Made by a program: the position numbers and the translations under genes. DNA of 64,000 nt, from positions 1-64,000 of the forward strand of contig NZ_JAJVKW010000015.1 in the NCBI RefSeq assembly GCF_024198255.1, written 5' to 3'. Every line of letters begins with the position of its first letter. The first letter of the stretch is position 1. The notes beneath the pieces were generated by a model. The model was not told the origin of the DNA, ran no database searches, and saw only the letters and a list, made by a program, of their open reading frames with translations. Shown one piece after another: positions 1 to 64,000 of this stretch. The DNA is from Myxococcus guangdongensis. GTDB taxonomy: Bacteria > Myxococcota > Myxococcia > Myxococcales > Myxococcaceae.

Positions 1-1
1 C

Positions 2-112
2 GCTCTCCTACGGCTTTTCATGGAGGAGGTTCTCTCGGAAGTGCGAACGCTCGACATCCACCGAGAGGACTCCTTCCGTAGATTGGTCCCGCTACTCCCA
101 TCGGGTCCGTAA
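2..112 (+). CDS. C-terminal end of an unidentified protein (partial)
   Basis: The window opens in a frame that reads 36 codons with a protein-like composition (LRLFMEEVLSEVRTLDI, then charged residues) and stops at TAA 110-112. It is probably the tail of a gene that starts before the window. Nothing identifies the family, and the piece is short enough that chance openness in GC-rich DNA is possible. Confidence 0.35.
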   Translation, partial: ALLRLFMEEVLSEVRTLDIHREDSFRRLVPLLPSGP

Positions 113-610
113 AGGGATCGCCGATGAACGCTCGTGATTTTCGAACGATCTCAGGCGGAGCGCTGGCGATTGCGAGCGGCGAGGTAGGCATGGACTACCG
201 CTGGGGGTGGCGCGCACCTTGGCCTGGAAGAACCAGCTCCGCCGACTTCGAGTCCGCGACGAACGCAGGGACGACGTCCACCTCGGCTTCCTCGTCCTCG
301 GCTGCTGCATCATGCTGCTGCGCCGCCTCTGCTCTGACATTTGTTGGGGGCTGTCAGGGTGCCGTCCCTGGAGGGTCCCCTGGGTGAGGAGGAGATGTGG
401 TTGGAGTGGCGAAGTCCCCTCAATCGGACATCGCCAGAACCTGCCGTAACCTTTCGCGCCACAGCGGCCGCGCGATTGTAGCGCGGAGTGTCTCAATGCC
501 AGTCATCGAATGGCGACCTCCCCTCGTGAGAGGTCTTGTGGAGTGAGGGGCACAGCCATTGCTGGGTTGGCAATGAAGCAGCCGGCCGAATCCGAGGACC
601 CGAGGAGACC
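113..610. other. No convincing gene
   Basis: About 500 bases between the partial frame at the window start and the signal peptide of the next gene. Short frames are open on both strands, but their translations are Arg/Ser-rich and low in information, and none has a good ribosome site. I see no RNA gene or repeat here. The 3' part should hold the promoter of the 611-1675 gene, but no clear -35/-10 pair stands out. Confidence 0.5.
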
Positions 611-1675
611 ATGTCCCGTCGTCAAGTACTCCACCAAGTTACCTTCAGCACCGTCTTCAGTCTGCTCGCACTGTTTGCCATCACCTGGAGTGGCACGGCC
701 CATGCGCAGACCTACACCCACGGCGTCGCCGACTACTTCGCGGCACCGACCGAACCTGTGTATCCGAGTCAAGGAGTCCTGAACCACATCGCGTCGGGCT
801 ATGTCACCCCTGGCTCTCGCCCGTTCGATGACGCGAGCATGAACCGGTGGCTCGCCACGACCTTCACCACCCTGCGCCGCAACGGAAACATCTGCGGAGC
901 CACGCTTCAGATGACGGTGGCCAACCTCGACTACGCCACCGACAACGACGCCATGGGCATGATGTTCCTGGACCCGGCGGGTGCGCCACTCACCGGGGGA
1001 TGGAGCGAGTCCCTGACGAACCTGGGCATACCCGTCGGCAGCACCGGCACCATCAACCTCAACCTGGCCTCGCTGCCTGGCGGCGTCAACCTCATCCCCA
1101 CCCTCAACTCGCTGGGCTACGTGGACGTCTTCGTCCAGGACGACTCCGCGGTGGACTTCATCACCCTCGTCGTCACGCCGTGTCCCTCGGACGTCTATAC
1201 GAAGGACAACGCCAAGGACATCGGCTACCTCCCGACGCTGAACCCCACCTGGATGAGCCCCGACATTCGCGTGTGCTGGACCCCCAACTGCGTGGGGCAC
1301 CAGAACCCCGCGTCCGGCTACATGAACCACATCTACGTGACACTGCGTAACAACGGGCCGGTGGCACCGGTTGGCAGCGTGGCCACCGGAACGCTGCAGA
1401 TCTACTACTCAGCGGCGGGGTTGTCGGCCATCTGGCCCTACGACTGGATCTACATCGGCGGCAGCTACGTCCCCAGCCTCGCGCCGGGCGCCACGCTGGA
1501 GGTCACCCTGCCGTGGGCGAGCGTGCCGGTCCCGGGCAACTACAGCCTGCTGACACGCTGGGAGTCTGCTCGGGACCCGATGACCGTGCCGGAGTTGCCG
1601 GGATCCAGCACGCTCTACAACGTGCGCTGGAACAACAACATCTCCTGGAAGGACGTGGTCGTCGTCGGCCTGTAG
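611..1675 (+). CDS. Secreted protein of unknown function
   Basis: A 354-residue protein with a clear Sec signal peptide: a basic start (MSRRQ), a hydrophobic core and an AHA-QT type cleavage site near residue 34. The start at 611 was chosen because the signal peptide begins there and GGAG lies just upstream; an earlier in-frame ATG would add 25 residues that do not look like a leader. The mature part is rich in Asn, Gly, Thr, Tyr and Trp with regularly spaced short hydrophobic stretches, which suggests beta-sandwich domains. It has few Cys. No catalytic motif is recognised. The fragment just downstream may derive from a related secreted protein. Confidence 0.7.
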   Translation: MSRRQVLHQVTFSTVFSLLALFAITWSGTAHAQTYTHGVADYFAAPTEPVYPSQGVLNHIASGYVTPGSRPFDDASMNRWLATTFTTLRRNGNICGATLQMTVANLDYATDNDAMGMMFLDPAGAPLTGGWSESLTNLGIPVGSTGTINLNLASLPGGVNLIPTLNSLGYVDVFVQDDSAVDFITLVVTPCPSDVYTKDNAKDIGYLPTLNPTWMSPDIRVCWTPNCVGHQNPASGYMNHIYVTLRNNGPVAPVGSVATGTLQIYYSAAGLSAIWPYDWIYIGGSYVPSLAPGATLEVTLPWASVPVPGNYSLLTRWESARDPMTVPELPGSSTLYNVRWNNNISWKDVVVVGL

Positions 1676-1744
1676 GCCCGTCTCGGGGGGGCAAGCGGGG
1701 GGGAGGCTCCTCGGACGAGCCTCCGCCCTCGGTCAGCCCAATGA

Positions 1745-1968
1745 GCATCAGACCGGACCTATGAGCGCTATCAGTACGGGCGCTGGCAGACCCAGCACTT
1801 CTCTGCATTCGCGGGGGACAAGGTCCAGTTCGTGCTGGACGACGTCGGCAACATCGCGGTCATGCTCAACACCTGGAGCAACATCAAACACCACATCGCG
1901 TCGCCCACGTGCAACGGCACCTCTACGTCTTCACATTCGTGCCGTTCAACGGGACGATTCCTCCCTGA
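1745..1968 (+). pseudogene. Frameshifted C-terminal remnant of a secreted-type protein
   Basis: Two adjacent frames each read like real protein. Frame 2 from 1745 gives YERYQYGRWQTQHFSAFAGD and continues through VGNIAVMLNTWSNIKHH. Near 1905-1915 sense moves by one base to a frame reading HLYVFTFVPFNGTIPP, which ends in TGA at 1966-1968. Neither frame has a start codon with a ribosome site. The simplest reading is the tail of a once longer gene, cut at its 5' end and carrying one frameshift. The family is not recognised; the composition resembles the secreted protein immediately upstream. Confidence 0.5.
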
Positions 1969-2136
1969 AGCGCATCGACCCTCCACGCTCCCGGGCTTCT
2001 GGGGCGTGGAGGGCGGTTCAGGCGCCTGCGCGACTCTCGGTGCGCCGCGAGCGAATCACGCGGCGCACCGATTCTCCTACCGAGACCGCGGTGGAACCAG
2101 GGCACACCGCCCCATGGCGACATCGCGGACACCGAC

Positions 2137-4344
2137 TCAGAGGCCGTTGGGGACCACGGTCACGGTGCTGGAGCCCCTGTTGGTCAGGATGAGATCCGCA
2201 TATCCATCCGCGTCCATGTCCGCGGTGGCGATGGCATTCAGGCCAGGCGAGGCGCCGGTCGTGACGACGGTGCCAGAGGTGAAGCCTCCGTTGCCGTTGC
2301 CGGTCATCGGGCGGACGCCGCCCGAGGCCGCTGTCACGAGGATGTAGGCGTCGAGCCTGCCATCGCCGTTGAAGTCATTGGCCACGACGCCCAGCGCCGA
2401 GTTGGTGGCCGTCGTGGCTGCGGCGGCGGACTGAACGCCGCTCTCGAAGGTGCCGTTGCCATTCCCCTTGAAGAAGAAGAGGTACCGGCCGGCCGCGCCG
2501 TTCGAGAGGATGTCGAGCATGCCATCGCCGTTGGCGTCGCCAAAGGCGATGCCCGCCGTCTGACCGTTGACGGCGTTGCCGTAGGAGACGGGGGCGGCGA
2601 ACGTGCCGTTGCCCTGGTTGATGAGGACCGACAGGCGAGCGCTGGCGGGGCTCGTCACCACCAGGTCGGAGAAGCCATCGCTGTTCAGGTCCCGGCAGGC
2701 GAGGGTCGACTGCGCGCCTCCGGTGTTCGGGATGCCGATGAACGTCGGCGCGCCGAAGCTCCCCGAACCGCCGCCGAACAGCACGCTCACCTGGTTCTGG
2801 GTCACGCTGGTCGTGGCGATGTCAGCCACCCCATTGCGGTCGAAGTCCCCGGTGCAGAGGTGGATGGAGCCCGGGGTGCCCGTGGTGAAGCTCGTCGGCG
2901 CGCCGAAGGTCCCGGGCGCGCTCGCGCCCAGGTTCTTGTAGACGCTGATGGTTCCGTTGACGAGGGGCACGTTGGTCTGTCCGTCGACGGTGACGGCATC
3001 GAGCCACCCGTCGCCGTCCACATCCACGGCCACGACCGCGTTGCTGGAGAGCGAGGCGCTCCCGTAGGTGACCTCCGGCTGGACGCTGGCGTCGCCATTC
3101 CCCAGGAAGACGGAGAGCGAGCCAGAGGGAGTCTCGGTCGACGCGGATTCGGCGTTGGCCACCAGGATGTCGAGCTTGCCATCTCCATTCACATCGGCGA
3201 CCGCCGGGGCCAGCGGGCTGTGGTTCGCGGGGGAACTGACTGGCGTGCCGGGGACCTGGCCAGGCGGGGGCGCCTGGCAGGCGGCGTTCGAGCAGATCTG
3301 CCCCGTCGAACACACGACGCCACAGGCACCGCAGCTATTGGCGTCGCTCTGGAGGTTCACCTCGCAGCCGTCGGACGAGGTCCCGTTGCAGTCCGCGAGG
3401 GTGCCGGAGCAGGACTGGCAGTTGGCCCCCTCGTAGGTAGGCGCGCACTGGCAGGTGTAGCTCCCCACGCCATCGATGCAGGTACCGCCGTTCAGGCAGG
3501 GACTGGCGGCGCACTCATCGATGTCGGTGCACGTCACTCCGTCGCCCTCGTACCCCGCATTGCAGGCGCAGGTGAAGGAGCCTCCGATGTTGGTACAGGT
3601 GGCGTTGACGTCGCAGTTGTCGGTACCGGCGGCGCACTCATCGATGTCGGTACACACGGTCGGCACTCCCGTGCAGGTGTAGCCAGGCTCCAGCTGGCAG
3701 ACGCTGTTGCAGCCGTCTCCCGAGAGTTGATTGCCGTCGTCGCAGACTTCGAATCCACTCAGGACTCCGTCACCACAGACGGCCCGCAGCGACGTCTCCA
3801 CCGCGTCCACCAGGTAGAGTGCCAGCACCGCGCCCCTCAGCTTCACGTAGCGATAGGGCACGTTCCCTGGGTACGTCGCCACCGCGATATGCGTCCCCAG
3901 GCCCAGTTCCTTCAGATGCAAGGTGCTGGAGCCGATGAAGGTCCCATCTGCCTTCAGGAAGTCCACCTGGGCCACCAGCGCCAGCGTGAGGCCCTGGTAG
4001 TAGACGCGCAGGTCTCCAGTGCCTTCTTCTCCCTGGCCCAGGTCCAGGACCAGCGCCGAGTTGAGCACGCTCAGCAGGGTCGCGGCCTGCCCGTCCGGAG
4101 CTCCCAGGGCCGCGCTCGCGTTGAGCACCGCGGCCGTGGTGCTCGACACCACCGCGTCCGCATACGGGTCCCACGTGAAGGCTGCCGGCCGCTCACGCGT
4201 CAACGCCGCGTCACCCTCCTGCGACACTCCAGCCTCGAGAGGACCTCCCTTCTCATCGAGGGACTCCACGGCACACGCCCCTAGCGACAAGGCCAGCGTC
4301 ACATACAGGCCCCACGGCGACAGCACACCAGGATGACTTCGCAT
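2137..4344 (-). CDS. FG-GAP/VCBS repeat lipoprotein with EGF-like modules
   Basis: A 735-residue surface lipoprotein. The N-terminus has a signal with a lipobox (LALSLGAC). A Cys-rich block follows at about residues 190-370: a myxococcal-type repeat (CGDG...[16 protein letters not shown]) and two or three calcium-binding EGF-like modules opening with DIDECAA. From about residue 390 to the end there are FG-GAP/VCBS repeats with calcium-loop signatures such as [30 protein letters not shown] and [10 protein letters not shown], as in integrin-like beta-propellers. The start at 4344 was chosen because GGGGGAG lies 8 bases upstream and the leader begins there. The likely role is cell-surface adhesion or ligand binding; the ligand is unknown. 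Confidence 0.85.
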
Positions 4345-4789
4345 CGAGTGTCTCCCCCCGAGGAGTAAGGCGAAGCCGGAATGGACCACCCCCCCTCATG
4401 GAATGAACGACACCCTTCCTTGCTTACTCCTGCCAGGCACGCAACACTTTAATGGCAAACGTTCGCCGGCTGCCAGCCGGCAATCACTGGAGGACCATCG
4501 ACAGGAAGGCCATGGCATGGATGTGCCCGTCTGAATGGCTGCCTGTTGGCACCGTCGACGCAGGAGAGGGCCGCTTCATCCCTTCCTGCTGGTGGATGTC
4601 CGCGTGCGCTATCAGGGAGAAGCGAGTGACTGAGGCGTATGGCCTTCCCCTTCGACGCGTCGTCCGGGATGCATGCGCGGCAGGGTGTGCGGGGACGGCC
4701 TGATGCGCTCTCCGATTTCTGTCGGTCAAGTCCCGAATCGTGTGTGGTTGATTCGAAGGGGTGCGGGGGAGGAAGGCTCCTTCGGGGCA

Positions 4790-5195
4790 TCACCCAGTGG
4801 TGTCTGGGTTTGGTGTCAGCCGGGTCCTGTCGAGGTAGCGGCGGTCATCCCAGCTGCCGGTGACTTCGAGGGCGACGGCGGGGATGCGGCGCAGGGCGCA
4901 GACGCGGTCCGGGAAGGCGTCCACGGAGCGGATGCCGCGCTTCTCCTCGCCTTGGAGATGCTCCAGGCCGAGTGGGCCTTGGGGAAGGAGAAGAAGCAGG
5001 TGGCCGAGGCAAAGCCTTCGCGCAGGCACTCCATGGCCTCGGGGACCTGTCGGCCCAGGCCTGACTGGAATGCATCCAGGTGCTCCCTGGTGTCATGGAG
5101 AGAAGACAACCGAGGTCTCCTTGCCGAGCTGTCCACGCAGCCGCCAGGAGGCCTTGGCGAGGACGTTCCGGGTGAGATGCACCGTGCAGCGGCTG
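4790..5195 (-). pseudogene. Decayed IS256-type transposase remnant
   Basis: Pieces of the C-terminal half of an IS256-family transposase are spread over different minus-strand frames. One (5190-5093) reads RCTVHLTRNVLAKASWRLRG, matching the family's 'CVVHFxRNVLAKV' region. Another (about 4950-4790) reads LEHLQGEEKRGIRS, then AFPDRVCALR and VALEVTGSWDDRRYLD, matching the C-terminal 'NPLERLN-EIKRR ... FPD ... RRYLD' region. Frameshifts separate them, and neither the N-terminal half nor terminal inverted repeats could be found. It is dead, but shows that a transposon once inserted next to the tRNA-Tyr relic. Confidence 0.7.
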
Positions 5196-5221
5196 GAGGT
5201 GGGCCTCGGGCTGCGGTTGCC

Positions 5222-5300
5222 GGGACGCGGCAGCCAGCCCCGCGTGCCCTGTCGGGCTTGGGCATTACAGGCCCGCCGCCTTCCCGAGCGCTGGATGTTT
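5222..5300 (-). pseudogene. Degenerate tRNA-Tyr copy
   Basis: This stretch aligns with the intact tRNA-Tyr at 11464-11549: the variable-arm and anticodon part is nearly the same (GCCCTGTCGGGCTTGGGC on the plus strand versus GCCCTGTCGGGCTCGGGC), and the GTA anticodon loop survives as CTGTAAT. The acceptor, D and T arms have lost pairing and the TTCGA T-loop is gone. The similarity continues past the tRNA into flanking DNA (GGAAGGAG, then CTCTGCGTGGCTTGGCGCTT and GAGCGCGAGCCTCAGCAG), so a whole array segment was duplicated and then decayed next to the IS256 remnant. Confidence 0.65.
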
Positions 5301-5409
5301 GCGGAAGGAGTAGGGGCCCGACCTCTGCGTGGCTTGGCGCTTCGGTGAGGGAGCGCGAGCCTCAGCAGAGGGGTGCGGGCGGAGATCGTGGAGGAGGTCA
5401 GGTCCCGCG

Positions 5410-5441
5410 TCGGACACGGTGCGGGATTTTCGTCCCTCACA
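5410..5441 (-). repeat. Degenerate copy of the tRNA-array box (copy A)
   Basis: Resembles the boxes at 11828-11859 and 20008-20039, sharing GGGAYGAAAA on the minus strand, then a decayed CATCC arm and CACCGT. It lies about 110 bp upstream, in the minus direction, of the dead tRNA-Tyr, so the box and tRNA were copied together. Confidence 0.45.
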
Positions 5442-5551
5442 AGGCGCGGTTCTTCTCGACTACGCCGCGTGGCCCGTGTGGGCACCCTCCTTGGGTCTTC
5501 GGCTCCGGGGAAAGACGCCTCCCCACCTGAAGTGGAGAGGCGCCGCACTTC

Positions 5552-8500
5552 TCACCGCGGGGTGCGCCGCTTCCGCGACTCGACCGCCAGCAGCGCCAGC
5601 ACCAGCAGCCCGAACACCGACGTCCCATTGCCGGAGCTGCTGCAGCCGCCACCCCCTTCGTTCCCACCCGAAGCAGGAGGCGCCACGCAGACACCCGCGT
5701 TGCACGTCTCCCCCCCGCCACAGTCCGAGGACTGTCGGCACTCGGGCTCGGGATTCGGCGTCGTCGCAGTGACCGTCACCGAGGTCGTCCCCGTCGCGCC
5801 CCCCACGGTGACCTGGACGGTGTTCAAGAAGGTTCCGCCCACCGTGCCCGCGCGGAAGATGCCCGATGCGTCGACCGTGCCTCCTCCATTCACCACCTGC
5901 CACGTGGCCGGGAAGGCGGGGGCCTCGTTGCCGTACATGTCGAACGCCTGCGCGCTGAACGTCACCGAGCCCCCCGTGGGAATCGTGGGATTCTGCGGCG
6001 AGAGGACAACCCGGCTCGGCGCGGCGGCCACCACGGAGACGGAGGTCTGCTCCGCCATTCCCCCCAGGGTGACCTGCACAGTCCCCGAGAAGGCCCCCAC
6101 CACGATGCCCGCGGTGAAGCCCCCCGCGCCATCGATGGAGCCTCCGCCATTCACCACCTTCCAGGTCGCTGGCTCCGAGGTGGCCTCGTTGTCGTACGCA
6201 TCGAACGCCTTCGCGCTGAACGCCACCGAGCCCCCCGCCGCCACCGTGGGCCCCTGCGGGGAGATGGCGATGCGGCTCACGGGGCCGGGCGTGACGGTGA
6301 CGTGGGTCGTCTTCGTCACGCCCGCAACCGTGACCTGGAGGGTGTCCGCGTACGTCCCCGCCACCGTGCCCGCGGTGAAGAGGCCCGTGGAGCTGATGCT
6401 GCCCCCTCCCTTCACGACGCTCCATGAAGGCGTGAACGAGGTGACCTCGTTGTCGTACGCATCGAACGCCTTCGCCTTGAACGGCACGGTGCCCTTCACG
6501 ACGACGGAGGCGTCCACCGGTGAGATCTCCACGCGGCGGATGGCGGCGGGCTTCACGAAGACGGTGGTGTTGAGGGTGATGTGGTCCACGGTGACGCTCA
6601 CGACGTTGTCATACGTCCCCGCGACCCTGGGCGCGGTGTAGAGTCCCTCCGGCGAGATGGACCCCGAGCCCGGCTTCACCACCGACCACCTGGGCGCGAT
6701 GGTGCGTGGGTTGCCATCCACGTCGAACCCCATCACCCCGAACCGCTGCGTGCCGAGGGGCTCCAGCGTGGCGAAGGGCGGCGTGAGGACGAGCCGCGAC
6801 AACGGCCCTGGGAGCACCGTGACGTCGACGGTGTCCGAGAGGTCGCCCAGCGTCGCCGTCACGGCGTCCGGATAGACCCCCGCCACCGTGCCCACCTTGA
6901 GCAGACCGTTGGCATCGATGGTCCCCAGCGCGGGGTTGCTCACGGACCACGTCGGGACCCCGTCCCGCCTGTTGTTCCATTCGTCGAACCCGAACGCGGT
7001 GAACTGGATGCTACCCCCGGTCCTCACCTCGTTGGCGTCGGGCACCACCTGGACGCGATGGAGCCATCCCGGCAGCACGGTGACATCCGCTGCCACCGTG
7101 AGCCCTCCGAACGAAGCCTGGACGGTCTTCGGGAAGGGGGCCGCGACGGTCCCCGCGGTGAAGTAGCCCGTGGAGTCGATGGTGCCGCCTCCCCCGACGA
7201 CACTCCAGGCGACGGTGCCGGGCAGGGGGTTCCCCGCCCGGTCGAGCGGCGAGGCATGGAACGCCATCGCGGAGTTCACGACCATCGTGACGGTCTCGGG
7301 CCACAGGGTGATGCGATGCAACGGCCCCGGGAGGATGGTCACGCTCGCGTAGCCCGTCTTGCCGCCCGCTTCGACCTGAACCCCCTTGGCATTGCTATAG
7401 GTATAGGAACTCGCGGTGTAGAGGCCGCTGGCGGAGATGCGCCCCGCCGAGGTGTGGGCCGTGGTCCATCGGAAGGTCGTCGGGATTTCGTAGCCGCAGT
7501 AATCCACGCCTTTCGCGGAGAACTGCCGAGTCTCTTCGATCTGCAGCGTCACCTCCGACGGAGTCACCACCACCGTCTGGACGGACCCCAGCGTCACCGT
7601 CACATCCACCGAGGCGGTGGCATTCCCCGACCGCGCGACCATCGCTCCAGGGTAGGCGCCGAGCGTGCACCCCGTCGTGAGGACCCCGCTCGCGTCGATG
7701 GTCCCCACTTCGGCGGGGACCGACCAGGTGATGACGGCATGGGGAAGCTCCAGGCCATCCACGTCGTAGACCGTGGCGCTGACGGAGCTCTTCGTATTGC
7801 CAGACGTCGTGAGGGAATACTGGGCCAGCACGATGGACGCGCCAGGGATGGGGACGTAGGGGAAGGCTCCCATGTCCGTTCCATCCGAAGCGGTATTGCG
7901 ACAGGGTGAGGTGTCGAGAATCGTCAGGTGGCGCGGGCTGACGAAGAGCGGATCCTGGGTGAGGCTGCCGGGGCCCAGCGTGGGGCTCCCCTTGTAGTTG
8001 CTGGTATGGCCCCAGACCGTGTTGTGGTGGAGGGAGATGTTGGACGCCGCCACGACCTCGATGCCCGTGAACTCGTTGGACTTGATGATGTTGTCGCGAA
8101 TCTCGACGGTGTTCTGCGGTTGGGTGGAGACGTAGATGCCACTCCACTCGTTGTTGATGATGGTGTTGTGGACGATGGACGCGGAGGCATTCGCGAGGTG
8201 CAGGCCACTCGCCTTCGCGGGGGGCGCCCAGCGGCTGTCTCGCACCAGGCTGTAGGAGAGGTTCATGATGCCCCCCGTGGCCTCGACCGCGGTGGAGCAC
8301 TTCTCGAGCGTGCCACGCTCGAAGGTGAGTGAGCCTCCCTCGACCCTCAGGCAGGTGTAGCCCTCCCTGAGGGTGGCGCCTGTCAGGGTGGCGATAGCGG
8401 TTCCGCTGACGACGACGCTGCCCTGCGTCAGCGTGGCATCCTTGACCGTCAGGGTGCTGTTCCCCGAGGCGTACAGACCTCCGCCCGAGAAGGTGAGGTT

Positions 8501-9889
8501 CTCGACCGTGGCGGTGCTGTCGTCCCTGAGCGAGATGGCGCCGGTGCCCGTCCCCGAGATGTCCTTGAACGTGGCGGAGCTGGTGCCCCGGAGGGAGATC
8601 CTGGAGTCCCCCAGGTTGACGTCCTCGAACGTCGCGGGGCCCTGGAGGGTCAGGTATCCCGTCACGTGGGCATGTTTGAAGCTCGCCGCGCCTTGGAGCG
8701 TGGTCACCTCGTAGTCATGCTCATGATTGAACCGGACAGGTGCTTGCACCGTGCCTTCGGCCTTCAGCGTGCCCGCGATGAGGACCTTCACCAGCACGCT
8801 TCCATCCCCGGGCCCATCCTTCCAGCTCTTGACGGTGACGTTGGCACCCGGCGCGAGCGTCAGGGTGATGCCCGCGGGGACGCTCAGGTCTCCGGTGACG
8901 ACGTTGTCACCGGTCAGCGTCCGGTCCGAGCGCAGGATGCCCTCGAGGAGGGTGGGGTGGACTGGATGTCCCGCATAGGCGAAGGCTCCGATGTCCGTCC
9001 CGTCCGAGGCGGCATTCCTCGCGGGTGAGTTCTCGGAGAGAGAGGCGAAGCCCTGGAGGAGGGGATTGGCATTGACGCTCCCCTCCCCGGGGCTGACGCC
9101 GATGTAGTTGGCGTCCGTGAAGCCCCACACCACGTTGTGATGAACGACGGGCGCGAGGACATTCGTCAGCCACATCCCGTGTGACTCCCGGCCGATGATG
9201 ATGTTGTCGTGGATGGTGATGGAGACGTCCGTGGGTCCCCCTGGCATGGCCCCGGTGATGGCGGCCCCGCGATTGTCGAAGAAGGTGTTGTGGACGAGCG
9301 TCACCTGTGGCGACGCGTTGCTGATCTTGATGAGAGGCGTGGTGCCCGTCGGGGTGCATCCATGAATCACGCTGGAGCGGATGGTCGACTTGCCCCCGGA
9401 GTTCAACATCACCTGCTTGCAGTAATTGAAGACACCGTTCTCGAAGTCGACGCTGCCACTCCTGATACTCAAGGAAGGGGCGCCGGACTGCAGCGTGCTG
9501 TGGTTGAAGGTCGCCGAGCCTTGGCCTTCCACATCGAAGGAGGGCTGGCCTCCCACGACGTTGAGATGGTCGGCGACCACGGTCCCCCGGACCCGGATGC
9601 TGTGGGTCTGGAGTTGGATGTTGATGCGAGAGGTCTGAGTCCCCACGGCCACCAAGGTCCCCAGGACCTCGAGCTTGAGAGCGGTGTCGCTCGAGGCCAT
9701 CACCGTGACCCCAGGCTCCAGCGTCAGGGTGACTCCCTGCGGGATGGTGAGGGTGCCCTGGAGCGTCCAGGGATTCCCCGCCGGGGTCCAGGTGGTGTCA
9801 CTGGCGAGGACGCCGCCTGGAACGTGGGTCGCCAGCGCGACGGTGGGCAGCAAGGCGAAGAGAACCCCAAGGAACCCTGATTTGAGCAC
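5552..9889 (-). CDS. Giant beta-helix / Ig-like repeat surface protein with MYXO-CTERM tail
   Basis: A 1445-residue exported protein. Residues 1-20 form a signal peptide (start GTG, preceded by AGGATGAT). Residues of roughly 30-690 are right-handed parallel beta-helix, with recurring turns such as VHHNVVWG, LHHNTVWG and 'IRDNIIKSNEFTGIEV', and two copies of a block ending in SDGTDxGAF. From about 700 to 1360 there are seven or more Ig/BIG-like repeats of about 95 residues, each with 'F-A-FD-x-N ... WSVV-GGGSI ... G-FTAGTVAG'. A short Cys-rich knot (CRQSSDCGGGETCNAGVC) follows near 1385. The last 30 residues are a myxobacterial sorting tail: a Cys in GGGCSSSG, a hydrophobic helix and a basic end (RKRR). 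It is probably anchored on the cell surface and binds polysaccharide or other cells; this is inferred from architecture. Confidence 0.85.
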   Translation of the reverse strand: MLKSGFLGVLFALLPTVALATHVPGGVLASDTTWTPAGNPWTLQGTLTIPQGVTLTLEPGVTVMASSDTALKLEVLGTLVAVGTQTSRINIQLQTHSIRVRGTVVADHLNVVGGQPSFDVEGQGSATFNHSTLQSGAPSLSIRSGSVDFENGVFNYCKQVMLNSGGKSTIRSSVIHGCTPTGTTPLIKISNASPQVTLVHNTFFDNRGAAITGAMPGGPTDVSITIHDNIIIGRESHGMWLTNVLAPVVHHNVVWGFTDANYIGVSPGEGSVNANPLLQGFASLSENSPARNAASDGTDIGAFAYAGHPVHPTLLEGILRSDRTLTGDNVVTGDLSVPAGITLTLAPGANVTVKSWKDGPGDGSVLVKVLIAGTLKAEGTVQAPVRFNHEHDYEVTTLQGAASFKHAHVTGYLTLQGPATFEDVNLGDSRISLRGTSSATFKDISGTGTGAISLRDDSTATVENLTFSGGGLYASGNSTLTVKDATLTQGSVVVSGTAIATLTGATLREGYTCLRVEGGSLTFERGTLEKCSTAVEATGGIMNLSYSLVRDSRWAPPAKASGLHLANASASIVHNTIINNEWSGIYVSTQPQNTVEIRDNIIKSNEFTGIEVVAASNISLHHNTVWGHTSNYKGSPTLGPGSLTQDPLFVSPRHLTILDTSPCRNTASDGTDMGAFPYVPIPGASIVLAQYSLTTSGNTKSSVSATVYDVDGLELPHAVITWSVPAEVGTIDASGVLTTGCTLGAYPGAMVARSGNATASVDVTVTLGSVQTVVVTPSEVTLQIEETRQFSAKGVDYCGYEIPTTFRWTTAHTSAGRISASGLYTASSYTYSNAKGVQVEAGGKTGYASVTILPGPLHRITLWPETVTMVVNSAMAFHASPLDRAGNPLPGTVAWSVVGGGGTIDSTGYFTAGTVAAPFPKTVQASFGGLTVAADVTVLPGWLHRVQVVPDANEVRTGGSIQFTAFGFDEWNNRRDGVPTWSVSNPALGTIDANGLLKVGTVAGVYPDAVTATLGDLSDTVDVTVLPGPLSRLVLTPPFATLEPLGTQRFGVMGFDVDGNPRTIAPRWSVVKPGSGSISPEGLYTAPRVAGTYDNVVSVTVDHITLNTTVFVKPAAIRRVEISPVDASVVVKGTVPFKAKAFDAYDNEVTSFTPSWSVVKGGGSISSTGLFTAGTVAGTYADTLQVTVAGVTKTTHVTVTPGPVSRIAISPQGPTVAAGGSVAFSAKAFDAYDNEATSEPATWKVVNGGGSIDGAGGFTAGIVVGAFSGTVQVTLGGMAEQTSVSVVAAAPSRVVLSPQNPTIPTGGSVTFSAQAFDMYGNEAPAFPATWQVVNGGGTVDASGIFRAGTVGGTFLNTVQVTVGGATGTTSVTVTATTPNPEPECRQSSDCGGGETCNAGVCVAPPASGGNEGGGGCSSSGNGTSVFGLLVLALLAVESRKRRTPR
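6184..6475. repeat. Near-identical DNA repeats within Ig-like modules
   Basis: A 31-bp stretch at 6184-6214 is repeated exactly at 6445-6475, about 260 bp apart. Both encode the conserved 'AKAFDAYDNE' turn of adjacent Ig-like repeats. Identity at DNA level implies recent duplication or gene conversion between modules. Confidence 0.8.
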
Positions 9890-10070
9890 GAATCATCCTG
9901 TTTGACGGGCCCGAAGACACCGCTTCGCCCCCTGTGGAGACCAACGAGAGGCCGGGCGGGAAGTCGCGTGCGGGGAGCGTAGAAACGCCACTGGAAGCGG
10001 CGAGTCAGCTCGAGCGCCATTGGCCAGGGCGCCCCACGGGGCACGAAGTAGGGGGGATTTTCGGGTTTTC

Positions 10071-11117
10071 CTAGGGGAGGCGCCGATGAGGGCTTGAGTC
10101 CAGCCGGAGTTGGAACAGGTCCCTGGCATTGCCGTGGGTGATTTTCCGTCGGTCGAGCTCGCTGATGGGGGCGCGGTCGATCCATGCCGCCGCGGGAGCG
10201 CTCTCGGAGTAGGGGTAGTCGACCGAGAACATGATGTGGTCGGCCCCGACGGTGAGGACGGCGTTCGTGAGCGCGCTGTCGGAGAAGTTCCCGCTCGTGG
10301 TGAGCCAGATGTTGTCGGCGAAGTACTCTGGCAGCGTCTTCTTGAGCCGCTTGTCGAAGCGGTTCAGCTCGAACATGTTTTGCGTTCGCCACAGCAGGGC
10401 GGGGAGCCCCTCGCCCATGTGTCCGAGGATGAGTTTGCAGCTCGGGAAGCGGTCGAAGTGGCCGCCCAAGAGAAGCCTGACGGTGTGGGAAGCGGTTTCG
10501 GTGCCGAAGCCCCAGGTGGCGCCCTTCATCTCGGGGTGGCCCGCGTAGGCCGCGAGCCCTCCCGGAAGCGCTGGGCGGGGGTGCAGGTAGACCGGGACGT
10601 CCAGCTCACAGACGGCCTCCCAGAATCCGTAGAGCGAAGGCTCATCGAGGTAGAGGCCGACGTTCGGGTCCGCGGTGTTGGTGTAGCCGTTGATGAGCAC
10701 GCCCTTGAAGCCCAGCTCGGTGACTGCCCGGCGGGCTTCGGCGGCGGCTTCTGCTCCCGCTTGAAGTGCGACGGCGGCGAATCCCGAGTAGCGCTCGGGG
10801 TGCTCCGCGATGCGCTCCGCCAGGAAGTCGTTCTCGAGCCGGGCCTGCGTGGCGGCCTTTCCTGGGTCGACGATGCGCTGGATGCCTGGCGCGGTCAGGG
10901 ACAGGATCGCGTGAGCGATGCCCGCCTCATCCATGCTGCGCAGGCGGGCCTCATCGAAGTCGCCGAGGCGCTGCAGGATCGGCCGGTAATAGTCGGTCGT
11001 GACGCCACCGCCATCGGAGAGCTGGACAAGGGCGGCCTCGTCGCTGAGCACTCGGGCGACATCCGCGGGGTGGAGGTAGGCTTCCTCCAGAGCAACCTTG
11101 GGTCGACGGACGTCCAT
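10071..11117 (-). CDS. Amidohydrolase-2 family protein (decarboxylase-like)
   Basis: A 348-residue TIM-barrel metal-dependent amidohydrolase of the ACMSD / gamma-resorcylate decarboxylase clan. Typical features are an N-terminal VALEEAYLHP, the VYLHPRPALP histidine strand (about 180), LILGHMGEGLP (about 245), NIWLTTSGNFSD (about 285) and the late VDYPYSE aspartate strand (about 310). The N-terminal HxH of hydrolases is replaced by EEAYLHP, as in decarboxylases of this group. The start at 11117 has GGAGG 8 bases upstream. The substrate is probably an aromatic or heteroaromatic carboxylate, not predictable from sequence. The gene lies directly downstream of the tRNA-His/Ile/Tyr array on the same strand. 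Confidence 0.82.
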   Translation of the reverse strand: MDVRRPKVALEEAYLHPADVARVLSDEAALVQLSDGGGVTTDYYRPILQRLGDFDEARLRSMDEAGIAHAILSLTAPGIQRIVDPGKAATQARLENDFLAERIAEHPERYSGFAAVALQAGAEAAAEARRAVTELGFKGVLINGYTNTADPNVGLYLDEPSLYGFWEAVCELDVPVYLHPRPALPGGLAAYAGHPEMKGATWGFGTETASHTVRLLLGGHFDRFPSCKLILGHMGEGLPALLWRTQNMFELNRFDKRLKKTLPEYFADNIWLTTSGNFSDSALTNAVLTVGADHIMFSVDYPYSESAPAAAWIDRAPISELDRRKITHGNARDLFQLRLDSSPHRRLP

Positions 11118-11293
11118 TGAAATGCCTCCGCTCGAACAGCACCGCGGAGTAGACCTCGGCGTCCCGCCCAGGTCCAATGGCATGCAGCGTCGAATTGTCA
11201 GGACGGGACGTGCTGACTCCAGCGCCTCGCGAACGCGCACGCCCAGATGCTGACGGGTGGCATTGCATTCACGACGCTCCGTGGACTTTCGAG

Positions 11294-11365
11294 GTTGACC
11301 GGAGGGAATCGAACCCTCTTCGCCGGGGTCACATCCCGGTGGCTCACCATTCGCCTTCGGCCAAC
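11294..11365 (-). tRNA. tRNA-His (GTG)
   Basis: Folds on the minus strand with an 8-bp acceptor (GTTGGCCG with CGGTCAAC, one G-U). The eighth pair is the G(-1):C73 that identifies tRNA-His. The anticodon stem CCGGG/CCCGG carries loop ATGTGAC with anticodon GTG, and the T arm is GAGGG TTCGATT CCCTC. The D stem is only three clear pairs (GGC/GCC) and position 8 is A rather than the near-universal U, so this is an atypical tRNA. No CCA is encoded. It is the last of three tRNAs in an array. Confidence 0.8.
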
Positions 11366-11371
11366 ATGATG

Positions 11372-11442
11372 TCGGGGTACCCGGAATCGAACCGGGACCG
11401 CTCGCTTATCAGACGAGCACTCTGCCTTAGAGCCATACCCCG
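11372..11442 (-). tRNA. tRNA-Ile (GAT)
   Basis: 71 nt. Acceptor CGGGGTA/TACCCCG, D arm GCTC...GAGT (one G-U), anticodon arm CTCGT CTGATAA GCGAG giving anticodon GAT, a 4-nt variable loop, T arm CCCGG TTCGATT CCGGG, discriminator A, no encoded CCA. It lies 21 nt downstream of tRNA-Tyr and 6 nt upstream of tRNA-His, so all three are probably cut from one transcript. Confidence 0.8.
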
Positions 11443-11463
11443 TGAAGCGAAGTCTGTGTGTTT

Positions 11464-11549
11464 TGGGGACGCTGGGAGTCGAACCCAGCGGGCCCTGTCG
11501 GGCTCGGGCTCTACAGGCCCGCGCGTCTGCCCTAACGCTCTACGTCCCC
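11464..11549 (-). tRNA. tRNA-Tyr (GTA)
   Basis: 86 nt, class II. Acceptor GGGGACG/CGTCCCC, anticodon arm CGGGC CTGTAGA GCCCG with anticodon GTA, a variable arm with its own hairpin (GCCC GACA GGGC), T arm CTGGG TTCGACT CCCAG and discriminator A. A long variable arm is expected of bacterial tRNA-Tyr. The D arm pairs poorly, which again makes this an atypical tRNA. It is first in the array; a decayed copy lies at 5222-5300. Confidence 0.78.
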
Positions 11550-11580
11550 GGAAGGAGTCGTGGGGCCCTGAAAGCCGAAA

Positions 11581-11609
11581 GGCCGGGTCCCCTGGATGGG
11601 AGCCCGGCC
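11581..11609 (-). terminator. Terminator-like hairpin between small gene and tRNA array
   Basis: GGCCGGG ... CCCGGCC is a 7-bp GC stem with a 15-nt loop. On the minus strand it is followed by TTTCGGCTTTC. It could end transcription of the small gene at 11648-11806 or be an mRNA/tRNA processing structure. The T-tract is weak. Confidence 0.4.
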
Positions 11610-11647
11610 TCTGCGTGGCTTGGCGCTTGGGTAACGGAGCGCGAGCC

Positions 11648-11806
11648 TCAGCAGGGGGCGGGCGGATGGCCGTGAATGTGGCCGAATCCCACGATGGAAA
11701 TCGAGGCGGCGCCCACGTGCGAACGGGAGGCGGCGTCGAGCTGGGTCCAGAGGATGCTTCGATAGCTGAACTTCGTCGGGCTCGTTCGCTTCGTCACCAG
11801 GGTCAT
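11648..11806 (-). CDS. Small protein of 52 residues between box B and the tRNA array
   Basis: ATG at 11806 is preceded by AAAGGAG at a good distance. The product starts MTLVTKRTSPTKFSY and ends GFGHIHGHPPAPC; it has a basic N-terminal half and a His/Pro/Cys C-terminus. The family is not recognised. It lies between the conserved box at 11828-11859 and the hairpin that precedes tRNA-Tyr, all on the minus strand, so it could be a leader peptide or a small cargo gene of the array. The short length leaves real doubt about coding. Confidence 0.45.
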   Translation of the reverse strand: MTLVTKRTSPTKFSYRSILWTQLDAASRSHVGAASISIVGFGHIHGHPPAPC

Positions 11807-11827
11807 GGTCACCGCTCCTTTCAGGGA

Positions 11828-11859
11828 GAATCCACGGTGGATGATTTTCATCCCTGACA
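11828..11859 (-). repeat. tRNA-array box (copy B)
   Basis: A 32-bp element matching the copy at 20008-20039 at all but four positions. The minus strand begins TGTCAGGGATGAAAATCATC and continues CACCGTGGATTC. Its core GGATGA-AAA-TCATCC is a perfect inverted repeat. It lies upstream, in the minus direction, of the small gene and the tRNA-Tyr/Ile/His array. The role is unknown: a protein operator, an RNA hairpin or a recombination site would all fit. Confidence 0.65.
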
Positions 11860-11908
11860 AGGCTCCGAGCATCCTCGGGTCGTGCCTGGTGGACGCGCGC
11901 GGTGCGCC

Positions 11909-12718
11909 TCAGGGCGGCGGCGCTCGCTCCCGGAGCAGCTGCTCGACCGCCCGCGCGGAGGCGTCATCCACCGGCGAGAGGACGACCAGGCTGAGGCCGT
12001 CGCTGTCATCGACGGTGAACATGGACGCCTCGAACCGGAGTTCACCCACGTCGGGGCGAACGAGCCGCCTGGACCTCACGCCGTGTGTGTGCAGCTCGTT
12101 CTCGGCCCAGAGACGGCGGAAGTCCTCGCTCGTCGCCTGCAGCTCGTCGACGAGCGCGGCCGCCTCCTGCGTGGCTCCCGCGCGCGCGATGGCGACGCGA
12201 AACGCGGCGAGGCAGGTGCGCTGCATGTCCTCGGCGTGGGGCAGGAACGTGGTGGCCTGGGGGTGGAAGACCCGGCGCAGCATGTTTCGCTCGCGCTCCG
12301 GCATGGCGGCGTAGTCGCCGAACAGCACCACGGCGGCGCGATTCCACGCGACGATCTGGAACGTCGGCGTCTTCACGAGCGCGGGGACGTGGAGGTTGTC
12401 CAGCACGCGCTGCAGGGCGGGTGTGACGTCGGCGGGCGGCGTGTGGCGGCGCGGAGGTGGGCGTTCATGCGCGAGCAGGAACAGCATCTCGCGGTTCGTG
12501 TCGTCGAGCTCGAGCGCGCGAGCGAGTCGTTCGAGCACGTCGTCGGAGGGGACCCCGCCGCGCCCCTGCTCGAGCCACGTGTACCAGGTGACGCTCACGC
12601 CGGCGCGCGCCGCGACCTCCTCGCGACGCAGCCCTGGTGTGCGCCTCCTCCCGGTCGCTTCGGGCTGGAGTCGCTCTCGATGGGCGCGGAGGAATTCGGG
12701 GAGGGTGGTAGTCGCCAT
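11909..12718 (-). CDS. XRE-type regulator with MmyB-like ligand domain
   Basis: 269 residues. The N-terminal helix-turn-helix reads RRTPGLRREEVAARAGVS, then VTWYTWLEQGR, the hallmark of MmyB-type regulators in which an XRE domain is followed by a PAS-like domain that can bind a lipid. The C-terminal domain (about 100-265) contains the typical 'VAWNRAAVVLFGDYAAMPERERNMLRRVF'-type region, here ending in FHP. The start at 12718 places the HTH at residues 10-65. The gene diverges from a GST (12808) and a 10-bp palindrome covers its start codon, so it is probably autoregulatory and may control the GST; both points are inference. Confidence 0.85.
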   Translation of the reverse strand: MATTTLPEFLRAHRERLQPEATGRRRTPGLRREEVAARAGVSVTWYTWLEQGRGGVPSDDVLERLARALELDDTNREMLFLLAHERPPPRRHTPPADVTPALQRVLDNLHVPALVKTPTFQIVAWNRAAVVLFGDYAAMPERERNMLRRVFHPQATTFLPHAEDMQRTCLAAFRVAIARAGATQEAAALVDELQATSEDFRRLWAENELHTHGVRSRRLVRPDVGELRFEASMFTVDDSDGLSLVVLSPVDDASARAVEQLLRERAPPP

Positions 12719-12726
12719 ACCGGTAT
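12717..12726. promoter_or_regulatory. Palindrome ATACCGGTAT at the regulator start
   Basis: A perfect 10-bp palindrome overlapping the ATG of the MmyB-type regulator and facing the divergent GST gene 80 bp away. It is a reasonable operator candidate for a dimeric HTH protein; only position and symmetry support this. Confidence 0.4.
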
Positions 12727-12807
12727 CCGGGCACGTCTTTTCGCCGTGCCACCCGCAGCCTACGGTTCGCGCATGACCACCACAACGCCGCGGGCAGGAG
12801 CGCTGTC

Positions 12808-13461
12808 TTGCTGACCCTTCATCACCTCGGCCGTTCACAGTCCGAGCGCATCGTCTGGCTCTGTGAGGAGCTCGGGCTGGACTATGTGCTGAAACGCTAT
12901 GAGCGCCGGGCCGACAACCGGCTCGCGCCGCCGGAGTACAAGGCCCTCCATCCGATGGGCACGGCGCCCATCCTCACCGATGGAGACCGGGTCCTCGGGG
13001 AGTCTGGAGCCATCTGTGACTATCTCATCCAGACCCATGGAGGCGGTCGTCTCGCGGCGAAGCCCGGCGAGCCCGGCTTCGCCGACTACCTCTACTGGTT
13101 CCACTTCGCCAACGGGACGCTGCAGCCCGTCGTCCTGCAGGTGAGATACCTGGAGCGAGTCGACCCTTCGGGTGGGTCCCCGCTGCTGCATGCGGCCAGG
13201 GAGCGCTTCACGCTCGTCCTCTCCACCCTGGAGAAGCGGCTGGGCGAGGCTCCCCATCTGGCCGGCAACGCATTGACGGCCGCGGACATCATGACCGTGT
13301 TTTCGTTGACCACGATGCGGCTGTTCAAACCGTATGACCTCTCGCCCTGGCCGAACATTCTGGCGTACCTGCAGCGCATCGGCGCGCGGCCTGCGTATCG
13401 CCGGGCGATGCAGAAGGCAGACCCGGACTTGGCGCCGGTGCTGGGCGCCTCCCCGGAATAG
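12808..13461 (+). CDS. Glutathione S-transferase family protein
   Basis: 217 residues with the two-domain GST layout. The N-terminal thioredoxin-like domain contains LGRSQSERIVWLCEELGL with a catalytic-region Ser at residue 10, a TAPILTDGD cis-Pro turn and an ESGAICDYLI glutathione-binding turn. The all-helical C-terminal domain has the N-capping motif LTAADIMTVF. The start is TTG with GGCAGGAG upstream. It diverges from the MmyB-type regulator, which suggests a regulator-target pair. Likely role: cytoplasmic conjugation or reduction of electrophiles; substrate unknown. Confidence 0.88.
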   Translation: MLTLHHLGRSQSERIVWLCEELGLDYVLKRYERRADNRLAPPEYKALHPMGTAPILTDGDRVLGESGAICDYLIQTHGGGRLAAKPGEPGFADYLYWFHFANGTLQPVVLQVRYLERVDPSGGSPLLHAARERFTLVLSTLEKRLGEAPHLAGNALTAADIMTVFSLTTMRLFKPYDLSPWPNILAYLQRIGARPAYRRAMQKADPDLAPVLGASPE

Positions 13462-13590
13462 GCCTCAAGCTTCGCCGCCGCGATGGGGCAGCGCCTGCCT
13501 GTCCATTCCGGCCCGGACGGCAATCCCAGTTCCTCTCGTGCTATCCTGGATGGGTTGTCCAAAGCAACAATCCACATCCAGGAGGGCCAG

Positions 13591-13878
13591 ATGCGAGCAG
13601 GCATCATCGGAGCAGTGTTTGCAGCGGTGCTGTCGATGGGCTGTGGTGGCGCCGGGCCGGTCGCCGAGGAGCCCGACGTGCTCGGGCAGGTCGAGAGCGC
13701 TGCCTTGAGCCGGGTGTGCGGTTTTCAGAACTATGAAGTGACGTTCTACTCGGACGCCGCGCGCACGACGGTGGTGGGCACGGGCTATTGCCTCTGCGGC
13801 AACTCGCTCGAGGTCGAGGGGCGCATGTCGGACTACTATGTGAAGCGCAGCCGCCCCGACTGCGTCATCCTCCCCTGA
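13591..13878 (+). CDS. Small lipoprotein, DUF6289-like
   Basis: 95 residues. ATG at 13591 follows GGAGGGCCAG. The signal has a lipobox-like LSMGC with Cys at residue 18. The mature part has 'YEVTFYSDAARTTVVGTGYC', the 'YYSDA--T-VG--Y-C' pattern I associate with DUF6289 small secreted proteins of myxobacteria and actinobacteria. Two further Cys probably form a disulfide. The function is unknown. The next gene on the opposite strand is a paralogue. Confidence 0.7.
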   Translation: MRAGIIGAVFAAVLSMGCGGAGPVAEEPDVLGQVESAALSRVCGFQNYEVTFYSDAARTTVVGTGYCLCGNSLEVEGRMSDYYVKRSRPDCVILP

Positions 13879-13968
13879 GGCAGTACGCTCGGGCTGCACT
13901 TCCATGGTGCAAGTGGCCGGGCGGGCGGCAGCCCCTGGAGGGATGCCGCCTCCGCCGGATGCGTCAGC

Positions 13969-14226
13969 TCAGCACTCCTGGATGTACAGCGAATAGTTCG
14001 ACCGGCCACCCCAGACGTAGAGCCCGCCGCAGTAGCAACCAAACTCACCGATGAGCTGGGTGTAAGTGGCGTCGCTGTAGAACCTGTGGAGGCTTGCGTT
14101 CGGCTCGTTGGAGCAGTCCGGCAGCGGCGCCTCCTGCGAGGCCAGGTCCGGCTCGCCCTCCTGCGTCATGGGACCGCCACAACCCGCCAACGTCGCCAGC
14201 AGCGCACCGAGAATGAATGACCGCAT
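13969..14226 (-). CDS. Small lipoprotein, DUF6289-like paralogue
   Basis: 85 residues. A lipoprotein signal ending LLATLAGCGG is followed by a charged linker and LHRFYSDATYTQLIGEFGCY, then CGGLYVWGGRS. It shares the FYSDA core, spacing and Cys positions with the 13591-13878 product but is divergent elsewhere. The two genes converge with a 90-bp gap, so they are an old inverted duplication. The ATG at 14226 has GAGGAGGACAC upstream. Confidence 0.7.
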   Translation of the reverse strand: MRSFILGALLATLAGCGGPMTQEGEPDLASQEAPLPDCSNEPNASLHRFYSDATYTQLIGEFGCYCGGLYVWGGRSNYSLYIQEC

Positions 14227-14296
14227 GTGTGTCCTCCTCGAAGGGGGAACACCATACCATGGGCGGTTCGTGACTGCGTTTGACGCAAGTCGTTGG

Positions 14297-14989
14297 TTAC
14301 ACCTCCAACCGCTTGCGCAGGACGGGCAGTCGGCTGCGACCCACTGGCAGTCGGGTGCCGTCTCGCAGCTCCACCGCGGTGCGGGAGCCCTCCGAGGCGA
14401 CGAGCTCGCGGATGTCCGTCACCCGGATGAGATAGGAGCGGTGGATGCGGAGGAAGTCGGTGGGGAGCAGCTGCTCGAGTCGCTCCAGGCTCTTCTCGCT
14501 CAGCTCGGTGCCCCCGCCTCGGAGGACCAGCTCGGCATAATCCCCAGCGCCCTGGATGTACGCGACGGAGTCCAGGGGCACGAGGACCACGCCTCCGCCC
14601 TTCCTCACCGCGAGGGTGCGCAAGGGCGCGGCCGCGCGGCTTCCGACACGGTTGAGCGCGAGGGCGAGCCGCTCCGGCGTGTATGGCTTTGGCACGAAGT
14701 CCAACACCCCCAGCTCGAAGGCGCGCAGCGCCTGGTCGGTGTTCGCGGAGACCACCACCGTCTGGAATGCGCCCGCGACCGCCTCCGTGAGCAGGGTGAA
14801 GCCGTCCTCCCCGGAGAGGTTCAAATCCAGCAGCAGCACGTCCACGGTGCGCTCCGCCAACAGCGCTCGCGCCTCGTCCAGACTCGCGCAGACGCGCGGG
14901 GACGGGGTGCCCGGCCCCAGGTGCTGCTCGCACAGCCGGGCCAGACGTCGCGCCGCCAACGGCTCGTCCTCCACGATGAGCAACCTCAC
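14297..14989 (-). CDS. LytTR-family response regulator
   Basis: 230 residues. The receiver domain (1-115) has RLLIVEDEPLAARRL, the phospho-acceptor Asp in VLLLDLNLSGEDG and the VPKPYTPE Lys. The C-terminal LytTR DNA-binding domain (about 130-228) has AYIQGAGDYAELV and FLRIHRSYLIRVTDI. The GTG start at 14989 overlaps the stop of the kinase gene by four bases (GTGA), so the two are translationally coupled. It normally receives phosphate from a LytS-type kinase; here the partner kinase is broken, so signalling may be lost or redirected. Confidence 0.88.
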   Translation of the reverse strand: MRLLIVEDEPLAARRLARLCEQHLGPGTPSPRVCASLDEARALLAERTVDVLLLDLNLSGEDGFTLLTEAVAGAFQTVVVSANTDQALRAFELGVLDFVPKPYTPERLALALNRVGSRAAAPLRTLAVRKGGGVVLVPLDSVAYIQGAGDYAELVLRGGGTELSEKSLERLEQLLPTDFLRIHRSYLIRVTDIRELVASEGSRTAVELRDGTRLPVGRSRLPVLRKRLEV

Positions 14990-15540
14990 GCCGGCACCTC
15001 CACCTGGGTCATCCATCCCGCGGCGGTGGGCCCATCCTCGAGCCGCCACGCACCGGGAAAGGCCTCTTCCAGCCGCGCCCGCAGATAGCGCGCGCCCGTG
15101 CCGTCACCGCCCCCCTTGCCCGGTCCCGTGCCCACGGGCGCGAGGAAGACATAGCGCCGACGCGGGCCCGTTCCCTCCGCGACGACGCTGCTTTCGAGCC
15201 GGAAGGTGTGGGGTGAGACGTAGCGGTTGTGACTGAAGGCGTTCTCCAACAGCGTGTGCAGCAGGGCAGGGGGGACGGGGGCTCCCAGGTCCACGCCCTC
15301 GGTCTCCAGGTGGAAGGCCGTGCCCTGTCGACAGCCCATGACCTCCAGGTGGGCGCGGCACAGCTCCAGCTCCCGCGCGAGCGGAATGGTGCGCTCACCG
15401 GAGACCGCGAGCAGATGCCGGTACGCCGCGCCCAGGGCCTCGATGAATCGCACGGCCTGCGCGGGCTCCGTCTCCACCCACTCACTCAGCGCGCCCAGCG
15501 TGTTCATCAGGAAGTGCGGCTGCAGGCTGCGCTTGAGCAA
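14986..15540 (-). CDS. LytS-type histidine kinase, N-terminally truncated
   Basis: 184 residues starting at a TTG directly at the kinase core: LLKRSLQPHFLMNTLGALSE carries the phospho-His, and ALLHTLLENAFSHNRY is the ATP-binding N box. Family members normally carry several hundred residues of membrane or sensor region first. Here the open frame extends back only to about 15645 with no plausible start, and the family-like sequence (AERLQLELLKRS) ends near 15562, where a Ser/Thr kinase tail begins on the other strand. The sensor part therefore appears deleted. The product may be unstable or constitutive. Confidence 0.75.
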   Translation of the reverse strand: MLKRSLQPHFLMNTLGALSEWVETEPAQAVRFIEALGAAYRHLLAVSGERTIPLARELELCRAHLEVMGCRQGTAFHLETEGVDLGAPVPPALLHTLLENAFSHNRYVSPHTFRLESSVVAEGTGPRRRYVFLAPVGTGPGKGGGDGTGARYLRARLEEAFPGAWRLEDGPTAAGWMTQVEVPA

Positions 15541-15560
15541 CTCCAGCTGCAGGCGCTCCG

Positions 15561-15743
15561 CGGCACCGGCCGGACCTGCCTGACGCCCTGCGAGCCATCC
15601 TCGCCCATGAGCGGGATGAGCGTTATCCGGACTGCCATGCGTTCAAGGCGGACCTGGAGAAATTCATCCGCTCCACGGGGGAGTCCGTGAAACCGAAGCA
15701 CGTGGCCCAGCTCGCCCAGCAGGCCCCCGCTTCAACCCCGTAG
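15561..15743 (+). pseudogene. C-terminal fragment of a Ser/Thr protein kinase
   Basis: The plus-strand frame reads PDLPDALRAILAHERDERYP, then CHAFKADLEKFIRSTGESV and ends LAQQAPASTP-stop (TAG 15741-15743). This is the last helix pair of a Hanks-type kinase domain (ALxxxPxxRYxxxxxFxxDLExF) plus a short tail, as in many myxobacterial kinases. No other part of the kinase is present upstream; the sequence switches directly into the truncated histidine kinase on the opposite strand. Both genes were cut at the same junction. Confidence 0.65.
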
Positions 15744-15754
15744 CGCCGGCGTTC

Positions 15755-16774
15755 TCACCCCACACGTTCACTCGATTCGAGCGGCGCGCCTGGGTTCACC
15801 GGATGGGTCGTGGCGTGGATGCGCAAGGGCTGGCCGGGCTCGGTGGTGAGCAGGAAGAGCGCGTCATTGTCCTCGGGGCCCACCCACCACTGGTCAGGCC
15901 CCGCGGGCGTCACGGCCACGGGTCGAGGCCATTCCCCTTCGAGCGTCTCGAGCACCTCGAGCCCGGGCAGGGACACCAGGAGCATCTTGTCCTGGACGAA
16001 GAGGAGCGCCCGGTCCGCATCGAGGACACACATCCCGGCGCCGCCCCAAGTCAGCTCATCCTCGTCCTCATCGCTCTCACTCCGCGGGAGGGAGCCGAGC
16101 AGGGTTCCGTCGAGCGCGAAGTGGAGGAGCGCCGTCAGCCTGTAGTTGACGATGAGCAGCAGGAGGACGCCATGAGGCGTGGCCTGGGCCCGCCAGAGGT
16201 CCTGCTCATGGCCCGGCTCCATCCGGAGTGCTCCCTCCGGCTGAGTCGCTCCTGAGCGGAGCACATGGACGCGGCCCCGGCCCTTCTCCACGACGGTGAT
16301 GCCGAAGGGGCTGGTGTCGAGGAACGCCCCGTCAGGGGACTCCGGAAGCGGGAGCCCCTCGGAGTATCCATACCCGTGCGTGGCGGACACGGGCTCGGGC
16401 AGCGGCATGGGCTTCCAATCCTGCCCGGACCCATCGCTCGCGAAGAGGGTCGTCAGCGCGAGGGCTCCATCCACCGACGCGCCGATGAGCCGGTTCCCGT
16501 CGGAGGTGAGATCGAAGCACTCCTTCGGAAAGGCCTGGATGGGAGCGCTGGCTCGCGCGCGGAAGACACGCCCGTCTCCACTCCCCACCCAGACGTCCTT
16601 TGCCTCGTCGAGCGCGGCGAGTACCACGGGCGTGGGGGAATGACCCGGCGGGTCTCCGCCTATCTCACGGCGCACGCCCTCCGCTCCGTGGAAGACGATG
16701 AGCCGGTGCGGACGCAGATCCAACAGCCACGGTCCACGAGCCAGAAGACGGCGTGTCGGGTGCATGACCCGCAT
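15755..16774 (-). CDS. Predicted beta-propeller protein of unknown function
   Basis: About 339 residues; the exact start is uncertain because several Met lie close together at the N-terminus. Repeated short strands with GxGDGRVFRA, LTSDGNRLIGA, SPDGAFLDTS, LDADRALLFVQDK and TPAGPDQWWVGP at about 45-residue spacing suggest a WD40- or PQQ-like propeller. There is no signal peptide, so it is probably cytoplasmic. No catalytic motif is seen. It diverges from the GST at 16881. Confidence 0.6.
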   Translation of the reverse strand: MRVMHPTRRLLARGPWLLDLRPHRLIVFHGAEGVRREIGGDPPGHSPTPVVLAALDEAKDVWVGSGDGRVFRARASAPIQAFPKECFDLTSDGNRLIGASVDGALALTTLFASDGSGQDWKPMPLPEPVSATHGYGYSEGLPLPESPDGAFLDTSPFGITVVEKGRGRVHVLRSGATQPEGALRMEPGHEQDLWRAQATPHGVLLLLIVNYRLTALLHFALDGTLLGSLPRSESDEDEDELTWGGAGMCVLDADRALLFVQDKMLLVSLPGLEVLETLEGEWPRPVAVTPAGPDQWWVGPEDNDALFLLTTEPGQPLRIHATTHPVNPGAPLESSERVG

Positions 16775-16880
16775 CATACCCAGGGACGCCAGTCCATCAT
16801 CCTCTCCATGCGAGATATCGAAGCTCTTGGGGGAGCACAACGCCCTCGACGGCAGGCGGGTGGGTGCCAATACTGATGGA

Positions 16881-17543
16881 ATGCTCACGCTCTATGGTTT
16901 TGGTCGCGTCAACTCGAAGGTGGTGGGGCTCACGCGAGACTTGCGTGCCCTGTGGGCACTCGAGGAACTCGGCGTTCCCTATCGGGTCCACGGTGCGGAC
17001 CATCCCGCGGGGGAACTCTCGAGCGAGGAGTTCCGGCAGAGGAACCCGTTCGCCCAGGTGCCGGTGCTCGACGACGAGGGCTTCGTGCTCACCGAGTCGG
17101 GCGCCATCCTGCTGTACCTCGCGGAGAAGACGGGCCGGTTGATTCCCGCGGACTTCCAAGGCCGCGCCCAGGTGATGCGGTGGTGCTTCGCCGCGCTCAA
17201 CAGCGTCGAGCCCCCGATGTTCCAGTTGGTGATGATCGACCTGCTCGGCGCCGCGGACCCCACTGGCGCGCAGCGACGTCCCGGGGTGGTCCAGTATGCC
17301 GAGCGCGTGCTGGGCGCGGTGGAGGCCTGGCTGGGGGACCGTCCGTATCTCGCGGGCGAGGTGTTCACCGTGGCCGACATCCTGATGGTCACCGTCCTGC
17401 GTGAGGTCCGCAACTCGGGCGTGCTGGAGGGCTTTCCGAAGGTCTCCGCCTATCGCGAGCGCTGTGAGCAACGGCCCGCCTGGCAGCGGACGCTGGATGC
17501 CTATGAGCAGCGTCTGGGCGCCCCGGCGGGCAGCGCGCGTTGA
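16881..17543 (+). CDS. Glutathione S-transferase family protein
   Basis: 220 residues. The thioredoxin-like domain contains LYGFGRVNSKVVGL, FAQVPVLDDEGFVLTESGAI (cis-Pro turn and the ES glutathione contact) and AILLYLAEKTG. The helical domain contains YLAGEVFTVADILMV. It resembles the beta/nu-like bacterial GSTs and is only distantly related to the GST at 12808. The ATG at 16881 is favoured because it opens the first beta strand. Four bases overlap with a possible upstream extension of the next gene. Role: detoxification or thiol reduction; substrate unknown. Confidence 0.87.
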   Translation: MLTLYGFGRVNSKVVGLTRDLRALWALEELGVPYRVHGADHPAGELSSEEFRQRNPFAQVPVLDDEGFVLTESGAILLYLAEKTGRLIPADFQGRAQVMRWCFAALNSVEPPMFQLVMIDLLGAADPTGAQRRPGVVQYAERVLGAVEAWLGDRPYLAGEVFTVADILMVTVLREVRNSGVLEGFPKVSAYRERCEQRPAWQRTLDAYEQRLGAPAGSAR

Positions 17544-17632
17544 CCTGGTGCCGCACGGCCGAGCCGGGCCTCCAAGGCTCGCGCCGCGGCTATCATGACG
17601 CGAACACCCTGCCGCCTGAGCGAGGACAGCCC

Positions 17633-18661
17633 TTGGAGTCACGACACCTCTCCGCACCCGCCTGGTCGGCGTTCAAAGCCTGGCTGCTCAAGTTGACCGG
17701 CGTTCCCGTCTCCCGTCTCCGACTGTTGACAGGAGGCTGTCCGGCGGAGGAGCTGCCCGCACTCGCGAAGGAACTCAAGCGCGTACGGGCCGACTTCAAG
17801 AAGCGCCCCAACGAAGTCTCGGCCCCCGCGGACGAGGGCCTGAGGAAGGACTACGCGGCGCTCGGTGTGCCCTGGTCCGCGTGGAGTGAGGCGGCGAGCG
17901 AGATTCATCGTGACCTGAAGCGCAAGCGCTACGCGCGCTGGACGGGGGTGGACGCGCTCGAGTTTCCCGAGGGGCCTGCTTTCGGCGACCTGGTGACGGT
18001 CGTGTTGTTCGGAGGCGTGGAGCAGGCTCGCCCCCATCTGCTGCGCCGCGCGTCGCTCGCAGCGGGCTCTCTCGAGGCGCTGTGGTGCCGCTGGCTCGCG
18101 GGCGAGCCGCTCGAGTCCGAGACGCTGCGCGCGTTCGCGGGCGCACCGGAGCAGCTCGCCGAGCCGCTCTACACGCCAGGCCTCGACGAGGTGCTGCCGC
18201 TGTTCTTCGTCGAACCGGACTCCGCGCGCGCAGCAAGGGCACTGGAGGTCGCCTCAGGCAAGATGGGAGGGAGTCGCTCGCAGCCGCTGCTGGACTTCCT
18301 GCGCTCTTTGCTCGGCTTGTGGCGGAAGGAGACTTCGATGGAGGAGGTGAGGGCGCGCTTCGATGCGTTCGTCTCGGCCGTCGCTCCCTCGGGGGTCTCC
18401 CAGCTGTGCGCGCCCGCATATCTGTACGGCCGATATGTCGAGGCACACCCTCCTCACGTATTGCTGGAACAGGTGGGCTCGCGTCTCGAGCGCATCGCCG
18501 TGCCCGCCAAGGTCGCGGACGTCCAGCCCGTGATGGAGGCCCTCACCGCGCTCGAGGAGTTGACGGCGATGGGCCTGGGCCTCCGCGTGGAGCAGGGGGC
18601 CGGGGATGTCCTCCTCTCCGCGCAGGAGCCGGAGACACGGGGAGGGGACGAGTTCCTGTAG
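17633..18661 (+). CDS. Protein of unknown function
   Basis: About 342 residues from a TTG start preceded by GAGGACAG; an open extension to 17540 exists but is poor in protein-like sequence. It is largely alpha-helical and rich in Ala/Leu/Glu ([54 protein letters not shown]), suggesting an alpha-solenoid. No signal peptide or membrane helix, no recognised domain. Codon use matches its neighbours. Confidence 0.6.
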
Positions 18662-18743
18662 CCCTCGGCTGGAGGTGATGGAGAGGGGCCCTTCGGCGCA
18701 TCGCTCGTGTATATGCGTTCGTGTCTCTCTCCTTGGAATCGAC

Positions 18744-19088
18744 ATGAGCACCTTGCCTCCCTGCCCGAAGTGCAACTCCGCCTATACGTACGAAGACGGG
18801 AGCCTCTACGTCTGCCCGGAGTGCGCCCATGAGTGGTCGGCCGCCGCCGTCGCCGTCGAGCCGGGGGAAGCGAAGCGCGAGGTGCGTGACGCCTACGGCA
18901 ACCTGCTGCAGGACGGCGACAGCGTCACCGTCATCAAGGACCTGAAGGTCAAGGGCTCCTCGACGGTGGTCAAGGTCGGCACCAAGGTCCGGAGCATCCG
19001 CCTGGTCGATGGGGACCACGACATCGACTGCAAGATCGACGGCATCGGCGCGATGGGGCTCAAGTCGGAGTTCGTGAAGAAGGCATGA
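18744..19088 (+). CDS. yjdM: YjdM/PhnA-type zinc-ribbon protein
   Basis: 114 residues. An N-terminal zinc ribbon ([13 protein letters not shown] ... CPECAHEW) is followed by the conserved YjdM core: [20 protein letters not shown], then [16 protein letters not shown] and the signature end [17 protein letters not shown]. The length matches the family (about 110). The protein was historically called PhnA/alkylphosphonate uptake protein, but its biochemical role is not settled. It has its own promoter region (gap of 82 bp) and no obvious partner here. Confidence 0.92.
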
Positions 19089-19305
19089 CGGTCTTCGCCC
19101 ATAGGTGATGACTATCCATCCATTGACGTCACGGCATTCACGGTGAGCGGCGGCGAGGCCTATAGATAGGCCCATCGCGAACGCGCTGGACGCCGTCTCC
19201 ACCAGCGCCTCGCGACCCGACGCCGTACCACAGGACTCTCAGCGCGCGGCCCACGTCCCTGCTGGGGCGGGGCCGAGCCTTGTCCACTTGCACGAGGGTG
19301 AATCC

Positions 19306-19629
19306 ATGACGACGCAATCACAGAAGGCTGGGAACGTTCACGTGGGGCTGCTGGTCCGCCTGGAGGCGAAGGCGGGCAAGGAGGCCGACGTGCAGCGGTT
19401 CCTGGAGGGAGGGCTGCCCTTGGTCCAGGCGGAGCCGGCGACGGCGCAGTGGTTCGCGATTCGCCTCGGTCCGAGCTCCTTCGGCATCTTCGATACCTTC
19501 GCGGACGAAGCGGGTCGGCAGGCGCATCTCGCGGGCAAGGTCGCCGCGGCCCTGATGGCCCAGGCACCGGAGTTGCTCGCGCAGCCTCCGTCCATCGAGA
19601 AGGTGGATGTGCTCGCGGTGAAGCTCTGA
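19306..19629 (+). CDS. Antibiotic-biosynthesis-monooxygenase-like (ABM fold) protein
   Basis: 107 residues. The ferredoxin-like ABM fold is suggested by GLLVRLEAKAGKEADVQRFL, EPATAQWFAIRLGPSSFGIF and DTFADEAGRQAHLAGKVAAAL, the family's order of strand, helix, strand and 'F-DEAGRQAHL' helix. The ATG at 19306 is preceded by GAGGGTGA. Such small dimeric proteins act as quinol or polyketide monooxygenases or heme-degrading enzymes; the exact activity here cannot be told. Confidence 0.8.
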   Translation: MTTQSQKAGNVHVGLLVRLEAKAGKEADVQRFLEGGLPLVQAEPATAQWFAIRLGPSSFGIFDTFADEAGRQAHLAGKVAAALMAQAPELLAQPPSIEKVDVLAVKL

Positions 19630-19816
19630 GCCACCTCGAGGGCCATGCGCGCGGGAGAGAACACCTTCCGCGCAATGGCCCTCGCCCGACTCGCTTCAGG
19701 CCCTCGGACGCGCGCGGCCCGCGCTGTCCAGCAGCGTACGCCAGAAGAGCTTCGCCGCGGGGGGCGCGGTCCGGTCTCCCGAGCGCATCAGGGACACGGT
19801 GCAGTGGGAGCAAGAG

Positions 19817-19887
19817 AACCGGGGGCAGGTGTTGCACCTGCGCCTGCGGAGTCAGATTCCGCCATCCTGCTGTTAGACGACCCCGGT
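19817..19887 (-). tRNA. tRNA-Gln (CTG), atypical T-loop
   Basis: 71 nt with all four arms: acceptor ACCGGGG/CCCCGGT (7 perfect pairs), D arm GTCT...GGAT (two G-U), anticodon arm GCGGA ATCTGAC TCCGC with anticodon CTG, a 4-nt variable loop, and a T stem GCAGG/CCTGC. The T-loop is TGCAACA instead of TTCRANY, so normal D/T-loop packing is doubtful. It may be decaying, or specialised. It lies 21 nt downstream of tRNA-Gly in the same direction. Confidence 0.62.
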
Positions 19888-19908
19888 AGGGTTTGTTGCG
19901 TGAGGCGA

Positions 19909-19979
19909 AGCGGGCGACGGGATTCGAACCCGTGTCGACGGTATGGGAAACCGTCATCCTGCCGCTGGACGACACCCGC
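19909..19979 (-). tRNA. tRNA-Gly (CCC)
   Basis: 71 nt: acceptor GCGGGTG/CGCCCGC (one G-U), D arm GTCC AGCGGCA GGAT, anticodon arm ACGGT TTCCCAT ACCGT with anticodon CCC, variable loop CGAC, T arm ACGGG TTCGAAT CCCGT. No CCA is encoded. All canonical loop residues are present. The 5' end lies 28 bp downstream of the conserved box at 20008-20039. Confidence 0.88.
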
Positions 19980-20007
19980 GTTGCTGCGCTGCCAACGAGC
20001 TTGCGGG

Positions 20008-20039
20008 GAATCTACGGCGGATGGTTTTCATCCCTGACA
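20008..20039 (-). repeat. tRNA-array box (copy C)
   Basis: The 32-bp box on the minus strand begins TGTCAGGGATGAAAACCATC and ends GCCGTAGATTC. It matches copy B (11828-11859) at all but four positions. It lies between the stop of the E1-like gene (20064) and the 5' end of tRNA-Gly. The symmetrical GGATG/CATCC core is kept, while the loop-side base differs (T to C), a change that keeps the arms partly paired. Confidence 0.65.
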
Positions 20040-20063
20040 CCGCCCTGCTTCGGGCAGCTCGCG

Positions 20064-20645
20064 TCACGTGCCCGCGGTGGGGACGACGGCCGACAGGTTC
20101 ACCAGGGCGTCGCGTCGAGTGCCGTGGTCGACGAAGTCCTGGATGGCGCGAGCCAGCGTCGCGGCCAGCAATCCCAACAGCGGCAGGTGCGCGCCGCCCT
20201 CGCAGGTGGCCTGTCCGGCGGTGTCCTCGGCGTCCGGCGTGAAGCGCTCGTCCCAGCGCACCAGACCGAAGGTTCCATCCGCGCTCACCGCGCCGTGAAC
20301 CAGCGGCTTGCCAACCTCGCGAGCGAACCCGGAGAGCAGCAGGCGGCTGTCCTGGTTGTCGAAGCAGTCCACCACCAGGTCCGCGCCGCCGCACAGCGCC
20401 GCCACGTTGTCGCGGGTGACGCGCACGCCGAAGGACTCCGCCTTCACGCCGTGCAGGTTGAGGAGCTGGAGCTTGAGCGCCTCGGCCTTGTTCTTCCCCG
20501 CCGAGGGCTTCACGTAGGCCTGCGAGAGCAGGTTCTTGGACTCCACGCGGTCGAAGTCGATGAACACCAACGTGGCCTCCAGGTTGCGGCACAGCACGGC
20601 CGCCTGCGAGCCGATGGCCCCCACGCCACAGAAGACGATTCGCAT
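20064..20645 (-). CDS. E1/ThiF-like adenylyltransferase
   Basis: 193 residues. A Rossmann-type ATP site opens the protein (MRIVFCGVGAIGSQAAVLCR). It is followed by FIDFDRVESKNLLSQAY (the acidic strand and Asn/Arg-rich loop of E1 enzymes), DLVVDCFDNQDSRLLL and CEGGAHLPLLGLLAATLA, which carries the candidate catalytic or structural Cys. It is short for MoeB/ThiF (about 245) and lacks the CxxC zinc pairs of ThiF, so it resembles the stand-alone E1-like proteins found in bacterial Ub-like and JAMM-linked cassettes. It is co-directional with the 82-residue protein 9 bp upstream and with the tRNA-Gly/Gln array downstream. The modified substrate is unknown. Confidence 0.8.
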   Translation of the reverse strand: MRIVFCGVGAIGSQAAVLCRNLEATLVFIDFDRVESKNLLSQAYVKPSAGKNKAEALKLQLLNLHGVKAESFGVRVTRDNVAALCGGADLVVDCFDNQDSRLLLSGFAREVGKPLVHGAVSADGTFGLVRWDERFTPDAEDTAGQATCEGGAHLPLLGLLAATLARAIQDFVDHGTRRDALVNLSAVVPTAGT

Positions 20646-20654
20646 GGCGTCACC

Positions 20655-20903
20655 TCACCGCGCGCCGAAGGGGACCTTGGGGCGCAGGTAGATGCGCTCG
20701 TCGCCCCGGGCGCCCCGGAAGCGGTCCACCATGAAGTGCTGGAACGCGTCCTCGCGCAGATGCGCCACGTGCAGACCGGGCACGCCGCCCGAGCGCACCA
20801 TCTCCGTGGCGATGCGACGCACGTCGGCGTCGGAGACGGGGCGGTCCAGCTCCACCGGCACGTCCGCGGACATGCCGTCGTAGGTGATGTTCAGCGTGGC
20901 CAT
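20655..20903 (-). CDS. Small partner protein of the E1-like enzyme
   Basis: 82 residues beginning MATLNITYDGMSADVPVELD, a likely beta-hairpin, followed by a helix (DADVRRIATEMV) and DERIYLRPKVPFGAR at the end. Size, strand-helix order and position next to an E1-like gene would suit a beta-grasp (Ub-like) protein, but the C-terminus has no di-glycine, so this is only a possibility. The ATG at 20903 is directly followed by a strong frame, and the gap to the E1-like gene is 9 bp, implying an operon. Confidence 0.55.
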   Translation of the reverse strand: MATLNITYDGMSADVPVELDRPVSDADVRRIATEMVRSGGVPGLHVAHLREDAFQHFMVDRFRGARGDERIYLRPKVPFGAR

Positions 20904-21014
20904 GGGGCTCCTCGCGTGTCCCTCGTGGGACGCGGGAGCGCGGCCGACGGGGTGGCTCGCGGGACGCGAGGGGCCTCCGCTTCCTGACCGTGGGCGCTCG
21001 TGCGCCGGAAAGAC

Positions 21015-21053
21015 GAGGGCCGGGCTCCGCCGTGGAGACGGAGTCCGGCCCTC
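21015..21053. terminator. Strong GC hairpin, terminator of the subtilisin gene
   Basis: GAGGGCCGGGCTCCG pairs with CGGAGTCCGGCCCTC (15 positions, one mismatch) around a 9-nt loop. It lies 38 bp past the stop of the subtilisin-like gene; on the minus strand it is followed by GTCTTTCC. It probably also insulates the 82-residue/E1 operon. Confidence 0.6.
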
Positions 21054-21090
21054 GGGGGCCGCGAGGGGGAGGGTCCTCGCGGCCGGATTC

Positions 21091-22392
21091 CTACTTGGCG
21101 CCTTCGCCGCTCACCGTCGTCGGCGAGGGCCCGGGCGGGTTGCTCACCGTGGGGTTGAGCGGCACGGCGCCGATGAAGCCCGAGTACGCCATGCGGTTGG
21201 GCGTGCACTCACCCGCGCTGCGCACCTCGCCCGTGGTGGCGTTCTCGAACAGCGCGCTGGCGACGGCGTCGGGGGTGGCCTGGGGGTTGAGCTCCAGCCA
21301 GAGCGCGGCCACGCCCGTCACGTGCGGCGCGGCCATGGAGGTGCCGCTCAGGATGCGCGTCTGGAAGTCACCGTAGTGCCAGGCGGAGGTGATCTTGTTG
21401 CCGGGCGCGAAGACGTCCACGCAGTCGCCGTAGTTGGAGAAGTGGGCGCGCTTGTCGCTCGTGTCCGTGGCGGCCACGGTGATGCCCTCCGGAGCGCGGG
21501 CGGGGGAGTGCTTGCACGCGTCCCCCGACTCGTTGCCAGCGGCGAGCACATAGACGACGCCCGAGGCGATGGAGCGGCGCACCGCCTCGTCGAGCGCCGG
21601 GTCCGTGTCGGTGCCCAGGCTCATGTTGGCCACGGCGGGTGACTTGTGGTTCTTCGTCACCCAGTCCACGCCCGCGATGACGCCCGCCGTGGTGCCGCTG
21701 CCGTCACAGCCGAGCACCCGGACCGAGTGGATGGTGGCGTTCCTCGCCAGCCCGTAGGAGCTGCCCGCTGCGGTGCCCGCCACGTGCGTGCCATGGCCAT
21801 GACAGTCATTGCCCTTCATGCTGTCGCCGATGGCGTCGAAGCCGACGGAGGCCCGGCCGCCGAACTCCTTGTGGGAGAAGCGCACGCCCGTGTCCAGGAT
21901 GTACACGTGCACGCCCAGCCCGGTGGCGTTGTACATGTAGAGCTTGTCGAGCGGGAGGTGGCGTTGGTCCACCCGGTCGATGCCCCACGTGGGCTTGGGT
22001 TGGCTCTCGCGGATGGACACCACGCCGTTCTCCTGGACGAAGGCCACGGCGGGGTCCTGGGACAGCGCGCGGGCCTGCTCCTCCGTCATCCGCGTGGCGA
22101 AGCCGCGCAGCGCGTGCTCGTACACGGAGAACGCGGCGCCTCCGTACTTCGTGGTGAGGCCCTGGGTGAGCTGGGCCACGGCGAGCGGCTCCAGGCTGGC
22201 CTCGGGCCCCTTGAGCACCACCACGTACTCGCCCGGCACCCTCTTGCTCACCTCGACGAACTTCTCCTGGGGTGGCGCGAGGAGCGCGGCGGTGGCCGTC
22301 GCGTCCTTGCAGCTGGGCCGGCTGCTCGAACAGCCTCCCAACGATGCCAGTCCAGCCATGGCCAGGGTCACCGCTGTCATTCGTCGATTCAT
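21091..22392 (-). CDS. Subtilisin-like serine protease (S8, proteinase K type), lipoprotein
   Basis: 433 residues. The lipoprotein signal ends SLGGCSSS. An I9-type propeptide follows (about 45-130: GEYVVVLKG ... [13 protein letters not shown]). The S8 catalytic domain (about 135-400) carries the triad in [11 protein letters not shown] (Asp), [13 protein letters not shown] (His) and [13 protein letters not shown] (Ser), with the oxyanion Asn in VLAAGNESG. Extra Cys pairs match proteinase K-like enzymes. A Pro/Ser-rich tail ends the protein. It is a secreted, self-processed protease attached to a membrane, suited to predation or nutrient scavenging. The ATG at 22392 has GGGGGATGA upstream. Confidence 0.93.
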
Positions 22393-22532
22393 GGCTCATC
22401 CCCCCTGTACTGGGTTCCTCCGAATGATACGGATGGACTAATAAATCGGCTTAATCCTGATTGCGCCCCGAGGGATGAGACGGTCGTCTGTCATTGAACG
22501 AAGCGCGGCGTGCCGACATCGGGGCACATTGC

Positions 22533-23612
22533 CTACCAGGGCCGCGCGGTGGTTCCCCACCAGTAGAGCGATGCCTCCAGGGGATGGAGGTGTGGCTTTT
22601 CGAGCATGGCACGGATGCCCATCTCGCGCGCGGTGTTGCGCAGGTCCACGTGCCAGTCCTGGTGCTCGGGGGACAAGCGCGTCGCGGCGATGGCCAGGGC
22701 GCTGGCGCCCACGGAGTAGCCGCCCTGGAGCAGGGGACCACTGGCGGAGTCCTCCAGGCCCTTCACGCCGCGAGGCCATTCCCGGCAGGCCGCGAAGGGG
22801 AGCAGGGCACCGCCTGGGTGGTCACAGTGTCCCTTCACCAGCGCCGAGGTGAAGGTGGCGGCGGAAGGGTGTGCGCCCATGGCCAGGAAGGCGCCCGTCC
22901 ACGCCAGGGTGGTGCCACGCGGCAGGGGCTCCACGGGCGTGCCTCGCGCGTCGACCTTCGTGGGAAAGCCTGACGGCAGGGCCGCGAGCTCCGCCAGTCG
23001 GGCGGTGAGGCGCTCCCCCATCGCGAGCGAGGCCGCGTCGCCACGCAGTCGTCCGTGCAGGAGCAGCCCCGCGGCGGCGGGCGCGCTGTCACACGGCCAG
23101 ATGGACTTGCCGAAGGAGGGCAGCAGGAGCTGTCGTTCCAGCGCCTCGACCAACTGGGCGGCCAGCGCGTCGAACAGGGCGGTGCTCCGCGCATCGGATG
23201 CTCCCGCGCGCTCCAGGCCGGCGAGCATCAACAAGACGTAGCCTCGGTACAGCACGCTGCGCGGAAGTGAGTGTCCCCGCACGACGGTGACGCCGCCCCG
23301 CAGGAAGGGCGCGCGGGCTCGCGTGAGGGCATCGTCGAGGAGCGCCTTCAGTCGCCTGGGTGTCTCGGGCAAGGCCCGTCCCTCGAGGGACCTCTGGACG
23401 AGGATGAAGGACAGGTGCCCATCGCACAGCAGCTGCGCCTCCACGAAGCGGCGACTTGCGTCGCCCAGGAGCCGGGGCTCGCAGCCTCGCCCGAGGACCC
23501 TTTGCTCCAGTTGCTCCAGGGACTGTTCCGACGGGACGTCCGTCGACGGGGCTTCGGTGATGCCGGCGTCGCTCACGCCGAGCGCGGCCAGGAGCAGGAG
23601 GAGGGAGGGCAT
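22533..23612 (-). CDS. Exported all-helical protein of unknown function
   Basis: About 359 residues. A short signal peptide (MPSLLLLLAALGVSDAG) defines the start at 23612. The mature part shows repeated helices with Trp/Gly turns (VLYRGYVLLMLAGLERAG, SIWPCDSAPAAAGLLLHG, TTLAWTGAFLAMG, ASLYWWGTT), the look of an (alpha/alpha) toroid such as a glycoside hydrolase or a linalool-dehydratase-like fold. No catalytic acids can be assigned. It lies 19 bp after a transmembrane protein in the same direction. Confidence 0.6.
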   Translation of the reverse strand: MPSLLLLLAALGVSDAGITEAPSTDVPSEQSLEQLEQRVLGRGCEPRLLGDASRRFVEAQLLCDGHLSFILVQRSLEGRALPETPRRLKALLDDALTRARAPFLRGGVTVVRGHSLPRSVLYRGYVLLMLAGLERAGASDARSTALFDALAAQLVEALERQLLLPSFGKSIWPCDSAPAAAGLLLHGRLRGDAASLAMGERLTARLAELAALPSGFPTKVDARGTPVEPLPRGTTLAWTGAFLAMGAHPSAATFTSALVKGHCDHPGGALLPFAACREWPRGVKGLEDSASGPLLQGGYSVGASALAIAATRLSPEHQDWHVDLRNTAREMGIRAMLEKPHLHPLEASLYWWGTTARPW

Positions 23613-23717
23613 GCGTCCCCAAGGGGAGCACGGCGGCTCCGGACCTTGGGTGACGTCGACCTCACTGGTCGCCGAGCGGGTGGGAGTGGTCGCTCCCACC
23701 GGTTGGGCGGCGTGACC

Positions 23718-25070
23718 TCAGGGGCTCTCGCGTTGGACCTTCAGGTCATTGAAGCGACCCTCACGCTCCAGTCGCCAGAGGTCCTCATCGGTGACGAAGG
23801 GTTGGCCGAGCAGCTCGCGCGCGCGTTTGACCTTCGCGAGCAGCACCGGGTCCATCACGGGGGTGCTGTTGTCACGCGTGGGGCGGGGAGGCGGTCGCAT
23901 GATGGAGAACGTCCCCCGCGCGGGGTGTCCGTCCTCCGTCGTTCCCTCGAGGAGATAGCTGACGTGGGTCACGGAGGCCTCGGCGCGGCCGTCCAGCGTC
24001 ACGGGGACCTCCACGTCCTGTCCCACGGGGAGCAGGTCCACACCCAGGCGCACCTCGGCGGTGTCCTCGGGAAGCGGTGGTGCCTCGGCCTCGGGGATGA
24101 GCGAGCGCAGCGCCGTCACCCGCTCCAGCCGCACCGGACGCTTCCAGCGGTGGGAGAGACGGAAGGTCTGTCGGACCACGCCCTGTGCGTCCTCCACGGG
24201 GAAGCGCGGCGAGCCCACCGCGAGCACCGTGACGATGCCCTTCTTGGCGAAGTTCTCGAACGTCGTATCGAGGAGCTGGAGTGAGGAGCGCCCCGCCACC
24301 CTCCTTCCGGAGGCATCGATGGCCTCCACCTTCACCAGGTGTTGCGAGTACAGCGCCGCGGGCCGCATCGGGTCGGGGCGCAGCGAGTGCGTCACCACGG
24401 GCGCGTTCGTCGTCACGGTGTGCCGGTCGTCGAAGGTCCAGACGAACTTCACGGGCGCGAAGGGCGTGGGCGCGCCGCCGGCTCGGGGACGCTCGAGGAT
24501 GCGCGCGAGGAACTCGAACTCCTCCTCCGTGTTGGGCGCGCGTCGGGAGAAGATGTCCACCTGTCGCTCCGGCTCGCAGTCCTTCACCGTGTACCGGGGC
24601 ACGCGCACCTGGGTGGCGACGTTGTCCTTGCCGAACACCGTCACGGTGGGCAGCTCGTAGGTCCCGTCCGCCAGCCGCCAGACCCGCAGGGGCACGCGCA
24701 TGCCGCTGCCCGCGCCGATGGTGGTGTGCAGATGGGTGTCGTCACCGTCCGGCGAGTGGGCGCGGACGCTGATGAGGTTGTCCTCGCCGGAGCAGACCTC
24801 CCGCTTCTCCACCGTCACCTCGTCGATGATGGGCGCGGGGACGCGAGGCGCGGCGACGGGCCTCAACGCGTGCTCGGTTCGCGAGGGCAGCACCGCGGTG
24901 GCTCGCACCTCGGCGCGCGTGGGAATGCGGTCGTGGACTGGAGAGGGAGCGGGGCCGGGCGGTGTGTCCGTCTCGTTCGAGCGCAGCACACCCACCACCA
25001 GCGCCGCGATTCCCAGTCCGAGCAGGAACGTCCGGCGTCTGCGCCACCGAGTCGGTTTCGTGGGAGTCAT
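23718..25070 (-). CDS. Membrane-anchored protein of unknown function
   Basis: 450 residues. Positively charged start (MTPTKPTRWRRRR), one transmembrane helix (FLLGLGIAALVVGVL), a Pro-rich linker and a long periplasmic part rich in beta strands (for example VKFVWTFDDRHTVTTNAPVV, VTLDGRAEASVTHVSYLLEG), suggesting two or three Ig-like or bacterial transglutaminase-like modules. No enzymatic motif is seen. It is the middle gene of a three-gene minus-strand run (26138 to 22533). Confidence 0.6.
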   Translation of the reverse strand: MTPTKPTRWRRRRTFLLGLGIAALVVGVLRSNETDTPPGPAPSPVHDRIPTRAEVRATAVLPSRTEHALRPVAAPRVPAPIIDEVTVEKREVCSGEDNLISVRAHSPDGDDTHLHTTIGAGSGMRVPLRVWRLADGTYELPTVTVFGKDNVATQVRVPRYTVKDCEPERQVDIFSRRAPNTEEEFEFLARILERPRAGGAPTPFAPVKFVWTFDDRHTVTTNAPVVTHSLRPDPMRPAALYSQHLVKVEAIDASGRRVAGRSSLQLLDTTFENFAKKGIVTVLAVGSPRFPVEDAQGVVRQTFRLSHRWKRPVRLERVTALRSLIPEAEAPPLPEDTAEVRLGVDLLPVGQDVEVPVTLDGRAEASVTHVSYLLEGTTEDGHPARGTFSIMRPPPRPTRDNSTPVMDPVLLAKVKRARELLGQPFVTDEDLWRLEREGRFNDLKVQRESP

Positions 25071-25106
25071 CCAGGGCTCCTTTGGGATTCGAGCGACGAG
25101 GTTGGC

Positions 25107-26138
25107 TCACTGCCAGCAGCCGTAGACGTTTCCGCCGGAGTTCCACTGGAGCTGATGGGAGTAGTCGCTGGCCCACAGCGTGGCGGTGGACGGGTGCGCG
25201 CCCCAGCCGCCGATGCGGTCCGGGCTGATGGAGGTGGCGGTGGCGTTGGGGTCGTCGCGCACCTGCCGCCAGATGACGCTGGTGCTGGTGTCGCAGCGGT
25301 TGGCGGACATGCAGTTGGCCACCTGGTTGCCGGCGTTGGTGCACACGTTCCAGAAGACGGGACAGATGACGTTCAGCGCGACGTTCTCGAACCAGCCCAG
25401 CGACTCCTTGCACTGGCCATGCACGCCCCAGTGGACGGTGTTGGCCGCGTTGGCGGTGACTTCGTGCGGGTACGTGTACGCGGAGACGGGGCCCTTGCCC
25501 GCGTACACGTGCGCGTAGGCGAGGAAGGTGGAGCACACCATGCCGTTGTTGGCCGCGCCGCCGGGAATCTCGTGCGCCGCCTCCAGGTCGCGGTACTGGA
25601 ACAGCGAGTAGGGCACGCGCGAGCCGTTCCACAGCGGCCGGTCGATGCGCTGGCTTCCGTCCACGCGCGAGACATCGCTGACGTAGGGGTGATTGAACCA
25701 GAGGCTGTTCGCGACGCGAGCCGCGCCCGCGGGGTCGCCCAACTGCCACGCCGTCCAGTCCGGACCGTGGCCGTTCGCATCGTAGAGGTAGTGGTAGATG
25801 CCGCCCTGGTTCACCTGCTCCAGGCCCGGGTAGCCGTACTGGAGCTGCGACGCGACCAGCGGTGTTCCACAGACGGTGGGCCAGTTGTTCTGGGCCGGGT
25901 CCTTCATGGTGGCGTGGGTGACGCCGCCGGTGGGGCCGTGGGAGAGCATGGAGTGCGTGCGGAACTCGCCAATCGCATCAATCACGTTGCGGATGGGACC
26001 GTCGTCGCTGCGGCTGAACACCACCGCGCCGTTGGGGGCGTTCCAGCCGGCGGCGGTGTAGCCACACTCCGAAGCGGCGGAGGGAAGCGATGCTCCCAGC
26101 GCGGATACCGCGAGACAGCCTGCGAGGACTCGACGCAT
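25107..26138 (-). CDS. Secreted NlpC/P60-like (permuted papain fold) protein
   Basis: 343 residues with a signal peptide (MRRVLAGCLAVSALGASLPS, cut after SAAS). The early segment VVFSRSDDGPIRNVID ... THSMLSHGPTGGVTHA carries a candidate active His; the later segment NNGMVCSTFLAYAHVYAG carries a candidate Cys in the 'CSxF-AY' context. His before Cys is the order of permuted NlpC/P60 (YiiX/DUF830-like) hydrolases. Four further Cys in the C-terminal third probably form disulfides. Possible role: cell-wall or lipid-ester hydrolysis outside the cell. The assignment is by motif only. Confidence 0.55.
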   Translation of the reverse strand: MRRVLAGCLAVSALGASLPSAASECGYTAAGWNAPNGAVVFSRSDDGPIRNVIDAIGEFRTHSMLSHGPTGGVTHATMKDPAQNNWPTVCGTPLVASQLQYGYPGLEQVNQGGIYHYLYDANGHGPDWTAWQLGDPAGAARVANSLWFNHPYVSDVSRVDGSQRIDRPLWNGSRVPYSLFQYRDLEAAHEIPGGAANNGMVCSTFLAYAHVYAGKGPVSAYTYPHEVTANAANTVHWGVHGQCKESLGWFENVALNVICPVFWNVCTNAGNQVANCMSANRCDTSTSVIWRQVRDDPNATATSISPDRIGGWGAHPSTATLWASDYSHQLQWNSGGNVYGCWQ

Positions 26139-26436
26139 CAGATACTCCCGGACATGCGACGCTCCCGTGGGCCGGCCCTCTGGTGTCCCAGGCGTGGCGC
26201 GAAGCAGAGGTCCGTGGGAGCGGCTTCACCGATGCCTGGGAGGCTGCACGGTAGGCACGGCGGCCGTGCATTCCAGGCTGGACCTGGAGGGCAGTACGAC
26301 GGGGACACGGACTCGTCCCAGGAGTCGATGGGAGCGTTCGCTGGTCCACGCCCAGGACGTCCTCGGGTGACCTCCTGGGTTGCAGTCGCGGTGCGGGGAC
26401 GCATCCTCGGGGCAGGGGAGCGGAGGCGTGTCACAC
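26139..26436. other. Divergent intergenic region
   Basis: 298 bp between the permuted-papain gene (minus) and endonuclease V (plus). I see no gene or RNA. It must hold both promoters. GGGGAGCGGAGG before 26437 is the ribosome site of nfi. Confidence 0.5.
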
Positions 26437-27138
26437 ATGGAACTGTCGGCTCCGATGCATCGCTGGGACGTCACGCCGACGGAGGCCGTGGCGCTCCAGC
26501 GCGAGCTCCGGGAACGGGTGGTGCTCCAACCCCCACCCGGTCTGAAGGTGGAGCGCGTCGCCGGGGCGGACGTGTCCACGGAGAAGGGGCGGGACACGGG
26601 CTTCGGTGGAATCGTGGTGCTGGACGCCGGCACGCTGGTCCCCGTGGCCCAGGCGGGTTCGGCGGTGACCCTCGGGTTTCCGTATGTGCCGGGGCTGCTC
26701 TCGTTCCGGGAGCTGCCCGTGGTGGCCGTCGCGTGGGAGCGGCTCTCGATGCGGCCCGACGTCCTCATCTTCGACGGGCACGGCATCGCCCATCCGCGGC
26801 GGCTGGGCATCGCGAGCCATGGTGGGCTCCTGTTCGGCATCCCCTCCATCGGCTGCGCCAAGTCCCTGCTCGTCGGCACGCACGGCAAGCTGGGAGACGC
26901 GCGCGGGTCCACGTCGCCCATCGTCCACAAGGGCGAGGTGGTGGGCATGGCGGTCCGCACGCGCAAGTCGGTGCAGCCCGTCTACGTCTCACCGGGGCAC
27001 CTGATGGACCTGCCCACGGCGGTGGAGCTGGTCCTGCGGGTGAGCCCGAAGTACCGCGAGCCGGAGACGACGCGCCACGCGCATCGGATGGTGAACGCGC
27101 TGCGCCGCGCGGACGGCGAGGCCGCGGAGCTGGAGTGA
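26437..27138 (+). CDS. nfi: Endonuclease V (deoxyinosine 3' endonuclease)
   Basis: 233 residues, the usual size. Family motifs in order: VERVAGADVSTE (metal-binding Asp), PYVPGLLSFRELP (wedge PYIP), DVLIFDGHGIAHPRRLGIAS (catalytic Asp and the HPRRxGxA loop), GIPSIGCAKS and the late PVYVSPGHLMDL. It cuts the second phosphodiester 3' of deoxyinosine in DNA (and inosine in RNA in some homologues), acting in the cytoplasm on deaminated bases. The start at 26437 is preceded by GGAGG. Confidence 0.95.
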   Translation: MELSAPMHRWDVTPTEAVALQRELRERVVLQPPPGLKVERVAGADVSTEKGRDTGFGGIVVLDAGTLVPVAQAGSAVTLGFPYVPGLLSFRELPVVAVAWERLSMRPDVLIFDGHGIAHPRRLGIASHGGLLFGIPSIGCAKSLLVGTHGKLGDARGSTSPIVHKGEVVGMAVRTRKSVQPVYVSPGHLMDLPTAVELVLRVSPKYREPETTRHAHRMVNALRRADGEAAELE

Positions 27139-27322
27139 GACGACCTCCCCGGATTTGACCGACGGCCCGACGACCTCTATGTCCAGAGTCCTCGAGATGG
27201 GGACGGTCCCGGGCGTGAGCACGGCCCGGGCGGATGTGTCCCCGGCCACCTGACGCGAAGAGGGCGTGGGCGCTCTCGTGACGGTGGCGCAGCGAAGGTG
27301 GGGGTCGCCCGTGGGAGCGTCG

Positions 27323-29665
27323 ATGCGGAGGTTGTCATCCCGGTGCAGTGAGCTGGCGTCGCATCACCCCGTCGTCGTGGTGGGGTCGGGGTATGGCGGC
27401 GCCATCACCGCCAGCCGACTCGCCCGGGCGGGGCGCCAGGTGTGTGTGCTGGAGCGGGGCCGCGAGCTGCAGCCGGGGGACTACCCGCGCACGGAGGCGG
27501 ACTTCGCTCAGGAGCTCCAGGTCCACATGGAGGCGGAGAGCAACGTCGACCTGGGGCGCGCCACGGCCTTGTTCGAATTGCACCGGGGCGGCGACGTGGC
27601 CGTGGTGTCGGGGTGTGGACTGGGCGGCACGTCCCTCATCAACGCCGGTGTGACGCTGCGGCCGGACCCGCGCGTGCTCCAGGATTCACGCTGGCCGGAG
27701 GCGTTCCGTCAGGACGTGCCCGGGCTCCTGGAGGATGGGTTCACCTGGGCCGAGCGCATGCTGCGGCCCACGCCCTATCCGGAGTCCTCGCCGCGCCTGG
27801 CCTCGCTGTCGGCCATGGAGCGCGCGGCCCGGCGCATGGGCGGCACCTTCAAGCGTCCGCCCCTGGCGGTCTCCTTCGAGGAGCAGGTGAACGACGCGGG
27901 CGTGAGGCAGGGCGCGTGCACGCTGTGCGGCGACTGCCTCACCGGCTGCAACCAGGGCGCGAAGAGCTCCGTGCTGATGAACTACCTGCCGGACGCGCAT
28001 CGCCACGGCGCGAAGGTCTTCACCGAGGTGTCCGTGCGCTACCTGGCGCGCGATGGGAATCGCTGGCGCATCTACTACCGGCCGATGAACACCGGGCGCG
28101 AGCGCTTCGAGGCGCCGGACCTGTGGCTGACGGCGGACCTGGTGGTGCTGGCGGCGGGCACCATGGGCACGGCGGAAATCCTGATGCGCTCGCGCGCACT
28201 GGGGCTTCCGCTGTCGAAGCAGCTGGGCCAGCGCTTCAGCGCCAACGGGGACGTGATGGCCTTTGGCTACAACACGGACGTGCCCGTCAACGGCGTGGGC
28301 CACGGCGTGAATCCGCCAGAGGGCCGCGAGCCGGTGGGCCCCACCATCAGCGGCATCATCGACGCGCGCGCGACGGCCCGGCAGGAGGACGGCATGGTCA
28401 TCGAGAACGGGGCCATGCCTGGCGCGTTCGGCAAGCCGATGCTGGCGCTGCTCTCCGCCGCGGCCGCGGTGGGCGGCGAGGACATGGACTCGGGGCTGAA
28501 GGACAAGCTGGAGGAGCTGGCCCGGGTGGCGGACAGCGCGGTGCGTGGCCCGTACCACGGGGCCATGCGCAACACGCAGACCTTCCTCGTGATGTCCCAC
28601 GACGCGGGAGCGGGGGAGCTGCGCATGGAGGGGGACCGGGTGCGGGTGCACTGGCCGGACGTGGGCACACAGCCGGAGCTCGCGCGTGTGGACCAGCGGC
28701 TGCGCGAGGCCACGGCGGCCCTGGGTGGCACCTTCGTGCGCAACCCGCTGTGGAACCGGCTCACCGGACACGAGGTGCTGTGCACCCATCCGCTCGGTGG
28801 CTGCGTCATGGCGGAGCATGCGGGCGCGGGCGTCGTGGACCATGAGGGGCGCGTGTTCTCCGGTCATGAGGGGAGCGAGGTCCACGAGGGGCTCTATGTC
28901 AGCGACGGCTCGGTGATTCCGAGGTCGCTTGGGACCAACCCGCTGTTCACCATCTCCGCGGTGGCCGAGCGCTCCGTCGCGCTGCTGGCGCGTCGACGCG
29001 ACTGGCACATCGACTACACGCCCGCGTTGGAGTCCCCCAATGCGGACGCGCGGACTCCGGTGGGCGTGCGCTTCTCCGAGACGATGTACGGGCACGTCTC
29101 CGGCGCGGTGCACGAGCACGAGTTCGTCGCGGGAGACCCGAAGCGGGAGGACGCCACGCGGCTGCGCTTCGTCGTCACGGTGGAGACGCGGGACCTGGAG
29201 CGCACGCTCGAGGACCGACTGCACCCGCTGTCACTCTCCGGCATGGTGGAGGCCCTGGCGTTGTCACCTCGGCCGCTCGTCGTGGAGGGTGGCGAGCTGC
29301 ACCTGATGACCCAGGAGGGCGCGCGTCCTGGCGGGCGGCGGATGCGCTACCTGCTGCCGCTCGTCGCCGAGTCAGGCGAGCGCTTCTTCCTCGATGGGTA
29401 CAAGGACGTCTACGACGATGCGGGGTTCGACCTGTGGGCCGACACCACGCGGCTGCTCGTGTCGGTGTACCGGGGAACGGACACCTCGGGCCCCTGTGTC
29501 GCGCGCGGGGTGCTGTCGCTGGACCCGGCGGATTTCGCGAAGCAGCTCTCCACCTTGCGCGTGCTCGGCGCGCGGGACGCAGCGGGGCACTGGCAGGCGC
29601 TGCTGCGCTTCGGCCGCTTCTTCTTCGGCGCCCTCTACGACACCTACGTGAAGAAGGCCGCGTAG
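27323..29665 (+). CDS. GMC-family oxidoreductase (cholesterol-oxidase-like)
   Basis: 780 residues. The FAD-binding motif HHPVVVVGSGYGGAITASRL lies at about residue 15. GCGLGGTSLINAGV is the GMC signature 1 region, GACTLCGDCLTGCNQGAKSS is a Cys-rich turn seen in cholesterol-oxidase-like GMC enzymes, and CTHPLGGCVMAEH ... LYVSDGSVIPRSLGTNPLFT is the C-terminal catalytic block with the active His-Pro. Residues after about 570 form an extra domain of about 210 residues not present in standard GMC enzymes, probably substrate-binding. GGGAG precedes the ATG at 27323. It probably oxidises a sterol or hydrophobic alcohol. Confidence 0.88.
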   Translation: MRRLSSRCSELASHHPVVVVGSGYGGAITASRLARAGRQVCVLERGRELQPGDYPRTEADFAQELQVHMEAESNVDLGRATALFELHRGGDVAVVSGCGLGGTSLINAGVTLRPDPRVLQDSRWPEAFRQDVPGLLEDGFTWAERMLRPTPYPESSPRLASLSAMERAARRMGGTFKRPPLAVSFEEQVNDAGVRQGACTLCGDCLTGCNQGAKSSVLMNYLPDAHRHGAKVFTEVSVRYLARDGNRWRIYYRPMNTGRERFEAPDLWLTADLVVLAAGTMGTAEILMRSRALGLPLSKQLGQRFSANGDVMAFGYNTDVPVNGVGHGVNPPEGREPVGPTISGIIDARATARQEDGMVIENGAMPGAFGKPMLALLSAAAAVGGEDMDSGLKDKLEELARVADSAVRGPYHGAMRNTQTFLVMSHDAGAGELRMEGDRVRVHWPDVGTQPELARVDQRLREATAALGGTFVRNPLWNRLTGHEVLCTHPLGGCVMAEHAGAGVVDHEGRVFSGHEGSEVHEGLYVSDGSVIPRSLGTNPLFTISAVAERSVALLARRRDWHIDYTPALESPNADARTPVGVRFSETMYGHVSGAVHEHEFVAGDPKREDATRLRFVVTVETRDLERTLEDRLHPLSLSGMVEALALSPRPLVVEGGELHLMTQEGARPGGRRMRYLLPLVAESGERFFLDGYKDVYDDAGFDLWADTTRLLVSVYRGTDTSGPCVARGVLSLDPADFAKQLSTLRVLGARDAAGHWQALLRFGRFFFGALYDTYVKKAA

Positions 29666-29769
29666 CGGGCGGGGAGCCAGCGGCCCGTTCCGTCGTGTCA
29701 GTGGGCGGTGCTCCTCCCGCGCGCCGTGGGCAACCTGACCCCACGAAGACACTGTGGGAGGACACGGCC

Positions 29770-30276
29770 ATGGCGGACAAGCGGGAGCGCGAAGGGCAGG
29801 AGTCTTCTTCAGCGGACGGCTCGAGCGAGCGAGGCGGCCTGCCCATCGAGGTCCGCCGCGCCCGTCGGAAGGAAGCGCACGCGAGCCAGCACTACGCGGC
29901 CTTCCTCAAGCACCTGTGCGAGCGGGGCGGCATGTCTCCCTCGGTGGCCGAGCAGGCCGCGGTGTCCGTGCTCTGCGCGGTGGAGCAGCGCATCACCCAG
30001 GGCGAGACGCAGGACCTGGAGGCGCAGCTCCCCAACAAGCTGACGCTGCTGCTGCACCGCTGCGAGCGTCACGAGGATGAGCTGCCCAAGGGCTTCGGCC
30101 GCGAGGAGCTGCTCGCGCGCGTGGGTGAGGACCTGGCCCTCAACCCGGAGGCGGTGGAGCCCGTGGTCCGCGCGGTGCTCAACTCCGTGCGGGCGCAGAT
30201 TTCCGAGGGCGAGGCCGAGGACGTCATGGACCAGCTCCCCGAGGACCTGCGGGAGCTGTGGCGCCGTCCGAGCTGA
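29770..30276 (+). CDS. DUF2267-like protein
   Basis: 168 residues. Two similar halves with 'FLKHLCERGGMSPSVAEQAA', RITQGETQDLEAQLPNKL and, later, ISEGEAEDVMDQLPEDL, the two-fold pattern of DUF2267. The N-terminal 35 residues are charged and disordered. GGGAGGA precedes the ATG. Function unknown; members are often found near stress genes. It converges with the JAMM gene with 2 bp between stop codons. Confidence 0.75.
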   Translation: MADKREREGQESSSADGSSERGGLPIEVRRARRKEAHASQHYAAFLKHLCERGGMSPSVAEQAAVSVLCAVEQRITQGETQDLEAQLPNKLTLLLHRCERHEDELPKGFGREELLARVGEDLALNPEAVEPVVRAVLNSVRAQISEGEAEDVMDQLPEDLRELWRRPS

Positions 30277-30278
30277 CG

Positions 30279-30650
30279 TCAGGCCCGCGCCATCGGCGTG
30301 TACTGCATGCCGGAGATTTCGCGCAGGGGGCCAGTCCACCAGGGCTCCTCGGAGACCCAGACGTCGCGGCCCTCCACGCGGGCCACCATGCCGCCGGGCG
30401 CCACGACGGAGAAGCGGGGCGCGCGTCCGAGCGCCTCGGTCAACGCGGTCATCGTCGTCTCGTCCTCCTCGGAGAAGCCGAGCGGACCCTCGGGGTGGCT
30501 GTGCGCCACCTCCACCAGCTCCTCACGCCAGTACCAGATGGCCTCCCAGCGCGCGCGGGAGTCGGGCAGCAGGACGGGACTCTCGGAGGCCTCGCACCAC
30601 AGCACCTCCTCGTCCTGTCCGATGAGCAGACACACCTCATGCGTCGACAT
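30279..30650 (-). CDS. JAMM/MPN-domain protein (putative metallopeptidase)
   Basis: 123 residues, a minimal JAB1/MPN domain. The zinc motif is complete: VEVAHSHPEGPLGFSEEDET gives H-x-H-x7-S-x2-D near residues 49-62. The general-base Glu could be the one early in EVCLLIGQDEEV. Bacterial JAMM proteins remove Ub-like tags or cut small peptides; some belong to RNA-repair or E1-linked cassettes. It is the last gene of the minus-strand run Y RNA, Ro60-like, unknown, JAMM, 22 bp after the previous stop, with AGAGGAGG upstream. A linked E1-like gene lies about 10 kb away. Confidence 0.78.
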   Translation of the reverse strand: MSTHEVCLLIGQDEEVLWCEASESPVLLPDSRARWEAIWYWREELVEVAHSHPEGPLGFSEEDETTMTALTEALGRAPRFSVVAPGGMVARVEGRDVWVSEEPWWTGPLREISGMQYTPMARA

Positions 30651-30671
30651 GGCTCCTCCTCTCTTCCCGTG

Positions 30672-31679
30672 TCACGCGTGCCGGGTGATGACCAGCACGT
30701 CGGTATCGATGGCCTCGCGGATGACCGAAGGCAGGCTCTCCAGCGTCACCTCGCTGTCCGCGCCCGCCAGGCACACGCCCGCGTCCATCACCTGGAGCGT
30801 GCGCGCGTCCACGATGGAGACGAACCGCTCCCCCATGAAGCTGAACGTCACCTCCAACTGGCTCCCCGCCATGCGGCGATGATGGAGCAGCCGCGCCCCC
30901 GCGCCCTGCAACGCCACCTCCGCGCGCGAGTGGTCTCCCACCGGCGCACCCCGGCCCCAGGACGCGTCGCCCGACAGCACCCGCCGACGGGCCTCCTGGG
31001 CCAGCTCGGTGGCGCGGACCGTCTGCGCCTCGTCCCGGGCACGCCGCTGCTCGGCCATCCGCCGTGCCTCGAGCACCCGCTGGTGGGTCCGCCGCTCCTC
31101 CGCCAGGGCCCTCAGGCAGGACTCCGCCTCCGGACGGCCCAGCTCGGCCACCTTCAACACCCGCCCTCGCGTCTCCGCGGGGGCGAAGCGGATGTCCAAC
31201 ACCCGCGACGTGGCCTCCAGCAGCGCATAGCCGAACGCCGCGCGCAGCGGAGCGCTCACGCCCTTCACGGATGCCAGCGGCTGGCCCTCCTCCAGGGCCC
31301 GACGCGCGGCGTCCTCCGCCTCGCCCTCGAACTCCACGCCGTCGAACAACAGCGCGCCGTCATGCCAGCGCCGCGCGCTCACGGGCGCGAGCGGTGACGG
31401 CTCGTCCTCCGGCATCAGCTCCAGGGGCCTGGCCACGGCGCCCTCGAGCACCAGACGCGCTCCCCACACATGTCCACGCACCCGCGGCAGCGCCTCCAGG
31501 CCCTCGGGCCCTGCGGGCTCACGGGCGGTGGCCTCTCGCCCCTTCAACTCGAAGCGCCACCACCCCGGGGCCACGGGGGAGGTGACACGGAGGCGTCGCG
31601 TGGCGGTGTCCACGGTGCCGCCGCCCAGGTACGGCAGCACCGCCGACTCCACCTTCCCGAGGAACTTCCGGTAGTCCAC
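30672..31679 (-). CDS. Unknown protein linked to the Ro60-like gene
   Basis: 335 residues from a GTG with AAGGAGG upstream, 32 bp after the Ro60-like stop. The N-terminal half is mixed alpha/beta (VTSPVAPGWWRFELKGREA, GHVWGARLVLEGAVARPLEL). The middle is a charged coiled coil at about 195-235 (LAEERRTHQRVLEARRMAEQ and on), and the C-terminus is beta-rich (LEVTFSFMGERFVSIVDART). No known domain is recognised. Its place in the operon between the Ro60-like and JAMM genes suggests a partner or adaptor, possibly RNA- or tag-binding. Confidence 0.65.
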   Translation of the reverse strand: MDYRKFLGKVESAVLPYLGGGTVDTATRRLRVTSPVAPGWWRFELKGREATAREPAGPEGLEALPRVRGHVWGARLVLEGAVARPLELMPEDEPSPLAPVSARRWHDGALLFDGVEFEGEAEDAARRALEEGQPLASVKGVSAPLRAAFGYALLEATSRVLDIRFAPAETRGRVLKVAELGRPEAESCLRALAEERRTHQRVLEARRMAEQRRARDEAQTVRATELAQEARRRVLSGDASWGRGAPVGDHSRAEVALQGAGARLLHHRRMAGSQLEVTFSFMGERFVSIVDARTLQVMDAGVCLAGADSEVTLESLPSVIREAIDTDVLVITRHA

Positions 31680-31711
31680 GACGCCTCCTTGCCTTCACCA
31701 CGACTTCGCGC

Positions 31712-33475
31712 TCACGCCACCTTCAACAGCGGCGTGCGCATCACCCGCTCGACCCAGCCGGACTGGCTGGCACCGGGCATCGTCGGCGCGTCCAGCAGCG
31801 CCTTGAGCACCCGGGGGACCTGGTAGGGGTCCGCGAACTGGTCCACGTTCACCTCGCTGAAGGGCACCCGCAGCTGGCTCGCGCACGTGCGCACCGTGTT
31901 GCCACGGCCACCCGCCACGCTCACCAACAGCGCCATCGCCGCCACCGGGAAGCCGACGTCACGGAACGCCCGGGCGAACTGGTCGCCCGCCTCGCCCGCC
32001 TCGTCGCCCACCACGATGACCACCAGCTTCGCCCCCTCCGGCACCCTCATCCCGTCCCGGTGCAGCGCGTGCACGCCGGCCGCGTGCGTCGTGCCACCCG
32101 AGGCCTTCAGCCCCGCGAGCATGTGCTGCACCGCCGTGCGGTTGGAGGCCTTGGGACGCAGCACGGTGCCCATCGTGTCGAACGCCGCGATGTGCAGCTT
32201 CTCCATCGGGAAGCCCGCGAGGATGCGCGCGAGCGCCTCCTTCGAGTTCTCGATGGCCCCGTCCATGGAGCCCGACTTGTCGATGAGGAACATCACCCGC
32301 ACGTCGGTCTCCGCCGTCGCCTCCGCCACCGCCTGTCGTGCCGCGTTGTCGCTCGCCTCCTCCAGCTTCTGGCGCAGCACCTCGCTGCGCACGTTCTTCG
32401 CGATGTTGAGCGCCCGCTGGTCCGTCGCCGTCTGCACGGCCTTCTCCCAGCGCGCGCGCACCGTGGGCTCCGCGAGCAGCCCCAGCTCCTCCAACGTGGG
32501 CGTCATCAGCCGCAGGTCGCGGTCCGACAGCGAGGGCAACAGCGCCACCATGATGGCCGGCGTCATCCCCACGTCCTTCGGCAGCCGGCCCACGACCTCC
32601 TTGTAGGAGAGCCGCTCGGAATCAATCCACTCGCAGATCTCCGCCTCGGACAGCCCGTCGAAGCGCTCGCGCTTGACCAACGTCAGCCCGCTCAGGCCCA
32701 CCGTGCGGTGCCCGCCCTCGGCCTGCTTCTGCTTCCAGCCGAGCACCTCGAAGAAGCCCTGCGTGAGCGGCTTGTAGCCCGCCTTGCGCGCCAGCTTCTT
32801 CAACGTCTCCTTGTAGCCGGCCTTCATCAGGCCCTGGAGCATCGACAGGTTGGACTCCCGCGCGGCCAGCCACCTGGACGCCACGCGCTTCCAGCGGCCC
32901 ATGGGCGGCTTGCGCGACGCCGGGTCCCCGAAGCCCGCCGCGCGGTTGAGGCTGGCGATGTCCGGCAGCTCGAGCAGCTCCGCCACCCGCAGCACCGCCT
33001 TGGGCGTGAGCATCCGCGTGGACTTGCGCTCGTAGTGCAGCACCATGGCCTCGCCGATGGAGCGGTAGTCGTCGTCGTGGAACGCCACCTGGCCGTCGTC
33101 ACCGCGCACCGGCTGGCCCGCGTGCTGCTGCACCAGCATGAGCGCGCACGTGGCCACCTTCAGGTCACGCCAGTCCGTCTGCGTCAGCGCGTACGACGCG
33201 AAGTGAGCCATCAGCTCCGAGTTGAGCTGGTGGATGTCGAGCAGCTGTCGGTAGAGCTTCACCGCCGCGGGCACGAAGAGGCCCGGCTTGACGGGCTTGC
33301 CCACCGTGCGCTGCGCCGGCGTGGCGTGCGCCGCGGCCACCCAGGTTCCACCCACGTCCAGGCCAGGACGGTTGTGCCACAGGTGGGCCGAGCCGCTGAG
33401 CACCAGGTCCAGGAGCTTCTCGGCGGGGCCTCGCTGGGACTCGGGCAACAGCTGCGTGTTCGGGTTCGTCGACAT
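31712..33475 (-). CDS. Ro60-like RNA-binding protein (helical repeats plus vWA)
   Basis: 587 residues. Residues 1-385 are alpha-helical repeats with the general pattern of TROVE domains (TDWRDLKVATCALMLVQQHA, LHYERKSTRMLTPKAVLRVA, LMTPTLEELGLL, RALNIAKNVRSEVL). Residues 392-560 are a von Willebrand A domain with a complete MIDAS start: VRVMFLIDKSGSMDG (399-403), GGTTHAAG and VVGDEAGE. Size and order match Ro60/Rsr (about 530). Ro60 is a ring that binds Y RNA and misfolded RNA ends. The Y RNA candidate lies 160 bp upstream on the same strand. The start at 33475 has AAGGGGG upstream. The TROVE assignment is by architecture, since sequence similarity is weak. Confidence 0.75.
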   Translation of the reverse strand: MSTNPNTQLLPESQRGPAEKLLDLVLSGSAHLWHNRPGLDVGGTWVAAAHATPAQRTVGKPVKPGLFVPAAVKLYRQLLDIHQLNSELMAHFASYALTQTDWRDLKVATCALMLVQQHAGQPVRGDDGQVAFHDDDYRSIGEAMVLHYERKSTRMLTPKAVLRVAELLELPDIASLNRAAGFGDPASRKPPMGRWKRVASRWLAARESNLSMLQGLMKAGYKETLKKLARKAGYKPLTQGFFEVLGWKQKQAEGGHRTVGLSGLTLVKRERFDGLSEAEICEWIDSERLSYKEVVGRLPKDVGMTPAIMVALLPSLSDRDLRLMTPTLEELGLLAEPTVRARWEKAVQTATDQRALNIAKNVRSEVLRQKLEEASDNAARQAVAEATAETDVRVMFLIDKSGSMDGAIENSKEALARILAGFPMEKLHIAAFDTMGTVLRPKASNRTAVQHMLAGLKASGGTTHAAGVHALHRDGMRVPEGAKLVVIVVGDEAGEAGDQFARAFRDVGFPVAAMALLVSVAGGRGNTVRTCASQLRVPFSEVNVDQFADPYQVPRVLKALLDAPTMPGASQSGWVERVMRTPLLKVA

Positions 33476-33634
33476 GGGGAGTCCCCCTTTCGGGACGTAC
33501 GGCGGGTCAGGCGCGGGGCGGACCTCGAGCCCGACAGGGCCCTGGGAGTGCACCGCGCGTGGAGCGCACGGGGGGCTTCATGTGCACGAGGCACGGCCAC
33601 CCGCGCGAAGCTGTGAGGGAGGAGGAAGGAAGGT

Positions 33635-33767
33635 GCGCCCGAGTGACGAGGCCGGTGATGCTGGATTGAATGTCCAGTGTTCTACCGTTGAACTACGGAG
33701 CCTGACGGCCCCGGCGGGATTCGAACCCGCACCTCTCATTGCGTGTCTGGCCCTGTCGGCCGGGCGC
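33635..33767 (-). ncRNA. Y RNA (YrlA-like) with permuted tRNA-like domain, copy 1
   Basis: About 133 nt on the minus strand. Outer stem: GCGCCCG pairs with CGGGCGC, then a 3x3 internal loop (GCC/ACT), then GACAGGGCC with GGCCTCGTC (one A-C mismatch). Inside, in order: AGACACGC linker, T arm GCGGG TTCGAAT CCCGC, 3' acceptor strand CGGGGCC, loop GTCA, 5' acceptor strand GGCTCCG (7 pairs), T-A, D arm GTTC AACGGTA GAAC, anticodon-like arm CTGGA CATTCAA TCCAG. The parts of a tRNA are all present but in circularly permuted order, with the acceptor closed, so it cannot be charged. This is the known plan of bacterial Y RNAs. It lies upstream of the Ro60-like gene. Boundaries are set by the outer stem, not by a promoter or terminator. 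Confidence 0.75.
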
Positions 33768-33807
33768 GAAGCTTTTCAATCGGAGTCGACGCGTCGCTGA
33801 CGGATGC

Positions 33808-34515
33808 TCACGAGTAGACGCACACGTCGCCATGCACCGGGAACTTCGCCACGTCCTTGCCACCCCGGTACGTCTTCCGGGCTGGCACCGAGACGAGTTC
33901 CCAGGTCGGCAGCACCACCGCCGTCAGGGAGCGTCCGTAGACACACCCCGTGTCGATGCCCACCGCGTGCTCGGTGACGAGCGGCTGGTCGAACACGGTG
34001 TGTCCGAAGATGACCCGCTCCGGGCCCTTCCAGTGGTGGGTCCAGAACGTCCACCCCTGCGGTGCCTTGGAGGGCCAGTAGCTCTTCTTGCCGGGCGGCT
34101 GGATGCACTGCGCGTGGAGCAGGTGGTACGGGTCCTGCGCCTCCACGGGCAGGCCGGGCATCATCCCGGCGTGGACGACGACGGCGTTGTGCTCGGGCAG
34201 CCGCAGGTAGTGGGGCAGCCGGGCCATCCACTCGTAGTGCTCGGGCTCGAGCACCTGACGGGTCTCCAGGTGGTCGGGATTCAGCCGCTCGGCGGCGCGG
34301 TGGCGCTGCTGCAGCGTCGTCTCCTCGTGGTTGCCCAGGATGGCCTCGTGCCGCATGGCCAGCTCCACGCACTCCCGGCGCTTGGGCCCCCGGTCCACCA
34401 GGTCCCCCGCGAAGATGACGCGGTCGCTGGAGGTGGCCCCCACCTTGGCGAGCAGCTCCAGGGCCTCGTCGTGGCAGCCATGGAGGTCTCCGATGACGAT
34501 GGTGCGGGGGGACAT
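33808..34515 (-). CDS. ApaH/PrpE-like metallophosphatase
   Basis: 235 residues. Calcineurin-like phosphatase motifs in order: TIVIGDLHGCHDEALELL (GDxHG), VIFAGDLVDRGPKRRE (GDxxDRG), AILGNHEE (GNHE), VVVHAGMMPGLP and RVIFGHTVFDQPL (GHT). This set defines the PPP-type/ApaH/PrpE group, which splits phosphoesters such as Ap4A, capped RNA ends or phosphoproteins. It is co-directional with, and ends 41 bp before, the Y RNA of the Ro60-like locus, so a role on RNA 5' or 3' ends is attractive but unproven. A tail of about 40 residues past the core (ARKTYRGGKDVAKF) is unremarkable. Confidence 0.88.
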   Translation of the reverse strand: MSPRTIVIGDLHGCHDEALELLAKVGATSSDRVIFAGDLVDRGPKRRECVELAMRHEAILGNHEETTLQQRHRAAERLNPDHLETRQVLEPEHYEWMARLPHYLRLPEHNAVVVHAGMMPGLPVEAQDPYHLLHAQCIQPPGKKSYWPSKAPQGWTFWTHHWKGPERVIFGHTVFDQPLVTEHAVGIDTGCVYGRSLTAVVLPTWELVSVPARKTYRGGKDVAKFPVHGDVCVYS

Positions 34516-34834
34516 GACTTGGGGTTCCTTGGAAGCGGGAGGGTGGGCGGGCGCCCGGAAGCAATGCGGCCAGGGACGGGGGCCCCCCATGTTCCTGACC
34601 GGGAAATTCCCGTTCCCCCTCTGGGATGGCCCCGGGGATAATCCTGTCAGGAAGTCGGCGACCCGGGCGTCGGGCTTCGTGGGTGCCACGACTGTCCGGT
34701 CGTCCGGGTGGCCTGGGCACCCCTGCTCCACTCGGAGGCTGCCTGCGGATGCCAACGTGGTACCTTGCCGCGCGACATCCCTGTAATCCCATCTCCCGGG
34801 GCGGGTCTCCGGGCACAGCTCCCAGGTCCTTCCG
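34516..34834. other. Divergent promoter region
   Basis: 319 bp between the phosphatase (minus) and an ECF sigma gene (plus). I see no gene. GATAAT at 34637-34642 could be a -10 hexamer on the plus strand, but no good -35 was found at the right distance. Confidence 0.4.
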
Positions 34835-35506
34835 GTGTTCGAGCAGCTCACGGATGACGAATTGTTCGCGGAGGTGGTCCGCCGCCGCGCCACGGGCGAG
34901 CCCATTGGGGGCCCGCTCGGAGCGTTGGTTCAGCGGTGGAGCCGGCCTGCCCGGTACGTCATCAGCAAGATTCAGGCGAGCTACGGCCGCGGTTCCCCAG
35001 CGGACGGCGACGAGCTCTATCAGGACGCGGTCGGCAAGTTCCTCGACCGCGGGCTGGACCAGTTCCGTGGCATCTCCCAGCAGATGCCGGGCCGGAGTGC
35101 GTCTCCCAAGACGTTCTTCCTGCGCATCGTCAAGCACGTGGCCATCGACTTCTACCGGAGGCACCGCGAGGAGCTCGCGGCGCCTCCGTCGGACCCTGAT
35201 GACGCCATGGAGGAGCCGCCTTCCGAGCGGGCTCGTGCTGTGGAGATGGGCCGGAGGACGGAGGAGCGCGCGGACGCCCAGGAGCTGTACTGGGCCGCGT
35301 TCGCACGGCTCCAGCAGGAGCACCCCAAGGAGGCCTCGGCATGGGAGCTGTATCACCACGAGGACGTGGAGGATCACGAGGAATGCGCGCGTCGGCTGAA
35401 CATCACCGTGGTCAACTCCTACAAGCGCGTCAGTCGCGCGCAGGCCTACTTGAAGCTCTACCTGCTGGATCTCCAGCGCGAGTCGCCACGAGGGGAGGAA
35501 GCGTGA
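34835..35506 (+). CDS. ECF-type RNA polymerase sigma factor
   Basis: 223 residues from a GTG start. Region 2 contains DELYQDAVGKFLDRGLDQFR ... KTFFLRIVKHVAIDFYRRHR, the 'core-binding plus -10' pattern with aromatic and basic residues at the end. Region 4 is present but loose (EDVEDHEECARRLNITVVNS then YKRVSRAQAYLKLYLLDL), an HTH for the -35. An unusually long linker (about 50 residues, acidic) joins them. It is followed 46 bp downstream by a zinc-finger-like protein, typical of a sigma/anti-sigma pair. Confidence 0.8.
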   Translation: MFEQLTDDELFAEVVRRRATGEPIGGPLGALVQRWSRPARYVISKIQASYGRGSPADGDELYQDAVGKFLDRGLDQFRGISQQMPGRSASPKTFFLRIVKHVAIDFYRRHREELAAPPSDPDDAMEEPPSERARAVEMGRRTEERADAQELYWAAFARLQQEHPKEASAWELYHHEDVEDHEECARRLNITVVNSYKRVSRAQAYLKLYLLDLQRESPRGEEA

Positions 35507-35552
35507 GCCTCCTTCCCGGCCACACCCCGGGGTATTCAGGAGGAATGAAGTC

Positions 35553-36740
35553 ATGAAGACCGAAGCCATGTCTCGCTATGCCGCCCGTCGCTCCCAGCTC
35601 ACCGATGCGAGCGTCCCACCCGGAGTCGTCCTGGAAGCCGCCGGAGATTTGTTGAGGCGGGCGACCCGACTGGGGACCGAAGGTGTGGAGCCGGCCCTGC
35701 GAGGCCTCGGTCGACCGGAAGTGGAGACCTGGCTCCAGGCGCAGAAACCGCAGGCGCTCCAGCCCGTGCTGTTGAGGGCCGCGGAAGAGGCGATGGAGGT
35801 GGCGCTGGACGGTGGGGAGGAGGCCGAGGTGTGGCGCGCCTCGGCGCTGGAGGGACTTGCCGCTCGTGACAGGGCCGCCTCGCAGGCATTTGCCCTCGCC
35901 GCCTGGGAAGGCTTGCAGGGCGAATTGCAGGGGGACGCGGCGCGAAATCGAGACCGCTTCCTCGAGTCGCTCGGGAACCTGGACGCGCTGCTTCGCCCGA
36001 GAGCCCGTTGGTTCATTCCCCTCAACCCCGAGCGTCGCCAGGAGCAATTGCTCCTCGAGCCCTCGGAGCAGGACAAGGCCTGGTGGTTCAGTGCCCGGGC
36101 CGGCTGCGATGACCTGGTGGCGACGTGGTCATCCGGCCCCCAGAGTCCCACCCCCCATATCCAAGGTTGCGTCGAGTGCCGCGCGGACATCGCGGACACC
36201 GCGCCGGTGGATTCGCCTCCCCGTCGTCACCTCACGCGGGATGATTTGTGGCGCTTCGACATGGGCCTGATGACGGCCGACGAGCGCGAGCGCGTGGACG
36301 CGCACACCGCGCGCTGCGGCGAGTGCGCCCAGGCGGTGCTGGCCCTGGGCGAGGGTGACGACGCAATTGAAGAGGCCCTGGAGATGGACGAAGGGGACGC
36401 GGGCGTGGCTCCCGCCGCGCGCTCTTCCCGCGCCCCGGTGTCGCAGCGCCCGTCCTCGGCGCGCCACCCGGAGCAGCGCGAGGTGCTGGAGGAGCGGCGC
36501 GACTTCCGCGTGGTGCTGGTGCGCGAGCGTCAGCGCGTGCGGCTCCTGGTGCAGCCCCTGGCGGGCAGGACGGTGACGGCGGCGGTGTTCCTGAGCCCCG
36601 GCCGGCCCTCGCTCAAGCCCACGAACGGACCCGAGGGGATGTCGTTCGATTTGTCCTCGGCCTCCGCCACCGGCGCTCGCTCCGCGCACCTCTCGGTGCA
36701 GGCGGGCAACGAGACGCTGGAGCGGGACTTCGCCTTCTGA
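35553..36740 (+). CDS. Zinc-finger-like partner of the ECF sigma factor
   Basis: 395 residues. The N-terminal 190 residues are helical and Ala-rich. Two segments look like anti-sigma zinc fingers: IQGCVECRADIADT and, at about 228-258, LWRFDMGLMTADERERVDAH then TARCGECAQAVL (H-x3-C-x2-C). The C-terminal 120 residues are beta-rich (FRVVLVRERQRVRLLVQPLAG). No transmembrane helix, so it is probably a cytoplasmic anti-sigma or sensor. GAGGAATG precedes the start. Confidence 0.65.
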   Translation: MKTEAMSRYAARRSQLTDASVPPGVVLEAAGDLLRRATRLGTEGVEPALRGLGRPEVETWLQAQKPQALQPVLLRAAEEAMEVALDGGEEAEVWRASALEGLAARDRAASQAFALAAWEGLQGELQGDAARNRDRFLESLGNLDALLRPRARWFIPLNPERRQEQLLLEPSEQDKAWWFSARAGCDDLVATWSSGPQSPTPHIQGCVECRADIADTAPVDSPPRRHLTRDDLWRFDMGLMTADERERVDAHTARCGECAQAVLALGEGDDAIEEALEMDEGDAGVAPAARSSRAPVSQRPSSARHPEQREVLEERRDFRVVLVRERQRVRLLVQPLAGRTVTAAVFLSPGRPSLKPTNGPEGMSFDLSSASATGARSAHLSVQAGNETLERDFAF

Positions 36741-36802
36741 AGCAAGCCCCGGTCGTCCCAGGGGGCCCCGTGTGGGCCCTCGGGACTCCACGGCCCCCGC
36801 GA

Positions 36803-37969
36803 CTACTGCGGCGGCGGGCTGGCGGTCGGGGTGTTGAGCGCCTCGCGGCTGCGGACGGGCGGCTGCGGAATGGGGAAGTTGCGCGAGGGGACGACGCGGC
36901 GGAAGCCGTTGTCGAGGAAGCTCAGCACGAGCTGCGCGGTGGGCGGGCGGGTGCTCAGCGCGGCGCCGCACACGTCGACGAGGTCCAGCACGCGGGGACC
37001 CTCGGTGGCCGCGTAGCGGTTGCACGTGCTGTCCACCGGCGCGTCCTTGTCCCGCCGCAGGTGCCGCGTCAGCCGTCCCCACTTCATGGTGAGCGCGTCC
37101 GGGCTGAGCTGGATGCTGACGGGCTCCTCGCCCCAGCTTCCCTCGATTTGGGTGAGCGAGGTGCCCGCCTTCACGCGGAGGTCCACCTGCCGCTGGCCGA
37201 AGGTGCCCGTCACGGCGATGCCGTGCTCGTAGATCTCCTCGGAGAGGATGCTCACCCAGACGCCGTCCTGGCGCCGCGTGTACGGCTTGGCCGCCGCGAT
37301 GCGGCCGTTGTTGAACCAGATGTCGCCCACGCGGCCCACGGGGAGCTGGTCGTTCTTCGAGACGGGCGAGGGCTCGTCCAGGCCGGCGGGGCCGGTGCTG
37401 GCCACCAGCGGACGCGAGGCGAGCAGGTCCGTCACGGCGACCGACTCGTCGACGACTTCGAAGCGCACGCCGTCCAGCCACGCCTGGCCCGTGCCGCTCA
37501 TGATGAGGCCGGCCATGATGGTGGTGGCCTCCTTGGGCACGTCCAGCACCACCTCGTGGCGCTTGCAGCCGCGGGTGCCCACGAGCGCGCGCGACTGCAT
37601 GTTGTCGAAGGCGAGCGGCTGCTTGGGGTCCGGTCCCTCCACGCGCATCCACAGCCCGGCCCAGCCATCCACGTCCTTCACGCGCGTGGCGGCGGAGAAG
37701 CGCAGCCGCTTGCCGCGGAAGTCCTGCGCGCCGAAGGCCTGCATGAAGGTGCCGTAGCCCGCCTCGTCGAGGCTCAGCGAGCGCAGGTACGCGCTGCGAC
37801 CGCCCTCGCACGGGGCGCTGGTGTCCACCCCCGCCTCGTAGCGCTTGGGAGCGCTCTCCGTGACGTACCAGCCCACCGGCAGCTTCGGGGTGCTGCCCGA
37901 CGGCTCGGCCAGGGCCGCGGGCGCGGCCAGGGCGAGCAGCAGGGCGGCGAGATTCTTCCGGAAGTCCAT
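36803..37969 (-). CDS. Exported protein, operon with the second ECF locus
   Basis: 388 residues. A signal peptide (MDFRKNLAALLLALAAPAAL, cut after ALA) is followed by a jelly-roll-like domain (about 70-190: RGKRLRFSAATRVKDVDGWA, GLWMRVEGPD, LDVPKEATTIMAGLIMSGTG), typical of carbohydrate-binding or sensor modules. The C-terminal half carries paired strands with a few Cys. Unknown ligand. It starts 12 bp after the anti-sigma gene, so it is the third gene of a sigma, anti-sigma, exported-effector unit. Confidence 0.7.
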   Translation of the reverse strand: MDFRKNLAALLLALAAPAALAEPSGSTPKLPVGWYVTESAPKRYEAGVDTSAPCEGGRSAYLRSLSLDEAGYGTFMQAFGAQDFRGKRLRFSAATRVKDVDGWAGLWMRVEGPDPKQPLAFDNMQSRALVGTRGCKRHEVVLDVPKEATTIMAGLIMSGTGQAWLDGVRFEVVDESVAVTDLLASRPLVASTGPAGLDEPSPVSKNDQLPVGRVGDIWFNNGRIAAAKPYTRRQDGVWVSILSEEIYEHGIAVTGTFGQRQVDLRVKAGTSLTQIEGSWGEEPVSIQLSPDALTMKWGRLTRHLRRDKDAPVDSTCNRYAATEGPRVLDLVDVCGAALSTRPPTAQLVLSFLDNGFRRVVPSRNFPIPQPPVRSREALNTPTASPPPQ

Positions 37970-37980
37970 GGCGGGCGTCC

Positions 37981-38529
37981 TCACAGCGACACGGGCTGGC
38001 GCGCGCTCAGCGCGCCCTCGGGGAGGCCCGTCCGGGCCTCATAGCGGGGGACCTCGGCGATGCCCGAGGGGGTCATGACCAGCAGGCCCCGCTCCGCCGC
38101 CTTGCGCGTGCAGAACGCCTGCGTGGCCAGGTCCGGACAGGCCACCACGTTCGTCGGCGGCGCGTCCTCGTCCAAGCCGAGCGCCAGCGAGGGCGGCAGC
38201 ACGTCTCCCGGCTCCAGCTCCCGCGACTGCGTGGCCTTGCCCCCGGGCAGCAGCACCAGGGCCAGCGAGGCCGCCAGGGCCGCGATGGCGCCCCCCGCCG
38301 CCGCGCGGCGCGTGTGCCAGAGCACGGGGCGCGTCACGCGCTCCTCGCGCGCGGGCCAGTCCTGGGCGACCTCGTTGAGCTGTTCGGACAGGAGCGCCTC
38401 TTCCTGCAGCAGCAGGGCGCAAGGCTCACACTCCAGCGTGTGGGCCTCCAACGCCGCCGCCTTCTCCGGGGCGAGCGCGCCCAGGATGTACTGCTCCGCG
38501 GCGTCGCGGGTCAGGTGGGGCTTAAGCAT
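37981..38529 (-). CDS. Membrane-anchored anti-sigma-like protein
   Basis: 182 residues. A zinc-finger type start (YILGALAPEKAAALEAHTLE, then CEPCALLL) has the H-x3-C-x2-C anti-sigma pattern at about residues 27-35. One transmembrane helix follows (AIAALAASLALVLLPGG at about 80-97) and then a periplasmic part with two Cys. The ATG lies inside the end of the sigma gene (8-bp overlap), so the two are translationally coupled, as expected for a factor and its inhibitor. Confidence 0.82.
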   Translation of the reverse strand: MLKPHLTRDAAEQYILGALAPEKAAALEAHTLECEPCALLLQEEALLSEQLNEVAQDWPAREERVTRPVLWHTRRAAAGGAIAALAASLALVLLPGGKATQSRELEPGDVLPPSLALGLDEDAPPTNVVACPDLATQAFCTRKAAERGLLVMTPSGIAEVPRYEARTGLPEGALSARQPVSL

Positions 38530-39166
38530 GGGTCTCCTCCTCGAGCGCGGAGCGCAGCTTCTTGCGCACCTCGCACAGGATCTGCCGCACGCGCTGGACG
38601 GAGAGTCCGACTTTCGCGGCGACTTCGGCATGGGGTAGCTCCTGGCCGTCACAGGCCAGGAGGAAGACGCTCCGCGCGCTCGGCGACACCTGGGCGAGCG
38701 CGGCGTGGGCGCGGGACAGTTGTTCCTCGGACAGCAGGCGACGCTCGGCGGACACGGCCGGGTCCACCGGATGCTGACGCTCGGGCAATTCCTCCACCGC
38801 CCCGGAGATGGACTCTCGCCGGGCCCGGCGGGCATCGTCCGCGGCCAGGAAGGCCGCCTGGGTGAGGGCGAGGTTGGGCAGGCGCAGCTCCGTCAGCAGT
38901 CCACGCTGCTGTTGTTGGATGAGCCTCGCCCACGTCTCCTGGGCGAGCTCGTGGGCCCGGTCCACCCGGACGCCCCGGGCCAGGAGCGATACCACGACGC
39001 GGCGGTGGTGGCGCGCAACCAACGCGTCCCAGGCAGACCGGTCCCCGGCGAGCGCCTTGCGCGCCAGGACCTCCTCGTCCGCCCCGCGCGCCGCCTCCAT
39101 CGGCTCCTCGGCTTCCCTCGCTAGTCGAACCGTCGTCATCCGCAGGCCCTGCACGGCTGCACTCAT
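38522..39166 (-). CDS. ECF-type RNA polymerase sigma factor
   Basis: 214 residues from the ATG at 39166 (GGGAAGAC upstream); an upstream in-frame ATG would add 27 or 40 residues of low-complexity sequence. Region 2: DEEVLARKALAGDRSAWDAL then VDRAHELAQETWARLIQQQQ. Region 4: SPSARSVFLLACDGQELPHA then EVAAKVGLSVQRVRQILCEV, a clear HTH. It is paired with the overlapping anti-sigma gene. Confidence 0.82.
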   Translation of the reverse strand: MSAAVQGLRMTTVRLAREAEEPMEAARGADEEVLARKALAGDRSAWDALVARHHRRVVVSLLARGVRVDRAHELAQETWARLIQQQQRGLLTELRLPNLALTQAAFLAADDARRARRESISGAVEELPERQHPVDPAVSAERRLLSEEQLSRAHAALAQVSPSARSVFLLACDGQELPHAEVAAKVGLSVQRVRQILCEVRKKLRSALEEETHA

Positions 39167-39289
39167 GCCGTCTTCCCGTCGCTCAGCTGCGCCTGGGGGC
39201 TCTGGCCGCTCCCCGCCCTCCGGGGAACGTACGTCGGTGGCGGACATATCGCCGGGCGCCAGCAGGATGTGCGGAGGGGTGGCCAAAGG

Positions 39290-39775
39290 TCAGTTCGCGG
39301 CGGGGCTTTCCCCCGAGGGCCAGGGGAGGTTGGAGAGGCGGACGACGCCCTGGCATTTCCCACAGACGCGGTCCTGGCTGTCGTAGACGCGGGCGGTGGC
39401 GAACAGCAGGGTGAGGCCCTGGCTGTCGATTTCGGCCTCCACGCGCAGGTGGTCGCCGGTGACGGGGCGCTGGAAGCTCATGGAGAGCTGCACGGTGGCG
39501 CAGCGGCGGGACGGGTCCACCAGCGCGCCGCTGGTGCCGATGGCGTAGTCGAAGAGGGCGGCGAGGATGCCGCCGTTGACGGCCGCGGCGCTGCCCACGC
39601 CGCCGCGGTGTTCGGGCTTGAGCTCGGGGATGGTGACCACCACCTTGCGACCCTCCGGGAAGGCCACCTGGGCGCCGAAGTGGCGCAGGGTGAGGCTCTG
39701 GTTGAACAGCTCGGCGTAGCGGTCCAGCGCGGCCTGGGAGGGCTTCGCCGGGGGGACGGAGGGGGCGTCGGACAT
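39290..39775 (-). CDS. PaaI-type hotdog thioesterase
   Basis: 161 residues. The hotdog helix reads VNGGILAALFDYAIGTSGAL, with the 'HGG/NGG ... D' active-site pattern (Asn-Gly-Gly and a following Asp). Flanking strands are RKVVVTIPELKPEHRGGVGS and CATVQLSMSFQRPVTGDHLR. The family hydrolyses acyl-CoA thioesters, often phenylacetyl- or medium-chain-CoA. Start ATG at 39775. It diverges from the helicase gene across a 125-bp gap. Confidence 0.85.
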   Translation of the reverse strand: MSDAPSVPPAKPSQAALDRYAELFNQSLTLRHFGAQVAFPEGRKVVVTIPELKPEHRGGVGSAAAVNGGILAALFDYAIGTSGALVDPSRRCATVQLSMSFQRPVTGDHLRVEAEIDSQGLTLLFATARVYDSQDRVCGKCQGVVRLSNLPWPSGESPAAN

Positions 39776-39900
39776 GATGTTTCGCCCTATATATCCGAGC
39801 CTCGGCGCCCGAGGGACCGGCCGGGCGTGCCAGGGGGTGCGGAAGGACGCCCACCGGACGGTGAAAGACGTTAGAAGCAGGGGCTCCCCCCGAGTCGCCC

Positions 39901-42213
39901 GTGAACGCCCACGAATCCGCCCTCCTCGAAGACCTGAATGACCCCCAGCGCGAGGCCGTGCTGCACCACGGCGGCCCGCTCCTCGTCCTGTCGGGCGCGG
40001 GCAGCGGCAAGACGCGCGTCATCACCCGCCGGGTGGCGTACCTGGTGAAGGTCCACGAGGTGTTCCCCTGGCGCATCCTCGCCGTCACCTTCACCAACAA
40101 GGCGGCCCGCGAGATGCGCGAGCGCCTGGTGCAACTGCTGGGGCGTCAGGCGAACGACCTGGTGGTGAGCACGTTCCACTCCTCGGCCGCCATGATCCTG
40201 CGCCGCGAGGCGGAGCACGTGGGGCTCACCCGCTCGTTCGTCATCTACGACGACGGCGACCAGCTCAACGTCGTCAAGCGCGCCATGCGCGAGGCGGGGC
40301 TGGAGCAGTCCATGCAGCCGCGCGAAATCTTGAGCCGCATCGACCAGGAGAAGAACCAGGCCCGGCTGCCGGAGGACATGGTGGTGGAGCCCGGTGACGA
40401 GCGCGGGCTGCTCGTCCAGCGCATCTACCACGCGTACCAGGAGCGCCTGCGCGCGGCCAACGCGGTGGACTTCGGGGACCTGTTGCTGCTGCTGGTGACG
40501 CTCTTCCGCAAGCGGCCGGAGGTGCTGGAGAACTACCGCCGGCGCTTCCACCACGTGCTGGTGGACGAGTTCCAGGACACCAACCCCGTGCAGTACGCGC
40601 TGCTCAAGCAGCTGGCGCCGCCGCCCTCGGCGAACCTCGTCGTCGTGGGCGACGACGACCAGTCCATCTACCGGTGGCGCGGCGCGGACGTGGACAACAT
40701 CCTCAACTTCCCGCGCGAGTACCCCGGCGCCAAGGTGGTGAAGCTCGAGCAGAACTACCGCTCGGACCGAAACATCCTGGACGCGGCCTACGAGGTCATC
40801 CGGAAGAACACGCGCCGGATGGAGAAGAAGCTGTGGTCGGACAGGCCCGCGGGCCAGACGCTCCAGCTGATGCTCAACCGCGACGAGCGGATGGAGGCAC
40901 AGGAGATTTCACGGCAGATCCTGGCGCTCCAGCGGGAGGGCTTCATCAAGTTCTCCAGCATGGCGGTGTTCTACCGCGTCAACGCGCAGAGCCGCGTGCT
41001 GGAGGAGGCGCTGCGGCTGGCGCGCGTGCCGTACACGCTGGTGAGCGGGCGCAGCTTCTATGACCGGGCCGAGGTGCGGGACGCCTCCGCGTACCTGCGG
41101 CTGATGGTGAACCCGCGCTCGGACGCGGACCTGCTGCGCATCATCAACACGCCGGCGCGCGGCATCGGCGACACCACGGTGGAGCGCGTGGTGGACCACG
41201 CCAACACCCGCAACCAGAGCCTCTACGAGGTGCTCGCCGAGCCCGGGCTCATCCCCGCGCTGAACACCACCGCGGTGAAGCGGCTGCGCACGTTCCACGG
41301 GTTGCTGGAGTCCCTGCATCGCTATGCGCAGGGGACGACGGACGCGGCGAGCGCGGTGGACGAGATGCTGCGCGAGACGAAGCTCGTGGAGACGCTGGTC
41401 GCCGAGGGCAGCGACGAGGCGACGACGCGGGCGGAGAACCTCCGCGAGTTCCTGGGCGCGGCGCAGGAGTTCGACCTGAACCGCGCGGCGGCGGCGGTGG
41501 CCGCGGCGTCCGCCCCTCAGGTCGAGGTGCCTCCGGAGGTGGACGCGGCGCCCCTGTCCGCGGACACGCCCCCGCTGCAGGCGTTCCTCGAGCAGATTTC
41601 GCTGGTGGGCGACGCGGACGCGGAGGTGGGCGAGGGTCGGGTGGCGCTGATGACGCTGCACGCGGCGAAGGGCCTGGAGTTCGACGCGGTGTTCCTCACG
41701 GGCCTGGAGGACGGCGTCTTCCCGCACTCGCGCGCGCTCAAGGGCGAGGACCCGGACAACGGCGAGGAGATGGCCGAGGAGCGGCGGCTCTGCTACGTGG
41801 GCTTCACGCGCGCGCGCAAGCGGCTCTTCGTGAGCCTGGCGCAGTGCCGCTCGCTGTTCGGTGAGCTGCGCTACAACCCGCCCAGCCGCTTCCTGCGCGA
41901 CGTGCCTCCCAAGCTGTTCGGCATCAGCGAGCAGGACATCCCGGAGCCGCCCCGGCCCGCCCCCATGGCGGCGCCGCGCAAGCGGACCTGGGACGAGGAC
42001 GACGGTCCGCGCATCGACCGCTCCTACTCACAGGCGTCGGACATGGACGGGGTGAGCGGCGACGTGCGTGGCATGCGCGTGCGGCACGAGCAGTTCGGCG
42101 TGGGCCGCATCGTCGCCGCGGACGGCACGGGGCCCAACGCGAAGGTGACGGTGGAGTTCGGCGGCGCCGTGGGACTCAAGCGCGTCATTGCCCGCTTCCT
42201 GATGCCGGGGTAG
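39901..42213 (+). CDS. pcrA: UvrD/PcrA-type superfamily I DNA helicase
   Basis: 770 residues from a GTG. All SF1A motifs are present: Q motif (LNDPQREAV), Walker A (SGAGSGKTRVITRRVAYL), Ia (ILAVTFTNKAAREM), II (VLVDEFQDTN), III (VGDDDQSIYRWRGAD), IV (EQNYRS), V (LMTLHAAKGLEFDAVF) and VI (ERRLCYVGFTRARKRLFVS). The C-terminal linker and Tudor-like tail (VRHEQFGVGRIVAADG) match PcrA/UvrD. It moves 3'-5' on DNA in repair and in removal of replication blocks. The Y RNA copy 2 starts 14 bp after its stop, on the opposite strand. Confidence 0.95.
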   Translation: MNAHESALLEDLNDPQREAVLHHGGPLLVLSGAGSGKTRVITRRVAYLVKVHEVFPWRILAVTFTNKAAREMRERLVQLLGRQANDLVVSTFHSSAAMILRREAEHVGLTRSFVIYDDGDQLNVVKRAMREAGLEQSMQPREILSRIDQEKNQARLPEDMVVEPGDERGLLVQRIYHAYQERLRAANAVDFGDLLLLLVTLFRKRPEVLENYRRRFHHVLVDEFQDTNPVQYALLKQLAPPPSANLVVVGDDDQSIYRWRGADVDNILNFPREYPGAKVVKLEQNYRSDRNILDAAYEVIRKNTRRMEKKLWSDRPAGQTLQLMLNRDERMEAQEISRQILALQREGFIKFSSMAVFYRVNAQSRVLEEALRLARVPYTLVSGRSFYDRAEVRDASAYLRLMVNPRSDADLLRIINTPARGIGDTTVERVVDHANTRNQSLYEVLAEPGLIPALNTTAVKRLRTFHGLLESLHRYAQGTTDAASAVDEMLRETKLVETLVAEGSDEATTRAENLREFLGAAQEFDLNRAAAAVAAASAPQVEVPPEVDAAPLSADTPPLQAFLEQISLVGDADAEVGEGRVALMTLHAAKGLEFDAVFLTGLEDGVFPHSRALKGEDPDNGEEMAEERRLCYVGFTRARKRLFVSLAQCRSLFGELRYNPPSRFLRDVPPKLFGISEQDIPEPPRPAPMAAPRKRTWDEDDGPRIDRSYSQASDMDGVSGDVRGMRVRHEQFGVGRIVAADGTGPNAKVTVEFGGAVGLKRVIARFLMPG

Positions 42214-42226
42214 TGGGTGAGGCAGT

Positions 42227-42371
42227 CCGCGCCCGAGTGAAGAAGCCTTCGGTTTGACTGTCAGAGTGTGAGTCTGGTGCCTTCGACCACTTGGCTACCC
42301 CTCCTATGCGGTGGGGGCTGGATTCGAACCAGCGAGTCCTGAGCGTGTCGGGCCTCTTCTGCCGGGCGCGG
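42227..42371 (-). ncRNA. Y RNA (YrlA-like) with permuted tRNA-like domain, copy 2
   Basis: About 145 nt on the minus strand. Outer stem CCGCGCCCG/CGGGCGCGG (9 perfect pairs), a 3x3 internal loop (GCA/ACT), then GAAGAGGCC/GGCTTCTTC (9 pairs, one G-U). Inside: CGACACGC linker, T arm GCTGG TTCGAAT CCAGC, acceptor CCCCACC closed by GCATA to GGAGGGG (6 of 7 pairs), D arm GCC AAGTGGTCGAA GGC, anticodon-like arm CAGA CTCACAC TCTG. Architecture, internal loop and the GACACGC linker are shared with copy 1, while most stem bases differ by compensatory changes, which argues for a conserved fold. It lies between the helicase and a propeller lipoprotein with no Ro60 gene next to it. Confidence 0.72.
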
Positions 42372-42421
42372 ATGCGTGAAGGACGCGCGGGGATGAAGGC
42401 GCCTGACGCGCCCGGTGTGAC

Positions 42422-43519
42422 TCAGGGGCTCTCGGGCGGGCGCAGCTTCCAGGACAGCACCCGCCCGTCCTGACCGAGCACGAAGACCTGCTCCCCCTGG
42501 ACCACCGGCGGCGAGCGCAAGGCCGTGTCGGTGCGCAGCGAGAACGCGCGCTCCCACGTCGGACGCTTCAGCGCCACCAGTCGCCCCTGTCGTCCCTGCG
42601 TGGGGACCAGGAGCAGCTCGCCGGCCTCGGCCACGCGCGTGGTGAGCGGGTCCGGCAGCCCCATGCGAGCCAGCTCCTTCCCGTCCGATGGCGAAAGCCC
42701 CACCAGCACCGGCGCGTCCTGCGTCCGAGCGCCCACCCACAACATGCCCATCGCCAGGGAGGGTGGGCCCGTGAGCGAGTCCGCCACGGTCTTCTCCCAG
42801 AGCATCACGCCATCCTTCGCGCGGAGGGCCCGGACCTGGGACGCCTTCGTATCGAGGAACAGGACGTCGCCTTCCACCTCCAGGCCGAGCACGTCCCCCG
42901 TGGCGTGTCGCCAGAGCGGGGCACCGTCCGTCACGGACAGGGCCACGAGGCCTGCGCCCCCGAGCGCGATGACGAGCCTTCCGTCGGCCAAGACTGGCGT
43001 GGGGAGGCCTCGACTGGCCTCGGACGGCGCCTCCGTGGACTTGGGCGCGGGGGTTTTCCAGCGGACCTTTCCGGTGTCGACCGCGAGCGAACGCACCGCG
43101 CCATCCAGGGCCACCACGAAGAGGGACTGCCCGTCGGCGGCCACGACGAGGGGCGTCAGGACGGGGGGCTCGCCGGTGAGGCGCCAACGCTCGGAGCCGT
43201 CCGCGAGGGAGAGGGACACCAGGTCCCCGGCCACCGTCCCGGCGATGACGCTGTCGCCCGCCACGACGGGGCGCGTGGCCACCTCCCGACCCAGGGCCAC
43301 CCGCCATTGCACGGCGCCCGTCCGGTCCAGGCGCACCACGGCGCCGGCCTCGTTGCCGGTGAGGACGCCGTCGGACAGCGACGTCAGGCCCGCGCGGGAG
43401 GATGCATCCGTGGAGTACCGGAAAGCCGTCTGCGCGGGTTCTCGACACCCCGCGGCCGACACCAATGTCAGGGCCAGGGCGAGGAGGGTGTGCCTGCATG
43501 GACACGCGCGGGGCGACAT
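42422..43519 (-). CDS. PQQ-like beta-propeller lipoprotein (BamB-like)
   Basis: 365 residues. A signal with lipobox (LTLVSAAGC, Cys about 25) is followed by repeated propeller blades of about 42 residues, each with 'G-V-ALD--TG---W' variants: RLDRTGAVQWRVAL, SLADGSERWRLTG, AVDTGKVRWKTPA, SVTDGAPLWRHATG, RAKDGVMLWEKTV. This resembles the BamB component of the outer-membrane protein insertion machine, but other PQQ-propeller lipoproteins are common in myxobacteria, so no symbol is given. Confidence 0.75.
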   Translation of the reverse strand: MSPRACPCRHTLLALALTLVSAAGCREPAQTAFRYSTDASSRAGLTSLSDGVLTGNEAGAVVRLDRTGAVQWRVALGREVATRPVVAGDSVIAGTVAGDLVSLSLADGSERWRLTGEPPVLTPLVVAADGQSLFVVALDGAVRSLAVDTGKVRWKTPAPKSTEAPSEASRGLPTPVLADGRLVIALGGAGLVALSVTDGAPLWRHATGDVLGLEVEGDVLFLDTKASQVRALRAKDGVMLWEKTVADSLTGPPSLAMGMLWVGARTQDAPVLVGLSPSDGKELARMGLPDPLTTRVAEAGELLLVPTQGRQGRLVALKRPTWERAFSLRTDTALRSPPVVQGEQVFVLGQDGRVLSWKLRPPESP

Positions 43520-43554
43520 GGTTTGGAGGATGGCGTAAGGAAGGAAATTCGACC

Positions 43555-44718
43555 ATGCCTACGATTCGTGACGACGAGATTCCCAGCGCCACCGGCATCC
43601 CTTCTGGAGCCCGGCGGACGGACTTCGTCCCGCCCCCCACGCTGGCGGTGACGGAGGAGCTGCTGCACGCGCTCCCGAAGACGGACCTGCACTGCCACCT
43701 GGATGGCTCCATGCGGGTGAAGACCATCCTCGAGCTGGCCGAGCAGCAGAAGGTGAAGCTGCCCGCGGACACCGAGGACGGCCTGGCGCGCGCCATCCAC
43801 ATGGGTGAGGTGTGCAAGAGCCTGGAGGAGTACCTGGTCGCGTTCGACGTGACGCTCTCGGTGCTCCAGACGGCGGACGCGCTCTACCGCGCGGCGTACG
43901 AGCTGGCGGTGGACGCGGCGGCGGAGAACGTGCGCTGGCTGGAGGTGCGCTACTCGCCCGCGCTGCACCTGCAGAAGGGCCTGAAGATGACCACGGTCAT
44001 CGACTCGGTGCTCGAGGGCCTGCGCGTGGCCAAGCGCGAGACGGGCATCAAGTGCGGCGTCATCGTCTGCGGCATCCGCCACATCAACCCGCAGACGTCC
44101 ATGCGGCTGGCGGAGCTGTCGGTGGCCTACAAGAACCGGGGCGTCATCGGCTTCGACCTGGCCGGCGCCGAGGCGAGCTTCCCCGCCAAGGACCACAAGG
44201 ACGCCTTCCAGCTCATCCTCAAGAACAACGTCAACTGCACCGCGCACGCCGGTGAGGCGTACGGCCCCGAGTCCATCTCCCAGGCCATCCACAACCTGGG
44301 CTCGCACCGCATCGGCCACGGCACGCGGCTGCGCGAGGACGGGGACCTGCTCAACTACGTCAACGACCACCGGATTCCGCTGGAGGTCTGCCCCACGTCC
44401 AACGTGCAGACGGGCGCGGTGTCCAGCCTCCAGGCGCACCCGTTGAAGTTCTACTTCGACTACGGCCTGCGGGTGACCATCAACACCGACAACCGCCTCA
44501 TCACCGACACCACGGTGACGAAGGAGCTGTGGGTGGCGCACAAGGAGCTGGGGCTGTCGCTGGACGACCTGGCCACCATCATCGTCTCCGGCTTCAAGAG
44601 CGCCTTCCTCCCGTTCCGGGAGAAGCAGGACATGCTGCGGCTGGTGAACGAGGAGATCGCCAACACGTTGGTGGCCTTCGACAAGAAGCGGCATGTGCCG
44701 GTGAAGCAGCCGGCGTGA
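43555..44718 (+). CDS. add: Adenosine deaminase
   Basis: 387 residues. TIM-barrel deaminase motifs: LPKTDLHCHLDGSMR (HxH zinc ligands), NCTAHAGEAYGPESI (His and catalytic Glu), HRIGHGTRL, PLEVCPTSN and RVTINTDNRLIT (zinc Asp). The NTDN form (not NTDD) is usual in the actinobacterial/myxobacterial branch. It converts adenosine to inosine in the cytoplasm for purine salvage. Inosine made here does not directly relate to the linked endonuclease V. ATG at 43555 follows AAGGAAATT. The 8-bp hairpin downstream (44734-44756) could weakly terminate it. Confidence 0.93.
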   Translation: MPTIRDDEIPSATGIPSGARRTDFVPPPTLAVTEELLHALPKTDLHCHLDGSMRVKTILELAEQQKVKLPADTEDGLARAIHMGEVCKSLEEYLVAFDVTLSVLQTADALYRAAYELAVDAAAENVRWLEVRYSPALHLQKGLKMTTVIDSVLEGLRVAKRETGIKCGVIVCGIRHINPQTSMRLAELSVAYKNRGVIGFDLAGAEASFPAKDHKDAFQLILKNNVNCTAHAGEAYGPESISQAIHNLGSHRIGHGTRLREDGDLLNYVNDHRIPLEVCPTSNVQTGAVSSLQAHPLKFYFDYGLRVTINTDNRLITDTTVTKELWVAHKELGLSLDDLATIIVSGFKSAFLPFREKQDMLRLVNEEIANTLVAFDKKRHVPVKQPA

Positions 44719-44823
44719 TGGCGTAGCCTCCACCGCGCGCGGCGTCATCGGCCGCGCGTCGGTGGCCATGCAGGCGGTTCCCTCCCGGGCCTCCTGGTGT
44801 CATGGCCCGGGACGGAGGCGCAC

Positions 44824-45603
44824 GTGGACCTGGAGCTGGGTGGCAAGGTGGTGCTGGTGACGGGGGGCTCGGACGGGCTGGGGGCGGCGGTGGCCCGGAG
44901 GCTCGTGCGGGAGGGGGCGAAGGTGGCCCTCTGCGCCCGGGGCGCGGAGCGGCTGGAGGCCACCGCGCAGGCGCTGAGGGCCGAGGGTGGGGACGTGCTC
45001 GCGGTGCAGGCGGACGTGTCCAAGGCGTGGGAGGTGGAGCACTTCGTCGACGCCGCGCATGCGCGGTGGGGCAGGGTGGACGCGCTGGTGAACAACGCCG
45101 GCACCGCGGCGGCCCGGCCCTTCGCGTCGGTGTCGGATGCGGAGTGGGAAGCGGACCTGCAGCTCAAGTTGTTCGCGGCCGTGCGCGCGTCGCGCCATGT
45201 GCTGCCGCACCTGAGCGAGGCGGGCGGTGGCGCCATCGTCAACGTGCTGGCGATTGGGGCGAAGACGCCGGGCGCGCAGTCGACGCCGTCGTCGGTGTCG
45301 CGCGCGGCGGGCATGGCGCTCACCAAGGCGCTGTCGAAGGAGCTGGGGCCTCGCAACATCCGCGTCAACGCGGTGCTGGTGGGCATCATCGAGAGTGGCC
45401 AGTGGGTGCGCCGGGCGCAGGAGCTGGGCAAGCCGGTGGAGACGTTCCAGTCGGAGATGGCGCGCAACGCGGGCATCCCGCTGGGGCGAGTGGGGCGCGC
45501 GGAGGAGTTCGCGGACGTGGTGGCCTTCCTGCTGTCGCCGCGGGGTGGCTACATCAGTGGCGCGGCCATCAACGTGGATGGCGGGTTGTCCGGCGCGACG
45601 TAG
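44824..45603 (+). CDS. SDR-family protein lacking the catalytic Tyr and Lys
   Basis: 259 residues from GTG 44824 (GGAGG upstream). Rossmann fold with the classical NAD(P) motif LVTGGSDGLG (12-21), CAR after strand 2, DALVNNAGTA and a C-terminal GGYISGAAINVDGG. The active-site block reads TPSSVSRAAGMALTKA, so the positions of the YxxxK pair are Ser156 and Arg160; the upstream catalytic Ser is also replaced (VNVLAIGAK). It can probably bind dinucleotide but not catalyse normal SDR chemistry. Confidence 0.82.
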   Translation: MDLELGGKVVLVTGGSDGLGAAVARRLVREGAKVALCARGAERLEATAQALRAEGGDVLAVQADVSKAWEVEHFVDAAHARWGRVDALVNNAGTAAARPFASVSDAEWEADLQLKLFAAVRASRHVLPHLSEAGGGAIVNVLAIGAKTPGAQSTPSSVSRAAGMALTKALSKELGPRNIRVNAVLVGIIESGQWVRRAQELGKPVETFQSEMARNAGIPLGRVGRAEEFADVVAFLLSPRGGYISGAAINVDGGLSGAT

Positions 45604-45778
45604 GGGGGCACGGGCGAGGGGTGCTGTCAGGTTCGTGGACCCACGGCGTCCCTGCGCGCTGAGGATGGCCTTCGGGCCGTCCGGCGACCGCGGCTGCTGA
45701 CCCAAGGTCCACCATCTCCTCCGCCACGTCTCCCCGGGGCGCTCGCACGCGAGCCCTCGGGGCATTCCCGAGTTGGTC

Positions 45779-47203
45779 ATGCAGCCGAAATTGAATCGGC
45801 TCCTGCGGGCGCTTGCCCGCGAGGGGCTCGAGGTGACCTATGACGGTCGCCTCTACTCCGTGCGCCTCCTGGGCGACGCGAACGCGCCGCCCGCCGAGGT
45901 GCTCCTCCCACCGGACCTGCCCGTCGAGGGCAAGGCCTTCCAACAACTCGCGCACCTCGCGGCCCTGAAGCACCCGGGCGGCGGAGAGGTCCTCCGCGTG
46001 CGCGCCACCCCCGACTTCCACCCGGGCGACTCCGGCGTGGCCATCGGCTCGGTGCTGCACACGCGGGGACTCGTCGTCCCCGGCGCCGTGGGCACCGACA
46101 TCAACTGTGGCATGCGCCTGCACGTCGCCGACCTGTCGGTGGAGGACTTCCTCTCCCGCCGCGACGACTTCGTCGAGCGCATGAAGGGCCACTACTTCTT
46201 CGGCACGCGGGACGTCGCCATGTCCTCGCGCGCCTCCACCGCGCTCCTGCGTGATGGCCTCCCTGGCTGGCTCCTGGAGACGCTGGACACGCCGCTGGGC
46301 TGCGCGCGAAGCGCGGACCTGGCGCAGCTCGACGCGGAGGTCGAGCGTGTCCACCTGGGCGGCGCGCTGCACGGCAACCCGACCTGGGCCCCGGACGCGC
46401 TCACCCGCGAGGGCGTGGTGCGCGACGCGGGCCTGGCCACCATCGGCGGAGGCAACCACTTCGTCGAGGTGCAGCGCGTGGAGGCCGTCGAGGACCGCGC
46501 GCGGGCCTGGGCGTGGGGCGTGCGAGAAGGGCAGCTCGCGTTCATGATTCACTCGGGCAGCCGCGACGTCGGCAAGCACGTGGGCGTGGCCTGGCGCGAG
46601 CGCACGCGCAAGGCCTGGCCCCAGGGCGCGCCCTTCCCGGAGAGCGGAATCCTTCCTCTCGCCGACGAGGCGCTCGTCGCCGGCTACCTGGAGGCGGAGG
46701 CCACCGCCGCCAACTACGCCTTCCTCAACCGGTTGCTGCTCGCGGAGCTGCTGCGCCAGACGCTGCGAGAGCTGTTCGGAGACGTGGAGGCGCCGCTCGT
46801 CTACGACGTGCCTCACAACCTCACGCTCCCGTACGAGGGCGGGTGGCTCGCGCGCAAGGGGGCCTGCCCCGCGGGCGCCGAGCAGCCCGTCATCATCCCC
46901 GGCTCCATGGGCGCCACGTCCTTCCTCATGGTGGGGTGTGGTGACGCGCGGTCGCTCGAGTCCGCGTCCCACGGGGCGGGCCGGGCCCGCTCGCGCTTCG
47001 CCATGTCGCGCGGCGGAGCGGACCACAGCGAGGCGGCGCTGGGCCTGGCCGGCGTGGACTGCATCTCCCTGAGGGCCGAGCGCCGCGTGGAGGAGGCCCC
47101 CGCCGCCTACAAGCCCATCCGTCCGGTGGTGGACTCCCAGGTGGAGGCCGGCATCGTCCGCGAGGTCGCGCGTCTGGCCCCGCTGCTCACCTTCAAGGCC
47201 TGA
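45779..47203 (+). CDS. rtcB: RtcB-type RNA 3'-phosphate/5'-OH ligase
   Basis: 474 residues. RtcB signatures: TPDFHPGDSGVAIGS (His81), VVPGAVGTDINCGMR (Asp107 and Cys110, Mn ligands), TIGGGNHFVEVQ (Asn226, His227), FMIHSGSRDVGKHV (His258), VYDVPHNLTLPYEGG (His346) and ESASHGAGRARSRF (His398, the GMP-accepting His). RtcB joins 2',3'-cyclic-phosphate or 3'-phosphate ends to 5'-OH ends using GTP, repairing cleaved tRNA. The start at 45779 is ATG; a TTG 6 bases earlier is possible. No archease gene or RtcA is next to it. It lies 3.4 kb from Y RNA 2 and 12 kb from the Ro60-like locus. Confidence 0.92.
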   Translation: MQPKLNRLLRALAREGLEVTYDGRLYSVRLLGDANAPPAEVLLPPDLPVEGKAFQQLAHLAALKHPGGGEVLRVRATPDFHPGDSGVAIGSVLHTRGLVVPGAVGTDINCGMRLHVADLSVEDFLSRRDDFVERMKGHYFFGTRDVAMSSRASTALLRDGLPGWLLETLDTPLGCARSADLAQLDAEVERVHLGGALHGNPTWAPDALTREGVVRDAGLATIGGGNHFVEVQRVEAVEDRARAWAWGVREGQLAFMIHSGSRDVGKHVGVAWRERTRKAWPQGAPFPESGILPLADEALVAGYLEAEATAANYAFLNRLLLAELLRQTLRELFGDVEAPLVYDVPHNLTLPYEGGWLARKGACPAGAEQPVIIPGSMGATSFLMVGCGDARSLESASHGAGRARSRFAMSRGGADHSEAALGLAGVDCISLRAERRVEEAPAAYKPIRPVVDSQVEAGIVREVARLAPLLTFKA

Positions 47204-47329
47204 GCTACAACACCCCTGGGGACGGCGGCGTGCCATTTTTCTTGGTCCACGCCCCGTCCCCTGGCTGGAATGCGCCCCACGCGCGTGGGCCCGGACCCAC
47301 CCTTCACGCATCAAGGGAGAGACAAGGAC

Positions 47330-47797
47330 ATGGAGAACACCTACGGAGCTCCCGCGGGAGACGGCTTTCCTCGCTCCAACCCCAAGGACGCCGTGTCGGT
47401 TCCGGCCATCCTGCTCATGGTGCTGGCCGGCGTGAGCCTGCTGTGGGCCATCGTCAGCCTGCTGTCGCCGGTGAATCCGGATGACCTGGAGCAGCTCTTC
47501 AACAACCCGGCGCTCGCGCCCTATCACGACGCCCTGGAGCAGAACCGCGCCCTGCTCACCTCCACCAGCTCCTTCGCGGGCCGGCTCATGTGGTACGGCC
47601 CCGTCATCCTCCTCAACGCGCTCGCCTTCTTCGGCGCGCTGATGATGAAGAAGCTCCAGAACTGGGGGTTCGCGGTGGCCGGCGGCTTCGCGTCACTGGT
47701 GCCATGCTGTGGCACCTGTGGCTGCCTTGCGCTCCCCATCAGCATCTGGGCCCTGGTGGTGCTCTTCAAGCCCGAGGTGAAGGCCGCCTTCAAATAG
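47330..47797 (+). CDS. Small membrane protein of unknown function
   Basis: 155 residues with three hydrophobic segments: VPAILLMVLAGVSLLWAIVS (about 24-43), LMWYGPVILLNALAFFGALM (about 85-105) and a Cys-rich one (SLVPCCGTCGCLALPISIWA, about 120-145). A soluble loop of about 40 residues lies between the first two. CCGTCGC could bind metal. Similar small proteins are common in myxobacteria without known role. AAGGGAGA precedes the start. It converges with, and overlaps by 8 bp, the acetyltransferase gene. Confidence 0.7.
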   Translation: MENTYGAPAGDGFPRSNPKDAVSVPAILLMVLAGVSLLWAIVSLLSPVNPDDLEQLFNNPALAPYHDALEQNRALLTSTSSFAGRLMWYGPVILLNALAFFGALMMKKLQNWGFAVAGGFASLVPCCGTCGCLALPISIWALVVLFKPEVKAAFK

Positions 47798-48323
47798 GCG
47801 CGGGCGCTCCCGTGGGGGCCCCACGGCGCGTCGGCAGCACGGGCCTGCGCTTCTGCATCCGCACGCAGGCCAGCTGCACCCGCGCCGTCAGGGGCCGCCG
47901 CGCCTCGTGCAGCGACACGTAGCCCCGGTGACGGTAGAAGTCCTCCGCGTTGAGGCTCGCGTCCAGGCCCACCTGGGGACTTCCGCCGCCCCAGGCCACC
48001 GACTCCAGCGCGGCGAGCAGGTGGGTGCCCACGCCGTGGCCCACCTGGTCCGGAAGCACGTACAGCGCCTCCAGCTCCCCGTTGAGCGGGTCCAGCTGGC
48101 CGAAGCCCACCAGCCGCCGGTCCCGCTCCGCCACCAGCACGGTGCGCGGCCGGTCCGGGCGCAGATAGCCCTCCGGCCGCAACAGCCGCACCCAGGTGCT
48201 CAGCTCGTCGGGGGCATAGACGCCCTGACACAACGTCCCCACCGCCTCGGTGTGGACGCGCCACAGGGCGCGCCGGTCCGAGTCCCGTGCTGGCCGCAGG
48301 TGGAGGCCGCCCGACGCGCCCAT
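47790..48323 (-). CDS. GNAT-family N-acetyltransferase
   Basis: 177 residues. Core motifs are LRPARDSDRRALWRVH at the start, LVAERDRRLVGFGQLDPLN (strand 2-3), ELEALYVLPDQVGHGVGTHL (motif A acetyl-CoA site, QxxGxGxG) and AEDFYRHRGYVSLHEA (motif B). A Lys/Arg-rich tail of about 25 residues follows. Substrate unknown; the family acetylates amines including antibiotics and protein N-termini. Confidence 0.87.
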   Translation of the reverse strand: MGASGGLHLRPARDSDRRALWRVHTEAVGTLCQGVYAPDELSTWVRLLRPEGYLRPDRPRTVLVAERDRRLVGFGQLDPLNGELEALYVLPDQVGHGVGTHLLAALESVAWGGGSPQVGLDASLNAEDFYRHRGYVSLHEARRPLTARVQLACVRMQKRRPVLPTRRGAPTGAPAPI

Positions 48324-48330
48324 GGCTTCC

Positions 48331-49560
48331 TCACGTCACCTTCATGCCCTTGGGAATCACCACCACGCCATCCGGCGTGACGTGGAAGCGCCGCTTGTCC
48401 TCCACCGGGTCGTAGCCAATCGTCGTGCCCGGCGGAATCTCCACGTTCTTGTCGATGATGGCCTTGCGGATGCGGCTTCTGCGGCCGATGGTGACGTTCT
48501 CGAAGAGGATGGACGCCTCCACCTCCGAGTAGGAATTGACGCGCACCTTCGGGGACAGCACCGAGCGGTTCACCTTGCCGCCGGAGATGATGCAGCCCTC
48601 GGCGATGAGGGAATCCGTGGCGTGGCCGACCCGCTGGTTGTCCTGGTCCGCGAAGACGAACTTGGCCGGCGGGTAGTTGTTCGCCTGCGTGTGGATGGGC
48701 CAGCGGTCGTTGTAGAGGTTGAAGATGGGGTCCACCTCCACCAGCTCCATGTTGGACTGGTAGTAGACGTCGATGTTCCCCACGTCCCGCCAGTAGCCGC
48801 GCTCCTTGCCCTCCTGCCCGGCAATCTCGTTGGTGGCGAAGTCGTACACGTACACCGGCGCGTACTTGTAGAGCTCGCTGATGATGGACTTGCCGAAGTC
48901 GTGCGCGCTCGTCTCGTTGGCGGCGTCGCGCACCACCTCCTGCACCAGGACCTCCGTGGTGAAGAGGTAGTTGCCCATGGAGGCCAGGCACATCTTCGGG
49001 TTGCCCGGCATGGGCGGAGGGTCCTTGGGCTTCTCCAGGAACTGGCGCATGCGCCCGTCGGGGCCCACGTCGATGATGCCGAACTCGCGGCCCTGCTCGA
49101 TGGGCACGGGGATGGCGGCCACCGTGCAGGCGGCGCGCTTGGACACGTGGAAGTCGAGCATCTGCCGCGTGTCCATCCGGTACACGTGGTCCGCGCCGAA
49201 GACGAAGATGAAGTCGGGCTCCTCGTCGGTGATGATGTTGAGGTTCTGGTAGATGGCGTCCGCGCTGCCCTTGTACCAGTCCGTGCCGGTCCGCATCTGC
49301 GCGGGCACGGCTTCCACGTAGTGGCCCAGGAAGGCCGACATCCGCCAGGCGCGGGACAGGTGGTTGTTGAGCGAGTCGCTCTTGTACTGGGTGAGGACCT
49401 TGACGCGGTAGACGCCGGAGTTGGTGAAGTTCGACAGGGCGAAATCGATGATGCGGTAGCGCCCCCCGAAGGGGACGGCGGGCTTGGCCCGCTCACGGGT
49501 GAGGGGCTCCAGGCGCGTGCCCGCGCCGCCCGCCAGAATCATCGCCAGGACTTTGGACAT
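48331..49560 (-). CDS. glgC: Glucose-1-phosphate adenylyltransferase (ADP-glucose pyrophosphorylase)
   Basis: 409 residues, normal size. The N-terminal pyrophosphorylase motif reads [20 protein letters not shown], followed by [18 protein letters not shown], the substrate loop [33 protein letters not shown] and the [12 protein letters not shown] region. A C-terminal left-handed beta-helix contains [17 protein letters not shown]. It makes ADP-glucose from glucose-1-phosphate and ATP, the committed step to glycogen, and is subject to allosteric control. The window also has the start of treY, which draws trehalose from glycogen-type glucans. Confidence 0.95.
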
Positions 49561-49785
49561 AGGTGGGCCGGACGTTAGTCCGCCCCCCTCGGGCGACAAG
49601 GGCGCCGAGGCCTGCTCGGCTGCCTTCGTTGAGTGCCCAACCGCCCACCCACGTCCTCTGCACCGGGACGGACTCGCCAGATGTGGGACATCCGCGCCAC
49701 CGGGCTCCGGCCGGGCGCCGGGAAGCACGGTTCCCACCTGGGTTGCTTGGCTTCCGAAAACGGGGTCGTGCTAGCCTTGGCGGCG

Positions 49786-50667
<882 letters not shown>

Positions 50668-50669
50668 GC

Positions 50670-50825
50670 ATGGCGCAGGCTGAAGCGGGGCCCTCGGTGC
50701 TCGCGCGGCTGGTGCTCGTGCTGCTCGGCCTGAGCTTCCTGGGCGCGGCCTGGGTGTGGGGCCATCGCTCGGAGCCCTGGGCGGGGCAGATGGTGGAGCG
50801 CGCCCGCCAGACGGTGGGCCGCTAG
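50670..50825 (+). CDS. 51-residue single-pass membrane protein
   Basis: ATG at 50670 overlaps the end region of the diguanylate cyclase gene (2-bp gap). The product MAQAEAGPSVLARLVLVLLG then LSFLGAAWVWGHRSEPW and a basic tail has one transmembrane helix. It is probably translated by coupling with the cyclase. The function is unknown; a membrane anchor or regulator of the cyclase is one guess. Confidence 0.5.
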   Translation: MAQAEAGPSVLARLVLVLLGLSFLGAAWVWGHRSEPWAGQMVERARQTVGR

Positions 50826-51033
50826 CCTCCGGAGCGGGCGGCCTCTTGCCGAGGCCCCTTCCGTGTGACGGCGCGGTCCCGATTGAAGCGATAGGTGATG
50901 GAAGGAGCGCGCCCGCGTCCGGCCCGCCTGGCGTGTGTTGTCAGGAGTCGGCGGCGTGGCCGTCGGCGGGCTCGGCGCCGACCTGGGACATCCAGGGGCG
51001 GCGCGTCGCCGCGAGAGCGGCGGGGGACTCACG

Positions 51034-52578
51034 ATGATGACGACGGAGCAGGACATGGCGAGCCCGGTGCCCGCGCGGGCGGGACGGAGGGAGTGGACGG
51101 GGCTGGTGGTGCTCGTGCTGCCCACGTTGCTCATCTCGGTGGATGTCAGCGTGCTGTACCTGGCGCTGCCGCAGCTCAGCTCCCAGCTGGGCGCGAGCAG
51201 CACGCAGCAGCTGTGGATCATGGACATCTACGGCTTCATGCTCTCCGGGCTGCTGGTGACGATGGGCACGCTGGGGGACCGCATCGGTCGGCGCAAGCTG
51301 CTCTTGATTGGCGCCGGGGGGTTCTGCGTGGCGTCGGTGGTGGCGGCGTACTCGAAGAGCCCCGAGATGCTCATCGCGGCGCGCGCGGCGCTGGGCATCG
51401 CGGGGGCCACGTTGATGCCCTCCACGCTGGCGCTCATCAGCAACATGTTCCAGGCGCCGGGGCAGCGCTCGGTGGCCATCGCGGTGTGGCTCAACTGCTT
51501 CCTCATCGGCATGGTCATCGCGCCGCTGCTCGGAGGCTGGATGCTGGAGCACTTCTGGTGGGGCGCGGCGCTGCTGCTGGGCGTGCCGGTGATGGTGGTG
51601 CTGCTCCTGACGGCGCCGGCGCTGTTGCCCGAGTACCGGGACGCCTCGGCGGGGCGACTGGAGCTGACGAGCGTGGTGCTGTCGCTCGCGGCCATCCTGC
51701 CGACCATCTACGGCATCAAGGAGCTGGCGCGGCACGGCTGGCACGTGGAGGCCTTCGTGGCGTTGGTGGTGGGGCTCGGGATGGGCGTGGTGTTCGTGCG
51801 GCGGCAGTTGACGCTGGAGCACCCGCTGCTGGACCCGAGGCTGTTCGCCAATCGCGCGTTCAGCTCCACGCTGCTCATCCTGCTGCTGGTGGCCATCGTC
51901 ACCGGCGGCATGGGGTTGCTGGTGCCGCTCTATCTCCAACTGGTGGCGGGACGCACGCCGCTGGAGGCGGGGATGTGGATGGTGCCGCAGATGCTGGGGA
52001 TGATGGTGGGCTCGTCGCTGGGGCCCTTCGTCGTGCGTCGCATGCGGCCGGGCTACGTCATGGCGGCGGGACTGGCGCTCTCCAGCGTGGGCTATCTGGT
52101 GATGTCCCAGGTGGACAGCGTGGGTGGGCCCGTCGTGCTGGTCGTCGGCTCGGTCATCGTGACCATGGGGCTCGCGCCCATGGCGGTGCTGGGGACGGAC
52201 CTGGTGGTGGGCTCGGTGCCGCCGGAGAAGGCGGGCTCCGCCGCGTCCACGTCGGAGACGGCGAACGAGCTGGGTGTGGCGCTGGGCGTGGCCATCCTGG
52301 GCAGCTTCGCCACCGCCGTCTACCGGCGGAACATGGAGGACGCGGTGCCGGCGGAGGTGCCGACGGGCGTGGCCGACAGCGTGCGCGAGAGCATCATCGG
52401 CGCCGTGGCGTCGACCTCCGCGCTCCCGGCGGGACTGCGCGACGCGGTGCTCGTGCCCGCGCGGGAGGCCTTCACGCAAGGCATCAACATCGCGGCGGGG
52501 TTGGGCGTGGTCGTCTTCGCGACGCTCGCGGTGGTCGCGGCGGTGATGCTCAAGAACGTGCGCGCGGGGCAGCACTGA
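51034..52578 (+). CDS. MFS transporter, DHA2 (14-helix) family
   Basis: 514 residues with about 14 hydrophobic segments. The MFS motif A region reads TMGTLGDRIGRRKLLLIGA. A DHA2-type motif 'LxxSVDVSVLYLALPQLSSQ' (motif D1) is at the start and ALGIAGATLMPSTLALI (motif C-like) follows, so it is an H+-coupled drug/quaternary-ammonium exporter of the QacA/SmvA/EmrB group. The start at 51034 is preceded by GCGGGGGA. No regulator is next to it. Confidence 0.88.
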   Translation: MMTTEQDMASPVPARAGRREWTGLVVLVLPTLLISVDVSVLYLALPQLSSQLGASSTQQLWIMDIYGFMLSGLLVTMGTLGDRIGRRKLLLIGAGGFCVASVVAAYSKSPEMLIAARAALGIAGATLMPSTLALISNMFQAPGQRSVAIAVWLNCFLIGMVIAPLLGGWMLEHFWWGAALLLGVPVMVVLLLTAPALLPEYRDASAGRLELTSVVLSLAAILPTIYGIKELARHGWHVEAFVALVVGLGMGVVFVRRQLTLEHPLLDPRLFANRAFSSTLLILLLVAIVTGGMGLLVPLYLQLVAGRTPLEAGMWMVPQMLGMMVGSSLGPFVVRRMRPGYVMAAGLALSSVGYLVMSQVDSVGGPVVLVVGSVIVTMGLAPMAVLGTDLVVGSVPPEKAGSAASTSETANELGVALGVAILGSFATAVYRRNMEDAVPAEVPTGVADSVRESIIGAVASTSALPAGLRDAVLVPAREAFTQGINIAAGLGVVVFATLAVVAAVMLKNVRAGQH

Positions 52579-52684
52579 GCACAAGGGGAGGGCGCGTCCG
52601 CGATGAGGGGCGCGCGCTTCTTCGATGGTGTCTTGCGCACTCGCGGAGGTGAGACTCCATCACGTGCGCGGGGCAGCACTGAGC
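52557..52684. repeat. Direct repeat flanking the end of the MFS gene
   Basis: A 24-bp stretch at 52557-52580 (the last codons and stop of the MFS gene) recurs with a 2-bp deletion at 52663-52684, with 82 bp between the copies. The second copy is non-coding. It looks like a partial tandem duplication or a deletion scar; no mobile gene lies between. Confidence 0.7.
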
Positions 52685-52712
52685 GGGTCTCCCCGCCCGT
52701 GCCGCGTGTGAC

Positions 52713-53741
52713 TCAGGTCCCGTCGCGCAGCTCGCCGAGGCGGCCCTTGGTGCCGGGGAGGCTTCCCGGGGGCAGCTTCGCGTAGATGTGCTTCACCGTG
52801 TCCGCGAGCGTCTCCTGCGCATCCCGCGCGCGGAAGCCCAGCTCGGCCTCGGCCTTGGCGGCGTCCAGCCAGAAGTAGTGCTCGCCAATCTCCACTTCCT
52901 GCGGGTCCAACGGCGCGGGCGTGCCGCGCAGCTTCGCCCAGCGCTCCAGCAGATGGCCGCCCAGGATGTTCACCTGCTTGGGCAGCTTGAGCCGGGGCGC
53001 GGACACCCCCGTGAGGCGCTCGAGACGGTGGAAGAACTCCGTCATCGTCATGTTCACGCCCATCAGGTGGCGGCCGTACACCTCGCCCCGCGTGAGCGCC
53101 TGGAGGAACGCTTCGGCCGCGTCGCGCACGTCCACGAAGGACATGCCGCCACCCGGCATCGCCGGAAGCTCCCGGTTGAGGAACTTCACCACCGTCCACG
53201 TGGACGACAGCCGGTCATCCCCGGGCCCCATCAACAGGCTGGGGTTGAGCACCACGAGCGGAATCGAGTGCTTGCGGCAGTACTCCAGCGACAGCTTCTC
53301 TTCGTAGATTTTCGACAGGTAGTACGGCCAGCGCGCCACCACCGCGAGCGGGTAGTCGGCGGACTCGTCGAGCACCGCCTCCTCCTTCGACACCGCCGTG
53401 GTGCCGGAGGTGGACGCGAGCACCACGCGCTTCACGCCCGCCTCGCGCACGTCACGCAAGAGCTCCCGCGTGCTGTCCACGTGCAGCTCGAACATCTTGC
53501 GCGCGTCCTTCGGCTGGAAGGAGACGAGCCCGGCCAGGTGGTACAGGCCCTCCACGCCGTCGAGCGCGCGGCGCACCGCTTCCCGGTCCTTCAAGTCACC
53601 CGCGACGTACTCGGTGCCCTGGTACGCCGGGCTCGTCGGACGCGAGCGCCCGATGAGGCGCACCGTGTGCCCGGCCGCCACCAGCTTCGGCACCAGATGC
53701 GCGCCGAGAAACCCCGTGCCTCCCGTCACCAGCAGCTTCAC
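52713..53741 (-). CDS. NAD-dependent epimerase/reductase (ElbE-like)
   Basis: 342 residues, extended SDR. N-terminal GxxGxxG in LVTGGTGFLGAHLVPKLVAA, then the active-site ASTSGTTAVS (Ser) and YYLSKIYEEK (YxxxK). The C-terminal half resembles sterol/flavonol reductase types. It overlaps the stop of elbD by 4 bp (ATGA), so it is translationally coupled. Its position after elbD matches the NAD-epimerase gene of the myxobacterial ether-lipid operon, where it is thought to act late in ether-bond formation; the exact step is not established. Confidence 0.78.
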   Translation of the reverse strand: MKLLVTGGTGFLGAHLVPKLVAAGHTVRLIGRSRPTSPAYQGTEYVAGDLKDREAVRRALDGVEGLYHLAGLVSFQPKDARKMFELHVDSTRELLRDVREAGVKRVVLASTSGTTAVSKEEAVLDESADYPLAVVARWPYYLSKIYEEKLSLEYCRKHSIPLVVLNPSLLMGPGDDRLSSTWTVVKFLNRELPAMPGGGMSFVDVRDAAEAFLQALTRGEVYGRHLMGVNMTMTEFFHRLERLTGVSAPRLKLPKQVNILGGHLLERWAKLRGTPAPLDPQEVEIGEHYFWLDAAKAEAELGFRARDAQETLADTVKHIYAKLPPGSLPGTKGRLGELRDGT

Positions 53742-56700
53742 GAGTTCTTCCCTCCCGGCGCGTCATGCGCGGGCATGACCTGCACGTCCACCGAAGGGGG
53801 CGCGTCCAGGTGCAGCACCCGTCCGTCGCGCAGCTCCCGCACCGCGTCCTCGGCGATGCGCGTGGCGTAGCGGTAGCTCTCCGAGCGCGCCATGCCCTGC
53901 GTGCGCGCGCGCAGCGCCTCGTGGCCCAGCGCGGGACCGATGCTCACCTTCAGGTCCTTCGACTTGGGGAACACGCTGCCCTTGGGCAACGCGTCGAAGG
54001 CCCCGTGGATGTACAGCGGCAGCACGTCCACCCGGTACGTGAGCGCCAGGTAGCCCAGCGTGGACTTGAACTCCTGCAGCTCACCGGTGGGCGAGCGCGT
54101 GCCCTCCGGGAAGATGAGGACGTTGAAGCCCTGTCGCAGCGCCTCGCCCGCCTGACGCAGCGACTGGCGCAGCGAGCCGTGCCGTTCAATCGGCACCAGG
54201 TTGGTGAAGTTCTCGAACCAGGCGCGCTTGAGCGGCGTGTCGAAGAAGTAGTCGCGCGCGGCCAGCGACACCAGCCGGTCTCCCTGCTCCTCCAGCACCA
54301 CCCGCACCAGGCCCGCGTCCAGATGGCTGGCGTGGTTGGCGATGACCAGGAAGTTTCGGTTCATCGGGATGAAGGGACGGCCCGTCACCTTCACGTCGAA
54401 CACGCCGCCGTAGAGGACCTTCTGCCCGAAGGAGAGCAGCTGCCGGCCCACGTCCGCGACGACGTCCGGCACCGGAATCTCCACCTCCTCCGCCTTCTCA
54501 TTCTGCTTGGAGATGTCCTTCGCGCGCGTCTCCGCCGACGGCCGCTTCCCGGACGCCACCACCAGCTTGCGCAGGTCCTCCACCGTCTGCACCTGCGTCA
54601 AGTCATCGATGGCCGGCAGCGGCACACCCGCGGCCTCCAGCGCGCTGGACAGCTCCGTGAGCATCAGCGAGTCGAAGCCCAGCTCTCCCGTCAGCTGCGT
54701 CTCCGGCCGCACGCTCGACACCGGCTTGTGGCTCACCTCGGCGATGAGCGGGAAGAGCCAGTCGGCCACGCCGCCCGTCGTCGTCGCCGCCGCGGACACC
54801 TTCTCGCGCGCCTTGGTGGCGGAGGCCGCCATGCGCTCCAGCCGCTGCAGCTCCTCCACCACCAGCTTGCGCTTCACCTTGCGCGTGGACGTGCGCGCCA
54901 GCTCGCCGTCCCAGAAGCGCAGCACCTTCATGCGACGGTAGAAGGGCATGCCCGCGCCCGTCTTGCGGAAGTGCTCCTCCAGCTCGCGGCGCACCTCCTC
55001 GCGGGGGCGCTCGCCGTAGTCCGGCACGCACAGGCACGCCACCTTCTCGCCACCCGCCTCGTCGGGCAGGCCGACGATGGACAGCTCCTTGATGTGCGGG
55101 TGCTCCTGGTACAGCTCCTCGAGCTCGTCCGGGTAGATGTTCTTCCCGTTGTGGTCGATGATGACGTCCTTGGCGCGGCCCACCAGGTACAGCCGCCCCT
55201 CGGCGTCGACACGGCCCAAATCGCCCGTGTGCAGCCAGCCCTCCTTGAGGACGGCCTCCGTCGCCTCCCGGTCCCCGAAGTAGCCCGCCATCACGTTGGG
55301 GCCCTTGGCCAGCACCTCGCCGATGCCGTCGTTGTCCGGGTTGAGGATTTTCACCTCGACGCCCGTGAGCGGCTTGCCCACCGAGCCCGGCGTGCGCTTG
55401 TTGCCCGGGTTCGCCACCGCGAGCACCGGCGCCGCCTCCGTCAGGCCGTAGCCCTCCGTGATGTTGAAGCCCAGCTCGTGGAAGGCCTTGTGGACCTCCT
55501 CGGGCAGCGCCGAGCCACCGGACACCAGCACCTTGATGCGACCGCCGAACTTGCGGTGCACCGGCCAGAACAAGAGCTTGCCCAGGTTGATGTCGGCCCG
55601 GTTCCGCAGCTCGCCGTGCGTGGCCATCATCGCCTTGATGGCCTGCTCGACGATGGGCGGACGGCTGGCGAACTCCTGCGTCATCTTGCGGTGCAGGAGC
55701 TGCCACAAGGCCGGCACGCCAATCATCGCGCTGATGCGGCCCGTCTCGAAGACCTCGCCCAGCCGGTCCGACGTCAGCTCGTCGATGTACGTGATTTCAG
55801 CGCCGCGTGAGAACGGCGTGAGGAAGCCCGCGGAGAACTCGAAGGTGTGGTGCAGGGGCAGCACGGACAGCACGCCGTCGCCCACGCCCACGTCGAACAC
55901 GCCCGCGAGCTTCGCCACCAGCGAGGCGAAGTTGCGGTGCGTGAGCATCACGCCCTTGGGCGTGCCCGTCGTGCCGGACGTGAAGATGAGGCTCGCCAGG
56001 TCATCCGCGGACGCCGACTTGCGCACCGTGCCGATGCGGTCGTCCTTGGCCGCCGGGTCGCCCGTCATCGCCTGCGCCAGGCTCGCGATGATGACCGAGT
56101 CCCCCAGCGCGCCGAACAGGCCGGGGAAGTCGCGCGCCGCGTCCTCGGACATGAGGCACACCTTCGCCTCCGCCCGCTTCGCGATGTTGATGACCTCCGC
56201 CTCGCTCAGGCCCGGGTCCACCGGCACCATCGTGGCGCCCGCGCGGAGGATGCCGAAGAAGCACGTGCCCCACTCGGGCCGGTTCTCCGACACCAGCAGC
56301 ACCCGGTCTCCCGCCTTCACGCCCGAGCTGAGCAGGAAGCTGCCCACGCGCGCCGCGTAGCGGTGCACCTCCCCGAAGGTGAAGCGCTCCTCCCGCTCGC
56401 CCGACACCATGCGGAAGGCCACGCGGTGACGGTACGCGTGCACCGTCGCCTCGAACATCTCCAGCAGGTCCCGGTGCGCGGGGATGACGGTGCGCTTCTC
56501 GCGCTCCTCCTCCAGGCCGGGGAACACCCACTTCTCCAGGCCCGGCAGGTGCGTCTCCATGAAGTAGGCGCGCCAGTCGATGTGCTCCGGGTCCCACGGA
56601 ATCTTCAGCCGGTCCGCGTGCGCCATGCGCGTGTAGACGGAGCGCGTGTTGTCGCAGCGGAAGACGTAGCGGTTCTCGTAGAGGAAGGGGAGGAACAGGT

Positions 56701-58153
56701 CCGTCATCGCGATGAGGCTCGCGTTGCCGTCCACCACCCCGTCGAGCGACACCTTCGCCTTGTCCAGCATGGCCTGCACGGCCGGCGCGCCCCAGGCGGG
56801 ACGCACCTCGTCGATGGCCTTCTTCAGGAACTTCGCGCCGCGCACCAGCATGGGCGCGCTGAACAGCTCGAACTCCAGCTTGCTCACCGGCTGCGGCTCC
56901 AGCCGCGAGCGCAGCGAGTTGAGCACCGCGTTGCCCGACTCGCGGTTGCGGTAGTAGCGCCGACGGTACAGGCCCACCAGCTCCACCGAGCGGCTGGCGT
57001 AGAACGGGTTCACGTCGCCGGACGCGAGCTGGTACACGCGCCGCTCCTCCACCTGGATGGAGTGCGCGGTGATGCCGAGGGTCGCCCCCGCCACCTGGTC
57101 CACCGGGATGATGTCCAGGATGGTGTTCTCACCGGCGGGGATGCCACCCGGGCCCTTGATGCCGGCGAAGGCCAGCGGCGCGGACGTGGTGAAGCCCTCG
57201 TTCCAGCCGGGGAAGGGGAAGTGCCGCGCGCTCTCCACGATGGAGGGCCGCACAATCGCGTAGCGCAGCCCCGGCGTGGCGGCGATGACCTGCTCGCCCA
57301 GGGACTTCGTGTACGTGTACGTGTTGGGCCAGCCCCAGTGCGCCGCGCGCTCCATGCCCGCGCGCACCAGCTCGCCGCTCAGCCACAGCTTGCGCTCACG
57401 GCCCACCGCCAGCCGCAGCGTCTTCTCGTCGTTGACGTCGCGGCCCTCCTCGGCGAGCCGGTCCAACGCCTTCTTGCGGAAGGTGGACGTCAGCGCGCGG
57501 TCATCGGCCTGCTCGCGCAGCCGCGCCACGATGCGCTCCGCGTCCTTCAGCTCCTGCTCCAGGCTGAAGTCGCGCCCGTCCAGCTCGTCCTTCTTGGGGA
57601 AGTAGCCGCGCACCTCCTCGTCCTCGAAGACGAGCCCGCTGCGGTTGCCCGCCACGAAGGAGGTGGACATGTGGATGAGCGGCACGCCCCAGCGCAGCGC
57701 CAGCTCCACCGCGTATTTCACGCCGTGGGTGTTGACGTTGAGGCCGACCTCCAGCGACGGGTTGAAGGACACCAGGCCCGCGCAGTTGACGAAGGCGTGC
57801 ACCTGGCCCGTCAGCTCCGCCACCCGCGACTCCTCCAGCCCCACCCAGGGGTCGGTGATGTCGCCGTCAATCACTTCGCACTTCTTGCGCAGGAACTCGA
57901 GCGCGCCCTCCTCGCCGTAGGTGTCGCGCAGCGGCTGGAAGGGCTCGCTCGTCGCCACCTTGTCGAAGAAGCGCCGCTCGGCGGAGGCCGCGCTGCCCTT
58001 GCGGACGAGCACGTACACCCGCTCCAGCTCCTGCCCGTAGCGGTGCAGCAGCATGGACAGCGTCACCTTGCCCACGAAGCCCGTGGCACCGGCGAAGAGC
58101 AGGCGCTTGCCGGTGAAGACCTGGGAGACGTTCAGCTCGGGAAGCGGTGACAT
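53738..58153 (-). CDS. elbD: ElbD: fatty-acyl reductase / acyl-AMP ligase / ACP / acyltransferase
   Basis: 1471 residues in four parts. (1) About 1-520: fatty-acyl reductase with LLFAGATGFVGKVTLSMLLH and the YxxxK in YTYTKSLGEQ near 281, plus a sterile-type C-terminus. (2) About 540-1090: acyl-AMP ligase with IFTSGTTGTPKGVMLTHRNF near 720 and the NITEGYGLTEAAPVL site. (3) About 1125-1200: acyl carrier with the phosphopantetheine Ser in LGFDSLMLTE near 1159. (4) About 1250-1455: PlsC-type acyltransferase with NHASHLDAG near 1273 and LIFPEGTRSPTG near 1348. This arrangement is that of ElbD, which makes bacterial ether lipids in Myxococcus xanthus. It probably loads an acyl chain, reduces it and transfers an acyl chain. 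The start at 58153 lies 9 bp after the previous stop. Confidence 0.9.
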   Translation of the reverse strand: MSPLPELNVSQVFTGKRLLFAGATGFVGKVTLSMLLHRYGQELERVYVLVRKGSAASAERRFFDKVATSEPFQPLRDTYGEEGALEFLRKKCEVIDGDITDPWVGLEESRVAELTGQVHAFVNCAGLVSFNPSLEVGLNVNTHGVKYAVELALRWGVPLIHMSTSFVAGNRSGLVFEDEEVRGYFPKKDELDGRDFSLEQELKDAERIVARLREQADDRALTSTFRKKALDRLAEEGRDVNDEKTLRLAVGRERKLWLSGELVRAGMERAAHWGWPNTYTYTKSLGEQVIAATPGLRYAIVRPSIVESARHFPFPGWNEGFTTSAPLAFAGIKGPGGIPAGENTILDIIPVDQVAGATLGITAHSIQVEERRVYQLASGDVNPFYASRSVELVGLYRRRYYRNRESGNAVLNSLRSRLEPQPVSKLEFELFSAPMLVRGAKFLKKAIDEVRPAWGAPAVQAMLDKAKVSLDGVVDGNASLIAMTDLFLPFLYENRYVFRCDNTRSVYTRMAHADRLKIPWDPEHIDWRAYFMETHLPGLEKWVFPGLEEEREKRTVIPAHRDLLEMFEATVHAYRHRVAFRMVSGEREERFTFGEVHRYAARVGSFLLSSGVKAGDRVLLVSENRPEWGTCFFGILRAGATMVPVDPGLSEAEVINIAKRAEAKVCLMSEDAARDFPGLFGALGDSVIIASLAQAMTGDPAAKDDRIGTVRKSASADDLASLIFTSGTTGTPKGVMLTHRNFASLVAKLAGVFDVGVGDGVLSVLPLHHTFEFSAGFLTPFSRGAEITYIDELTSDRLGEVFETGRISAMIGVPALWQLLHRKMTQEFASRPPIVEQAIKAMMATHGELRNRADINLGKLLFWPVHRKFGGRIKVLVSGGSALPEEVHKAFHELGFNITEGYGLTEAAPVLAVANPGNKRTPGSVGKPLTGVEVKILNPDNDGIGEVLAKGPNVMAGYFGDREATEAVLKEGWLHTGDLGRVDAEGRLYLVGRAKDVIIDHNGKNIYPDELEELYQEHPHIKELSIVGLPDEAGGEKVACLCVPDYGERPREEVRRELEEHFRKTGAGMPFYRRMKVLRFWDGELARTSTRKVKRKLVVEELQRLERMAASATKAREKVSAAATTTGGVADWLFPLIAEVSHKPVSSVRPETQLTGELGFDSLMLTELSSALEAAGVPLPAIDDLTQVQTVEDLRKLVVASGKRPSAETRAKDISKQNEKAEEVEIPVPDVVADVGRQLLSFGQKVLYGGVFDVKVTGRPFIPMNRNFLVIANHASHLDAGLVRVVLEEQGDRLVSLAARDYFFDTPLKRAWFENFTNLVPIERHGSLRQSLRQAGEALRQGFNVLIFPEGTRSPTGELQEFKSTLGYLALTYRVDVLPLYIHGAFDALPKGSVFPKSKDLKVSIGPALGHEALRARTQGMARSESYRYATRIAEDAVRELRDGRVLHLDAPPSVDVQVMPAHDAPGGKNS

Positions 58154-58161
58154 GTCCGTCC

Positions 58162-59781
58162 TCACTTCACGTCCACCATCACCGTGGGGGCGATGCGCAG
58201 CAGGCTGATGGTGGCCGAGCGCCCCATGAACCCGCGCGCCTCCTCGATGGCCTCGGTGAGCGTGTCGGTGCGGTCCCAGCCGAGCAGCGCCGGGACGTGG
58301 TTGTTCTCCGCGCCCGCGACGATGACCTTGCCCACGTGCTGGCGACCGTTCTCGCCCCAGTACCACATGTAGAACGGGTGCACGCCGTGGTAGGCGTTGT
58401 TCTTGCGGTACAGGTGCACGTAGCTGGGGTTCTCCGCGAACTCCTTCTCGTACTTGTGCTCCAGCTTCATCGAGTCGCGCGTCTCCGGCAGCAGCCGGTG
58501 GAAGAACTCGATGTAGCTGGGGTGGTGCTCCGGGTCGAACTCGTCGTAGGCCGGGTGCAACAGGATGAGCACGCCGCCCTTCTTCACCAGCGGCACGCCG
58601 CGGTTGAGGTTGAAGAAGTAGCCCAGCCCCATCACCTGCACGAGCAGCGGGTTGAGGATGGAGTTGACGCTGTACGGCGAGATGAACGGGATGGGGAAGA
58701 TGACGATGTCGCTCTGCCCCTCCACCGGCACCGAGTACTGCTTCCAGCTGGTCTCCAGCGTCTTCTGGTGCGCGGGCTCCGTCGCTCCGGCGTACACGCC
58801 CGTCACGTCGTAGGGCGCGGGGATGGCGTTGAGCACCTTGCGCGCCGCCGCGCGCGGCATCTTCGACAACGCGTAGCGCATGGCCTGGAACTTCAGCCGG
58901 TCGCCCTCGGTGTAGTCCTCCTCGCGCTTGGCCAGGAAGTCCACGGGCGCGCCGAACATGCGGTTGTTCAGCGTGGTCTCGATGTGGAAGACCTTCAGGT
59001 GCTTGTCGATGTTGCGACCGATGCGCTCGTTGCTGCGATAGAGCGCGCTGGTCTTCGGCTCCATGTAGCTGTCCGACGCCCGGATGGTCTTCGGGTTGTG
59101 GTGGTGGCGCAGCGACGCGTAGTTGGACACGCCGGTGCCCATGGACTTGTGCCCGCCGTTCATGGGCACGAAGTTCACGTTCACGTAGATGATGAGGTCG
59201 CTCTCCGCGACGCGGCGGTTGACGGAGACCTCCTCGCCGTGCGCCGTGCGCTCGAGCGCGACGATGCCGTCCGGGTCCTCCGCGTCGTGGTTGTAGTAGC
59301 GGTCCGGGTAGTAGGCGTCGAAGATCTTCTCGCCCACCATCCGCTTCATCTCCCCCTCCGTCATGCGGCGGTGGAGCGCGTTGGCGATGACCAGGTGCAC
59401 GTCGTCCACGCCGCTGTCCGCGGCCAACTCCAGGACGATCTCCAGGATGGACTGGCGCACGTCCGGCGTGACCATGGGCGGCAGGGGCACGCTGATGTCG
59501 TCGATGACGCACGTCAGGCGCATGCCCGGCTTGAGCAGCGCGTGCAGCGGCTCCATGCCCTCCGGGTGATTGATGGCCCAGCGGATGGCGGCCTTCACGT
59601 TGGGCACGCCCGCCATGGGCGGACGGGGGAAGATGACCCGGGTGCCCACGGGCAGGTCTTCCTGGAGGAAACCCTCGCCGTAGAACAGGGCGCGCGGGGG
59701 GCTGCCCTTCTCGGTGATGACGACCTGGCTTTCCTCGTCGTACAGCTTCTGGAGCGTCTTGAACGGGCGCATGGTGGGCAC
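58162..59781 (-). CDS. LarA/DUF2088-type protein of the ether-lipid operon
   Basis: 539 residues, longer than lactate racemase LarA (about 425). It shares the N-terminal RLTCVIDDISVPLPPMVTPD (DUF2088, D-[DN]-x-x-[RV]-x-x-P) and AANALHRR-type region (LVIANALHRRMTEGEMKR), then NVNFVPMNGGHKSMGTG. The LarA signature DxTRPxP is changed to DDISVPLP, so nickel-pincer chemistry cannot be assumed. The C-terminal extension is unique. It sits between the HAD phosphatase and elbD with tiny gaps. The start is GTG 59781; an ATG 9 bp later is possible. Confidence 0.75.
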   Translation of the reverse strand: MPTMRPFKTLQKLYDEESQVVITEKGSPPRALFYGEGFLQEDLPVGTRVIFPRPPMAGVPNVKAAIRWAINHPEGMEPLHALLKPGMRLTCVIDDISVPLPPMVTPDVRQSILEIVLELAADSGVDDVHLVIANALHRRMTEGEMKRMVGEKIFDAYYPDRYYNHDAEDPDGIVALERTAHGEEVSVNRRVAESDLIIYVNVNFVPMNGGHKSMGTGVSNYASLRHHHNPKTIRASDSYMEPKTSALYRSNERIGRNIDKHLKVFHIETTLNNRMFGAPVDFLAKREEDYTEGDRLKFQAMRYALSKMPRAAARKVLNAIPAPYDVTGVYAGATEPAHQKTLETSWKQYSVPVEGQSDIVIFPIPFISPYSVNSILNPLLVQVMGLGYFFNLNRGVPLVKKGGVLILLHPAYDEFDPEHHPSYIEFFHRLLPETRDSMKLEHKYEKEFAENPSYVHLYRKNNAYHGVHPFYMWYWGENGRQHVGKVIVAGAENNHVPALLGWDRTDTLTEAIEEARGFMGRSATISLLRIAPTVMVDVK

Positions 59782-59785
59782 GGGG

Positions 59786-60451
59786 CTACTTGAGGTCGAG
59801 GATGGGCCAGTTGTAGGCGCGCGCGATGGAGCGCAGCCGCAGGTCCGGGTTCACCGCGGTGGGACGTCCCACCACCGCGAGCATCGCGTAGTCGGAGGCG
59901 CTGTCGGAGTAGCCGTGGCACTTGTCCAAGGTCAGCCCCTCCTTGGTGCAGTAGGCGCGGATGGAGTTCGCCTTGTTGGCGCCCTCGATGATGGGCGGAA
60001 TCACCTTGCCGGTGGCCTTGCCGCCCACGAACTGCATCTTGTTGGCGATCAGGTCATCGGCGCCCAGGTGCCGGGCGAGCGGACGCATGGTGAAGTCCAG
60101 CGCCCCGGTGACGAGCACCACCTTGCACCCGCTGCGGCGCGCCTGGTCGATGAGGTCCTGGGTCTGCTCGAAGAGGGCGGGCTTGAGCACGTCCTCGAAC
60201 ATGTCCTCCGCGATGGTGACGAGCCGGTCCTCGCTCAACCCCGCGTAGTACCGGTAGAAGAACTCGTTGAACGTCTTGCGGTCCAGCGCGTCCATGACGC
60301 CGAAGAGCGGCACGCTCATCGCGGTGCTCAGCGTCCTGCCCGCGATGCCGAGCACGGAGCCCCGGTTCATCGCGTAGTACGCGTAGACGTGGACGACGTT
60401 CGTCTTCACGAGCGTCCCGTCGACATCGAAAAATGCGGCTTTCGAGGGCAT
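59786..60451 (-). CDS. HAD-IB phosphatase of the ether-lipid operon
   Basis: 221 residues. HAD motifs: motif I AAFFDVDGTLVKTN (nucleophile Asp), motif II VVLVTGALDFTMRPLA (Ser/Thr-type), and motif III/IV KCHGYSDSASDYAMLAVVG (DxxxD, here SDSASDYAML). The SerB/HAD-IB subfamily dephosphorylates small phosphate esters. In the Myxococcus ether-lipid cluster a HAD gene precedes elbD; the substrate could be a lipid phosphate (inference). The gap to the epimerase gene at 60541 is 89 bp. Confidence 0.82.
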   Translation of the reverse strand: MPSKAAFFDVDGTLVKTNVVHVYAYYAMNRGSVLGIAGRTLSTAMSVPLFGVMDALDRKTFNEFFYRYYAGLSEDRLVTIAEDMFEDVLKPALFEQTQDLIDQARRSGCKVVLVTGALDFTMRPLARHLGADDLIANKMQFVGGKATGKVIPPIIEGANKANSIRAYCTKEGLTLDKCHGYSDSASDYAMLAVVGRPTAVNPDLRLRSIARAYNWPILDLK

Positions 60452-60540
60452 GTGGCAGCGCAGCTTCCTGACACTCCAAGGGGGGTGAGGTCAACGAAAC
60501 GAGGGCCGGGGGGCGGCAACCCCCGACCCTGCTAGCACGG

Positions 60541-61521
60541 CTAGAGCCAGCCATGCTCGCGGTACCACTCGGCGCTGCGGCGCACGGCGTCCTCCACCCC
60601 CCTCTGGGGCCGGAAGCCCAGCAGCCGCTCGGCCTTCGCGCCCGAGCAGGTCCAGGCCGGGGCGAGCAGCTGCCGCGCCATCTTCCGGCTCAGGGGCAGC
60701 TTGCGGCCCGTCACGCGCGACACGCCGTCCGCCGCCGACGCGAGGGTGGTGAGCAGCCAGGGGCTCACGCGCACCGTGCGGGGTGACAGCCCCAGCGCCC
60801 GGGCCCCCAGGTCCTGCACCGACTCCAGGGAGAGGGGTTCTCCGGGACCCGCGCAGAAGAAGGCCTCGCCGACCGCGCGCGGGTGCTCGGCCTGGAGGAG
60901 GAGCGCGTCCACCACGTCCTCCACGTCCACCATGGTGAGGGGACGGGGCCCGCCGGCCAGCTCCAGCCGGATGCCCTTCGTCGCCAGCCGGAAGAAGGCC
61001 AGGTTCTCACGGTCCCACGGCCCCAGGATGCGCGGCGGCCGGGACACCGTCACCGGCAGCCGGTCTCCATAGGAGAAGGCGATGCGCTCCGCCTCCGCCT
61101 TGCTCTCGCCGTACCACTCGTAGGGCTGGAAGGGGTCCTCCTCCACATGGGGACGGGTGGGGGAGGAGGGGCCCATGGCGGCCAGCGAGCCCACGAGCAC
61201 CAGCCGGGGGCGGCTGCCGGAGGCCACCATGGCCTCGCACAACAGGCGGGTGCCCTCGGCGTTGACGCGCATGAAGTCCTCACGTGTCGCGCCGCGGCGA
61301 ACGCCGGCCAGGTGGAAGACGACGTCCTGTCCCTCCACCGCCGGGGCGAGCGAGGCCCCCTGTGTCACGTCCCCCTCCACGCGGGTGTGGGGGATGCCCT
61401 CCAGGCCCGAGGCATCCGAGCCCCGCCTGAGCAGGCACGTCACCGTGTCACCCCGCGCGGCGAGGGCGCGGGTCAGCCAGATTCCGAGGAAGCCACCAGC
61501 TCCGGTGATGAGGGCACGCAT
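60541..61521 (-). CDS. NAD-dependent epimerase/dehydratase family protein
   Basis: About 326 residues. N-terminal MRALITGAGGFLGIWLTRAL is a GxxGxxG nucleotide site; the active site has VLVGSLAAMGPS (Ser) and YEWYGESKAEAERI (YxxxK, Tyr-Gly-Glu-Ser-Lys). The rest fits extended SDRs acting on sterols, sugars or lipid alcohols. It precedes the HAD phosphatase on the same strand, so it may belong to the ether-lipid operon. Several Met codons in 18 bp make the start approximate. Confidence 0.8.
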   Translation of the reverse strand: MRALITGAGGFLGIWLTRALAARGDTVTCLLRRGSDASGLEGIPHTRVEGDVTQGASLAPAVEGQDVVFHLAGVRRGATREDFMRVNAEGTRLLCEAMVASGSRPRLVLVGSLAAMGPSSPTRPHVEEDPFQPYEWYGESKAEAERIAFSYGDRLPVTVSRPPRILGPWDRENLAFFRLATKGIRLELAGGPRPLTMVDVEDVVDALLLQAEHPRAVGEAFFCAGPGEPLSLESVQDLGARALGLSPRTVRVSPWLLTTLASAADGVSRVTGRKLPLSRKMARQLLAPAWTCSGAKAERLLGFRPQRGVEDAVRRSAEWYREHGWL

Positions 61522-61918
61522 GGGCATGGGACGTTTCATCCAAAAAAGTACACCTCGTCCGCAAGGGGTTTCCCACCTGGGGTCGTTCGAGCGCTCGGGG
61601 GACGACGAATCGCGCGGAGGCCGGATGGTCGGGCCTGGGCGGCGACGCAAGGGCCTCTCTGCGAGGAGGGAGGCACCCTGTCGAGGTGGCCCTCCGGGCG
61701 CATTTTTCGCGTCCGAGAGGTTCGCCCCCGAGGGAAGACATGCTGCGGAGCCGGTTTCTCGGGCATGAAACGCGTTGCGTAGGGCGTTTCTAGAGGGAAA
61801 AACGCAGGAGAGGGCTGTTTTTCGGGCTTGGGCGTGCTACCTACGCCCCACCGGCACTGGCTTGAATTGAAGCGAGGCCGCACAACGTCCCCTTCGGAGG
61901 GGAGGAGACTCAAGACGA
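61522..61918. other. Divergent intergenic region before the SWIB-H1 gene
   Basis: About 397 bp with no convincing frame. The 3' 60 bp hold GGAGGGGAGGAGACTC, the strong ribosome site of the SWIB-H1 gene. TTGGGC at 61829 with TACCTA 12 bp on is a poor promoter match. Nothing else recognised. Confidence 0.45.
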
Positions 61919-62236
61919 ATGGCTGCCAAGAAAGCTGCTGCGAAGAAGGCTCCCGCCGCCAAGAAGGCCCCTGCTGCCAAGGCTCGTAAGCCCAACGCGT
62001 CCTTCATGAAGGAGATGACTCCTTCCGCCGCGCTGGCTGAGATTGTCGGCACCAAGCCGCTGCCGCGCACCGAGGTCGTCAAGAAGCTCTGGGCGTACAT
62101 CAAGAAGAACAACCTCCAGGACGCGAAGAACAAGCGGCAGATCAACGCCGACGACAAGCTCAAGCCCATCTTCGGCGGCAAGAAGAACGTCACCATGTTC
62201 GAGATGACCTCGCTGGTGAACAAGCAGCTGAGCTGA
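61919..62236 (+). CDS. SWIB-domain protein with histone-H1-like tail
   Basis: 105 residues. The first 25 are a Lys/Ala/Pro tail of the H1 type (KKAAAKKAPAAKKAPAAKAR). Residues 30-105 form a SWIB/MDM2 domain: TPSAALAEIVGTKPLPRTEV, KKLWAYIKKNNLQD, INADDKLKPIFGGKK and FEMTSLVNKQL. In bacteria this pairing is typical of myxobacteria and chlamydiae and is thought to act in chromatin-like DNA compaction. A very strong ribosome site precedes the ATG and a strong terminator follows, so it is a stand-alone, probably highly expressed gene. Confidence 0.92.
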   Translation: MAAKKAAAKKAPAAKKAPAAKARKPNASFMKEMTPSAALAEIVGTKPLPRTEVVKKLWAYIKKNNLQDAKNKRQINADDKLKPIFGGKKNVTMFEMTSLVNKQLS

Positions 62237-62269
62237 ACCCAAGGCCGGGTCACCCGGCGGCTGCATCTC

Positions 62270-62308
62270 GAGGGCTCTCCGGAGGATTCCGGTGAGCCCT
62301 CTGCTTTT
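62270..62308 (+). terminator. Rho-independent terminator of the SWIB-H1 gene
   Basis: GAGGGCTC / GAGCCCTC outer stem with inner CCGGA GGAT TCCGG, followed by TGCTTTTG. It is a textbook intrinsic terminator 34 bp after the stop at 62236. Confidence 0.85.
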
Positions 62309-62414
62309 GTGGCGAGGGGCTCGTGGGAATCCGGGCCCTTGGAGCGTTGGCTGGAGGTCGGAAGGCACTCTGGGCTCTGGCGCGGCGGGCGATGGCGCCC
62401 TACCTCTGGGCCCC

Positions 62415-64000
62415 ATGCTCCGCGACGGATTGGAAGAAGAGGGGACGGCTCCCACGGGCTCGTCGGGTGCCACCTTGAGCGCCGAGGCCCTGGCCGAGGG
62501 CCTGTTCAAGCGGGTGAAGGACGCGCTGGTCGAGCGCCCGCGCACGCCGCTCTCCACCTACCGCGTGCAGCTGCACCAGGGCTTCAACTTCCAGCAGGCG
62601 CGCGCCGTGGTGCCGTTCCTGCGCCGCCTGGGCATCAGCGACCTGTACGCGTCCCCCTACCTCAAGGCGACGCCGGGCAGCACCCACGGCTACGACTGCG
62701 TGGACCATCAGCACCTCAACCCGGAGGTGGGCTCCACCGAGGACCACCAGGCCCTGTGCGCCACGTTGCAGGAGCACGGCATGGGGCAGGTGCTGGACGT
62801 GGTGCCCAACCACATGGGCATCGAGCGCGGCAACCCGCTCTGGTTCGACGTGCTGGAGAACGGCCCGTCGTCCGTCTACGCCAAGTACTTCGACATCGAC
62901 TGGTCGCCGGTGAAGGACGAGCTGCGCGACAAGGTGCTGCTGCCCATCCTGGGAGACCAGTACGGCGTGGTGCTGGAGAAGGGCGAGTTGAAGCTGTCCT
63001 TCCGCGACGGCGCCTTCTTCGTGAACTACTACGACCACCTGCTGCCCCTGGCGCCCCGGCAGTACGGCCGCGTGCTGCGCCACGGGTTGGAGCGACTGGA
63101 GGCGAAGCTGGGCGCGGAGGCCGAGCCCATGGTGGAGCTGCTCTCCATCCTCACGGCCATCGAGCACCTGCCGCTGCGCACCGAGGTGGAGCGCCCCCGC
63201 GTCGTCGAGCGGCACCGCGAGAAGGAGGTCATCAAGCGCCGGCTCGCCGCGGTGGCGCGGACGAGCCCCGAGGTGGCCGCGTACATCGAGGACAACATCC
63301 GCGTCTTCAACGGCGAGCCGGGCAACCCGCGCTCGTTCGACCTGTTGGACCGGGTGCTGGCCTCGTGCAGCTACCGGCTGGCGCACTGGCGGGTGGCGGG
63401 GGAGGAGATCAACTACCGGCGCTTCTTCGACATCAACGGCCTGGCGGCCATCCGCGTGGAGGACCCGGAGGTGTTCCAGGAGGCGCACGCGCGGGTCTTC
63501 CGCTGGCTGCGCGACGGCTGCGTCACCGGGCTGCGCATCGACCATCCGGACGGCCTGTTCGACCCGACCGCGTACTTCCTGGACCTGCAGGAGCGCTACT
63601 TCGTGGAGCGCGCGCACGCGGTGTTCCTCCAGGACCTGGCCGGGGACGACACGCGCTGGCCCGGCGTGGAGGTGTCGCTCAAGGAGCGCTGGCGCGCGGA
63701 GGTGACGCAGTCGCCGGACAGCGTCCTGCGCAAGGCGCTGTACGTGGTGGTGGAGAAGATTCAAGGCGGCCGCGAGCGCATCCCCGAGGCGTGGGCGGTG
63801 CACGGCACCACCGGCTACCGCTTCGCCAACGCGGTGAGCGGCGTCTTCGTGCACCCCGCCGCGGAGCCGCACCTGACGGAGACGTACGAGCGGCTCACCG
63901 GGGAGAAGGGCGACTTCGCCGAGCTCGTCTACCAGAAGAAGCTGCTCATCATGCGCGTGTCCATGGCGAGCGAAATCAACGTGCTGGCGCACGAGCTCAA
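62415..64000 (+). CDS. treY: Maltooligosyl trehalose synthase (partial, N-terminal part)
   Basis: 528 codons of an open frame that runs off the window end. The start ATG at 62415 begins MLRDGLEEEG; an insertion-free match to TreY begins at TPLSTYRVQLHQGFNFQQAR. Then come GISDLYASPYLKATPGSTHG, YDCVDHQHLNPEVGS, VLDVVPNHMGI, FFDINGLAAIRVEDPEVF and GLRIDHPDGLFDP, the GH13_26 active-site region with its catalytic Asp. It rearranges the reducing end of maltooligosaccharides to a trehalosyl unit; TreZ, expected next, is outside. It works on glycogen-type glucans that need GlgC's product. Confidence 0.95.
   Translation, partial: MLRDGLEEEGTAPTGSSGATLSAEALAEGLFKRVKDALVERPRTPLSTYRVQLHQGFNFQQARAVVPFLRRLGISDLYASPYLKATPGSTHGYDCVDHQHLNPEVGSTEDHQALCATLQEHGMGQVLDVVPNHMGIERGNPLWFDVLENGPSSVYAKYFDIDWSPVKDELRDKVLLPILGDQYGVVLEKGELKLSFRDGAFFVNYYDHLLPLAPRQYGRVLRHGLERLEAKLGAEAEPMVELLSILTAIEHLPLRTEVERPRVVERHREKEVIKRRLAAVARTSPEVAAYIEDNIRVFNGEPGNPRSFDLLDRVLASCSYRLAHWRVAGEEINYRRFFDINGLAAIRVEDPEVFQEAHARVFRWLRDGCVTGLRIDHPDGLFDPTAYFLDLQERYFVERAHAVFLQDLAGDDTRWPGVEVSLKERWRAEVTQSPDSVLRKALYVVVEKIQGGRERIPEAWAVHGTTGYRFANAVSGVFVHPAAEPHLTETYERLTGEKGDFAELVYQKKLLIMRVSMASEINVLAHEL

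Follow-up and report, generated by a model that had tools for sequence, protein, structure and literature searches.

The Y-type RNA candidate at 33767-33635 is a real feature of the sequence, beyond chance. It is a 133-nt minus-strand element in which a Ro-type terminal stem surrounds a permuted tRNA module, and it lies in the window, the whole 64,000-nucleotide stretch of Myxococcus guangdongensis DNA that was analyzed. The gene for a Ro60-like protein (31712-33475, minus strand) is on the same strand, with the RNA 3' end 159 nt upstream of the ATG at 33475. Judged from sequence comparison, 33635-33767 is read far better as a Ro-type Y RNA than as anything else. We assign a probability of about 0.9 to the RNA being the Y-type partner of a strongly diverged Ro60, which would make the pair a Ro ribonucleoprotein (RNP) of Myxococcota. 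A preliminary description of this DNA had proposed a Y RNA of the neighboring Ro60-like protein, and that proposal is supported because the outer stem covaries, the RNA occurs in 74 of the 75 protein-bearing genomes, the protein model has a Ro60 fold and the Rfam YrlA model gives a sub-threshold match. The coordinates in that description were exact, although it gave no strand, and its placement of the gene about 160 bp downstream agrees with the measured distance.

The RNA and its terminal stem

The terminal stem consists of 7 base pairs, a 3x3 internal loop (GCC/ACU) and 9 further positions, all on the minus strand. Helix 1 pairs the 5' strand GCGCCCG (33761-33767) with the 3' strand CGGGCGC (33635-33641, read 33641-33635 as the partner). 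The internal loop has GCC on its 5' side (33758-33760) and ACU on its 3' side (33642-33644). Helix 2 joins GACAGGGCC (33749-33757) to its 3' strand at 33645-33653 (partner 33653-33645) with one A.C, and the constant motif ACA[AC]GC is at 33741-33746. The enclosed module, also on the minus strand, contains a T arm GCGGG/TTCGAAT/CCCGC (33714-33730), a closed acceptor-like stem of 7 bp over GTCA (33696-33713), the dinucleotide TA, a D arm GTTC/AACGGTA/GAAC with GG in the loop (33679-33693) and a closed anticodon-like arm of 5 bp with the 7-nt loop CATTCAA and A at position 33 (33661-33677). This is the order of a tRNA opened at the variable loop. The four arms had been described in this same order from the letters alone, and all were found. 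The accompanying claim that the outer ends pair over 16 positions around a 3x3 loop holds with 15 standard pairs; the sixteenth is the A.C pair, which is G-C in the other 26 sequences of the 27-sequence alignment. The RNA had a folding z score of -3.35, and 1 of 200 shuffles was equally stable. When the window copy is folded by itself, the minimum-energy structure lacks part of the outer stem, which is settled by the alignments.

Covariance scoring of alignments of 27 and 42 relatives supports the outer stem. The sequence-only alignment of the window type (27 sequences) had 99.1% of 999 cells paired; shuffling the columns gave 92.6%, and sliding the partner by 1-3 columns left no more than 50%. 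Fourteen of its 37 pairs changed on both sides (56 such cells), and 0 of 500 shuffles was as high on any measure. The distal-type alignment (42 sequences) had 92.2% of 1623 cells paired with 17 of 39 pairs and 116 cells changed on both sides, and 1 and 2 of 500 shuffles reached two of the five measures. Both-side changes were also detected in 6 of the 7 pairs of the acceptor-like stem and 3 of the 4 pairs of the D arm in the 27-sequence alignment.

A set of 168 distinct RNA copies was assembled, leaving out one further copy (L032) that looks like a short copy. Stem positions were counted in 162 of them after dropping six with the stem out of register. Helix 1 is near-invariant in the 27-sequence set and variable across the 162 in-register copies, where pair 1 is G-C in 138, A-U in 8, C-G in 6, G-U in 6 and U-A in 2, and pair 4 is C-G in 126, U-A in 21, U-G in 13 and A-U in 2. 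Pair 7 is the weakest (126/162). The constancy of the loop is to be read with the selection of copies in mind, as 124 of the 168 were picked by text patterns containing ACTCGG. The GCC side of the loop was present in 111 of 162 copies in register and, among the 38 of these that only the covariance model had picked up, in 22. The ACU side was present in 31 of those 38, the text patterns themselves having contained ACU. The ACA[AC]GC motif was found in 159 of 162 copies and in 36 of the 38. T-rich tracts lie 3' of the stem, with T at 50-69% at positions 5-9 (124 copies). The alignments show a predicted RNA that is modular: a constant terminal stem with the GCC/ACU loop and ACA[AC]GC, and a variable part that is usually a tRNA body.

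The Ro60-like protein and the distribution of protein and RNA

The Ro60-like protein has 587 residues and a predicted TROVE-like helical-repeat domain followed by a VWA domain. Pfam detected only the VWA domain in the C-terminal third (PF13519, 2e-8). Residues D399, S401 and S403, which we take to be the DxSxS motif of a VWA domain, are invariant in 28 sequences. Sequence searches of Pfam, NCBIfam, PADLOC and the PDB matched the VWA part alone and nothing in the N-terminal domain. The TROVE model PF05731 had no match to the protein or in the window's own genome; among 195 genomes of the phylum it has matches in 5, of which two are clear. An hhalign comparison of the protein family with one TROVE protein returned nothing (probability 0.1%).

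Structural models were used to compare the protein with known folds. The full-length predicted model (pLDDT 72.7, pTM 0.47) gave Ro60/TROVE structures at ranks 1-6 in Foldseek with E values of 5.2e-8 to 4.0e-7, and the top rows of VIA-align were VWA domains. A model of the N-terminal domain built from 51 sequences had a pLDDT of 85.3. Foldseek with this domain alone placed Ro60 first (E 0.023), and VIA-align placed ten Ro60/TROVE entries, D. radiodurans Rsr among them, at ranks 1-10. Their Z scores are 9.2-10.4 for alignments of 251-306 residues, with the following row at 6.1, and lie in a range under about 13 where VIA-align warns that a match can reflect a common arrangement in helical repeats. 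The predicted model has the HEAT-type repeat fold of TROVE. Like Ro60/Rsr (2I91, 1YVR, 2NVO, 9L5Y), which are the best matches to the model, the protein has a helical-repeat domain and then VWA. Unlike them, it has no PF05731 match and no sequence-profile link, and its identity to the matched Ro60 structures is about 10-16%. We call the protein a diverged Ro60 because of its modeled fold and its helical-repeat/VWA architecture.

The protein and the RNA were searched for in 145 genomes of the order. The Ro60-like protein was matched in 78 at E <= 0.001, 3 of these matches covering the VWA part only, and the family is present in 75; two family members are in pieces at contig ends. In a whole-genome search with a covariance model of the window type, 74 of the 145 genomes gave an RNA match at E <= 1e-6, every one of them with the Ro60-like protein. 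The only genome with the protein and without the RNA is G134, which is 85% complete, and no genome has the RNA at this limit without the protein. The 1e-6 line was drawn after the table was seen; a limit of 0.01 gives 91 genomes, and the extra 17 matches (E 3.5e-4 to 0.009), all in genomes without the protein, were counted as noise. The genomes are related, and the co-occurrence does not represent 145 independent events. In four genomes (G077-G080) both RNA and protein are absent, and the other three of their genus carry both.

The position of the RNA was examined in 77 loci taken with up to 1.5 kb upstream of the Ro60-like gene (one, L076, without upstream sequence). The constant RNA 3' end CACTCGGGCG, with one mismatch allowed, was found in at least one copy in 56 of the 77 loci and was not found within this distance in 21. 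The genomes of these 21 loci, except G134, have RNA matches in the whole-genome search, not all of which were placed. One-mismatch matches of the tail pattern in the leaders of L004, L020 and L021 are spurious and were unused. The genus of the window has two copies in 25 of 27 loci, about 0.3 kb and 1.1 kb upstream of the gene, with a phosphoesterase gene between them where checked. The distal copy is missing in the window and in its closest relative (L002). By eye, 34516-34572 appears as promoter-side sequence joined to the gene leader, and 34516-34599 may be the scar of a deleted distal Y RNA, as in relatives the promoter motif and the phosphoesterase gene are separated by a copy.

Predicted copies of the RNA occur both in arrays and dispersed. 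The genome of the window has four, two of them at 33767-33635 and 42369-42229 of the window, a third on contig 14 and a fourth on contig 10. The second window copy (42229-42369, minus strand) has the same topology and scores 88.9 bits with the window-type covariance model. It is directly behind a helicase-like gene (39901-42213, by eye), and the Rfam tRNA model passes its cut-off at 42238-42304 (29.9 bits), though the module is permuted, which would mislabel part of the RNA as a tRNA. Of 54 further, mostly distant loci, 25 had matches to the window-type model at E <= 1 (60 in total, every one on the strand of the gene) and 29 had none. L154 has seven RNA matches by the covariance model and L155 has seven by a stem scan. 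The stem scan of 45 loci gave 41 matches upstream of the gene, 1 in the gene plus downstream sequence, 0 on the opposite strand and 0 in shuffled sequence.

Three viral contigs (L183, L210 and L211) encode relatives of the Ro-like protein, L183 with 36% identity to the window family and the others with 56-57% identity to L183. Ordinary tRNA genes lie upstream of the Ro-like gene in these phage loci, in which the Ro stem was not found; the RNA model gave weak matches only (best E 0.0037, in L211), mostly on the ordinary tRNA genes. A further record, L178 (BNCN01000002.1), is titled Comamonas sp. KCTC 72670, contains a Myxococcus-type locus with 87% identity and is probably mislabeled. A genome of the laboratory species Myxococcus xanthus (L113) also encodes the Ro-like protein, with 87% identity.

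The tRNA module

A parser was used to classify the inner modules of the 168 copies. The window topology with a closed anticodon arm was assigned to 68 copies, and in 11 the anticodon stem is open and runs on into the Ro stem, open and closed arms being ambiguous in a few cases (e.g. L155_-410). Eight copies were permuted with no anticodon arm recognized, 4 were unpermuted and 22 were without a T arm. The 55 copies with a T arm only are mostly of the distal type, which has a D-like hairpin shorter than the parser recognizes. Rules requiring a T arm, acceptor and D arm in order were satisfied by 92 of the 168 copies (87 permuted, 5 unpermuted; second run) and, in either order, by 0 of 820 dinucleotide-shuffled inner modules (five shuffles of each of 164 copies, with 4 copies excluded for a short inner part). 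ARAGORN called all 68 window-type modules tRNAs once de-permuted, compared to 0/68 unrotated and 0/340 shuffled; these copies were preselected for their arms, so the result shows the order of the arms and says nothing independent about how often such modules would be discovered. The constancy of U8, GG, TTC and C61 in 91 parsed copies was rejected as evidence because the parser demands these residues.

Unpermuted copies inside the Ro stem were scored with the Rfam tRNA model, and all four pass its cut-off of 29 bits (L154, 66.5; L155, 61.2; L164, 52.8; L150, 47.8 bits). The YrlA model had no match at E <= 0.1 in these four loci. The L154 and L155 arrays have permuted and unpermuted modules side by side with differing anticodon-like loops. 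In three Archangium loci (L033, L037, L055) and two of Virgisporangium (L174, L180), the stem carries short hairpins and no tRNA module. One Ro-type stem carries a tRNA opened at three points, the unpermuted form included, or no tRNA, which is new.

The accessible parts of two published accounts describe YrlA as a basal Ro-binding stem with a tRNA-like domain modified by DusA and TruB, and state that in D. radiodurans PNPase is steered by Rsr together with the Y RNA (PMC8394870, PMC7790460). The superposition of YrlA on tRNA as a circular permutation is already published, as the available portion of PMC11472068 states, so a permuted order is in itself no novelty. To the extent that these excerpts (PMC8394870, PMC7790460, PMC11472068) describe YrlA (RF02553; Salmonella structure 6CU1), the Myxococcota RNA resembles it in having a putative Ro-binding terminal stem, a gene beside the Ro60 gene and a tRNA-like module whose D, T and acceptor arms come in an order permuted relative to tRNA. 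It differs in the closed anticodon arm added in 68 of the 168 copies, in the relatives that carry an unpermuted tRNA or none, and in the arrays and dispersed copies. The likeness to YrlA that had been noted at the outset stood as a match of the Rfam model (RF02553) to 33753-33646 at E 5.4e-7 (381 bases searched), but the score of 38.0 bits is under the gathering cut-off of 69. In one scan of 14 loci this model matches at 12 places in 11 of them. Over all loci scanned its scores are 33-49 bits (best 49.1), and no copy scanned reaches 69 bits. The Rfam tRNA model (RF00005) scores 23.5 bits on the strand of the window RNA as it stands, under its cut-off of 29. Titles and abstract openings made up most of the literature covered, with few subscription papers, and held no account of a Myxococcota Y RNA family.

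The preliminary description had also considered a permuted tRNA gene, the transcript of which would be cut and re-joined to give a working tRNA-Glu(UUC). The four tRNA arms are all present, and the anticodon-like TTC with U33 replaced by A was confirmed: position 33 is A, and the de-permuted ARAGORN call is tRNA-Glu(ttc). A permuted tRNA gene would have U33 and a usable acceptor end after re-joining, but the window copy has A33 and an acceptor closed by only the 4 nt GTCA, with no free acceptor end. The triplet is unconserved in close relatives (ttc, ctc, gtc, gtt), the Ro stem is conserved, and some copies are without a tRNA module. The genome also has an ordinary tRNA-Glu(ttc), found by ARAGORN on 20 tRNA regions of the genome (a tRNA-Glu text pattern was uninformative). 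With this evidence against it, a functional tRNA gene is very improbable.

The same RNP could instead use its tRNA bodies as decoys, a set of uncharged mimics differing in their anticodon loops that soaks up anticodon nucleases or other tRNA-attacking toxins under stress or phage attack. The anticodon-like 7-nt loops keep tRNA features that the parser did not demand (C32 in 47, U33 in 43 and A37 in 47 of 65), with 32 different triplets among them, and several different loops occur in one locus in the L154 and L155 arrays. The idea has been raised for YrlA in the available part of PMC7790460. The parser often finds no closed anticodon arm (11 open, 8 unrecognized and 22 without a T arm, of 168) and the window copy has A at position 33, which argue against it. 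We consider a decoy possible but rather unlikely.

Promoter-like motif, neighboring genes and proposed function

A divergent ECF-type sigma factor gene (34835-35506, plus strand) is followed by a gene for a zf-HC2 protein, a possible anti-sigma factor (35553-36740, plus strand). The motif GTCAGGAA-N-CGTC, which resembles an ECF promoter, occurs before the phosphoesterase-Y RNA-Ro genes (34575-34599, minus strand), before the sigma gene (34646-34671, plus strand) and before a small protein-E1 gene pair (20963-20988, minus strand), and a relaxed form precedes the second Y RNA (42382-42407, minus strand). A slightly relaxed motif was found upstream of the Ro-like gene in 57 of 77 loci, compared to 1/77 in shuffled sequence and 1/77 in the gene plus downstream sequence. 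The relaxed motif is on the other strand too in 39 of the 77 loci (the site in the window being the one that precedes the divergent sigma gene) and is present at 10 of 24 dispersed RNA copies. The distance from motif to RNA is exactly 20 nt in 41 of 49 measured. Across the organism's own genome, the exact motif is no commoner than a backward control (9 matches versus 11). Three of the nine matches are within the window, where one precedes the sigma gene, one the Ro operon and one the E1 pair; the binomial value for this clustering is about 1.5e-5 and is indicative only, as the motif was read from these loci.

In the window the motif is about 0.8 kb upstream of the Y RNA and not directly before it. 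The RNA is located between the phosphoesterase and Ro genes on one strand, an arrangement consistent with a cis-acting leader of the Ro mRNA, a tRNA-like feedback element rather than a free RNA. Against a leader are the copies found upstream of the phosphoesterase gene, those in arrays and those at other loci, the T-rich tracts after the stem, the upstream motif in 57 of 77 loci and the RNA starts exactly 20 nt after the motif in 41 of 49. A leader is accordingly improbable, and the reading as a free Y RNA is preferred.

The phosphoesterase gene (33808-34515, minus strand) encodes a calcineurin-type protein and is flanked by the two positions at which the genus has Y RNAs. Its nearest models are diadenosine tetraphosphatases (96 bits, below cut-off), and it scores 77 bits with a bacterial Pnkp model; the gene is present in part of the family only. 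It is possible that the protein is an RNA-end enzyme.

Downstream of the Ro-like gene is the conserved next gene, p335 (30672-31679, minus strand), for which NCBIfam and the PDB gave nothing and Pfam gave no consistent family, only weak matches for 2 of 27 members (best E 0.0011). It is followed by a JAMM peptidase-like gene (30279-30650, minus strand; Prok-JAB 26.2 bits, cut-off 25). The Ro-like gene, p335 and JAMM are all present in 59 of 75 loci, and several others end too early; the string reaches Virgisporangium and a MAG labeled Planctomycetota. An ~80-residue protein and a ThiF-type E1 are also present in 20 of the 75 loci, and 2 more have the ~80-residue protein alone. The window encodes homologues of both, the small protein of 82 residues at 20655-20903 and an E1-like ThiF-family protein at 20064-20645 (both minus strand). 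Homologues of the E1 follow Ro-p335-JAMM in relatives, and the one in L141 matches Pfam ThiF. The string is one unit in relatives and is split in the window, with E1 and the small protein at 20064-20903 and JAMM and p335 at 30279-31679. A search of 31 genomes found the E1 at E <= 1.3e-79 in 20 of 20 with the Ro-like gene and only weak ThiF matches in 11 of 11 without it. The small protein may be ubiquitin-like, as its position and size suggest. A tRNA-like sequence at 19817-19887 (minus strand; Rfam 46.3 bits), not called by ARAGORN and without a normal T loop, adjoins tRNA-Gly(CCC) and the E1 gene.

The string in relatives resembles the bacterial ubiquitin-like cassettes in the accessible part of PMC1779556 in having E1/ThiF, JAMM and a small protein together; unlike those cassettes, it includes the Ro-like RNP and p335. 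The pairing of a Ro-like RNP with a ubiquitin-like cassette was not found in the literature covered, again mostly titles and abstract openings. The rsr-yrlBA-rtcBA operon has RtcR/RtcBA, whereas the Myxococcota locus has ECF sigma, JAMM and E1 genes nearby. On present comparisons the family is outside YrlA by the Rfam cut-off, its protein is outside Pfam TROVE, its tRNA is found in several connectivities and its link to JAMM/E1 is unexpected.

A mechanism can be proposed for the Ro RNP. The Ro-like ring protein would bind the constant stem in the way that Y RNAs are bound by Ro60. The tRNA body would be a display module recognized at its D-loop/T-loop elbow by a tRNA-binding partner, for which PNPase, TruB and DusA are precedents from YrlA. 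Lacking a free acceptor end, the body would not be chargeable, and it would be irrelevant where the tRNA ring is opened, since only the folded body counts. Under stress the ECF sigma factor would induce the RNP, a component of which may be modified by the linked JAMM, small protein and E1. Together these steps describe a stress-induced Ro RNP of Myxococcota in which one stem displays tRNA bodies opened at three points (acceptor, variable loop, anticodon loop) with differing anticodon loops, controlled by a ubiquitin-like cassette (JAMM, small protein, E1 and p335) under one ECF sigma. We offer this complete scheme tentatively, at somewhat less than even odds.

The Ro RNP assignment would extend Ro60/Y RNA biology to social, genetically tractable bacteria, in a phylum where Pfam TROVE was seen in 5 of the 195 genomes searched. 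The family is also a natural experiment, with one RNA carrying the tRNA fold in three connectivities, which suggests that the folded tRNA body, rather than its ends or order, is what selection keeps. Should the RNP be a target of the linked JAMM and E1 genes, it would be a bacterial RNP under protein-conjugation control.
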